A DNA stretch of 64,000 nt, taken from Tubiluchus corallicola. Its lineage: Eukaryota > Priapulida > Priapulimorpha > Priapulimorphida > Tubiluchidae. Each line of letters starts with the position of its first letter. Position 1 is the stretch's first letter. The stretch is taken from positions 124,001 to 188,000 of the forward strand of contig JAQGDQ010000189.1 in assembly GCA_030141605.1 (NCBI GenBank), in the 5' to 3' direction. Shown in pieces: positions 1 to 64,000 of this stretch. Below the pieces are notes generated by a model. It had not been told where the DNA came from and made no database searches. It saw only the letters and a program-made list of their open reading frames with translations. Made by a program: the position numbers and the translations under genes.

Positions 1-154
1 TGCAGCTAACAAAAGATGAGACTTCAATTAATGCAATTAAATGTACAATTTTTTATAGACATTGTCAGTTTTGTCACATACGCAGGAGCGTAGGACTGAA
101 TCAAACGCTTGCTTTGAGCCTCTAAGTTACCCTGTACACGATTTCTAAAAGAAA

Positions 155-231
155 ATGGCTGCGCGCGTGAAAGTATTTTTGCTTTTTCCTAAAAGATGTT
201 TGAACGTTCGTGGAATTTGTTCACTTTGTTT
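155..231 (+). CDS. MRPS31: MRPS31 coding exon 1 (presequence)
   Basis: Begins at ATG 155 ([15 protein letters not shown]...), a basic hydrophobic start typical of a mitochondrial targeting signal. The open frame continues to 412, but exon 2 needs a phase-2 junction, and the only well-placed phase-2 GT is gtatga at 232. This boundary is inferred; a different upstream first exon is possible. Confidence 0.55.
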
Positions 232-3200
232 GTATGAACCGAATAAAATGTGTGTATTTACCTCGTTTATTTGTTTATTTTTGGACTGTAGAACAGTAAA
301 ATTATTAATTCAGATAATTGTTTGCGAAGTTTTAGAGAGCTTACTCCAAGTAAATTATTGTTGTGCGTTTAATGCAGTAGCCCATATTTTTACGGGGTTT
401 TCAGGATCTTGAAAGAGTGGTCGTGGGACGCAATGCAACGTTATGTCAAACTTATGTAATTTTATTTAGTATATTTTAGTATCAACTTTCTTTTCCAGTT
501 TGTTCGTACGCAATGGACAGCTATTGTCTAGTCATAGCACTCTATTTGCCCGAGGTGCTAATGATAATACAAACAGCAACAACAAAACCAAGTCGGATAC
601 GGTTGATACAGATGGTAAAGTTTGCATCATTGTTTTTTAGAACTTTTTCTACATGGATTTCCAATTAATTTCTGCAAGATATCAGTTTTTATTTTTCTTG
701 ATTACTGCCTGGTGTAATACTTTTCACAGTTTTGTTGTGCGCGTGCGCAGTTGCTGCAGGTCAAAGGTTAAGCGTAGCACAGCAACATGTCTTAACTACA
801 ACTGTCACACGACATGTAGATAAAGCAAAGCTGTCTGCCGCATCAGTTCAGTAACTTCAGTTGCTTTACATGGACTTTACTTAATTATGCATAGCTGTCT
901 GCCACATCAGTTCAGTAACTTCAGCTGTTTTACGCGGACTTTACTTAATTATGCATTAGTCCACGCATAGAGTGATTTGTTAACAGGATCGTTCTTAATA
1001 AATGAATAAAAAAATGAGCTCGGTAAGGTTCTAGCTAGCCGTTAAAACTGTTACTGTTATAATAGCTAGGGCTGTGAAGCATTGTCAAGTGTACACAAAT
1101 GTGTTGTCTGGTACACTTAACCTTTGATCTTTTCACGATCATCATCAGTCGCTGAAACTATTAAAAGGCTTATTATTATGAATGAAAAATTTATATTGCG
1201 TAGTGCACTTCATCATTTAAAATTTCGGCACCCTGAACAATAAAATACACTTAAAGTTCGAAAGATACGTTCGTTAAAAATTAAATTACACCAAAAAAAT
1301 GAAAATTAATGCACGATAAAAGGTACAATCTAAAAGTGCTCTCTTGAGAATACACTCATCTGTAGGAATTAACTTTCAAAGTTTCTATAGATAATAAAGT
1401 AACGCTGGTATGCGAACATTTCGAACAATGGTGGGTGCAAAATACAAGTGATGCATTAGAAATTCTCAAGTTTGTTAAAATGTTTGGAACTTTTCCGTAT
1501 AAAAAAATTCCTATGTTTAAAGAAGATCATTTTAATAGTAAAATATTATATTTAGTGTACTTTTTTTTAATTAATTTATTTCACTGCAGCAATACATCAA
1601 CATACAATATTATTGAAAAAAAAAGAAACAGTATAGGTAATAAAACGTTGATGAAGTCAAATTAACCAAATAAAAGAGTTGCTGTATGACACCTTGAAAG
1701 CTTGGCTTGTAAAGGTGGCTCAAATGAGTGAATGAAAGAATGGTTAGGATCAGAAGAAATCATGAAATGGAAAAAATAGTAAGATTAGGTATAGGAAGAA
1801 GGAAGAGAGGAGACGAAACGACCACAGTATATGTTTAATTTACATAGAGGTATATTAGAATAGCATTATAATTGATTGGAGGCCATATATTGCGACTGCA
1901 TGAGACATGGAAGCATTAAAATTGTATTATAAGTATGAATGAAAAATGGTCCTTTTCAAGTCTTTTTGAAACTATAAATAGTTTTGTGTATTTTTGCTTG
2001 GGCATTCATTTTGGTGTACTCAAAGCAAATTGGATTTTAATCGTACAGTGAGCTGTTTTAATTACATGTATAAGGTGAAGAACTATGCAGGTGCCAAGCT
2101 TCGGATGCTAGAAAAAGTTGAAAATCGTTTGTTATCTTCGAAACATATATTCTAATGATTTGCTGACCAACCAAAATTGCCACAGTGTAGTCAATGCGGG
2201 TTACTGATTACAACTAATTGGATTCATTAACAGTCAATTGGTGTTTGTATTTGTTTATTGTTATTTTAAATGTCTTGGTTTTTGTAATTTGTAAAGTGTG
2301 CTTTGTGTTATATAAAATGTTAAATAAAAAACAGTTTCTGTATATTTCTGTATAATATCCAAAGCACATATGTGTTCTTGCAAACCAAAACTGTCCATAC
2401 GTCGGGATAAACTTACGTTATTATTCTTCAACGCCAAAAATTTGGTCAAATATCATTTCTTTGTTTTTTATAAAAATCAACACTAAATATATTGGATTTT
2501 TATATTCTAGCATCAAATTATCAAGAAAATGTTCAAGAAAAAGTAAAAATTTAATTTTATAACCCCGTATCCACTTTTCTGGTTAGAAGCTAGTACTGCA
2601 ATTGTAAAAAAAATTTCAAACTCCAACAGTAACTTGTGGAAGCAGTCATTTTGCTTCGAGTTTTTTCTATTGCCAAGCCCAGATCTTCGTCGGGAAGAGC
2701 CATCTATTGGATTTAAACATAACATCAACATGGCTTACTTTAACAGTAATTTTCTTGAAATTATGTTTTTCAGTGTGCAGCCAGCACCTCAACTTCAACG
2801 TGAATGATCTCAGCTTAGAAATAACATAGAGTGATGAGCTTGGTATCAAAATGATCCTCATGAAATGGAGATTCAGGATATGTGAATAACTAGAAAAGCT
2901 TAATTGCTGACTTATGGACAATTTTGCTATGAAAGTGCACATAATGCGCTAAAAAAGACATGCAGATTACATGAATGCTAGTGCATTATTTCCCTATGGA
3001 TAATGTGCATTGTTCTGTTCAATTTTGTCTCTTCTTTTTAGAAAAAGAAAATGAAATGCCATCACCGTCTGCATCTGAAACTGTCAAACACATCCTGTCT
3101 GGTATGAAAGCGGAGAGTGAAACGGCAACGACAACCATCAGCTTAAAGTTGGCTAAACCTGAGCCCCGAACAAGAGCAGCAAAAATAAGAGCCGGTATCG

Positions 3201-6200
3201 AAGGGAAAAAGGAACCACCGTTACCGTGAGTCAGTTGCTTTGCATACGGTTGATATCGTTCATATAATGTCTTCATTTAGTAGTGCTGTGTTGCCAGCTT
3301 ACATGTATGCAACATTGCCGATATTCACCGTTTCCCGTATGCTTTCTCGTTTTTGTGATCACTCTAAGCCATTTCAGATGGTACACAGGTTATACAGACT
3401 AGGGTATGGCATATGGGAAAGTTTCAAGATGCATGAAAAACTGATTGCATTACCTTTTTAAAAAATAATAATGGTAAATTTTTCTAGAAATTCGTGCTGC
3501 TTTGTTTTCATCTGTAGATGCCATTTTAGTGTAAGTGTGGTGCAAATTAGCATAAAAATCGTTTTTGGTATAAATGAATCATCCATTCAGGTATGGATGA
3601 TCAGAAACCAAAGAGAAAAAGTGCCTAGGCGGCCCCAAAACCCCCGGCCTGTTTCAGAGTTTTTTGCAGTTTGTCATTCTCATCCCTGGTTGCTAAGATG
3701 CTTTCAATTACTGCACGATAAAAACTCTCCATAATGCTAACGATTTTTATGTTTTCAGGAAGGATCCACGGTTAGATAAAGAAATTATAAAAGCTACAAG
3801 AACAGTGGCGGAAAGTTTGTCAGGTGACAGCAGCGAAACGGAATCTGAGCTGCTGCAGAAGCTGAGAGAACAAGCGGAGCAAACGGAAGCTGCAAGATCT
3901 GGAGTGGATTTAAGGTATCACATCCTGTAGATGCCAAAGACTTTTATAGAATCAGTTGTTTAATTGACTCAAAAACTATCTGTCTTGTACATGAAGCTTC
4001 TATTCAGATGTATGTAAAAACTTTCGGTAATTTAATCAAATAGCTTCGCATAATTGACTCAATATTTTTCCTTCACGTACTTAAAATCAGACACTTGTGT
4101 ATGACGAAAGAGCATTTACTGCTTTTATGTCGTCTTTACATCGATTTTGTGCACTATAATACACGTAGAAGCAGTCATGTTAAGTTCCGTTTTGTTTTTA
4201 AACAGGTTCGAAACGTTTATCGTGCCTTAATACGCTAGTATAGTCCTCGTTTCTTTGACTCACGGTTAATAGAATCAGTTGCCTAAATAGCTCAAAAATG
4301 TCTGGAATGGGACACTCCTATTCAAATGTACATAAAACCACCAGCAAATGACTCAAATGATTCCACATAATTGACTCGACATTTTTCCTTCACATACTTA
4401 AAATAAGACATTTGCATGTGATCAAAGAGCTTTTACTGCTTTTATGTCATCTTTGCATCGATTTTGTGCACTATAATACACGTAGAAACAGTCATGTTAG
4501 GTACAGATTTGTTTATAAGCAGTACAGTATGTTTATCATATGTGCTAACATGCTAGCCTAGCAGTTTTGCTTTGAATCTGTCACCTGCTTGTCCACTGCA
4601 ATTAACCTCATTGTTTCTGGAAGCTAAGCATTTAATCATTTGACCAGCGGTTTGCTTTTGAAGTTCCCGCTGCTTGTCACAGGCGAAACAAGGTCATCGC
4701 CAACTGCAGCTCAAGCACTAGGTGACTAGGTGTTTTGCATGAATATGTGCAGCATACTGTAATAGATGTTTTTATCATTGTGAGAATTTCGTAAACCAAT
4801 TTCTTTATGAGGAAATGATGCCACTGACCTCGCACGAAATTTTGTAATTTTTTGCGTTAATCAGATTTGTGCGATTCTTTATTTTATTTTTATAATAATT
4901 CACTAATACAAATTAATATTCTTAATTAATTGCACATAGGAATTTTGACATTAATTTGCCTCTGAAATTTATTTTCAACCTTTGCAATGCATACTAATGT
5001 GACGAGTGATGGTCATACTTCTATATTAATAGATTACATTTGTCGGCTAATTGAATTGGTCGGTTAATTTCGTCAAAACACTTCCATCCCAAAGTGAGTT
5101 TATTAAGCGGGTGCCTTCTAGATTTTGTTATCATGTTTGCTTCCGGTTGAACGGGAATGTAGACGTTTGTAAGATAGATCAGAGGTCGCATAAACAATAA
5201 GATGTTAAACGTTATTGTTATGACCCGGTCACTGAACTGAACTCACGGCCTCCCAGATGGAAAGCGGACGTGTCACTACTGGACTAAACCGTCTGATCGA
5301 CAAATGACAAACATTAATATTAGATGTCAAACGTTAATGTTAAATGATAAACATTAATATTAGATGTCAAACGTTAATGTTAAATGTTAAATATTTAAGT
5401 TAAATGTTAAGCGTTAATGTTAAATGATAAACATTAATATTAACCCTTTCAATCCTAAATTATTTTTTAACAAGAAAAAATTTTTTGGCTTGGTACTTTT
5501 GTTCAGTATGTCCATCTTGTTTACACATAATAATTATTTTTCCTACTTATGCTCGCGTGCTAAATATAGCCTGTATCCCACGGGATACATTGGAATTCAA
5601 TGGAAGCATCAAATGTGCTTCATTTTGCAACTGCTGATAATTTTTTAAAGTATTTAAGACATTTAGTATGCACGCTATGCTGATCTGTACAAAGTCGTCT
5701 CTAAAGTACTGTACCTTGCGCAGTTTTTCTGCTATGTAGATTTTCTAGTTTGCCATTTTATCACCATTTTTAGACTATTGTTATTAGATTAAATCAAAAT
5801 AACTATTAACAGATCAAATAACTGTCAGTATTAAAATTTTATTAACTTTAAAGGCAGAAAATATTCTCGTATCCCACGGGATACAACGGGTATGAAAGGG
5901 TTAAATGTTAAACGTTAATGCTAAATGTTAAACGTTAATGTTAAATTTTAAACATTAATGTTAAATGCTAAACATTAATGTTAAATGTTAGATGTTAAAC
6001 GTTAATGTTAAATGGTAAACGTTAATGTTAAATGTTAATGCTAAATGTTAAACATTAATGTTAATGTTAAGCGTTAATGTTAAACGTTAATTTTAAATGT
6101 TAAAAGTTAATGTTAAACGTTAAAAGTTAATGCGAAACGTTAAATGTTAAATGATAAACGTTAACGTTAAATGTTAAAAATTAACATTAAATGGTAAACA

Positions 6201-9200
6201 TTGACATTAAATATTAAACATTGAACAATAAGATATTAAACAACTTCTGCCGTTGACTCCTGGATTCCAAGTTGCAGAACTCCAAACGGTGTAAAAAATT
6301 ACATCTTATATAGTTGATTGTTATTCTCTTTCCCAGTTCACTGTTCATCGGTATGCAAATTGAAAGAAATTTGGAAGCCAAACAGGCCAAGCGGTCTCCG
6401 AGGAGAATGAAGAGACGTACAGAAGCCGAGGACGTACAGCATGAACAATCAGTAAGAGCGCAGCTTGAACGAGAGAGAATTCGAGAAAGAAGACCTGTTA
6501 GGGCTAGTCTGTAAGTGATTTCTCTTTTTATAAATTTCTAAATTGTTTTTAACTGCTGAAGCAATTTTTGTAGCTGTATTTTAATTTTAAGAAGTAAATT
6601 AATTATTCAGGAAACAAGAAAATACTCTTGGCTAAATGCCTGCTTGCCTACTGCTTGACTGCTTACACAGCTTGTGCTAGAGTTAGAATTGTGTAAACCC
6701 GTAAATTTAAACAACTATAATGACCGTTAGTACAGCTATTTTAGCGGTAAGTCATCTGAAACAAGTTTGGATAAATGTTGTGTTTTATTTCTCTCGGAAG
6801 GCTCGTAGAGAAAACCAGAAAACACGTCATCAAATTAAACTAGTTTATTAAGCGAGAATTCTACAACACAAAAGTATGAAGGAACGTGAAATGATTACAC
6901 TAAACATGAAATCTGGAAAACATTTAAGTGTATCTGAAAATACAAGTATACAAGAGAATGTGTAAGTGGCATCCGTGTGATTCTGCGTATGACTGTCAGC
7001 GGCCTGTTTTGCCTTATATAGGGTGCCAGGGCACATTCTACAAGGTAAGACGATTATTCTAATGGAACATTCTACAATGTTCTACTTAATTCTAATAGAT
7101 GCCAGCGATCTCAACAACAATAACATTGAGCAGAGTTTGAAAAAATAATCAGAGCATTCGAAGCACACTTGTAAATTTAAACAGCTACGATGACCATTAG
7201 TACAGCCATTTTAGCGGTAAGTCATTTGAAACAAGTTTGGATAACATTAAGCAGAATTTGGAAAAATTTGAAAGAGTTCAAAGCACACTATTCACTAACT
7301 AAGCAAAAGTTTCAATCACTTTACGTTTTTGTGTCGGAAAGAGTTTACAATTCCCCGCTCAATTTAAATACTCTGATCGTACATCCAGCCCTAATCCTAA
7401 CCATACCTTAACCCAACCCTAATCCTAATCCTAACCCCTAATCCTAATCTTACTCCACTTCACAAACTAATTTCTTGTGTGTGGGGAATTGTAAACTTTA
7501 GCCACGATGTCAGAAAGATCAGCAGTTTCTTTTGGTGAGCCAGTGGTGCACCCTGGGTAGGGTGATGCAGGGAAATTTTATCGTTAGTGCGAACATTATT
7601 AATTATTAAAAGTGTTCTTTCCCAATTACATATTAATACAGTCATACCTCGGTTTTCGACCATAATTCGTTCCTAAAAAATGTTCGAAAACCGATTTGGT
7701 TGAGAACCGAATCATTTATTCTCATAAGAAATAATGTAAAAGCAATTAATCCGTTCTCAAGCACCAAATGAACTGTAAAGTATTACTAAAACGAAATATA
7801 ATAATGCAAAAATGCTTATTCAAACAGTAGATGTGATATAATTGATAAGAAAAACATAATAGAATTACTTTGAAAGAAAAACATAATCATTCCTGCATGA
7901 AAAAACCTTACGTGTTGGTAGCAGTGTGATGGTATACGTAGGCAAGAGCAGAAACACGTGTCACTACTCTCGGGCGCGGTCGGTTACGCTCGGCTCGGCT
8001 CGCCGCGCATGTGTTCATCGCGTGTTCGGCGGTTGGTCGAGTACCGAAATTCTGATCGAGAGCGGAGACAATTTCAACTTGAATTTTCTGGTCGAAAACC
8101 GATTTGTAGGAGTACGGAGACGTTCGAAAATCGAGGTATGACTGTACTAAAGCTTAATGCCGAGTTATATAACTTTGTATGGAAAACTTTTTTGTAACAT
8201 ACTTTAAAATATCTGTTTTCTACAAGGTTAAAAATCCAATGACTTGTTTATTTGTATGAAATGACTCTTTGTTTACTGTTCGTTTTTCTAATATCTTTTA
8301 GGTCTGAAAACATGCCACAGAGAGTAAATTTATTCGAAGGAAAGCCTCTTGATATTTTTCCAGCACAGCCTGCGCAGTCGGATCAAGGTTTGTGTGTAAC
8401 GTGTGTTAGTGGAAGAAAAAATAGACAAACACAAACTCACACCGAGTACAATTTTTCTTTATAGGAAAACAGAAAGGTCGATTAGACCAAATCTCATTTT
8501 AATTTACTGTTCAAATATACATTTTCTTGCTTATAAAAGTTAGCAATTCTTTGTAATATTTGAATAATTACCTCGGAAAGTTAATTAACGACAACTGAAC
8601 ACAGCTATTGCTTACGTCACAAACTAACCACAGTTTGTGCAATGGTAGGCATCTTGCATGTGTACCAAACACGTTTGCATAAATGAAGACTCCTATAAGA
8701 CTCTGATATGATGTCACGAAAATGAGCTCTACGTCACACTGATGTCGCAGACGAACACTGTTGTTCTTAATCATGCTTATCATGGTAGCCCGCCTGTTTG
8801 TCAGACATGCGAATGTGACAAAAAGGCGACATGACAACATTTCCAATCTTTGCGGATTTGCAGAGCTGTGGGCAGCTTTGAGAGTTTAACAAATTTAACT
8901 GTCCGAGGTAATTATTATTTAAGCTAACCTCTGAGTTTGAAAACTGTTGAAGTTTTCAATATTTTACCGCTTACTTTATTTTGGACTAATGTTTACACAA
9001 TTGTTCAATTTTGCTTTAAAGCACAAGAAAACCCTTCATAAACATAAAGCTTAAAAAATTCGATTTGAAATTTTATATCACTTACATACTGCCTTTTTGC
9101 ATACAGGATTTCAATCGGCAGTCATGCTGTATAAAACGTGTAAATTTAAACTCTCGCGATGACCGTTAGACGCAGCCATTTTCACGATAGGTCATTTGAA

Positions 9201-12200
9201 ACAAGTTTAGATAACATTTTTTAAAGTTTGAAAAAATAATCAGAGCATTCGTAGCGCTCAAGTCACTAACTAAGTAAAATTTGGTAAATTTTAGTAAAAT
9301 TAGTAAAAGTCACTAATTACTGTATCTTAAATTACTGTACTGTATCTTTAATGTGTCTTACTGTATCTTACTGATATCTTACTGTATCATTATCTTTAAA
9401 TTTTACTTAGTTAGTGACTTGTGCGCTACGAATGCTCTGATTATTTTTTCAATCTTTACAAAATGTCAATCAGATTAAAAATGTGTTTTTGGTTATGGAG
9501 TGGTGCACCTTGGAGGGTGAGTCAGCGACATTTTAAATAATTAATAATTTTCTTTTCTAGTTACATAAGTCTTTCTAGTAGGTAAGCGAAAATCTAAGTA
9601 ATATAGATTTGCACGAAAGTCTTTTGAGACATAATTTAACATTGCCTTTTCTTCCCTTGATTTACGTTTGATACATGACGTCATGTAATGGCGTCTTCGG
9701 AACAGTATTGCGGGAGATTTAAAATGAAAACAAACTAAAATTCCTTTCAGTGCGAGTAAGATATGCGCATAAAATTGCTATAAAGTAATATAATTTTTTA
9801 AGGCAATTTTTCTGAAACCTACTTTTGGTACCCCTTTTCTTGTCCTTTAATATTATAATTTTATGGCTGTTAGATAGACACAATAACAAATTTAGATGGT
9901 TCGTGTGGTGCTCACACGAAAGCTTGTGCAGACCACCAACTCCGTCTCACAACTGTTCAGAACTTTTTCTGCATTAAAAAACTAACAAAATACAATTACT
10001 AAGATTTTTCAGTAATAAGTTTCTGGCAGTCTACTCTCGCCATCTATTAAAGGTATTATTGAACTAGTAGAAACAAACTGCAGCGAGCTCGCTTGCCTAG
10101 CTATGACACCGTTTCAATCGATTTGAGGCTATAATCAGAGGCTGTAGATTGTGTCTAACTCTTCAGTCGTTCCAGATGATAAAGATCTCACTGTGGAGTG
10201 GAGTATTTGGCAAACGGCCGACAACCAAGAACTGAAGAACCTTGTGATTCATCCTCCGACTAATGCGTTTGAGGAGATGGCACTGTGGACAGAACAGGGG
10301 AAACTGTGGCCTTTTCCAATCGATAATGAAATGGGTAATATGAGTTGTTCCTTGTTTACATTTATAACGAATCAGTTAAATTACTGGCTGGCTATCACAG
10401 TTCTAGCGATTGATGGTCATCGTGAAAAAGGTCAAAGGTTAAGTGTACCAGACAATGCACTTGTGTACATTTGACAACACCTTGCAGCCTAAGCTATTGT
10501 AATAGTAACAGCTTTAACAGCTAGCTAGAACCTTACCTGGTTCATTTTTTCTTGTTTCCAAGCAAGATCCTACTAGTAAATCGCTCTGCGCACAGACTAA
10601 TGCATAATTAAGTAAAGTCCACATAAAACAATTGCGGTTACTGAACTGATGTGGCAGACAGCTTTGTTTATACATATGTCATGTGACAGCTGTCGTTGAG
10701 ATCACTGCTGTGGTACACCGAACCTTTGACCTGCGCAACTGAGCGTGTTCACAACGAAACTGTGAAAACGCTTATTGACGGTTCGTCATCATTGCCATCA
10801 TCATTGTGATGATTCACTAGTGTAAAACTAATATGTCACACTTTATCTTGGGTCGTTTAAGCCTTGGGGTTTCAAACATAAAGCCCGGTTCACTTCTATG
10901 CCATGCATGTGAGCAACTAAACAAGAAACTATTCTAATGCAATGCTGTGGTTCAGAAATATACAGACAGAGTTTGCAAATTAATTGTTTGTCAGGATAAC
11001 CATCATCATCATCATCATAACCATTATCATTTATATTATATTACTTGTATATACTGGTGCTGCATCTATAATGTGCTGACTAATTTTGCACACTGAAAAG
11101 AATGGCTTCTATAAGCAGATAAAAGAGTTAATTCTCATTTCCAGATGGGCCAGAATCCCAGAGATGAGTTTTTTACTTCGTATTTGATTGTTATTCCTTT
11201 AAAGGATAAATAGCGTATGTCGTTTCAATGTGTAATTTTGGGTTAGTTTATAGTTTATAGTATATATTTAATAGTTTTGTAGTTTATATACTATAAAACT
11301 ATATGATTAATATACTATGATATATAAACTAATCCATAATTTTATATTCGAATTCTTTACTTCAGAATATGTTAATGAAGGCTTCGTCACTTATTGATGC
11401 TGACCAGTGATGTGACAGTTAGCTAATTTTTAAGCTCTCAGCTAAATCAACCACTCTCACCATCAGCTATAAGCTACAGGCACTTAAAATTCAGTCACTT
11501 TCAGCTAATTTTGGTTCTAAACTATCGGTTATTACGTAGCAACAACTAGCACATAGTTAACTAAAATTTGCATTTTTTAATACCGTATATAAGTGTGTAC
11601 AAGTCGTCCTTATGTACAAGTCGATGTGCATTTTAAGACCAAAAATCTCATCATTTTATATATTACCTGTGTACAAGTCGACCATAAAATATTAAGATCC
11701 TCCGGAGTAAACGATGTCAACAATGGCCGAGTAATAAAGCTATAAGCTACAGGGACTTATAATTCAGCCACTTTCGGCTAATTTTGGTTCTTGAGGTCAT
11801 ATGTTACAGGGACTTATAATTCAGCCACTTTCGGCTAATTTTGGTTCTTGAAGTCATATGGTACATGAGTTTATTGTTATTTAATCTAAGCTTTGATTTT
11901 AAAAAGCTTTCATTGTTTTCAATGTTTTAGAGCACACTTTATTTTGAACTAATGTCTACACAATCGTCCAGTTTTCCTTTAAACTTACATTTGTCTGTTA
12001 CACTCAAGTCATGAACTTCACGTTTGTTTCTGTTGGCAAATTTCATCTTAATTTACCAGACGGTTTATTCTAGTGGTAATGTGTCTGCTTTCTGTCTGGG
12101 AGGTCGTGAGTTCGAACCAGCGGCCAGGTCATACCAAAGACTGTAAAAATGGTACCGCTGTTGCCCTGCCTGATGCGTTGTATTTAGGGTAAAAGTGGGG

Positions 12201-12598
12201 TAATAATAGTCTCTGTAATGTAATTGTAGGTTGTTATTTACAGTCGGAGATAATAGCTCTTTGAGCTAATGTTAATTGTTGACCCAAAAGCCGACTTTAA
12301 ATAAAGATTATTATTATTATTATTTTTGTTGTTGTTATTGTTGTTATTATTATTATTATTTCTCTTTGCAGAAATAAAATTGGAAGAGAACGTGGGATTC
12401 CACGAGCACGTCTTTCTCGATCACCTGATATCCGACTTCCCTAAGCGCGGTCCCATTCGACATTTCATGGAGTTGGTCGTCACCGGTTTATCGAAGAACC
12501 CTCACTTTACCGTGGAAGAAAAGAAAGAACACATAAACTGGTTCAGAGAGTACTTTAAGGAAAAAGACGAAATTATAAAAGATGTTATGAATATGTAA
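155..12598 (+). CDS. MRPS31: MRPS31 (mitochondrial ribosomal protein mS31), 8 coding exons
   Basis: Predicted component of the mitochondrial small ribosomal subunit, acting in the matrix in mitochondrial translation. Joining 155-231, 499-614, 3042-3225, 3759-3914, 6337-6510, 8302-8387, 10167-10334 and 12372-12598 gives 1188 nt in one frame, 395 aa plus stop; human MRPS31 is also about 395 aa by my recollection. Residues 1-45 are basic and hydrophobic with no acidic residue, as in a matrix-targeting presequence. The middle (about 65-235) is charged and low complexity. The conserved C-terminus carries [19 protein letters not shown] (from residue 299), FHEHVFL (330-336) and GPIRHFMEL (347-355), then GLSKNP and a helical tail. 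Every intron is GT-AG and the phases match. Exon 1 is the least certain part, because its donor was chosen by phase. ATG5 follows 2.5 kb downstream on the same strand. Confidence 0.9.
499..614 (+). CDS. MRPS31: MRPS31 coding exon 2
   Basis: Acceptor ttttccag at 491-498, donor gtaaag at 615. Encodes [20 protein letters not shown] followed by an Asn/Thr/Lys-rich linker. The Arg- and Ser-rich, acid-free start fits the end of a mitochondrial presequence. Exits in phase 1. Confidence 0.7.
716..1172 (-). mobile_element. MITE-A copy 1 (DR1-carrying), MRPS31 intron 2
   Basis: Non-autonomous DNA element with inverted ends (TTTTCACAGTT... and a rough mirror ending AAAAGGCTT). One of six copies in the window. 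Contains AGGTCAAAGGTTA at 758-770 near one end, a related inverted site near 1118-1130, an NRF1-like GTGCGCGTGCGCA near 738, and an internal tandem duplication of about 70 bp. Confidence 0.75.
1568..1880 (-). mobile_element. non-LTR 3' end repeat (family T), copy 1
   Basis: Shared with 30608-30785 and 51588-51880 (for example GACACCTTGAAAGCTTGGCT). The copy at 51588 has a TCAA-repeat tail, so the element reads on the minus strand with a tetramer tail, as in non-LTR elements. Confidence 0.55.
2325..2942. repeat. Interspersed repeat E copy 1, MRPS31 intron 2
   Basis: About 600 bp shared with 25130-25995 (for example ATCCTCATGAAATGGAGATT and TTGTAAACCAAAAC-like blocks). No clear ends or coding frame. 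Copy 1 reaches to within 100 bp of MRPS31 exon 3. Confidence 0.6.
3042..3225 (+). CDS. MRPS31: MRPS31 coding exon 3
   Basis: Acceptor ttctttttag at 3032-3041, donor gtgagt at 3226. Encodes [20 protein letters not shown] and a Lys/Arg-rich stretch. [11 protein letters not shown] matches the family's I-x-GMK-x-E region. Enters in phase 1 and exits in phase 2. Confidence 0.85.
3759..3914 (+). CDS. MRPS31: MRPS31 coding exon 4
   Basis: Acceptor gttttcag at 3751-3758, donor gtatca at 3915. Encodes [20 protein letters not shown] and then [20 protein letters not shown], a charged helical segment that aligns with the AxxVADSL...SELLxxLRxH region of vertebrate MRPS31. Phase 2 in, phase 2 out. Confidence 0.88.
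3945..4560 (+). repeat. Two tandem copies of about 310 bp, MRPS31 intron 4
   Basis: Blocks such as ATTTTTCCTTCACGTACTTA and ATCGATTTTGTGCACTATAA occur in both halves (about 3945-4250 and 4268-4560). Diverged by roughly a tenth on inspection. Confidence 0.75.
5230..5312 (-). mobile_element. tRNA-derived SINE, head only, MRPS31 intron 4
   Basis: Reverse-strand head with the diagnostic CTCCCAGATGGAAAGCG. Body absent. Lies at the left border of the TTAA-rich minisatellite. Confidence 0.65.
5295..6235 (+). repeat. TTAA-rich minisatellite, MRPS31 intron 4
   Basis: Degenerate 12-22 bp units of the form AAACGTTAATGTTAAATGTT, on both sides of the piggyBac-type MITE at 5444-5900. Almost every unit has one or two TTAA. 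Confidence 0.85.
5444..5900. mobile_element. piggyBac-type MITE-P copy 1
   Basis: 457 bp, starts CCCTTTCAATCC and ends ATGAAAGGG, flanked by TTAA on both sides (5440-5443 and 5901-5904). TTAA duplication plus CCC...GGG ends is the signature of the piggyBac superfamily. No transposase is encoded. The inverted motif TATCCCACGGGATA occurs twice, near 5575 and 5872. Inserted within a TTAA-rich minisatellite. Confidence 0.85.
6337..6510 (+). CDS. MRPS31: MRPS31 coding exon 5
   Basis: Acceptor ctttcccag ending at 6336, consensus donor gtaagt at 6511. Encodes a very basic segment ([20 protein letters not shown], then RRMKRR and [14 protein letters not shown]), suited to rRNA contact. It lies just 3' of the TTAA-rich minisatellite. 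Phase 2 in, phase 2 out. Confidence 0.88.
6690..6785 (+). repeat. Repeat F fragment
   Basis: GTAAATTTAAACAACTATAA and TAGCGGTAAGTCATCTGAAA, shared with 7165, 9140 and 34600 regions. Confidence 0.55.
7165..7565 (+). repeat. Repeat F copy 2
   Basis: Shares its left end with 6690-6785. Includes a degenerate telomere-like CCTAA/CCCTAA stretch at 7385-7450 and ends near GGTGCACCCTGGGTAGGGTG. Confidence 0.55.
7639..8144. mobile_element. Tigger/pogo-like MITE, MRPS31 intron 5
   Basis: 506 bp, inverted ends CAGTCATACCTCGGTTTTCG / CGAGGTATGACTG, flanked by TA on both sides (7637-7638, 8145-8146). End sequence and TA duplication fit the pogo/Tigger branch of Tc1-mariner. No transposase. Confidence 0.78.
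8302..8387 (+). CDS. MRPS31: MRPS31 coding exon 6
   Basis: Acceptor atcttttag ending at 8301. Encodes [20 protein letters not shown]; the F-x-GKxLxIFP motif is a family signature. The donor at 8388 (gtttgt) is weaker than the other donors in this gene. Exits in phase 1. Confidence 0.88.
8463..9015 (-). mobile_element. MITE-B copy, MRPS31 intron 6
   Basis: Inverted relative to the copy at 21837. Starts AGGAAAACAGAAAGGTCGAT about 75 bp after exon 6 and ends before CTTTAAAG. The CRE is mutated to TGATGTCG. Confidence 0.7.
9140..9545. repeat. Repeat F copy 3 with large inverted repeat
   Basis: Left and right halves around 9228-9281 and 9397-9450 are inverted (AATCAGAGCATTCGTAGCGC / GCGCTACGAATGCTCTGATT), separated by about 115 bp rich in ACTGTATCTT repeats. 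Confidence 0.65.
10167..10334 (+). CDS. MRPS31: MRPS31 coding exon 7
   Basis: Encodes [10 protein letters not shown]...[24 protein letters not shown], the conserved C-terminal core. Two in-frame acceptors exist: cttcag ending at 10166 (used here) and ttccag ending at 10175, which differ by three codons (VVP). Donor gtaata at 10335. The frame stays open to 10474, but family homology stops at the donor. Confidence 0.88.
10391..10773 (+). mobile_element. MITE-A copy 2, MRPS31 intron 7
   Basis: Inserted 56 bp downstream of exon 7. Ends TCACAGTTCTAGCGATTGAT and CTGTGAAAACGCTT. AGGTCAAAGGTTA at 10429-10441 and an inverted counterpart at 10720-10732. Confidence 0.75.
11730..11870 (+). repeat. Tandem duplication of about 71 bp, MRPS31 intron 7
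   Basis: CAGCCACTTTCGGCTAATTT appears twice, with a diverged third copy near 11490. Confidence 0.7.
11885..11979 (+). mobile_element. MITE-B/C 3' end fragment, MRPS31 intron 7
   Basis: Only a terminal part ending CCAGTTTTCCTTTAA is recognisable. Confidence 0.5.
12055..12360 (+). mobile_element. tRNA-derived SINE, full copy abutting MRPS31 exon 8
   Basis: Head with A-box-like TAGTGGTAATG (12071-12081) and B-box GAGTTCGAACC (12108-12118), a body of about 180 bp, and a tail of ATT/GTT repeats (12303-12360). The head resembles tRNA-Gly (GCTTTCCATCTGGGAG region in sister copies). The tail runs into the acceptor of exon 8. Confidence 0.85.
12372..12598 (+). CDS. MRPS31: MRPS31 coding exon 8 (terminal)
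   Basis: Acceptor ctctttgcag ending at 12371. Encodes [20 protein letters not shown], then IRHFMEL and the C-terminal helix ending in VMNM, with stop TAA at 12596. The polypyrimidine tract directly upstream is the end of a SINE's ATT-rich tail. No AATAAA is visible before the MITE that starts at 12714. Confidence 0.93.
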
Positions 12599-15063
12599 AA
12601 TGACTGGTCATTGCAAGAATGACTATTACCATTATAGTAGATGTTGTGTTTAAAAAATGCAACATGCATCATGGTTATTGTTGTTTTTACACTAGTTGAT
12701 TAACTCTTTCTGGACTGCACCATTCAAAATAAGTCTTATAAGACGCTTGACTTTAATGCTACTGTATGAGCACAGACATAACTGAATGATTACAAATTAG
12801 GTACTGTTCTATTCAGGAGAATCTCCGTTATCCAATCATGCTATTTGCTTAAGCATTTAAGATTTAGCTAGATAAAATTAAGAAAAACATGCCCCTTTTA
12901 GGCACTCCAACTCAGCCTATTGAGTAGGTTAGTTTGGTGAACACTTACGTGACTGCACACACTATTTTATCGATCGCTTGCTTGTTAAAACTGAAGAGAA
13001 GTGTCTGCTGTACAGAGTTCCAAGAAAAGCCTGCCCATTAGCCAATGATAAATTAAAGGCCGTTTCATCTTTTAGTAGAATTTTAAGAGAATCTCCCATT
13101 AACAAAGAATTGATTTGAGGCCAAAGCATTTCAAAGTGATAAGTCTGGATAGTTGAAATTTTCTGCAATAACCAATTTCACACAAGTGATACTGTACATT
13201 GTTACATGCAAATGCTACAGTTATTGAAAACTTTTTTCAATTTTTTGTCAAAAATCCATTTTTAATTTGTCCAAGGTAAGCAAATGCATTATATGTATAA
13301 TTTTACATGAAAGTCCATTGTCTGAGGAGTAGAAACCTACAAAAATTATGTAAATACAACATAAACACTCCTTAGTGGGAGCAGTTTTTCATTAACTCAT
13401 GTAAAATGCAACAAGCACTTATGGTCCTGAAAGAGTTAAACTTTTGCTAGAAACTTGTTAACTTTATTCAAACATAGAATAAGTCATTAAATTTGAAATA
13501 TCAGTACGTTAGCAAAGATCAAATGTCGAATTAGGATGTTATTATTGTTAAATCAAAGCCGCATTGTTATTTTCAAGTTTATTGTAATCTTGGTCATTTT
13601 TGTAAATTTAATAATTTTGAAGAAAAATGCCTATTTGTTAGCTGAATTTCCTTATACTCGCTTTAACAGTTCTTTTCGATATGACTAGGTTAAAATAAGA
13701 GAGTAACGTTTTCTTAGTGTTTGCACCCGTAAGATAGAGCAAAGGTCAAGTTACAGGCTCTTCCTAAAAAAGACACACCTCTGAGCCTGGTCGAAGATGT
13801 TTAATCACTTTTATGCCAAATCCTTACCCACTCTGAAGCTTCAGTGGTGACGTCATATTTATCATTACTTTCACCGGCCTAAACAAAAGTTTGAAAATTT
13901 GCTCTGGGAATAGTGTTGTCTGCACGTGAAGTGATGTTATCATTGCTGTTCTTACCAGTGCATGTTACGAACTTAGTTTGAGTTTACCCAAGTACCATCA
14001 GCGCATATCCGTGGCAGGCAGTGAGTTCATTTTCTTCTGACATCCACTGTTAAAAACTTTACAACATGGTCCAAATTAATGTCATAAAATCTGACGAGCA
14101 TTTATTTATGGATCTGGCAACGAAAATAATACGAAAACATTTTACACTTTATTTAAGAAATTTTAACTCTCACCACACCGCTATTGACAAAGTAAGGACT
14201 TTGACCAAAAACTTCAAACTAACTTATCATATTTTATACCAATAGCTTTTTTGCAAATCCAACCTTGTAACCCAGCTTATATCATTGAGAAGTAAACAAT
14301 TTTATTATAGTAATTTTTTGCATGTGAGCAAACAGTCTTCTTGAAAATAAAGCCACTTTGAGCTTCTTGTTATTTACAATATTCCTGTAGGTCTATCTGA
14401 AAGTCGGAGTGTTAAGAGTCTGAAAGCCGTATGCCTGTACGAATCTTGGGTGAGCCAGTGCACACAAATTGTTACTAAATAACACATGCCACTAATATTT
14501 TTAGTCAGTTTTTTAACCTTTTTTCTATTGAAAGAGCACTATACCAGAAAACATTACGATTGATCCATTTTTTAAAAATTGTAAAATAAAGTTAAAAGTG
14601 CTGTGTTTGACTATTGATATTTTGATAATTTTATATTAACATTGTAATTTTGGTAACTTTCATTTTTATTTGTGGTCTAACACGTAACTTACTCATAGAT
14701 ATACGTTTAGTACCGATAAACCGGTTTCACAGGTTTCCCATATTGGCCAAAAAGAGTCAGCTGAAAGACTTGCGTATGTGAAATCACAGTAAGTTTCGCC
14801 TTTAAGAACACCTTAAAACCTTGCAAAAAAATCACCTGGCAAATAAAAGACAACTTGGATAGCTAAAATAAATAAATGCGTTAACAACTTCAACCAAATC
14901 TATTTTTAGGAGTAGAAGAACTTGCGCTGTTAGCTGCAGATAAGTGTGAGTGGAATAGTCTAATTAATGTTGTATAAAATTTCAAGACGAATCTTTAAAG
15001 CTTTATGTACGTGGAGGGTTTTCTTTAACACTATATTTTTTTATCAGCTGAATCGTAGTTTTC
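12599..15063. other. MRPS31-ATG5 intergenic region
   Basis: 2.5 kb containing the MITE-D copy (12714-13435) and otherwise apparently unique AT-rich sequence. The MRPS31 3' end and the ATG5 promoter and 5'UTR must lie here. A perfect CRE palindrome TGACGTCA occurs near 13848, outside any recognised MITE. No other gene is visible. Confidence 0.6.
12714..13435 (+). mobile_element. MITE-D, complete copy, downstream of MRPS31
   Basis: 722 bp, ends CTCTTTCTGGAC / GTCCTGAAAGAG inverted, flanked by TTAA (12710-12713, 13436-13439). Its small open frames are not conserved between copies. Inserted 115 bp after the MRPS31 stop. Confidence 0.78.
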
Positions 15064-24175
<9,112 letters not shown>

Positions 24176-24275
24176 TCTTTGTGAATAAGGGATGTTGTAT
24201 TTGTACTACTTGTAAATAATATTTGTTTAGTATGCTTTTATAGATAAATTTTAATAAGGCATGATATTGTTTATA

Positions 24276-24941
24276 CAGTATAATCCACTTATAACGAGGC
24301 CTGTTATAACGATCCTCTGGTTACTAAGAGTAAATTTCAAAGTCCCGTCAAGTCTTAGCCTTTATTAATGTATTTAAACCTTGCTTACTCTTATTGAGAG
24401 TTTTTGCTTATTACGAAGGCATTTTCTGGCCCTGTGATTCTGCGGTAAGTCCTCACTTAACGACTCCCTGTTTAGCGATGTGTTGACAAGAAATCCATTA
24501 ATTAATCAGTAGTACTGAATATTAGTTAATCGGTAGAAATACGAATAAAACTCATGAAACATTTAATTTATGTGATTTGGGCAGCATTGATTTTTGCTTC
24601 TCGGACGTATTTCAATTCGTTTACATTGTAAGTTTTAGTTTTGTCTAACGACGTTTCGCTTAATGTTGCGTTTTGCTGGAATGCATTTGTGCAGGACTTA
24701 CTGCACTTCCCCTGCATATGAAGAGCATGAATTCTAAAACTGCCAGTTACTCTTTTTGTGATCAAATAGTTGCTGAAATGCTAGTAATCATTACAAAATG
24801 TACTTTTTGTCATTATAATCATGTCAACCTTACAGGGTTCATTTCTATATTGTACACAAATGACTTCTGCTATAACGAGACTCGGTTTTAGGGAGCAAAT
24901 TTTTACTGTTATTTGAAACTCGTTACAAGCAGATTATACTG
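24276..24941. mobile_element. Tigger/pogo-like MITE downstream of ATG5
   Basis: 666 bp, ends CAGTATAATCCACTTATAAC / CAAGCAGATTATACTG. TA precedes the left end, while the right flank is decayed to TG. An internal AAGTCCTCACTTAACGAC near 24450 looks like a second, nested end of the same type. Confidence 0.72.
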
Positions 24942-25129
24942 TGTTCATGATAGTGGAAATTTTATGCAAGTTTATATATATAAGAACGAAAAAAGCTCAA
25001 AAACCACCGAAATAGTTCTTAATATCAAAAGCTGGTAGAATTACTAGATTATCCCATGATTTATATATGGAAATATACTATATCTCATTTAACCGAAGTG
25101 ACGTGTCTTCAAATTTAAGAGCGGAAATT

Positions 25130-25995
25130 TTTATATGTGTGCTTGCAAAGCAAAAGTGTTGATAGGTCAGCATAGTTGAAGCTACGTTATGATGCTTCAA
25201 CGTAGGATGTACCAAACATTGGATCAAATGTTAGTTCTTTTGTTTTTTATGAAAATATATTGGATTTTTTGTTCTTAAAGCTCAACTTAATTTCGATGAT
25301 ATTCCCCCTTTAAATTGAACTGTTGTAATATTATATGCGTGCTTGTAAACCAAAACCATCCATAAGTCGGCATAATTGAAACTAAGTAGAGTACACCAAA
25401 AGTTTGGTCAAATGTCAATTTTTTGCTTTTTATAAAAACAAATGCTAAACATAAACTTTTCTATTCTAGCATCAAATTATCGAAAAAATGTTCGAAATAT
25501 ATTAAAAATCTAATTTTATAACCTCTTACCCACTTTTCTGGCTAGAAACTAGTACTGCAATTGTAAAAACGTATACTTTTAAACTTCGATAGGTGCTCAT
25601 GGAGGAAGCTGTCATTTTGCTATTTGTGGAACCAGTCATTTTGCTTCAGGTTTTTTCTATTTTCAAGCTCAGATATTCTTCAGAAAGAGCCATTTACTGG
25701 ATTTAAACACAACTTCAATTTGTTTTTGCACATTCCAAAACAACCAACATTTGTGCGGTTGCGTGTTTTGTAGAAATGCGACAAAAAACAATGGCTAATT
25801 TTAATAGTCAGTTTCTTAAGGTTATGTTTTCCAGTGTGCATACCTGCACCTCAACTTCAACGTGGATTATTTCAGCTTAGAAATAACATCGAGTGATGAC
25901 CTTTGTATCAAACTGATCCTCATGAAATGGAGATTGAGGACATGTGAATAACTTGAAAGGCTTAATTGCCGACTTATGGATGATTTTGTTATGTA
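25130..25995. repeat. Interspersed repeat E copy 2, downstream of ATG5
   Basis: Diverged, partly duplicated copy of 2325-2942; the first 180 bp (GTGCTTGCAAAGCAAAA) repeats again at about 25338. Confidence 0.6.
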
Positions 25996-27771
25996 AGCAC
26001 AAGTTTCCCATCTTGCTTGTGCCTAGACATTTCGAGTCGTTTGTGCTGGTGTAAAATTTGTTTCGCCTGTTAATGTATTGTTCCACTGTTATTATCAAAA
26101 ATTGTTTAAATTCAACTTTCATACATGTGAAATAAAAACATAAGTATTAGTATTACATATTTGCGTCTTTCGCTGTCGTGTATCTCTCCAGTCATATTAA
26201 TTTTGCTTTTTCATACTGTATTTTGAAAACGCTCATCTTAATTTTTCCTTTTTCTTCTTTATATGAAATGTGTTTTCTGCTTAAACCACAAATGCTATGA
26301 TCAATGGTGGCTTGTGTGTACGCACTGTGAAACTGCAGCACCTCGAAATTTATGTATGAATATTCTTTCTATCTTTTTTCCTTTTACACAACATTAAAAC
26401 AATGGCTAAAAATTTTCTGAAGCAGCACGCCCACTCGTGGCTGGTGTTAGGAAGTACGACGCCCAATTAAAAAATTGATAGTGGAGCCCTCTGCCTTACA
26501 AAAGCTGAAGATTGATATTTTATGCTTCGCGTAGTTCAAAGTCCAGTTGAAAATTTTAATGCTTTATTGCAATTCAAGATAATTACTGACGTACTGTTTG
26601 TGCATAGGCCTTTTTTGGCTTTTATGCGAGAAATCTTTCAAAATCAATTTTCAAAGTCGATGGTTTTTCTAATGTAATTTTCTATAGATAGCATCGTTAA
26701 ATTATTTAGTCTCATTTAGGAAATTGTTGACCGTTGGTACGTTTTCTGAAAAACTTCTGTCACCTGATAAGACTGATGCAGGGCCTCTCTTGGCGCGCGA
26801 CCCAATTTGAACAAATCTGTCTAATTGTCTTAAAACCCCTGCCCTGAGTGCCCTCACTAATTTTAGTTACGAGCCGTCACTGGATATTACGCTTTAACAT
26901 AATAATTATGTACCTTCATTTTCTACTTGGTTCAGAAAAAATAATGTTCACGTGTATAATTTGACTTTATATTTTTAGGGCTAGAGACCTTTAGTTGTTT
27001 TATATCTTAGGTTTTACTGAAATCTTGTGGTGTGTTAAATAGTCAATGTGTAGTCAAATCAACTATGCTTACATAAGAACCAAAACTTACTGTACAGATC
27101 TTACTACAGAAATATTCACGAAATTAAAGTTTAATTAAGTTTCACAGTGCATTAAATTTCAGGAAAATAATGACTTGTATTAAAAATGCAAAAAAATCAA
27201 GATCACACGAACACGAAAGATGTAGCTGCTTGCTATATTTGAACACTTGCAAATTGGATAATGCTCAAAATTGCTCATGTTATGTGTTGGACCAACATGG
27301 ACAATTTATTAGTCTGCTATTTTTCATTGTTATCCCGTCAATAAACTACTGCTAACAAGCTAAGCAAAATCAATTTGCTAAGACTAGCTGGCTTCTTATA
27401 AATTACAAAAGCCAAGTTTGCTATTTAGAAATGTGAAATTAGTTTACATTATTCTACCATAATCTTTTACAGCCTACTGGCTGTCCAACTAATGCATTGT
27501 GAAGCTGTTTTAGCTATATTTAGTTGCTCAGATGAATAAGATTTAATTTCCATAAAACTAAGACATATTTACAATGCTGTACCCAGCTAAAATTCAAATA
27601 CAGTTTCTGAAACCTTCAAAAGTTCAGAGTGCAAATAAAAGTCAATGTCAATGTCTGTTACAGGCCAAGTACAAGGCCGCCCCTTTGCAGCAGTCTGCAT
27701 TGCAGGAATTAATTTCTACAGTTTGTTGCTGGGCGCCCCCTATGTGTTTAAATTTGACACGGCTCAGTTCT

Positions 27772-27781
27772 TGCGCATGCG
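27772..27781. promoter_or_regulatory. NRF1-like palindrome upstream of QKI start
   Basis: TGCGCATGCG about 110 bp upstream of the QKI ATG, in the most GC-rich stretch of the local region (27725-27810). It matches the core of the NRF1 motif found in many metazoan TATA-less promoters. That this is the promoter is inference; no transcription start can be seen. Confidence 0.35.
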
Positions 27782-27889
27782 TGTCAGTTTAGTGGGGTAG
27801 CGGTCGTGATGTTGTTGTCAGATTGCACGATACTCACAAAATAACCCCAGTTTATAGCAGAATTAGTTTTTAAACTCACATGATTAGCA

Positions 27890-28031
27890 ATGGGTGATAC
27901 TAACAATCAACAACAGCAACCGTCATCGCCACCTCACAACGCAGACTACTTGGCTCAGTTGTTAAAAGACAGGAAACAAGTCGCTGCTTTTCCGAACGTT
28001 TTTCAGCATGTTGAACGAATTCTGGACGAAG
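27890..28031 (+). CDS. QKI: QKI coding exon 1 (Qua1)
   Basis: Start ATG 27890 ([20 protein letters not shown]...). The ATG at 27880 runs into a stop after five codons, so it is not the start. Donor gtgagt at 28032, phase 1. Followed by a 12.9 kb intron. Confidence 0.95.
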
Positions 28032-31000
28032 GTGAGTCCATTTCTGTTAAATTAATTGTTTCGTAGGTATTACTAAGATCTTGAGTTTACATGGTGTTTC
28101 GTAAACAATTGAAGCAACCTTGAGAACCAGTGTTGAGCTGTTTGTTCCTGAAGCAAAGCACTTTTGCTACGCTTATATTGAAAATTTTTGCTGCTGCGGC
28201 AGCCATGTTTTAAACTTTGTTGTCTGTCGCAACTTTGTTAAAGTACAGTGTTTAATTGTTTGGATACTTATTAGACGATTTTATACGATGAAGAAATCGG
28301 TTTCGAAAATGAACAGGCTTTTCTTTTGTCCTGAAAATCGTTTTTCGACAAATCCTTTTTTGGCAAAATAGCTATTTTAGCTAATATGTTTGTTGTATTA
28401 TTAGCCCGACTGGAAGTAAAATTTTATTATTAGTAATACTACTTCTACAGTTTACAACAAATCAGTTTGGAAGGTTTTATAGTTTTTTTTATGATTGTTA
28501 AGATGCTGTGAAAATTTTGTTGTTATGGTATGCATTATAGTAATACTAAATTTTTTTATTCATGCTTGCATTTACTGGCTGACAGAACTCAGTGTAACAA
28601 TGTAAACAATTAAAAGGTATGCGTAAATTTTCATATGTATAAATTATACTTGATGTGTCGTATAACGTAGACTTGCATAATTAAATGTTGTGTGAAAATC
28701 CAAAATTACAAATTGTTGAAATAAAACAAAAATGTCACTGGTGTGGGTGGATGGTGCTTAGTAAACAGTTCTCAGACAAGTGTCTAACTTGCAAACTTGC
28801 AAAGATTTTATTACAAGTTGGTTAAATGAGACTTATAATATATAAAAGTCGTTAACAATACATGTAATTTATACAATTAGCAATGGATGATTAAGCTCTC
28901 AATGGTAAAACTTGCAAAACAGTTTTTTTAACTTCTTGGATATTTGCAAAAATTTTGCAGCAGTTCTTTGTCTAGAGATGATTTGAGAACTTTGTTGTAG
29001 TTAGTTATTAAGTCGAAAAATTTGGGACAAACCAGGTAGGGACAGAAAAGTCATTTTATTTCGTTTTTGTGAATTTCCATTTTTCTGAATGTTTGTAAAA
29101 AAGAACTAATTTGCTAGTGACAAAATATAATTTCTTGCTGGGAATATGTGAGTTGATTCTTCAACACCGATTGTTTGGATGTGTTCCTTTTGCTACCGTT
29201 CTCGTGTTTTTACCCAAGGCATTTAATTGCGAAGTGGTCTAGTTTTTTTCCTACAGGCCTCTTATCTAAGGAATATCGTTTTGCTAAAGGTTGTTTGTAT
29301 TAACTCACCAGTTTTAAGAAAACTGAACTTGAATGGCCGTTGGCCTTGTTTGGGGCTACTTGATAAAGTCCAGGGCTGTTTTAACAACTATGTAATGTGG
29401 ACCTTGGGCAAAGTAATTTACTGGGACCCATACTTTCAAAAAATCAATACTTAGCATGTAAAAAACTTTTAAATTAAGAATAGTCAATAGGCACTTTAGC
29501 CTTGAAAAAACGAACATTTTCACACACCTAATTCGTTTAGCATGAAGCCCCTATATTCAGGAGGTCAGGACAAGTGCCCAATTTGCAAGACCCACAGGGC
29601 AAAATCTGTTTGACCTGAATATTTGTGACACCCACAGTTGACTATGAAGCTAATTTGAATGTTTATTCCTTCAAATGGCAGCGATTCTCAAAGGATGTTA
29701 TCTAGAGCAAACATCGACTAATTTCAGTTGTTAGTTAAAAAGTTGGTATAATAGAACACTTAATTATCATTTTTACTTTTTTTAATTTAACTCACTTGTA
29801 GTTCATAAATTACTTAAAAAGCAAAATTATTAATTAGCATGGACGGCAAAATTTAGAAGCAAATTTTGGGCACCGGCCCATGTGCTATGCAAAATTACTA
29901 TTGTTTCAATTTTACCGACCCAACCCATTGCAAATCTGGATCGTGTACCGCCTTTTCAGTGCAAACTGTAAATGTACCTACATCAACGCACTCAGTTGTG
30001 AAATTGCATCTGTTACAGTAGGACATTTCTCAACGTATTTTTACCTGTGCCTTACTTATCTACGCAACGATTTTCTCAAAAATTGCGCAGTTTTTGACTT
30101 GGCGTCTCTATCTTATTATATAGATACTGACGTTTTCTGTCAACATTCAAGCCAAGCCTGGAGGCAGACATCCTTGCATTAACATACCTCCTATTTCCCA
30201 CACGCTAATCCCACTGTACTATTTTCTGTCTCTTGAGTATTGTCGTCCACAGACTATTACTATAATTCCTACCTGTCCTTTGCCCGGGTGACGCTACATT
30301 TGCGCATGACTGCGCCTATTTTACATGCATAAGATTTAAAAGCTTCTTGTACTAGTTTGGAGAATGAACCCCCCGGGGGGCAAGGGCGCACCTCATCACA
30401 GCTACGAGTGTTAAATCAGCGTTGCAGCTTGCATTCCGCTACAGCGTCAGGGCACTTTTCAATTAATGTCAGCTTTAGCTTGTACTGGAAAAGTGATTTT
30501 ATAAGTAATTTTTAGTATAATCACTGTAAATTAAGTATTATTGAATATGTAATTTAAATGGTACAATTTGAATACATGTGTAGTTTAAAAACTACATTCT
30601 TAACAATCAATTTATTTCACTGCAGCAATACATCAACATACAATATTATTGAAACAAAAAGAAAAGTATAGGTAAAAAAACGTTGATGAAGTCAAATTAA
30701 TCAAATAAAAGAGTTGCTGTGTGACACCTTGAAAGCTTGGCTTGTTAAGGTGGCACAAATGAGTGAATGAAAAAAATGGTTTGTATTAAAGTTTACCAGT
30801 GTATGCGACTACTGTACGTCAAGTCAAGTACTTCTAGGATTTGTAAGAGAAACTTCATTGTGCTGAATAAAACTGCAAACGTAACGTTAGGTTTCCTCGT
30901 TGCTGTGGGTTGATTTTTGTAATTACTCTTCATCTCAGCCGTAGACGAATTCTCACTGTTTCCCACCGTTCTCAGCTATGTTACGTTCTAAACTTTTAAT

Positions 31001-34000
31001 ATCTGACGGTAGACCTATCTTTACTAAGTGTTCTTACATCGGTTGTATCGCCTACTATCAGTTTATCGGCTGTACCTACTTGTGAAATGTAAATAGACCA
31101 ATCGCAGCTCTTTTACGACATATTTTGTTTGCTGTACATACTGCTTGGCAACTGGAGTGTATGTGCCCCACGCAGCCCCCACTTCGTTTCACTGTGCCCA
31201 CGCAGCCTCCACTTCGTTTCACTGTGTCCCCTTGCCCCACGCAACCCCCACTTCGTTTCACTGTGGCCCTTTGCCCCACGCAGCCCCCACTTCGTTTCAC
31301 TGTAGCCCCTTGTCCCACGCAGCCCCCGCTTCGTTTCACTGTGGCCCCCTTGCCCCACTTCGTTTCACTGTGCCCCACGCAGCCCTCACTTCGTTTCACT
31401 GTGGCCCCTTGCCCCACGCAGCCACCACTTCGTTTCACTGTAGCCCCTTGTCCCACGCAGCCCCCACTTCGTTTCACTGTGGCCCCTTGCCCCACGCAGC
31501 CCCCACTTCGTTTCACTGTGGCCCCCCTTGCCCCACGCAGCCCTCACATCGTTTCACTGTGGCCCCCTTGTCCCATGCAGCCCCTACTTCGTTTCACCGT
31601 GGCCCCCTTGTCCCACGCAGCCCCTACTTCGTTTCACCGTGGCCCCCTTGCCCCACGCAGCCCCCACTTCGTTTCACCGTGGCCCCACGCAGCCCCCACT
31701 TCGTTTCACCGTGTCCCCTTGCCCCATGCAGCCCCCACTTCGTTTCACCGTGCCCCGCTTGTCCCACGCAGCCCCTACTTCGTTTCACCGTGGCCCCCTT
31801 GCCCCACACAGCCCCCACTTCGTTTCACTATGGCCTATGACGGCGTAATATAACAGGCAAGAGACACAACCCTCCACCTGTTTTTACTCATTTATATTCA
31901 GAAATAAGCCTCTAAAAAGATTTAATTACACTCTCGTGTTCAAGAATATTAGGTTGATTTGGTAAATTATTTATCGTAATTATTAGTGCCACTGGCATAG
32001 CAATGTCTAGTTTTTTTCTGCGTTTAACCGTGTTAAGGACTGATTTTTTATTTTAAAGTTCTGTCTGCCTAATGTCTACAGTAGACGTAATAGGCTTGAT
32101 GATGATGATGGTGATGATGATGATGACGAGTGCTACTGTGTTCGTATGAAACTGACGCATGTGAGAACTGAATTGTAAAACGTTAAAAACAGTGTTTGAA
32201 TAGAGGATTTTTATTTTTTTTTCAATTTTAGATGTTACAATTTCTAAGTTATTATTTTGATATTGTGGGTTATCTTTAAATATCTGTCACCGTTTCAGTG
32301 TTATCTCCAATGAAGAAACTCTTATCTATGGCATATCATATCTCTTCACAAATAAGATTATGCAGAGGCTGACCACATGCCCCTAACTCTGGAAATCTCT
32401 AAACATTTGCTTGCCAAAAGTAGACTGTAGCCGTATCGAATTTCCGTGCTGTAGTCTGGTGTCTGTTGAAATAAGCGTGTTCATCCGAGGGTCTGGGTCA
32501 TAACGCGCAGCATGGGCTTATATTGCTTTATAGATGCTGAAAAACTTGAAAATCGTAACACACGTGGCTCCCATTAAACTAGATTTTCGCGTTTCTATGT
32601 GTGATTTATCATTTATGGTACGTTTTTACCATAGATGAGCTATGTCGGTCTTTCTCTCTCAACCTTCTCTCCCTTCTTTCCTCTGTGTGTGTGTTTGTGT
32701 GTGTGTGTGCGCGTGCGTGCATGTGTGTTTATTGTGTGTGTGTGTATGTATGCGTGCGTGTGTCCCCTCTACTTTCTCTCTCAATGTCTCTCTCTTCTCT
32801 CTCTCTCCCTCCCCTCCCCTGCCCTCTCTCTCTCTTCCACTCCCCCTCCCCCTGCTCTTTCTCTCCCCCCCTCTCTCTCTCTCTCTTTCTCTCTCCTCTC
32901 TCTCTCTCCTCTCTCTCTTTCTCTTCTTTCTCACTTTCTCCATCCGTCTCTATTTCTTTCTTCCCCTCATTTCTCTGTACTCCTCTATCCATGTTTGTCT
33001 CACTGGTTCTCTTTCATCAATGACATTCAGTGCCTCACACGTTAATGACTCAACTCTGACACTGTACTTTCCACTCCATACAATCAAGGCTGTTTACCTT
33101 GACTTTTATTATCCGATGCTATTATCTTGGCAATTTATATGCCAGAACAGATTTATTCTGCAACTGTGACTAGTAATAGACCCATAGATATAATATTTGT
33201 ATGACTGGCAGAGGGCAGCAAAACAAATGGCGGCAAAGCGGATAATATCTCGTACTTTTTAATAGGCGCTCGAGAAATGAATGTAAACAAATTTGCTCTG
33301 CACTTATCACGCGAAAGAGTATCAGTTTTTGAACACCCGGAAATGTTATCTGTTTCGAACCCGTAATTTTCTTAGTCTGCTGAAACGTTTTCGATGAAAT
33401 TATAGGCTATCAGCTCGTGTTGTACATACAGCCACCCCACAAACGTGAACACGAGGGGCAAGGACCGACGCAAAACAACTTTTCAACTCATCTGTAGGCT
33501 ATAATACATAGTAAAGGGTGCAGTCTAAAGGGGGTAAAAGGGAATGGGCGATTCGGGGGAGACAACATTCGGGGAATACCTGCTGTGAGTCAAAACAGTT
33601 AGCTAATCTTCACAGCATGAATCCCCGACTGCCCAGTGGTCAGACAGCGCGTGTGGTCGCCGTCGGTGGTCAGTAAAAAGGCCCTTGGTCAGTGACAGTT
33701 TGTGTGCGCTTTCGGTAACACATTTTTTGCGCAGAGACGCGACTGCCCAGTGATCAGAGACTTTCGGCCAGGGCGTCTGGTCACTGTGAGTGGTCAGTGG
33801 ACAAAGCCGTTGGTCAGTGACAGTTTGTGTGAGCTTGATACTGCAGATTTTTTACGCAGAGACGCTGTTTCTAGGCCAAACGTGTATTTATTTCAAATTG
33901 AAACATGTGTTTCTGGCTTTTCTTCCAACGTGGACTACTTTTTTCACACAGTTCACGCATTCAGCAGTGAATACTCTAGCACGCACATCAATTTCTTCAA

Positions 34001-37000
34001 ATTGCACTCACGAACACTTAAACAACAGAAAGCATTCGAGAATTATCCAATGCAGTGACAACATGAGTTTTTAATAGAATTCAATAAAGTTTTATCATTT
34101 TACTAAATCGATATTAAAGGTGGAGAAAAGGGAATCTTAAAGTAGATGCCAAAGAATTTTCCATATAAAGTTATATTACTTACCACTGCGCTTACCTGTT
34201 TGAAAACTTACATTTTTGAAAAAAAATTAAATGTTCACGCCACCTGGTAGAGCTGCACTGCATCGCTATCCCAATGTGCACCACTGATTCACCAAAAACA
34301 CATTATTGATCCTATTAGCAATAGTTAGTTAGAGCTTTAGTATCTTTGAATAGAGAATTTTAAGGTTTATCCATACGAAGCTAAATTACCTTTACATTAC
34401 GCTTTCTTGTCTGAAGGACTTTTTAACTGGTAGAGGAAATTCTTAATAATTTAAATATTCGCGCCACGTGGTAAAATGTCACAGCATCGCCATCCCAGTG
34501 TGCACCACTGACTCACAAAAAACACATTATTGATCTTAGTGACAAGAGAAAGTAATTTAAACTTTTGCGTAGATAGCAAGGAGTGCGTTACGAATGCTCT
34601 GATTGTTTTTTTCAAATCTTGCGGAATGTTATCTAAACTTGTTTGAAACGACTTACCATTAAAATGGCTGTGTTTAACTGTCATCGGGGAATTTAAATTT
34701 ACTTGTTTTATACAGCGTTACTGCTAATGCAAGCTGTGTATACAATAAGACGGTATGTAAGTGATCTAGAATTGTCCAGACGAGTTTTTTAAACGTATTT
34801 ATGAAATGTATTTGTTGTTTTTTAAGCAGTGACCTTCTTAAATTGGTCAGTGTTGGCATGTTTAATAACATGTTTCAATTTTACTTATATATAATATTTA
34901 TATATAAGTAAAATATATATTTATATACTTATTAATATAATATATTAATAAAATATTTACAGGGCACTGTGCCAAAGTAGAATTTCATATATAAAACAAT
35001 ATATGTATAAAATGAAACAAGCCAGTAATATAAATAAGTTTAAGAAACTTTTAAAAAATATTTTGCTAGAAAATGTAATTTGATAAATGATGTAAGATGT
35101 CAGTTTTTTACCATAATTATACAATTTTATCGTACTAATCAAGTTTTAATCTTTTTACCTTTTTAATTTATTTGCACCTACTTGTGTGTTTATCTTGTAC
35201 TAACCGTATACTATGTATCTTCTACTTTTAGTAGTAATTTTACTTTCTGTACATTTTTTTGCGATATTTTGAATAGACATAAAAGTCTCTTGACTTCAGT
35301 TCATAGATGTATTATAAGTAAATAAATAAAATAATTAATAATATATAGCAAGTTACATGATGATTATTATAAAGCGTTCCAATATCATATCAAATCATTA
35401 TTCGATCATTTCGGATAATAAATTAGATCAATTTCCAGAACTGTAGAATTAGGGACAGGTACAGTAACTCTACTGGCCACTGTCCTCTTTTTCTCTGGTC
35501 ATTACTCCTAGACGTCACAGTTTCATTGCGTAATACACAATTCTAAATTTCTCAGTGCATGTACCTACTACACCTGTAATTTAATTTGACACCTGGAAAT
35601 GTAAACAAACCAGGTGGGGTATCGGCACCTCGTTCACAATTCGCTGCTTTCAAGATTTCATGATAGCGATCCAAGACCTCTGTGTAAGCGTAACTTTCCC
35701 ACACACATCATTTCATACATGACTTACTGTTAATCTCAGAGATTTCAATGGTGAGTCATTCATACACGTCTATTATGCTTTACTTCACAAGAGTAAAGCT
35801 GCCCGTCTCCCGAGATTTGTCCATTACTCTGTGAATTTTTGAATGCGTTTGGGTTAACATTAGATGAAATGGTTTTGCCCAGAAGTTCAGACAAGTAAAA
35901 GCTTTTTGCTACACATCGGACAGCCAGGTAAAGGGAGTGACCACCTACGTTAAAGGAAGACAGGATGATTTTCCATATACTACCCCTTTTTTCAAGCACG
36001 GTGAAAAGTATACATTTTAACACCAATAATACTGCAGAAGCGTTTCTGAAATTTAAATAATTAAGGTTAGAAACTTAAGTAACGGCTGGCGAACCCAACT
36101 GTTGATGACGTCACAAACTAACATAATTCTCAGCAGCAAAAACATTCCATTAGCGTGTTGCAAAACCGAAGATTGAAGTACAGTGCTACTTTAAGAGATT
36201 CGGTGTGTTGTACTAAAACTCGGCAAGTTAAAGGTAAAAATTCAAATTTCAAATTTACTGCTGTCTTCACGCATGAGTTGTCGAACGTGTGCACTGCTTC
36301 ACAAACGAACATCTGTGAAGTGAAAGGTACAGCTTCTGTTTTATGTGCAGCACGTTTCCCAGTAGCTGGCACTGGTGCCCGTCTAACTAACGAATGGCAA
36401 AATGTATGTAAGAGCAAAGAACTAGTGGCGCGAAGACGAAGTTACTTTTTTCTGGTAATAATTCTTTCACGTAAGTCATTCCTGAAAAAAATCGTAATAT
36501 TTTATAGTCAGAGTTTTGTTTTGACCTACAGCTTAGCTCTGGGTCCGGTTTTCCTTTAATTTCCATAGTAGAAATTCATGAACACACGAGTACAAGTCCA
36601 AAAAAGTAAAATTCTTAACATCATTGCTAGTAACGATGCTCTGGCAGAGAATTACGTGGATAAGAGGTCCGATTGAAAAAAACTGACATCCAATAGCTGG
36701 CTGTCATTACCCGATTCAATAATAGTTTCAAATTTTGATGCAGCCTAATAGTGGTGAAATTAAATTTTCAAGAACTGATTAGTAACATTATTAACATGGT
36801 TTCTTGTAAGACGTAGAACATGATTTTATATAATACGTTTAAAATCTGATACAGTTTTGATAAAGACAAAATTGCCTTCAAGAATTGGCTAAAGAGTCAT
36901 TACCTGTGAGATAGTATCTGGCTCACAATAGCTTCAAATTTTCCAGCAGTTTCGATAATGATGAAATTGCAAGAATTGTTAAAGAATTGCTGCTTATAAA

Positions 37001-40000
37001 AGATGTTATCTGCTTCATAATAATAGTTGATTGTGGTTCTAAACTCTGATACAGTTTTGATAGTGGATAGTGGGTGGGTAGCTTCAAAATATGGCTGGTT
37101 TTGCTGCTTGTAAAATGTTATCAAGGCCAAATAATAAGCCTTTTCGCCGTTTCGTTGTGCGCAGTTGCTGTAGGTCAAAAGTTAAGTGCGCCACAGTAAG
37201 GCGTCCTAACTGCAACCGTCACGTGTTCATGTGTGTAAAGTAAAGCTGTCTGCCGCGGTAGTTCATTCACGTCACCTTTATTTCTAACCGTAGCTGATTG
37301 GTTTTATTTATTCGTCGGTGTCACAAGCTCTTGAAACTTGTAGTTGTGTGCTTTTAAAATAAATGTTTATCTTATCCGTTGTTTTACGTGGACTTTACGT
37401 AATTGTGCATTAGCCTGTGCGTGCAGTTATTTACTAACAGTATATTGCTAGGGAACAAGAAAAAAAGGAACTAACAAATAGGCGCCGCACCGTGATAAGC
37501 ATGATCATAAACTGCAGCGTTCGTCTGTGACGTCAGTGTAACGTGGAGCTCATTTTCGTGACATTACACCAGCATCTTTTATCAATCTTTTCTTATGCAA
37601 ACGTGCTTGATGCGCAGAGAAGATGCCTACCATTGCGCATACTGTGTGGTTAGTTTGTGAGGTAATCTGTAGCTGTGTTTGGTTGCCGTTAATTAACTTT
37701 CGAAGGCAATTCAAATGTATAGGAAACAATTGCTAACTTTTTAGGTAAGAAAATGTCTATTTTGGACAGTAAATTAAAGTGAGATTGAGTCTAAACAATC
37801 GTCCTGTTTTCCTCTAACGTACGTGACTGCGTTTGCCACTCTTTTATGTGTAGCATAATTATATAAATGCCTTTGTTTCCGACTGTCGGATTTCAAACTC
37901 TTATTTTTTTCTCTGCGTGTATTCCTGCAGTTGCGTAATCCAAGATAATGAACAAGTTGATTTAGGGCTGACATAAGTGCTGTTAGCCTCTTATGCAGCT
38001 TATAGGTGATGTAACGCGCTTAAAACGTTACGTAACATGATTTTCTGACAGCTGCTGTGCCTCACTGTTTAAGAATGTGAGTTGCTTTGTTTTTCTTTGT
38101 TTATCTGTGTGTTTATTTATTCATTTGTTTACTTTAAATGGTTAGCTTGCTGAGTAATTCGTAGTCGGTCGCCTGGTTGGTTGGTTGGTTTCGTCTTGAT
38201 CAGGTTTCGTCATCATATTCAACTATTACTGCTGCGTTTTGCTGTTTCCAGTGGAAGTTTCATTGTTTAAAATGTTTCCATTTGGAGCATTTATACGTAC
38301 CAGACGGTTTAGTCTTGTGGTAACGACTCCGCTTTCCATCTGGGAGATCGTGAGTTCGATACTGCGGCCAAGTCATACCAAAGATTTTAAAAATGGTACC
38401 TGCTGTTGCCCTGCCTGGCGCGTGGTATTTAGGATAAAAGTGGGGTAATAATAGTCTCTGCTATGTAGTTGTAGGTTGTTATTTACAGTCGGCGATAATA
38501 GCTCTTGGAGCTAATGTTAATTGTTGACCCAAAAGCCGACTTTAAGTATTATTATTGTTGTTGTTGTTTTTATAAAAAGTAAAAAAACAGCTTGACTTCT
38601 CTGATACAAAGGTTTCATTATTTGTTTGTTTCTTGTTTTCATATTTTCCATCCTAATGTTTGAATTGTTTACGTGGAATTTGTTTAAAGTTTGCATGAGT
38701 TTGAGTTTGAATTTTGAAAATTACATATTATGTTCTTCTTCTTGTGTGAAATTACAGTCTAATATAAGCTTCATTTCTTTTTAAATTTGTTTGTAAACGC
38801 TTATGCGTCTTTGTTTACTTTCTTTCGTGTGACGATGTCATTAAAAATCAACAAAGGAACCTGAATTAAAACTTCTCGGCACCTTTTACTTCGTATAAAA
38901 CACTTGCATGTTGCTTAACTTTCCACTCTATTGCCTAGATTTGTTTGACAAAACTTTACTCTGTTCTTCATGAAAGCGCAGGACAGTGGCGTAGCCAGTA
39001 AGGGGGCGCAAACGGAACAACTGTTTCAGTATTGACGCCTTTTCAACAATTTTTTTGTTTAATTTCATCAGTTGTAGTTCGTTCGTGTTACGTTTTTCAC
39101 AATGGTTCGTGTTGTTTCCATTTTATGTTTAAAAATTAAAATAATTGAGTTAACGCGTGTTTTGAGATTTGTGAACTTGCTGTAAAATTTAGCTTCAAAT
39201 AGTTTAGCTTTAAAATTAATTTTAAATACAAAATAACAATTATGTACTTATCTTAAAGTTGTATTTTCTTCGTATTTTGATTTCAAACAGAAAATTAGAT
39301 GTACAATGAATGCGTTAAAAATTGTTTGATACGTGTCACGGCACTTTTTATGTGCTTGCTCCCCTAACTTTAGAACCTGGCTACGTCCCTGTCACGGCAC
39401 TTTTTTATGTGCTTGCTCCCCTAACTTTAGAACCTGGCTACGTCCCTGTCACGGCACTTTTTTATGTTCTTACTCCCCCTAACTTTAGAACCTGGCTACG
39501 TCCCTGTCACGGCACTTTTTTATGTTCTTGCTCCCCCTAACTTTGGAACCTGGCTACGCCCCAGGGGCAGGCGAACGATTTAATGAATGGGCGAAGTTGA
39601 ACTTATTGTGCCTCTGTCAATACGTGTTCTTTGTGACCAATATGGCTACTTTCTGCTTGGCATGCTTGACTAGAGGCCCCATCACTCTCCTGCCGCCGGC
39701 CTGTCAAGTGTTGATGAACTTTATCGAGTCGTCTTTAGTGTACATGTAAGAAAAACTGACGCTGGTTTGTTGGTGTTGAAACATCCCTACATGTGTGGTC
39801 ATTTTGTACTGGAAAAGCTTAGTAGTAATTGCTTGTCAAAAGCTGGTTATCCACTCAGTTTTAGCCTTTTTTAATCCTCAATTTAGGCGGGTTTAAGATG
39901 CACTAACTTAACGACTCTTGCCCAAACCACTAGCCAGTGGGGGGGGGGGGAGAGCACTCTGTCAGAAAGTGATTTCAAGCAAGCAAACTTTCTGACTTAA

Positions 40001-43000
40001 AATTAAGACAGGATGATTTTTCGTATACTAATAAGATAATTGATATTGCAAATGTGTTTCTGATAATTGAATGATAGATTAAAAACTTAATTAACGGCCG
40101 GCGAGCCCAACTATTGATGACATCACAAACTAACATAATTTTCAACAGAAAAATGTTCCATGAGCGTGTTGCACATGTTTGTGAAAGGGAAAATTGAAGT
40201 ACAACACTACTGTGAGATATTCAGTGTGTTGTACTAAAACTAGGCAAGTTTTAAGATAAAAATATTCCGTGACTGTGTTACACGTGTTTGCGAATGAGAA
40301 AGATGCAGTGTGGAAATGATTAAATTCTTGAATAAACTTTTGAAACCCTTGAAAATTGAAGTACAGTGCTACTGTAAGATATTCAGTGTGTTGTACTAAA
40401 ACTAAGCAAGTTTTTTAAGATTAAAATTACAGGGTGTATTGCACAGCCTTTTTAAAAGCATGTCTTAATGCCTCGCAAACTTTTAAAACGCAGAAGTTAC
40501 TATTTAGTTATTAATCAGCCTACATGTATTCCATATTATGCACTAAGAATTTTCACAGTTCCAACGATTGATGGTGATTGTGAAAAGGTCAAAGCTTAAG
40601 TGCACCAGACAAGCGTTTATGTACAATTGACAACGCCTCGCAGTCCATGCTGTTGTAATAGTAAGAGTTTTAACAGCTAGCTAGAACTTTACCTAGTTCA
40701 TTTTTTTCTGTTCCCAAGCAAGATCCTGCTAGTAAATCACTTTACACATAGACTAATGCACAATTAAGTAAAGTCCACGTAAAACTGAAGTTACTGAACT
40801 GATGCAGTAGATGGCTTTGCTGAATTGTAGTTAACACGCATTGCTGTGGTACACTTAACCTTTGACCTACAGCAAACTGCGCATGCGCACAACGAAACTG
40901 TGAAAACGCTTAAACAGACAATGGTTATTAAGCAAACGATGTTTTCATTTCAGAAATCAACAAAGTTCGGCTCAGTTTATTTCACCTGAACGGCTCGGCA
41001 AATCAGGTTCCTCCGTTACCTGAAGCTAAAGGACCGGTCATCAGTTTGTCCGAGAAGGTCTTCGTGCCCGTCAGAGAACACCCAGACGTGAGTATTGGGG
41101 CCGTTGAAATGCGGACTGGGGCAGTGGGGCTATTCATAAACGGGGTGTGAATTTCACAGTATTGGGGCCGTTGAAATGCGGACTGGGGCAGTGGGGCTAT
41201 TCATAAACGGGGTGTGAATTTCACAGGTGAAACAGAAGCTGTAAAAAGACAAAGAAAAATATCATTAGAGATGGTATTAGACTACATCCTCACAGTAGTT
41301 GCAAAACAGTGGTGTTAGCTTAATCAAGCTATCTTAATTTTACATACTATTAACAAATAATAGTCTTTCTATCTTTTATATCATCCCATATATGAGCTTC
41401 ATTCATTACATCATTCCATTTTAACCACTAATGTTTTTTTATCACGATTCAGTTTAAATTCTCAGATTATTTCCATTATTTTTTTTCTGTCACTGTGTGG
41501 GACAATCTAACAAGCCCTGCTTTTTGATTGTCCGCAACACATTTACCTTCGTATATTAGTGAACAGTGTTTGAGGCTTTTCCTGTGCAGTATTTCTCATT
41601 TGTATTATGTTCATTGTAGGCCCTTTCACTAGATATTGTACATGAAACTTTTGTAAATGTGTAATGTGAAATAAATGACTAAATGACTATTTTATAACAA
41701 AATGTCATAAATGTTTTGTGCTGGAGAAATCGTCTAACTTTACCAGCAAATAATTTATCTACGTAAATGATTACGTAAATTATACATTTGCTTTGAAACT
41801 ATTTTATTTTCTGAGTTCTAATGCCGATCTTTTAAAATTTACATGCATAAGAATTGCCCAACCCAGGTGTCAGGTAATGAAACAGAAGATTAAAATTTTG
41901 GTGAAAGGCGTGCCATTTCAGTCAGAAAAAATGGGTCGAGTACGACTTTTGTTTTAAGAACAGTTGCCAAACTAAAACAACAAATTTTGACGTGTAATCT
42001 AAATTGCGAAAGTCGCTGGTTCAAATACAGGCGCAATAACAATTCTCAGTTTTTGTGTGTTTGCCATTTCGGAGCAATAAGTAAAAAAAATTGTTTTTTT
42101 TTCACAAATTTGTTGACTAATTTGCTGGAGATATGGATTATTTTTGTTCAGTACAGTAGCGCTATCCTTTGGTTTAAATAATATTTTATTAAACATTACA
42201 ATCATAACTACATATATATATATATATATATATAATAATCTTTATTTGCCATTAAAATACAATGATAATCACTGAATAAAAACTTTACAGAGAGGATCAA
42301 TCAGTGTTAGTTAATAAAAATTTACACTGCTAAAGGCACTTATAATAAGCACATTGGGCAATTAATCAAACGCTGAGCAGGTATAACCTATATAAAAGCT
42401 TTTCAAAGAGTAGATACGTCATTTATAAGTTCCATAGGCACACGATTATAGAAATTGTTAGTTATTCTACAGGTCAGAATGAGATTAAGCAAGTTACGTA
42501 ACTTGTTTGTTGAATAGCAGGTGTGCGAAATGGTGTTACAAGTTGATTATGACGTGTTTGATGTTGATGTTAAGCTACAAAAATAGAACGAGTGATGAAG
42601 AAGCTAATGAAAGAAAGATGAAAGTGTTGGGTTCACGGGAACGCAAAAATATAAATAATTTGCCCTGTAAGGTAGAATTCAGAGATTTTAATATACTATA
42701 GATTTAATTTTATTAATTTCAAAACCCACTTTGTATAAAGTGCATTTATACTAGAGAGTGGTATTATGGATATGATTTGGAGTGAGTGCATTTATACTAG
42801 AGAGTGGTATTATGGATATGATTTGGAGTGAGTGCATTTATACTAGAGAGTGGTATTATGGATATGATTTGGAGTGAGTGCATTTATACTAGAGAGTAGT
42901 ATTATGGATATGATTTGGAGTGAGTGCATTTATACTAGAGATATCCTTTCATCTGGTCCAGGCTGTACTATCTACTAATGGCATTTTCGGGTCAGTTCAA

Positions 43001-46000
43001 CGGTTTTCCAGAAGCCATCAAATGAAACCGGATATCCTGTGCTGAAGCCCTTTAATTTGAAGTGCTGCTGCTGCTTTTCGTGTTCGGAGTCTCTGAAACT
43101 AAATAAAATTCGCCTCCGCTTTGATTTGGGAAACCAATTTGCTGGATTTAGCCCCTCCGTGTGTTAACCCGTGTTAGTTTGTTTAACTTATGTTTTAAAG
43201 TTTTCCTTGAGGCTGCCAGGCACTGTTGGTTTTACCGTAATGTATTTATGTAAGTCTGCAAGTGAAATGTGGACGTGTTCACCTTTACACTGTTCTAATG
43301 TCAGAGCAACAGGCGTACAACTTGTCTCTAAATATTTATGCCAATCTGGTGCTTATTTTATTTAGCGTGATCATAATTCACTTTACTTTGTAGAAAATCA
43401 CACGGTATCGTGTTTTCATATTTTTTGTCATATGTTTGCTTGTTTTTGTCTATCGTATGTTTTCATGTTTTTATCATGTTTGTGTGTTTCTTGTCATATG
43501 TTTCTTTATCGTATGTTTGCGTGTTTCTTATAATGTTTCATGTTTTTATCATATGTTTGTGTATTTTTTATCATGTTTCTTTATCATATGTTTGCGTGTT
43601 TCTTATAATGTTTCATGTTTGTGTCATATGTTTTCGTGTTTTTATCATATGTTTGCATGTTTCTTATCGTATGTTTCTTATTTTTGACATATGTTTGCAT
43701 GTTTTTATTATATGTTTTCATGTTTTTGTCATATGTTTGCATGTTTCTTATCATATGTTTCTTACTTTTGACATATGTTTCCATGTTTTTATCATACGTT
43801 TTCATATTTTTATCATATGTTTGCATGTTTCTTATCATATGTTTCATGTTTTTGTCTCATGTTTTCATGGTTTATCATATGTTTTCATGTTTTTATCATA
43901 TGTTTGCGTGTTTCTTATCATATGTTTTGTGTTTTTGTCACATGTTTTCATGGTTTTATCATATGTTTCGTGTTCTTATCATATGTTTTCATGTTTTTAT
44001 CATATGTTTTCATGTTTCTTATCACATGTTTTATGTTTTTATCACGTTTGCAGTCTCAGTGAATACTATGTTTAGACCTATGTTTATAATATTAGACATT
44101 TGGATGTTCCCGAACTCTCACGAATAATTAGGAAATAATGCAAAAGAAAAATTACTTACATATGTAACAAAAGTTGCAAAATGAAGAAAGACTTTTTCAT
44201 TGTTGTGTAATGATTTTGTTATCTGTCAATGGAGAATATAGTAAAGCTTTACACTTCCAAACACTCTCTTTTTCCCGTACAAAGTAACCACTAATACTGC
44301 CTATTGAGAAATTTCACTACTTTCTGTTCTAGTTCAACTTTGTGGGCAGAATCCTCGGTCCCAGAGGCATGACAGCGAAGCAGCTAGAACAAGACACCGG
44401 CTGCAAGATCATGGTACGAGGTAAAGGTTCCATGAGAGATAAAAAGAAGGTAAGGACCTCCGTAGTTCTTATTACACAAATGAGATGTATTACTCGAGAA
44501 CAGTGGTAGCGACTCGTAGCTAAAATTAGTGCAAATGCTGCTTCTGAAATTTTTTAGCTATTGTTTTAATACTGTGTAAAATGAAACTAACATACGTCAT
44601 TTTAATGTTTGTATTTTGTATTTTTAAACAAACAAACACGAAAGTTTATACATGATAAAATCCTGAACAACAATACTAATAGTGTAAATTGTTGCAGTTT
44701 AAGCTTGATACATTCACTGTAAGCACATGACAACTGTCAACAAACTGTGTGAGTGGCAGTACTTTTTCTACCTGGGTTCAGACATGTGCACATAGCCTTA
44801 TGCGCACAACAGCCAAACACCGCATTGCTGGAAGCGCAGTGTGCTGGGCTGTGAAGCAAACAGTACTACCTTCATGTGCTCTGGTTCTTTACAAATAAAA
44901 GAAAGAACTAAAGAAAAGAAACTTATTATATTGAATATTATCGATAATATTGAGTAAAAATAGTGGGTACTGCAGTACCACAGTAGCTATACACGAGCTG
45001 CCACTCCTCGAGACATTTAAGCAAATTTAAGCAGTTCTCGGCATCAACCATCTCAAATTTTTCACTATTCGCTTACAGAATTTTATTAGTAAAGAAAATC
45101 TTTATAGGATTAGCCCAATTCCTAGCTAACATAATTAAAATTAAGCTCCCGCTCCAGTAAAACGAGTTTTGGCAAAATTCGTACTTTTTCTTTCGTGCTC
45201 GACTTAAGCACGCTCATTTTAAAACTTAAACATGATCAGTGGAAACTCATTTAATACTTAAACCCTGCAACTTTCTTAACATTTCCAAGAGAATGACTGA
45301 CCGTTGTTGCTATTCACTGTCCCTCTTGTGTCATTTCACTCTGTTGTTAAAAAACTCATGAGTTTACGGCTTTCTAGCCATTATGTATGTATATTTTCGA
45401 GAATGGATGAGTATTTATTACTAACCAGCTTATAACTGTTTATAGTGTGCTAATGAATAGGCATTTCCTTACAACTTATGCTTATGATTTCTGTGTGAGC
45501 TATTTGCCGTGTGTAGAAAATTAACTCATTTATTTACAATATTGTTTTCAAGAAATTATAGAAAATGGTTAATGTTCTTTTAAAAAACATATATAAACCG
45601 AGTTTTTAACTTGTTGTAACTGTTTGTTATCCGTGTTTCATATTGCTAGGTATTTTATTTGTTCACGTCTTTGAATCTGCTAATTGTATCCTACAGGAGG
45701 AAATGAATAAGGGGAAGGCAAACTGGGAGCACTTGAACGAGGAGCTACATGTTCTGATAACCGTAGAAGACACACAGGAGAGAGCCGTTGTCAAACTCAA
45801 ACGAGCCGTGGAGTGCATAAACCAACTGCTAGTACCAGCAGTAAGTACAACATAGCATTGTTAAGCAAAGTTGTAAATGTAGCTACTGCTAGTTTTAGCA
45901 GTAAGTACAACATAGCATTGTCAAGCGAAGTCGTAAACGTAGCTACTGCTAATTTCAACAGTAAGTATAACGTAGCATTGTTAAGCAAAGTCGTAAACGT

Positions 46001-49000
46001 AGTTACTGCTAGTTTCAGCAGTAATTACAACATATCAATGTTAAGCGAAGTCGTAAACGTAGCTACTGCTAGTTTCAGCAGTAAGTACAACGTAGCAATG
46101 TTAAGCGAAGTCGTAAACGTAGCTACTGCTAGTTTCAGCAGTAAGTACAACGTAGCAATGTTAAGCGAAGTCGTAAACGTAGCTACTGCTAGTTTCAGCA
46201 GTAAGTACAACGTAGCATTGTCAAGCGAAGTCGTAAACGTAGCTACTGCTAGTTTCAGCAGTAAGTACAACATAGCATTGTAAAGCGAAGTCGTAAACGT
46301 AGCTACTGCTAGTTTCAGCAGTAAGTACAACATAGCATTGTTAAGCGAAGTCGTAAACGTAGCTTCTGCTAGTTTCAGCAGTAAGTACAACGTAGCATTG
46401 TCAAGCGAAGTCGTAGACGTAGCTACTGCTAGTTTCAGCAGTAAGTACAACGTAGCATTGTTAAGCGAAGTCGTAAACGTAGCTTCTGCTAGTTTCAGCA
46501 GTAAGTACAACGTAGCATTGTTAAGCGAAGTCGCAAAAGTAGCTACTGCTAGTTTCAGCAGTAAATACAACGTAGCATTGTCAAGCGAAGTCGTAAACGT
46601 AGTTACTGCTAGTTTCAGCAGTAAGTACAACGTGGCATTGTTAAATGGCAAACTTAATTACTGCTGTAAAATTAACAATTGTATGACTTCATTAAATGAT
46701 CATAGATGTAAAACAATTTCCCAGTTGCAAGAAAGGTGTTGGAGTCGAACCAGCGAAGCATTAGCTTCATTATAGAAACTGCTTATTTGTTTTTTATCCT
46801 GTTTTGTGATGAAATGAAGATGTTCTTGTGACTATCCTTGTTCTGCATTAAAATTTGCATCTTGTTCTGCATCTACATAGAGGTGGCTGACTCGATGACC
46901 TCCTGGTCTTTCGCCACCCCATCTCTACATACTTTACACAATTTGTTGTATTTGCGCTATAAATATTATATTAGAGATGAATAAAACCTTTGAATTGAAT
47001 TGAATTGAATTGAAAAATTTGAATCTTCACCAGCAAATGGGTGAACATTTTTAATGTTTTACATCGTTGAGGAGGGAAATAATCGGTTGAATTATGATTC
47101 GTTGCCAAATTAGTTCTCATTGTTAATTAAGGTTTATAATAATTTAATCACTTCCTTTCCTATGTTTTGTTCAAGCCGTTATCAGGAAGCACACTTATTG
47201 CCATTTAAATAATACTTCATCTCCACTTTCTCTTCCATAACTTGCGATTGATTAATGATCTTGCTTAGATTTCGTAGTTTTGGGTCGAGCAGGCATGAAT
47301 GCGTCGTTTGTCACCTGTGGTTCCGCTTGCCTGTCCGAGCAAAACCCACCTATCGTTAGGTCACCAGTGTTGTGAAACACTGCTGGATTCTGGGTCACAC
47401 ACTTTGTCCACGCCCACGGTAGCTTGTAATTGGGATGTTGGAATATTTGCCGATTACTTTTCCCTCTGCGTAGGGAAACCCATCCAACCTTTCCAGTTTT
47501 TGCCATAGACATGGACATAGAACATTTATTTTCTCCAATAAGTTTAACATCAAAAGTTTTTTAAATATTAAGTAATTATAATCATGGAGCAGGGCAGAGA
47601 AGGACCATAGGGTCATCTAGTCTCCTGCCCTTTCTTATAAATAGATTAGTATATTAAAAATTAACCGTGATGCTGCAGATCAAACAAAAACAAGTAAGAA
47701 AAAAATAATAATAAAAACAGCATAAATGATACAAATTATCAAAAAAGAACTGAAAACAAAAAATAATAAAGTTAGGTACGTAAATCTAAACAAAACAATA
47801 CAATTATTCAGTAATCAGGATTATCATATGTAGTAGTTTCAAATGGGGTCTTATTAACAGGCGAATTTGACCAAGGTTAGTGAGTAAAGTTAAAAAACTG
47901 AGAGTATGGAAAGATGTGGAAAAAAGTGTAATATAGAAAAATTTATGAGAAAAAGTGAGTATGAGAAAGAGCAACAATTGCTTAGGAGATGAGGAGAAAA
48001 AAGAAAAAAAAACTTGCTAGCTTGCTTATTAGTTTTACAAGTTATTGCCAACTTGACAATTCATTTTTTTATATTTATTTATTATTATTATCACATTCAG
48101 TACAAAGTAATGACATTAAGCACACAGTGATATCGAAATTATCACATCTACTGTATCAAATTGTTGTTTCATATACTTTCTTTATCAGAATAATTTTATA
48201 CACTTAAAAGAATAATTGTACTGCAGTGGGCTAGAGAAGCAAAGACTTGTATAAGCCCACTGTCATGTGAACCCGATAAAAAAAGAATGGATGAGTGAAC
48301 AAAAAAAGAGAACTGGGAGAAATGTTAGATCACACAGGCAGGGTAGAAGGATGTGTTAGTGGAAATGGTAGGAAGAAAGATAATACATTCATGGGCAATT
48401 GTTATGCCAGCCGTTAAATGGAGACGTTCTATTATAAATTCCCCGTGTAGGTTTGAGCGATGTTTCGCCTCGGGTTGGGATACCAAACTATACTTATAAA
48501 ACGATTTGTTAAATAGTAATAAAAGGATGAGGTTTTGCCCCGCGGAAACGAAGTTGGCGAATGATTAAGATTAATTAGCGCTTGTCGCAGGAGAGTCTAC
48601 TAACTTGTGAATTTCATGCTGTAGCTGCAGGTTTAATCTAAGACGTGGAATTTTTATTTTTCATCATGTGGCGTAGTAAAGTTTATGAATGTTGAAAAAT
48701 GACAGTTATGACGACAGTCTGTTTATTTTCTTATTGTAGTTTGTGTCAGTTTCCTGTTTCATGAATCGTTTCTCTTCGAATATCTTTAGCCGTCTGTCAC
48801 CTGTTTAAAAAATAGTATTTTGTTCAGTAAGCCTTTTCACAGCTCCAGTGATTGATGATGATCGTGAAAAAGGTCAAAGGTTAAGCGTACCACACAAGCA
48901 TTTGGGTACACTTGACAACGCTTCGCAGCCCATGCTGTTGTAATAGTAACGATTTCAACAGCTAGCTGGAACCTTGCCTAGTTCATTTTTTCTTGTTCTC

Positions 49001-52000
49001 AACCAATATTCTGCTAAGTAAATCACTCTACATACAGATTAATGCATGATTAAGTAAAGTCGATGTAAAACTACTGAAGTTACTGAACTGATGCTGCAGG
49101 CGCCTTTCCCACAAATCACTCTATGTACAGATTAATGCATAATTAAGTAAAGTCCACGTAAAACAACTGAAGTTACCGAACTGATGCGGCAGGCGCCTTT
49201 CCCACATGTCACATGACGGTTTCTAGTTAAGATGTGTTGCTGTGGTACACTTGACCTTTGACCTACAGCAACTACGTGTGCACACAATGACATTGTGAAA
49301 ATACTTATTTTCTGCCGACTACAAAAACTATTGTAATCCACCATAATTTTGACAGACCCAGTATCTAGCCTTTAGCATTATGTAGTTGTACTGGGACTGG
49401 AACGTAGTTCATTATGAACACAAATTTTGCAAGATGAGGTAATGAATCTGGCATTACATTAGCTGCGTTATAATATTTGTACATCAGTCTTCAACGAGAC
49501 AGATGGCCTGGCAGATGAAATAACCCTGAACTAGTTTTTCCCGTTACCCACCCATCCATTTACTAACCGGGCTGAATGTTGGTTAAATTCGAGGTCACCA
49601 GCACGTTCTCGCCATTCGCATGTTTACTTACCCTGTAAGCTTATGCAGTGTATTTTGTTATTTTCCGTAATATTACCTAATTATAGCAAATTATATAATA
49701 ACAATAAGATTAGCAATTTCTGGTTACCTTGATTGAAAGTCGTTAGACAAAGAAACTCTGAAAATGTTGGCATTGACTCTGTTGCTGGAGCCTTGTGTCT
49801 ATAATAGCTGTTAACCCTTTCAGTCCCAAATTATTTTTTACTAAGAAAAACATTTTTGGCTTGGTACTTTTGTTCAGTATGTCCATCTTGTTTACACATA
49901 ATAATTTTTTTTCTACCTGTGCCCGCATGCTAAATATAGCCTGAATCCCACGGGATACATTGGGATTCAATGGAAGCATAAAATGTGCTTCATTTTGCAA
50001 CTGCTGATAATTTTTTAAAGTATTTAAGACATTTAGTATGCATGCTATGCTCATCTGTACAAGGTCGTCTCTAAAGTACTGTACCTTGCACAGTTTTTTA
50101 TGCGGTGTAGATTTTCTAGTTTGCCATTTTATCACCATTTTAGTCTATTGTTATTGGCTTAAATCAAAATAACTATTAACAGATCAAATGACTGTTAGTT
50201 TTAAAATTTTATTAATTTTAAAGGCAGAAAATATTCTCGTATCCCACGGGATACAACAGGTATAAAAGGCTTAAGTGGAAATGTAAGTTGCGTACACGAA
50301 ACTACGTATGATTAAAATTCATCGCCTCTTGTAGCCATGGAATGAATTGTCCGGCATTGACTCTGTTGCTTGAGCTTCGTGTGTATAATGGCTGTTAAGT
50401 AGAAATGTAAGTTGCCTATACAAAACTACGTGTATGATTAAAATTCATCGCCACTTGTAGCTGTGGAATGAATTGTCCGGTTTTGGCAGTAAAACATGGT
50501 ATGCTAGCAGCATAAAGACAGCGCCATGTTTATGTCATATTGACACATCATACATTGTATTCGCCAAGACAAGCCTGTTTTATGACACATTCGTAGGTTT
50601 TATGGTCGCACATCTGACACTGTGTTAAAAACTATAAAAAAGGTTAAATAACTTTCGTGCTGCGTGTACGCCTATCACTACGATATTTTAGCACCGGCCG
50701 GACACTCCTTACACAGCAGTTTGCACATATCTGTGGCACTTCTTTTGCACCAACAAAAGACCTAGGTCCTAGTGAAATTTTAGTATCTGTGTTGTGTAGG
50801 ATTGGTTTGCTTGGTTTATTACCACTATTGCTTTAATTACACACGTAAATCCTAACACGTCGCTTTATGCACGATTCCTGCTCAAAGCTGTCATAATTTT
50901 ACAGGAAGAAGGGGGATTGTTCATTTACTATCTCATTTTCAAGTTTAGTAAAAAGTATACATTTTTTAACACCAATAATACTGGAAAAGCGTTTCTGATA
51001 ATTAAATAATAGATTAAAATCTTAATAACATTGGACAGGCCCAACTATTGATGACATCACAAATGAAGATGATTTTCAACAGCAAAAATATTCCACAAGC
51101 GTGTTGTACGTGTTTGCAAAATTGAAGTACAGTGCTGCTGTAAAATATTCAGTGTGTTGTACTAAAACTAGGCAAGTTTTGAGTTAAAATTTCAAATTTG
51201 CCTCTGTACTCGCGCACGAGCTGATGTAGTTCGTCACAAACTAATGCATGAACTGAGAGGTGCAGCGCCTGTTTTTTGTGCAACGCATTTCCAAAATGCA
51301 GACGCTAGGGCCCGTCTAACTATCGAATGGCGAAATGCATGTAACAGCAAAGAACCAGTGCCGAGAATGCGAAATTATTTTTGTATGGTAATAATTTTTT
51401 TACTAAGTAACTCTTAAAAAAATAGTTTGTTGTCTTTCAATATTTTAAAGGGTAGATTATTTTGACTTACAGTTTAAGATTGGGGGTCGAGTTTTGGTTT
51501 AACTATTTTATATTGACCGTTGTCCACTGCTTTTTGTATAGTACAGTTTTAAAGCACGCATGTTAATGTGTGATACAACAATCAATCAATCAATTATTCA
51601 ATCAATCAATTTATTTCACTCCAGCAATACATATACAATACATCAACATACAATATTAAAAAAAAGGAAACAGTATAGGTAAGAAAAACGTTGATGAAGT
51701 CAAATTAACCAAATAAAAGAGTTGCTGTATGACACCTTGAAAGCTTGGCTTGTTAAGGTGGCACAAATGAGTGAATGAAAGAATGGTTAGGGTTAGTAAA
51801 CATGATAGAATGGAAAAAATAGTAAGATTAGGGTTAGGAAGAAGGAAAAGAGGAGAAGAAACGACCACAGCATGCTAATCCACAGTATATTCTGTATAGT
51901 TTGCTAAACTGCATTGTTTCAAAGTCAGAAGGTGATATTAAAAACAGACAGAGATTTTCTGAGCAGAGAAATTCAAACAAAATTACGTTGAATAAAGGTT

Positions 52001-55000
52001 ATTTTATTGAGTTTCTTTGCCTAAGGTGATTTTATACCTATATGTAATAGTTTTTGCAACATAGGTATATACATTTTTCACATTTTTCACTATTATAAAG
52101 GCCGATGGTCCGCATTTACGGACGCATGTAGGAGTTCATATAGATTTTACGATTGCCGTAAAAATTTTATGAAGACCTCAAACATAAGTTCATTGCACCA
52201 ATTTGGCCATTAGAAAATGCCATAGTTATTTGAAATTACCGTATTTACCATCATCTGATTGCTTGGTGATCAGATCCTTCTGGGTCAGCAATAAGAGTAA
52301 TAATTACGATCAATATTTCATCGGTCTTTCAAGTAGTTCGGTTCAACATTAAATGTTTACCAAGTTCAATTGACCGTGCCAACTTGTTGACAAAGAATGA
52401 TGAGGTATTGCTCAGTAGCAGGTATGCACAGGTATGGTAGCTGATTTCACAGGTACGCGCACACCTGGAATTTCGCTCGTCCTCGCATCGGTGACTTCGG
52501 GTAGCTCTCTTGCTGACCCACCGACAAAGTTGAATAGCCATTTGTGAGAAACTATGGCCAGCTCCCAGACTGATAACATCTTTCTTACCTCAGAATGCAT
52601 TGTCTTCCAGGCATATGTAGTCAATAGGTAGTTTAAACATAATTTATTATAGGATTGGATCAGACAGTTTGAACAACATGATTTAGAATCCTCACCACAA
52701 CAGACTATATACACTATTTACAAGAACATTTACAGTAAGAATTGACTATAACTACACAAGCTGACAAGTTTTACTACAAGATTACATTAGGTATTAGTAA
52801 CATTTACAGTAAGAAAAGACTATAACTACACAAGCTGATAAGTTTTACTACAAAATTATATTAGACATTGGTAGAAAATGACGGTTAGAAAATATTAATG
52901 TACGAATATTTAAGACTGATGCATTTTATATCAGATAGAAACTACTGGAAGCGTTTAGTACGTAATATAAAGTCATGTATGCATTGGAATATTTTACAGT
53001 TAGCAACATAGTTAAATTCATCTTTTCCGAATAATAACAATTTCAACAGATCATTAGTTCTTAAGGCAGCTATATTGAGGTTTTCGGGCAGAAGCATTTC
53101 ATTTAATTTATGAAACGTAACAAACATAGTCAATAGTTTCCACACTAAGCCCAAATGAAGAGCAGAACTTGTTCATAAGGCTTTAAATTCCGTAAGCAAC
53201 TTACATGAGTTACGTTTAGTTTATTGACAAACAACGCAAAACAAAATACAATACAATATACATAAAAAATCACACGTCACGCAAGCTTCACATCACTTTG
53301 GCACAATCATTATAATTATTGAAACAGCAAAAGAAACAGTAGAGCTTAAACAGGAAATAATATTAACATGTTTACAAAATGATATAATTACAATGTGCTT
53401 TTGCTATCAATTCGATATGATTTTCTACGACTCGGATATTATTTTCTTCTTTTGAAACAATCCGTAATATAGTTTAATATTAAATTTGCAAGTTTGCTTT
53501 CATTTCCATTCTTCAGAAATATAAATTTTTCCTGCACCGTAGGATTAATAAAGTTTGGAAAAATTTCATTGACATGAGAGAACGGGCTCCGTCTTAAATC
53601 ATTATGATAGTTACATTCAAGAATTACATGCATTTCAGTATCAATTTTTTGATCTTTACAAAAATGGCGTAGTCTGTTGTCAAGGGGGGTTTTACATTTG
53701 TCTTACATGGCGGAGTGCCATCACCACAGGGACTAAGACAGCAGAGGCGAAAAGAATTGAGGAGGCAGAGGAGAAGCGCAGGAGACGCAAGGCATGTGAC
53801 ACTGCCCAACAACAGGTCCAAACACCCAGCCTCACCTGTGCCAAATGCCAAAGACGTTTCCAGGCCAGAATTGGTCTAGTCAGTCACCTTCGAGCTCATC
53901 AAAGGAATGACAACCCCCCAAACTGACCTTTTATCCCTGTCACTATGGTCATCTTCGATTCGAAGGACGAACATCACATGCGTGTATGACTTTTTAATCC
54001 TGTTGATCAGAAATTTATTGTTGCCTGTCATCAACTTGTTTCGTTGTAAAAGAAATAGATAACTCGCTTTACAGGCGTATAAACTTGAAGTCAAGGATGT
54101 CTGTTCTTTCTTTGAATTGTCTTGCTCATTTTCTTCTTCTATAAACATGTTAACTAGTATCGTTTATGGTTCATTTAAAGTCTGAAGATTTTATATCACA
54201 GATAAGAATTTTTATTGTGCCACCAGTAAAGCTTACGTGGCTGTTTCTTAAGAAAACCGCGTGTACGTGCCACCAATCTCTGTTTCGTGTATTGTTAACC
54301 AACTTTAGCAGCAAGTGTCATGGTCCCGGCGGCCATGTTTGGTGAGACGAACGTTTTAGCTAAATTTGGTTTCTGTGAAAAGGCTCTTCTTTTCATGGCC
54401 AAACTGCAATACCACATTTTCAAATTTAAATTCTTGTCTAATATTGGTAAAAATTTGATGATTTTTTGTTGCGTCTGCTTGCGCAGGGAAGATGCCTACC
54501 ATTGGGTAAGCTGTGGTTAGGTTGTGACGTACGTGATAGCTGTGTTCGATTGCCGTTAATTAGCTTTCCAGGGTAATTATTCAGATATAAGAAATAATTG
54601 TTAACTTTTATAGGCAGGAAAATGTATATTTTGAACAGTAAATTAAAATCAGATTGAGTTTAATCAATCGTCTGGTTTTCCTTTAATGATAACTTTATTT
54701 GCTTTTTTTATTGGCCACTTCAGATTTTGCCAACAATTGCTTTATTCAAGGTTGGACACATTTGAAAGTAAATGTAATTTTCTCCAACCTGTCCATAACT
54801 GATGAGAAAATGATTGAGATGTCTTTTGTTCTGGAAAAATCAAGTTACAAATTTGTAAAAAAGTTCTCTTGCTTAAACGAGGCGCGTGCTTTTGCAGTAA
54901 AAATGATTTTGATGCTATGGCCGTATTTTTATTAGATGTTATCGTAAAGAATAAGTTGTCGCTTCCGTCAATCGTTCGTGGAAACCGTGTCGTAAATTTG

Positions 55001-58000
55001 CAAAAGATATGCGCAGATTTTGGTATTTATGTTCCATACTTTGAACTTTAAAGTATAATAAGCAATGCAGTTCCTTCTTTATCCCTTTCTCACTCGAGAA
55101 GTTTTTGCCCGTATTATCGAAAGGTTTGCTTAGTTTAACTCCCTCAGTGCAGTTTGTGTTTGCTACATTTTGCATGTGTTCATGAAAAATGGCTCTCGCT
55201 AAGCAGCGATTACGTTATATTTGATAATTTTTGAAAGTTTCTACTCCTCACTCAGTGGGCGTTCTAGCAAAATTAAAATGAATTTACTTACCTTAGACAA
55301 ATTAAAAATCCATTTTTGACAAAAAAAAAGAGAAAATCTTTCAGTAACTGCAGTGTTTGCGTTGCAACAATGTACAGTATCACTATCGGCTAATGTAGAA
55401 AATTTCAACTATCCAGACTCATCACTCTGAAATGCTTTGGCCTCAAATCTATTCTATTTTTAAGGAGAAATTCCTATTAAAAGTTGAAACCACCTTAATT
55501 TATCATTGGCCAATGGGCTGGCTTTTCTTGAAACTCTGTACAGTAGACACTTCTCTTTAACAAGCAGGCGATCGATAAAATAGTGTGTACGTTCACGTAA
55601 GTGTGCACCAGACTAACCTACTCAATAGGTTGAGTTGGAGCGCCTAAAAAAGGCGTTTTTCTTAATTTTATCTAGCTAAACTACCTATGAACGTTTAAGC
55701 AAATGGCATGATTAGACAGCCTATGTTCTCCTGAATAGAACAATGCCTAATTTGTGATCATTTAGTTATGTCTGTGCTCATGCAGTAGCAGTAAAGTCAA
55801 GCGTCTTATAAGACCCATTTTTAATGATGCAGTGCTAAAGGAGTCAAAAGCTTCATACACTCAAAGGTGACTCTTTTTACATTAACACATCTAATGATTA
55901 CTGTCTAGATGGAAACTGTAGTTCTCTGCAGATGTCTAAACAGTTATTTCACATGGCTACCCAATGCCGAAGAGTCATCTTGAGAGAAATCTCCGTGCAC
56001 GTAGTAGTACTTTCATACTTGTCACAATATAATCGAAATAACATCTGATAAATAACTTTCCAAAGTCATGCAAGAATCATTGCATAAAGCTGCCTATAGA
56101 TTTTGTCATGTCTTTTTATATTAAAATTTTTAGAGGTTTTTCCATTCCGTATCACCTCCTTTTGACTGATTTAAAAGGAAAGTTTATTTGGAGTGCATGG
56201 TTGATCCTCCCGTGTGAGCACAACAAACCCCCTTAAGGCTTAAATTACATAAAGACTCAGGAAACGTCCATATAAGCATTCGTGCAGCATCTGGAACGCA
56301 CGTGTGGTTTTTCCGCAGCATCAGCATCACGGAGATATTGGCAGGATGCATTAAATGTTTGCCAGTCGGGAATAACAAGCTTATTGCTTCTGGAAGTTAT
56401 CATCATCGCCAGCTAGCTGTCAGAATTATGCAGCATCCTTCAACAGAGTGTATCCTCAGCTTCCCGTGTTGCTAGGAAACCTGCTGTGTTTGTCCTCACT
56501 GGGGTGCCTGGGTATGAAAAACCCCCTGGGACAAAATTACATAAGTGTCTTTTTTGTAGGAAAATTTGAAAAGGAGAAAAAACAGGAAAAAACCAATTTT
56601 GTTTCTTGATTTCTTTTTATTGTTCATTAATTCAATTTCAATTTATTTATCCATTTAGAACACTACAGTAGAACATTATTAATAACAGAATCAATAGTAA
56701 GTCGCGAAGAATTATTAGAAAAGATATATATATATATATCTTGCTTTATTTCAGTAAATTATTACAATAATATTATACTAATTATTAATATATGATTGAT
56801 AATATTAAACTGTTAACAATACAATATACATCGTGCTTTATTTCAATAAATGATTACAATAATATTATACTAATTATTAATATATGATTAATAGCATTAA
56901 ACTGTTAACAATACAATATACATCGTGCTTTATTTCAATAAATGATTACAATAATATTATACTAATTATTAATATATGATTAATAACATTAAACTGTTAA
57001 CAATACAATATATATCTTGCTTTATTTCAGTAAATGATTACAATAATATTATACTAATTATTAATATATATTGGTAGTAGTTTACAATATGAATTGGTGA
57101 CATTTTCAGTTACCTAGAGTGTACACCTCTAAGATACTAAACAAGCCTCTAATTGCCGTGCCATCTTGCATTTTTCTAACACACTTCATTGTGCTCTCTG
57201 CCAATACTGAATCAGATTAAGCCCTTAAAAGCAAAAGCGGTTTGTTGATGGTAGGATAACTTTTTCCTATTTAATGCTGACTCGCACTTGAACGCCATTC
57301 TTTGTACCATTCTCCTGCCTTTTCTCACATCTTGTCTTCAGTGTTCCGTTCCGGCTGGCTAACACTCCGCGTTACTTTTCAACAGAAACATAATGCCGAG
57401 GATTTTTGCAAGTGCTTAAGAACAAAAAGCTAATATTGTTGTGCAGAATGGGGTGCGTCTTGTACGAGCAGGGTCATCGCTCCATAATTGCCTCACTGGT
57501 GGCCGATTTCGCTCCGATACAATGTTGCTAATATCTTAAACAAACGCACTCAACGTGTTGAAGCGAAGAACAACAATCAGTCGTAAAAAAAGAGTTTGAT
57601 TGATTGATTTTGTTGATTTAATGAACCCGCGTGATAAGTACCCTTTTCATCATGTTTTCTCTGAGCAGTTTTACCACAGTAATAATAATAAACAGTATTT
57701 GATTAAAATTCGCAAACACAAGTGCCTGGTAGCTGAATAGATGTATAATCCCATTGCTGCTTCAATAGTATTACTCCGTTATGTAAACTTAGGCAGTGCA
57801 CATTGTTCAATGGTCGTGGTGACTGTCCATCAATCAATCAAAATACTAGAAGGCTCTCTTGAGACTTGTCATCATTAACAAAGAAAACCATAATGCCCTT
57901 TATAGCATCAAAGATTGTAATATTTATTCAGTAGCTTTCGCTCTAACGAGCCTCATCAGCTGATATTACAGCTAAATGTTAAAACAGTATGTAGTAATGT

Positions 58001-61000
58001 GAAACAAATATTGTAGCTAAGCATCGCTGGTTTGAAATATGATAAGTTAGTATGATATGATATGATATGAAAGAGTAACTATGACTGCATAAGAAGAAAA
58101 AACAGAGAAATCAAAAACACATTGGCGAAAACCAATTGTACAATTCTGTATTTTTCATCTTATGTAGTCATTTATACTCTGTGTACTCATCCTGATCTTA
58201 AGTTACTAACAAAACTTATTTTGTTCTAATATACGCTATAACTGATGAAAATGTAATGTTAATTGTCAATTGTTTCACTTATCTGGAGGAGGACGCGAAA
58301 GCTCTATGCTCCTTCCCCCACCTTACGTTTTAACTGATGAAAATGTAATGTTAATTGTCAATCGCTTCACTTATCTGGAGGAGGACTCGAAAGCTCAATG
58401 CTCCTTCCCCCTCCTCACAGTAACTCGCATAGTTTATTTATTTATTTTTTATCAATGTAACATCAATATGTATGTATGTTTGAGTTGCTGTGGAATAAAT
58501 TCATAATTCATAACTTATATATCAAACCAGTAATGTTTAGCTACAATTTTTGTTGTTAATATTCTCGTTTCACAGTTGCACATGCTGTTTTAACATTTAT
58601 CTGTTATTTTCAGCTGGTGAGGCCCGCTAGGGCGAGAACTCCTCAATATATATTATAATCTTTGAGAACCATAAAAGGCATTATGCTTTTCACTGTTAAC
58701 TGCCAGAATACTGGCTTTTTTCGTGCAAAAAGTGTTATAAATTTCGTAGGAAAATAACTGAGTGCCTCTTCGGAAGGACCGTAGTGGACAAAACTACAAC
58801 AAGTTTGTTAAACAACATGATAGCTGCTTAGTTGTGTTACAATGGAGACAATTTCTTTTGGCAGTTATTATATATTATATTATATTAATTCTTTATTTGT
58901 CTTTAAAATGGTTCACTCATTATAATAAAATTGAGTAATCCTCAGCGTAATGTTAAGATAACAACACTGTTCAAGACAAATGCGTCCAGTGCTGACTAAA
59001 AAAACTAAAGTGCAAAACTAAGGCCTAATTATATACAATAAATGAACATATTTACAATACGTTCTGGCATTTACAATGTTCTGGCATATTTACAATGTTC
59101 TGGCATTGTCGATATTTCTTTGGCAATTATGAAAAACAAATTTGTTTCGCACAGCGATTATGTATCACTTCCTTGCTGGCCTAACTCTGTTTTTATCGAC
59201 TCTCAACTGTTAGCAACATATTTTGCTTAAAAACGCTGCGGATGCTTGTAAAAACTTTGTTGTAAAATGCCAACATTCATTTCTCCTGGCTTCGTATTTC
59301 ATGTTTGGCTTCGTCGTCATCTGCACATCCTTCAGATTCTCAGATTTAGGAGATGTACTAAAAACATTCCTAATCTGCAACCGGCCGTACTTGAACATTA
59401 GCTGATTCACCCGGATGTACTTTACTTATGTCAGCTTGGCGCACATAAATGCTGTTGTGACCATGTGGCCATCATTTACAGGTTCCGTCACTGCTGTGTC
59501 TTCAAAATACTTTTTGCATCTTGAAGAGAGCTCTCTAGTATTTTGATTGACTGATGGACAGTCACCGCGACCACTGAACAATGTGCACTGCCTAAGTTTA
59601 CATAACGGAGTAATACTATTGAAGCAGCAATGGGATTATATATCTATTCAGTTACCAGGCACTTGTGTTTGCGAATTTGAATCAAATACTGTTTATTGTT
59701 ATTACTGTGGTAAAACTGCTCAGAGAAAACATGATGAAAAAGCTACTTATCGCGCGGGTTCATTAAATCAACAAAATCAATCAGTCAAACTCTTTTTTTA
59801 CGACTGATTGTTGTTCTTCACTTCAACACGTTAAGTTTTTTAAAGTGTTCTATTCTATTCAATGTATTCTGTTTGTTTTATTCCTCATGTATTCTAGCAT
59901 CAATGGCCCATTTCTGTAATTTGAAATGGCTCTCTAATTATGCTTGTATTGCCTTCGCTGCGACAATCAGACTTTCGAACTAGACATCTACAGCAACAAT
60001 TGACATTACGTTCATTGGCTATTATGTGTATATGAAATGTATGTGCCCATGCCAAAGTAACCAATGTAAACATAACGAGAAAAAACAGGGTAATGTAGCC
60101 GTAGGTATTGCTTCATTACAATTTTTCCCATGTTGTAAGACAGAGTTAGTGGTAGCGATTTGCACATATGAAAAAAGTCACGAGATGCACTAAACTTTAT
60201 GATAAGTTCTGGCATTGTCGATATGTCTTTGAAGTTACGAGGTGTGCTGCGGCTAGGGTCTATCCTTTCAACTGTCCATTGTTCTCGAAATTGTTCAAAA
60301 TAAACTTTTCAACGTTATGATTTTAAAAACTTTTATAGACCCGAAAATGCGTTGTATAACTTGATTTAGTTTAGTAGCATTGGCTGCATTTTCAACCTTG
60401 TTGGTATTCTTGTCACTTTTTTCATTTATTTTGGTGCCTGCCTTTTGCATGTTCTCTTCGGGCAATTGATTTTATAACAGGTTTGTTGAATCTAGGGGCA
60501 ATAACTTTTGCAGTCTTTTTGCGATGTCTTTAAGGTTTTGCACGTACCTGGCACATCCTGTATTGGAAGCTTACGAAAGAAACGTGCGTTCTTTGTCAAA
60601 TTGAGTGGCTGCAGCGACTGAGCTACGTCACACTTTTGTAGCAACTGACTTTATTAAGAAAAACTGCATATATAAGTCGGTGCATTTAACACGGTTTGAT
60701 TTATCGATCATCGAGTGTATCAACGGAGATAGTTTGTTTTCTAATGCCTGCTGAGGCATTTGTTTGGCACTTCCATTCATTACAGCCAGAATTTTTGTCT
60801 TGTCTGCCCTTAGGCCTAGGGCTTAGTCGCTGACTTCTATTACCGCGAGTGTCAATTATGAATGAAATGTAGTTGTGACCAGACTCAGGCGTTTCTACTC
60901 TCGTTTGCAGTTTATTGTCCTTTACTTTATCTTTTTCTATAATTGTATAAATTATGCCATGAAAATTTTGATTGTTTTGACTGAAAAATCGACGAGCTTC

Positions 61001-62374
61001 CCATGCCCGAGGCATTTTACTGAGCGATTTTGCATTTATTTCACTATACGAGATAAAGAAGAACGGTCCCAGAACCAAACCTTGTGATCCTCCCACTGGA
61101 CAAAATATGAATGGCAGTGGTTATCACAGCAAACGGCCACACAACCCTCGGGCATCCAACTTGTGAAACACAAAGCATTGTCTTTCGGTGGGGATTATTC
61201 ATTCTCATGAGATATGTAATAATGGAATCGCTTCAGGCAGACCCAATTGTTGTGCTAATAGGCATGAGCAATGATGTGCTTGGTGATGGTGCCTAGGAAT
61301 GTAAGAAAAATGCTGGGATGGGACAGATAATATTCAAGAACCTGTTGAAAGCGCTTGCCCTATTTCTCAAGCTTAATGGACGAAAAGCCGCTCTCTCTGA
61401 AACGTAAAGCTATTATTACTTGACACCGAAACTCGTACTTAGCATGTTAACTATGTTAATTCTCCCTGCAGGTGCTGAAAATTGTAAAACGTGTGAATTT
61501 ATTTAAATAATGTTAAAATGATTCGTTTGAAAATGTTTGCCTTGTGCTAACAATGCTTACGACTTTCAGATTTTTTTAAATCAAGAATTAAGTTATTTTA
61601 AGAAAAACGAATGTTTTTGATCTATAAATAAGCTTCTACATAGTTGTTTATAGATCTGTTTTTTGAAAGTTCGTTTTATGTTTGATTGTACAAATCCACA
61701 ATAAAACTTTGATACTGCATTCGAAAGAAGGGGAATTTTAAAACTTGGGACACCATCTGTATTTGAACCAGGACCTTTACTTTAACTTGCAATGTGTTTT
61801 GTAAGCCAAATATCTCTGGTTCAAATATGAACTGTGTTCTCCTTTTCACATTTTCTGTCTTTGGTGTAAAAATTTATTTAATTGTGGTTTTTATACACAC
61901 ACTTGCTCGTGCATCGCACAACTTCTCACCATTGCAGGAGTTGGTCATTATAATTGTTGGTCATTATAAGCTCACCAGACATTGGCTAATAGCTGGCAGC
62001 ATATTTGTGACAGTGCAGCATGTTATAACTCATTTCTTTTTGTGACAGTGCAGCATGTTATAACTCATTTCTTTTTGTGACAGTGCAGCATGTTATAACT
62101 CATTTCTTTTTGTGACATTGCAGCATGTTATAACTCATTTTTTGTGACAGTGCAGCATGTTATAACTCATTTCTTTTCGTGACAGTGCAGCGTGTTATAA
62201 CTCATTTCTTTTTGTGACATTGCAGCATGTTATAACTAGTTTGTTTTTGTTTTTTGCAGCCGGACGGTGAGGACGATCTGAAGAAATCGCAGTTGATGGA
62301 ACTGGCTATAATGAATGGAACATTCAGAGATACAAGTGGTACCACGCAGACACCGCAAAAGCTGACCCAGCAGC
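27890..62374 (+). CDS. QKI: QKI/HOW STAR-family KH RNA-binding protein (5' part, gene runs off window)
   Basis: Quaking/HOW proteins dimerise and bind ACUAAY plus UAAY in RNA, controlling splicing, mRNA export and stability. Coding exons 27890-28031, 40954-41087, 44333-44449, 45697-45840 and 62260-62374 join in frame to 652 nt (217 codons plus one base). Qua1 is at about residues 18-60 ([20 protein letters not shown]...VERILDEEINKVR). Glu48, at the position whose loss disrupts dimerisation in mouse, is present and split by intron 1. The KH domain starts near 82 ([20 protein letters not shown]) with GPRG loop at 101-104, then [17 protein letters not shown] and [19 protein letters not shown]. 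Qua2 begins with [19 protein letters not shown]. It is closest to insect HOW in memory comparison. The C-terminal exons are outside the window. Confidence 0.96.
28032..30600. other. QKI intron 1, 5' part: nothing recognised
   Basis: AT-rich intronic sequence. Short open frames (for example 29227-29454 and 29880-30182) show no family similarity or splice support. A perfect 12-bp palindrome of six C then six G occurs near 30370. Confidence 0.5.
30608..30785 (-). mobile_element. non-LTR 3' end repeat (family T), copy 2, QKI intron 1
   Basis: Same block as 1568-1880: TTTATTTCACTGCAGCAATA through AGTTGCTGTGTGACACCTTG. Confidence 0.55.
31160..31845 (+). repeat. GC-rich minisatellite of about 39-bp units, QKI intron 1
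   Basis: About 18 units built from CACGCAGCCCCCACTTCGTT and TCACTGTGGCCCCTTG. Strongly C-rich on +, so the - strand has repeated runs of four or more G. Long open frames on both strands are a by-product of periodicity. Confidence 0.9.
32650..33010 (+). repeat. TG then CT/CCT microsatellite, QKI intron 1
   Basis: TG-rich run (32685-32765) followed by a long CT-rich tract to about 33010. Purine-free stretches make the overlapping open frames artefactual. Confidence 0.9.
33627..33868 (+). repeat. 114-bp tandem duplication, QKI intron 1
   Basis: GACTGCCCAGTGGTCAG at 33627 and GACTGCCCAGTGATCAG at 33741. Both halves share TTGGTCAGTGACAGTTTGTG and a GCAGAGACG end. Many GGTCAGT motifs. Confidence 0.8.
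34190..34705 (-). repeat. Repeat F copy 4, QKI intron 1
   Basis: Reverse-oriented (CGAATGCTCTGATTG, TTAAAATGGCTGTG). Its inner block CCCAATGTGCACCACTGATT is duplicated at about 34270 and 34490. Confidence 0.55.
35954..36555. mobile_element. MITE-C, complete copy, QKI intron 1
   Basis: 602 bp with inverted ends AGGAAGACAGG / CCGGTTTTCCT and TTAA flanks (35950-35953, 36556-36559). Contains TGACGTCA at 36106-36113. Shares terminal sequence with MITE-B but has a different interior. Other copies at about 40005, 50903 and 63286. Confidence 0.8.
37136..37475 (-). mobile_element. MITE-A copy 4, truncated, QKI intron 1
   Basis: Starts AAGCCTTTTCGCCGTTTCGT and shares the AGGTCAAAAGTTAAG block. About 100 bp of unrelated sequence (37275-37375) interrupts it. 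The far end is lost where MITE-B sequence begins. Confidence 0.65.
37476..37815 (+). mobile_element. MITE-B partial copy, QKI intron 1
   Basis: Shares the central and right parts with 21837-22314, including TGACGTCA at 37528-37535, and ends CCTGTTTTCCTCTAA. Its left part is missing where it joins MITE-A copy 4. Confidence 0.7.
38299..38570 (+). mobile_element. tRNA-derived SINE, full copy, QKI intron 1
   Basis: Same head, body and tail order as 12055-12360: ACCAGACGGTTTAGTC start, GAGTTCGATAC box B, GACCCAAAAGCCGACTTTAA near the 3' end, then ATT/GTT repeats. Confidence 0.85.
39335..39560 (+). repeat. 57-bp minisatellite, 4 copies, QKI intron 1
   Basis: Units start GTCACGGCACTTTTTATGT at 39335, 39391, 39448 and 39506 and contain AACTTTAGAACCTGGCTACG. 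Confidence 0.88.
40005..40440. mobile_element. MITE-C rearranged copy, QKI intron 1
   Basis: Left part resembles 35954 onward (GACAGGATGATTTTTCGTAT). An internal block around GTGTTGTACTAAAACTA is duplicated at about 40230 and 40395. Right end lost. Confidence 0.65.
40546..40911 (+). mobile_element. MITE-A copy 5, next to QKI exon 2
   Basis: Ends at 40911, 42 bp before exon 2. Carries the perfect palindrome TGCGCATGCGCA (40878-40889) and the inverted DR1 TAACCTTTGACCT (40856-40868). Confidence 0.75.
40954..41087 (+). CDS. QKI: QKI coding exon 2 (Qua1/KH linker)
   Basis: Residues 48-92. Acceptor catttcag ending at 40953, donor gtgagt at 41088. Encodes [14 protein letters not shown]...[22 protein letters not shown] copy ends 42 bp upstream, and a 67-bp tandem duplication begins inside the donor region. 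Confidence 0.95.
41091..41224 (+). repeat. 67-bp tandem duplication at QKI exon 2 donor
   Basis: The unit starts at 41091, inside the donor (gtgAGTATTGGGG), and repeats exactly at 41158. Confidence 0.9.
42235..42560 (-). pseudogene. LINE 3' end relic, QKI intron 2
   Basis: Minus-strand remnant with [20 protein letters not shown], which resembles the RVxNxWNxLPxxVV region of jockey/CR1-type ORF2 C-termini. A 3' UTR and a TA-repeat tail follow (42210-42235). Confidence 0.5.
42740..42950 (+). repeat. 46-bp minisatellite, about 4.5 copies, QKI intron 2
   Basis: Near-identical units beginning GTGCATTTATACTAGAGAG at 42740, 42786, 42832, 42878 and 42924. Confidence 0.92.
43400..44050 (+). repeat. 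CATATG-rich minisatellite, QKI intron 2
   Basis: Degenerate units of about 20-25 bp, TTTTTATCATATGTTTGCATG. Around two dozen CATATG-like palindromes. Long hydrophobic open frames are periodicity artefacts. Ends about 280 bp before the KH-core exon. Confidence 0.88.
44333..44449 (+). CDS. QKI: QKI coding exon 3 (KH core, GPRG loop)
   Basis: Residues 93-131. Acceptor ctgttctag ending at 44332, donor gtaagg at 44450. Encodes [20 protein letters not shown] and [16 protein letters not shown], the RNA-contacting part of the STAR KH domain. Confidence 0.97.
44450..45696. other. QKI intron 3: no recognised element
   Basis: 1.25 kb of AT-rich sequence between the two KH-encoding exons, with no repeat or gene that I recognise. 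Confidence 0.5.
45697..45840 (+). CDS. QKI: QKI coding exon 4 (KH C-terminal half)
   Basis: Residues 132-179. Acceptor tcctacag ending at 45696, donor gtaagt at 45841. Encodes [20 protein letters not shown] and [20 protein letters not shown]. The last 16 nt of the exon and the donor are the first member of a 60-bp tandem array. Reading through the donor gives VSTT and then TAG. Confidence 0.96.
45825..46645 (+). repeat. 60-bp tandem array of the QKI exon 4 / intron 4 junction
   Basis: The unit boundary recurs exactly every 60 bp from 45841 to 46621 (13 full units and a part). Each carries CTGCTAGTTTCAGCA followed by GTAAGTACAAC, homologous to the real junction CTGCTAGTACCAGCA|GTAAGTACAAC. 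GTAAGT is intact at 12 of 14 positions (GTAATT at 46021, GTAAAT at 46561). Confidence 0.95.
46865..47018 (+). mobile_element. non-LTR 3' tail with GAATT repeats, QKI intron 4
   Basis: Ends GATGAATAAAACCTTTGAAT followed by four TTGAA pentamers, the form of a LINE or SINE 3' tail. The family is not identified. Confidence 0.45.
48829..49306 (+). mobile_element. MITE-A copy 6, QKI intron 4
   Basis: Starts AAGCCTTTTCACAGCTCCAG. AGGTCAAAGGTTA at 48871-48883 and TGACCTTTGACCT at 49252-49264, the latter a perfect inverted DR1 (AGGTCA-A-AGGTCA). An internal block of about 95 bp is tandemly duplicated. Confidence 0.75.
49770..50480 (+). repeat. Tandem duplication of about 125 bp with nested MITE-P
   Basis: CATTGACTCTGTTGCTTGAG and AAATTCATCGCC...GAATTGTCCGG recur. 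One copy is split by the piggyBac-type MITE, and the other keeps a single TTAA. Confidence 0.8.
49815..50270. mobile_element. piggyBac-type MITE-P copy 2, QKI intron 4
   Basis: 456 bp, closely similar to the copy at 5444-5900 and in the same orientation. Flanked by TTAA at 49811-49814 and 50271-50274. An uninterrupted tandem paralogue of the target, with a single TTAA, is present near 50390-50400. Confidence 0.87.
50903..51500. mobile_element. MITE-C copy, QKI intron 4
   Basis: Near full length (AGGAAGAAGG to GAGTTTTGGTTTAA) with decayed ends. The CRE-like site has become TGACATCA. Confidence 0.7.
51588..51880 (-). mobile_element. non-LTR 3' end repeat (family T), copy 3, QKI intron 4
   Basis: Begins with TCAA repeats (51580-51610), then TTTATTTCACTCCAGCAATA and the shared block. 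Contains GGTTAGGGTTAG-like stretches near 51786. Confidence 0.6.
52724..52875 (+). repeat. 76-bp tandem duplication, QKI intron 4
   Basis: ACATTTACAGTAAGAA and GACTATAACTACACAAGCTG occur twice, about 76 bp apart. Confidence 0.82.
52942..53180 (-). pseudogene. LINE ORF2 C-terminus relic, QKI intron 4
   Basis: Minus strand, open to a stop at 52942: [20 protein letters not shown]...[15 protein letters not shown]. The KLLLFG...IFxxIxxFIxxTKRF ending is typical of non-LTR ORF2 C-termini. 5' truncated. Confidence 0.6.
53210..53690 (-). pseudogene. second LINE ORF2 C-terminus relic
   Basis: Minus strand: [20 protein letters not shown] and [13 protein letters not shown] (about 53570-53680) match the C...ExHxLLECxxYNxLR motif of non-LTR ORF2. 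Continues to a stop near 53439, then a 3' UTR to about 53215. Truncated at 53690 where another element begins. Confidence 0.65.
53708..53926 (+). pseudogene. LINE ORF2 C-terminus with C2H2 finger, 5' truncated
   Basis: Plus strand, 72 codons plus [23 protein letters not shown], a run of RRRRK, then [20 protein letters not shown] with the C-x2-C...H-x3-H zinc finger, ending RNDNPPN. This WR-x-basic-finger arrangement is seen at the end of several invertebrate LINE proteins. The 3' UTR (TTCGATTCGAAGGACGAAC) runs to about 53975. Confidence 0.65.
54480..54682 (+). mobile_element. MITE-B partial copy, QKI intron 4
   Basis: Right part of the family, ending CTGGTTTTCCTTTAA with TTAA at 54683-54686. 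The upstream stretch 54312-54480 may be a diverged left part. Confidence 0.6.
55139..55846 (-). mobile_element. MITE-D copy, QKI intron 4
   Basis: Ends CTCCCTCAGTGCAG and GCAGTGCTAAAGGAG, next to TTAA at the left. Interior matches the copies at 12714 and 22655. Confidence 0.72.
56728..57072 (+). repeat. 93-bp minisatellite, about 3.7 copies, QKI intron 4
   Basis: Units start near TTGCTTTATTTCAGTAAAT or TCGTGCTTTATTTCAATAAA and contain ACTAATTATTAATATATGAT. Confidence 0.88.
57553..59834. repeat. Long inverted repeat (arms about 315 bp), QKI intron 4
   Basis: Left arm 57553-57866 and right arm 59517-59834 are reverse complements (AACAACAATCAGTCGTAAAA / TTTTACGACTGATTGTTGTT). A second, inner inverted pair lies at about 57885-57965 and 58615-58695 (CCTCATCAGCTG / CAGCTGGTGAGG). 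Probably a DNA transposon with long terminal repeats and a nested element; no transposase recognised. Confidence 0.8.
58235..58420 (+). repeat. Tandem duplication of about 90 bp inside the inverted repeat
   Basis: AACTGATGAAAATGTAATGT and CACTTATCTGGAGGAGGAC occur twice. Confidence 0.8.
59840..61450 (-). pseudogene. Possible decayed retroelement coding sequence, QKI intron 4
   Basis: Minus strand 60701-61096 is open for 131 aa and contains [20 protein letters not shown], which loosely recalls the PQGSVLGPLLF motif of non-LTR reverse transcriptases. The catalytic YADD box is not visible downstream. Further minus-strand fragments at 60240-60560 are Lys-rich and interrupted. Family not recognised. 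Confidence 0.3.
62015..62259 (+). repeat. 35-bp tandem array ending in the QKI exon 5 acceptor
   Basis: GCAG recurs, ending at 62018, 62053, 62088, 62123, 62155, 62190, 62225 and 62259 (the real acceptor). Each unit has GTTATAACTCAT, TTTCTTTTTGTGACAGT and GCAG, so each resembles a branch point, pyrimidine tract and AG. Confidence 0.93.
62260..62374 (+). CDS. QKI: QKI coding exon 5 (Qua2 start)
   Basis: Residues 180-217 plus one base. Acceptor ttttttgcag ending at 62259, donor gtaagt at 62375. Encodes [20 protein letters not shown] (Qua2) and a Thr/Gln-rich stretch. The acceptor is the last, in-register unit of a 35-bp array. Downstream exons are beyond the window. Confidence 0.95.
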
Positions 62375-62412
62375 GTAAGTCATTCGCTATGGAGCAAATA
62401 TAGTAAACTCTG

Positions 62413-63113
62413 CATAACTCAAATTTTCGCCTAGAATGTCGGCGGAACGGATGAAATCCTTCGTTTTTCCCACAAAATACATTGCTTAACTCAAACAAAA
62501 AATTATAGTCCATTTAAGCAAAATATGCGTCATTTACTTCACCTAACTCAATTTATACTCTGGAAAAATAGAAAACAACACAAAAACAGGATTGTCTTCC
62601 GGGAAAATTCAGATGTCTTACAAGTTGCACCTCCCCATTATTTTTTCCGGGATTGACCTTAATTGAACTTAATTGATCTTTCCGCGAAAGTCTACTACCA
62701 CGTAGTAACACTTTACTTTATCAGACATGACTGATAAAATAGGATCAGTGTTGATGAAACTGGGCACAGGACTTGGAGCAGATGAAGATAACTGAACACT
62801 TAACTGAGAGTGTGAAAATAATTGAACTACTGATGGCAGTACCTATGACATTGGTAGCCCCACTGTCATATTGTTTGACAGTGTTGTGTACATGTACTTT
62901 TGTAACATAAAAAAATCGTGTTTCACTACATAATTTGTCATTCTTTATGTAATTGTCATCAAATCTCGTTATTCATGTAGAGAAGGGTCGAACTTTCTGC
63001 CTTCTATTTAGCTAGCCGTCTGGAGGAGGGGTTTAGAGTTTCTGTGCTAGAAAATGGTCAAGTATCATGTCAAAGTTTTTTCGGTCCGGCTGGATTTCAG
63101 TTATGCGGACTGT
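62413..63113. mobile_element. Tigger/pogo-like MITE, QKI intron 5
   Basis: Left end AGTAAACTCTGCATAACTCA and right end AGTTATGCGGACTG are imperfect inverted repeats next to TA. Starts about 40 bp after exon 5. Confidence 0.5.
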
Positions 63114-63285
63114 AGTGAATTCTTGAAAGAACCAATCAGCACCTGGTAAACTTGACAAGTATCATGTCAAGATAGGAAACGGCACATGAAATTTAAAGTT
63201 TTATTAAAAACGGGACAAGTTACCTTGTCTGTAGTTAACAGAGTGAGTGCAAATGAAACAGCAATGTTACCTTCCTTACCTTTAA

Positions 63286-63870
63286 AGGAAGACAGTATGA
63301 TTTTTGATATGCTACCCCATTTTCAAGTACAGAAAAAAGTATGCATTTTAGCACCACTAATACTGCAAAAGCATATCTGGGAATTGAATAATAGATTACA
63401 GTTTTAGTTAATAGCGAGCGAGTCCAACTATTGGTGACATCACAAACGAACATAATTATGAACAGCAAAAATATTTTACGAGCGTGTTGCATGTGTTTGT
63501 GAAAGGGAAGATTGAAGTACAGTTCTACTGTAAGATATTTAGTGTGTTGTACAAAAACTAGGCAAGTTATAAGATAAAAATCCCAATTTCAAATTTACCA
63601 CTGTGCTCACACTTGAGCTGTTGGACATGTGCAGTACTTTACAAACTAACACATCTGAACTGAGTGATACAGCACCTTTTTTATGTGCAACGCGTTTCCA
63701 AAATGCAGACACTACTGCTGGTTTAATTAGCAAATGGCAAAATTAAACAGTGAAGAACTAGTGGCGCGAATGTGAAATTGTGTTTGTGTGGAAATAATTT
63801 TTTCACGTAACTCATTTGTGAAAAAATAGTATGTTTCCTTTCAATATTTTAAAGAGCAGATTGTTTATAC
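63286..63870. mobile_element. MITE-C copy, QKI intron 5
   Basis: Left end AGGAAGACAGTATGATT after TTTAA; the right end is degraded. It is followed by a separate short repeat (63873-64000) whose reverse complement resembles 3630-3705. Confidence 0.65.
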
Positions 63871-64000
63871 ATACAGGGATGAGAATGACAAATTGTAAAA
63901 AACTCTGAAACAGGCCGGGGGTTCCTAGGCCCCCGTAGGGGTTCAAGGGGGCGAAGCCACCATTGGAGCCAGCAACAAATTGCAATTTTATGACCATAGA

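Follow-up and report, generated by a model that had tools for sequence, protein, structure and literature searches.

Splice-site ladders at both ends of a long QKI intron, and donor ladders at several unrelated genes of the same assembly

In lancelets, tandem repeats that lie across exon-intron boundaries have been termed 'mirages', and the parts of the reports available to us describe them for Adh3 and the globin genes BflGb6 and BflGb9 (PMC3087553) as well as for TnC and PGBD5 (PMC3902484). According to the same partial texts, the units measure 10-72 bp in Adh3 and 150-160 bp in the globin genes (PMC3087553), and 60 and 108 bp in PGBD5 (PMC3902484); the repeats are unstable in length, with variability seen in Adh3 (PMC3087553); regular splicing is reportedly undisturbed by them (PMC3087553, PMC3902484); and in the globins the copies are noted as potential cryptic sites (PMC3087553). 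QKI is not among the genes named in these portions of the mirage reports (PMC3087553, PMC3902484), and among papers on 'quaking', judged by title or by the start of the abstract, none was found to concern such an array. The array analyzed here, at exon 4 of a QKI gene, likewise spans an exon-intron boundary, with 16 exonic nt in its unit 1, and its units likewise carry splice signals (GT in 14 of 14 and GTAAGT in 12 of 14). Furthermore, as at mirages, both 5′ and 3′ boundaries carry arrays in QKI, at the exon 4 donor and the exon 5 acceptor, respectively. The best reading of the QKI ladders is that they belong with the mirage minisatellites.

The gene was identified as QKI/STAR in the window, the whole 64,000-nucleotide stretch of DNA that was analyzed, and its exons 1 to 5 were placed on the + strand by tblastn with a human QKI-5 query, followed by reading of the sequence. 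These were (i) the matched part of exon 1 (27908..28031), which encodes the STAR dimer domain (STAR_dimer) by tblastn and by a match to the Pfam STAR dimer family; (ii) exon 2 (40954..41087); (iii) exon 3 (44333..44449), the first KH part, also matched by Pfam KH_1; (iv) exon 4 (45697..45840; 144 nt), the second KH part, which ends with LLVPA in phase 0 and was also recovered in the genome search; and (v) exon 5 (62260..62374), presumably the QUA2 part, whose predicted 3′ end is based solely on sequence. With exon 5 starting at 62260, intron 4 measures 16,419 nt, in agreement with the 16-kb intron of the original prediction. No RNA family was found at gathering threshold within the window.

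The donor ladder at the end of exon 4 (45825..46645, + strand) was called by Tandem Repeats Finder at 45825-46644 with a period of 60, 13.7 copies, 93% matches and 0% indels, and when read in register consists of 13 complete units plus a 41-nt one. The first unit comprises 16 exonic and 44 intronic nt and straddles the exon 4/intron 4 junction, with its donor reading CAGCA/GTAAGT (slash, junction). The two units without an exact GTAAGT are unit 4 (GTAATT) and unit 13 (GTAAAT), and the CAGCA before the donor is present in 12 of 14 units, the others being TAGCA (unit 2) and CAACA (unit 3). Beyond the first donor the exon 4 frame continues as LLVPAVSTT followed by a TAG stop that all 13 distal donors would include; thus, use of any distal donor would truncate the QKI protein before exon 5, while extending exon 4 stepwise up to 924 nt. 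The original prediction had proposed both an amplified donor junction, starting 16 bases inside exon 4 and with GTAAGT perfect in 12 of 14 units of 60 bp, and an in-frame poison extension common to all 13 distal donors, and both were borne out. The possibility that exon sequence upstream of 45825 is homologous to the unit was also considered and rejected, as 3881 of 5000 shuffles aligned equally well. When the 343.5-Mb assembly was searched at the DNA level, the array came up at one place, although this search skips common words and does not prove rarity. Single changes distinguish the units in a mosaic pattern, and only units 5 and 6 are mutually identical in this one assembly. Such mosaic changes, together with the presence of similar arrays with other units at other loci, make it quite improbable that the array is an assembly artefact or a collapsed repeat, even though a single assembly was available and repeats are error-prone.

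The 3′ end of the same intron was found to carry a second array. Repeat finding placed a 35-bp array at 62004-62250, reaching up to the intron 4 acceptor, and by alignment the acceptor ladder (62004..62259, + strand) comprises six upstream units in register plus a diverged last copy that is the real exon 5 acceptor region itself (62225-62259). The six units resemble GCATGTTATAACTCATTTCTTTTTGTGACAGTGCA with small changes, one being 3 nt shorter. When aligned to the 35-bp unit, the exon 5 acceptor region scored 16, a value reached by 0 of 5000 shuffles, compared with -2, -1, and -3 for the 35-nt intron ends that precede exons 2, 3, and 4, respectively. All seven upstream acceptor AGs tested meet a stop when joined to exon 4 in phase. 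Together, the donor and acceptor arrays mean that both splice sites of the 16.4-kb intron belong to arrays. A further repeat, an identical 67-bp tandem duplication of 2.0 copies (41091..41226, + strand; repeat call and sequence), starts 3 nt into intron 2 and does not copy the donor GT. Three of the 9 QKI splice sites had an array edge within 16 nt (P = 0.0013 by circular shift), and for two of them an edge was no more than 10 nt away (P = 0.01), for arrays of period ≥20 and ≥1.8 copies that cover 8.4% of the window, with thresholds chosen after the arrays had been seen and the end of exon 1 set 1 nt too low. Restricting the arrays to those of three or more copies gave edges within 16 nt of 2 of 9 sites (P = 0.008); 3 of 9 sites were inside arrays or within 10 nt of one (P = 0.06), and one of 9 was strictly inside (P = 0.48). 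There is thus a hint that array edges gather near the splice sites of this gene, an excess above the circular-shift null that is unexpected from chance placement, unless exons have pinned the edges.

A second QKI gene of the genome, on C2286, was used for comparison. Its exon 4 shares 81% protein identity and its exon 5 96% identity over 23 residues, and its junction follows the same alanine (GCT/GTGAGT), a position that matches the exon-side donor GTAAGT (45841..45846, + strand) of the laddered gene. No arrays were found in the junction sequences read at exon 4 and exon 5 of this paralog. Both QKI exon copies carry TACC, where the other array units have TTTC (TTTT in unit 2), which suggests that the exon holds the older state and that the array is derived. 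A plausible history would begin with tandem duplication of a segment straddling exon 4 and intron 4 (16 + 44 nt), founding a minisatellite that unequal exchange or slippage would then have expanded and homogenized; its outer edge would have been pinned because the exon copy, which keeps TACC, is under coding constraint. The converse, that the array itself made the intron, would follow the Rogers model, in which tandem duplication of AGGT creates introns, as outlined in the available part of that report (PMC4974935). A splice signal is copied by tandem duplication in both cases, and AG/GT unit borders do occur in several other ladders of this genome, such as that of a MROH-like gene with 36 exonic nt (L050); however, the QKI border reads AGCA/GT rather than AG/GT, and the intron, without junction arrays, occupies the same position in the paralog; this implies that the QKI intron predates its array. 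We therefore give intron creation by the array almost no credence.

The ladder raises the question of donor choice. Calculated pairing with U1 was -7.0 kcal/mol for the real donor, a value shared by ten distal units, -7.5 for unit 3, and -1.9 for units 4 and 13; hence 11 of the 13 distal donors match or exceed the real one in pairing stability, and the core motif cannot single out the first. The exon-side donor is nonetheless most likely the one used, judging from the junction sequences, and it is presumably picked by exon definition, as the exon measures 144 nt and the adjoining intron 16 kb. This would fit the undisturbed splicing described at lancelet mirages. An inverted repeat, ACTGCT...AGCAGT, lies over the donor (45825..45842, + strand), and its predicted hairpin has a folding energy of -7.6 kcal/mol at the junction (shuffle P = 0.003) compared with -12.4 in units 5 and 11, based on 32-nt windows that are identical in these two units. 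Stronger hairpins over the distal donors might perhaps help use of the first, a suggestion from predicted folding. Distal choices would be expected to give rare QKI transcripts that stop just after VSTT.

Splice-junction ladders were also sought across the genome. Ladders of three exact copies of CAGGTAAGT at periods of 24-54 gave 159 + 221 = 380 matches compared with 20 + 9 = 29 for the reversed motif, with CAGGTGAGT giving 76 + 65 compared with 8 + 10, and periods of 55-85, in which double steps of shorter arrays are recounted, giving 101 + 172 compared with 24 + 6; matches overlap within arrays, so the counts are not independent. The 29 reversed matches represent five arrays, and the first 100 of the 380 forward matches represent 12 places. 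As single CAGGTAAGT motifs number 5472 compared with 2250 reversed, the enrichment of CAGGTAAGT ladders per motif is about fourfold when extrapolated to approximately 46 arrays and absent when only the 12 listed are counted. Acceptor-type ladders of TTTTCAGG were found 127 times compared with 35, with few arrays dominating the 100 matches listed. Bare GTAAGT triples were hardly over-represented (8695 + 9479 compared with 8004 + 9235 reversed), and many of the 100 listed were GTAA microsatellites.

We read 23 array places, namely all 12 represented in the 100 listed CAGGTAAGT matches, 10 of the 12 represented in the 100 listed CAGGTGAGT matches (C1517 and the second C555 place being left out), and C9, which was picked for its spacing. 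By judgement from open frames, donor ladders straddle exon ends in five recognizable genes and four unnamed candidates. The recognizable genes are (i) a PDCL3-like gene with 26 exonic nt repeated with the donor (two exons joined; PDB 7nvm_P, E = 1.8e-20), whose ladder runs to about 48 units in 33-nt steps; (ii) an SLC1/EAAT gene with 14 (PDB 5llu_A, E = 7.1e-19; Pfam SDF, 2.8e-15); (iii) the MROH-like (Maestro-HEAT) gene mentioned above (Pfam 7.7e-5, below its cut-off); (iv) a C2H2 zinc finger gene with 12 (Pfam 5e-15); and (v) a DSP phosphatase with 22-23 (Pfam 4.9e-12). The candidates, L049, L051, L052, and L056, have open frames that end at the junction with 13, 7, 18, and 30 exonic nt repeated, respectively, and their frames gave no Pfam match over cut-off. 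Two arrays (L038 and L057) lie just past an exon-like frame, three (L040, L043, and L046) are ambiguous, and at the other nine places no exon was seen in the 400-450 nt read upstream. For a base rate, 30 Sushi loci, a small sample in which several loci overlap and several lie inside long single-exon frames, had no arrays with at least three copies close to the edges of the Sushi matches; a pair of 2-copy arrays (L033 and L034) was found some 20-30 nt from such edges. That splice-junction ladders form a genome-wide class, in which hairpins could hide distal donors from U1, as at QKI, and laddered introns act as unstable rheostats, appears doubtful on these data.

The distal donors were then asked to show retention beyond that of the surrounding unit. 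In the QKI array the donor hexamer is changed in 2 of 84 cells of the unit alignment compared with 33 of 737 elsewhere in the unit (Fisher P = 0.28), or 2 of 78 compared with 27 of 683 without unit 1 (P = 0.41), and 15 of the 55 six-column windows, including the donor's own, have an equally large share of perfect units. Pooling four fixed-period arrays (QKI, PDCL3, MROH, and zinc finger), the first unit of each excluded, gave 19 of 480 changed hexamer cells compared with 69 of 2434 (P = 0.92 in the test for better retention). These tests have modest power, with 14 QKI units and four pooled arrays, and copying between units makes the cells non-independent; the arrays had been picked for donor content, a bias towards keeping, yet no extra keeping was seen. 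Retention of the donor above the rest of the unit, as might mark a regulated splicing ladder, was thus not detected at this modest power, which suggests that the distal QKI donors are probably of little importance. The MROH-like array had all six of its changed cells in the donor hexamer (6 of 60 compared with 0 of 330 elsewhere), and the changes are of at least three different kinds, with C or G at +6 in several units and GTTAGC in one. This hints that selection against distal donors, or donor weakening, may sometimes operate in this gene. Ten of the 35 changed QKI cells belong to the 8 CpG columns, which make up 106 of 821 cells, and four of the six differences of unit 1 are CpG losses, the ordinary decay of an edge unit.

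These results bear on the regulatory or tuning role that had been proposed for the ladder. If the donors competed for U1, unit number could set the share of truncated or NMD-targeted QKI forms, perhaps as part of QKI autoregulation; the stable U1 pairing of 11 of 13 distal donors, the in-frame TAG included by every distal donor, and the stops met from 7 of 7 tested upstream acceptor AGs would suit such a rheostat. However, GTAAGT is not retained above the rest of the unit, the paralog does without an array at these junctions, this kind of structure is also present at unrelated genes, and lancelet mirages are said, in the text available, not to disturb splicing (PMC3087553, PMC3902484). The proposed role therefore found no support, and we regard it as improbable. 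Even less probable is a role in telescripting, a known process, in which the ladder would recruit U1 and shield the long intron from premature polyadenylation: fourteen donor-like sites do lie near the start of a 16.4-kb intron, but they show no extra conservation. The reading we consider quite probable, from the sequence and these comparisons, is that of a near-neutral mirage minisatellite, with splicing presumably proceeding mostly from the exon-side donor and acceptor.

What is new is a QKI intron laddered at both ends, and donor ladders that recur at a number of unrelated genes within one assembly. In classical experiments, 5′ splice-site choice was tested with two artificial copies, and QKI offers donors of nearly identical U1 pairing in 12 of 14 units at 60-nt steps. 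Combined with ordinary RNA-seq, the ladders could yield donor-use probability as a function of distance and the tolerance of many decoys. Judging from the published mirages, unit number at the QKI and PDCL3-like genes likely varies between individuals. Should the genome-wide class be true, it would supply a natural set of evenly spaced, nearly identical donors on which spliceosome choice could be studied, and copy-number instability would make laddered introns unstable splicing rheostats.

Recursive (ratchet) splice sites offer another comparison. The units of some other arrays read pyrimidines-CAG/GTAAGT and are alike in this respect, whereas the QKI units read TTTCAGCA/GTAAGT, so that the donor does not directly follow an acceptor. 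In human segmental duplications, the internal tandem repeats that lie at exon-intron boundaries have 30-bp units on average, and the accessible part of the report on them gives 27 cases of intron modification, backed by transcripts, among recent paralogs (PMC2812944); in contrast, the QKI intron predates its array and lies in a conserved gene. The C. elegans minisatellites near alternative splicing concern other repeats, as far as the available text describes them (PMC4039745). Compared with the lancelet mirages, the present ladders are known from DNA alone, occupy both ends of one intron, and occur at several genes of one genome. Lancelets carry GFPs, and a search for the GFP family gave no match here, nor did it give one in any control genome. 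What had been described in lancelets one gene at a time is extended here to several unrelated genes of a single assembly, and the mirage kind would reach a new group should the host prove not to be a lancelet.

Tandem donor ladders were found at exon ends of other named genes in the same assembly (coordinates local to each stretch), including: (i) a CAG|GTAAGT ladder of 48.5 units of 33 bp in a PDCL3-like gene (L005, 1522-3118, minus strand), where read-through of the first donor immediately meets TAA; (ii) a ladder of 19 units of 54 bp in a gene for an SLC1/EAAT transporter, again where an exon ends (L047, 1531-2553); and (iii) a minus-strand ladder of 11.9 units of 39 bp at a Maestro-HEAT exon (L050), whose frame was still open across the first array units (VSRHQENPFPITQ) and in whose ladder the changed cells all lay within the donor hexamer (6/6). 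Inverted copies were also present after the L050 array. When the periods of the six named ladders, including that of QKI, were compared, five were multiples of 3 (60, 33, 54, 39, and 81, the exception being 23), a pattern that was recognized post hoc and is weak once the four candidates ending an unnamed open frame are added.

Further arrays were detected within the QKI gene. Acceptor-like 35-bp units occupied 62004-62259, with the final, diverged copy serving as the real QKI exon 5 acceptor, and a 67-bp duplication of two identical copies (41091-41226) began 3 nt inside intron 2. Elsewhere in the window, a C-rich minisatellite of 39-40-bp units (31167-31835) held long repeat open frames on both strands, for which no gene evidence was seen. 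A separate 30-bp minisatellite family, GTAAGTTTGGTACTAGTAAGTTTGATACAG-like, was dispersed over several contigs (L044, L045, and L057). The open frame at 53573-53926, which ends in a zinc-finger-like motif, is probably a retroelement tail, as we presume from its resemblance to such elements.
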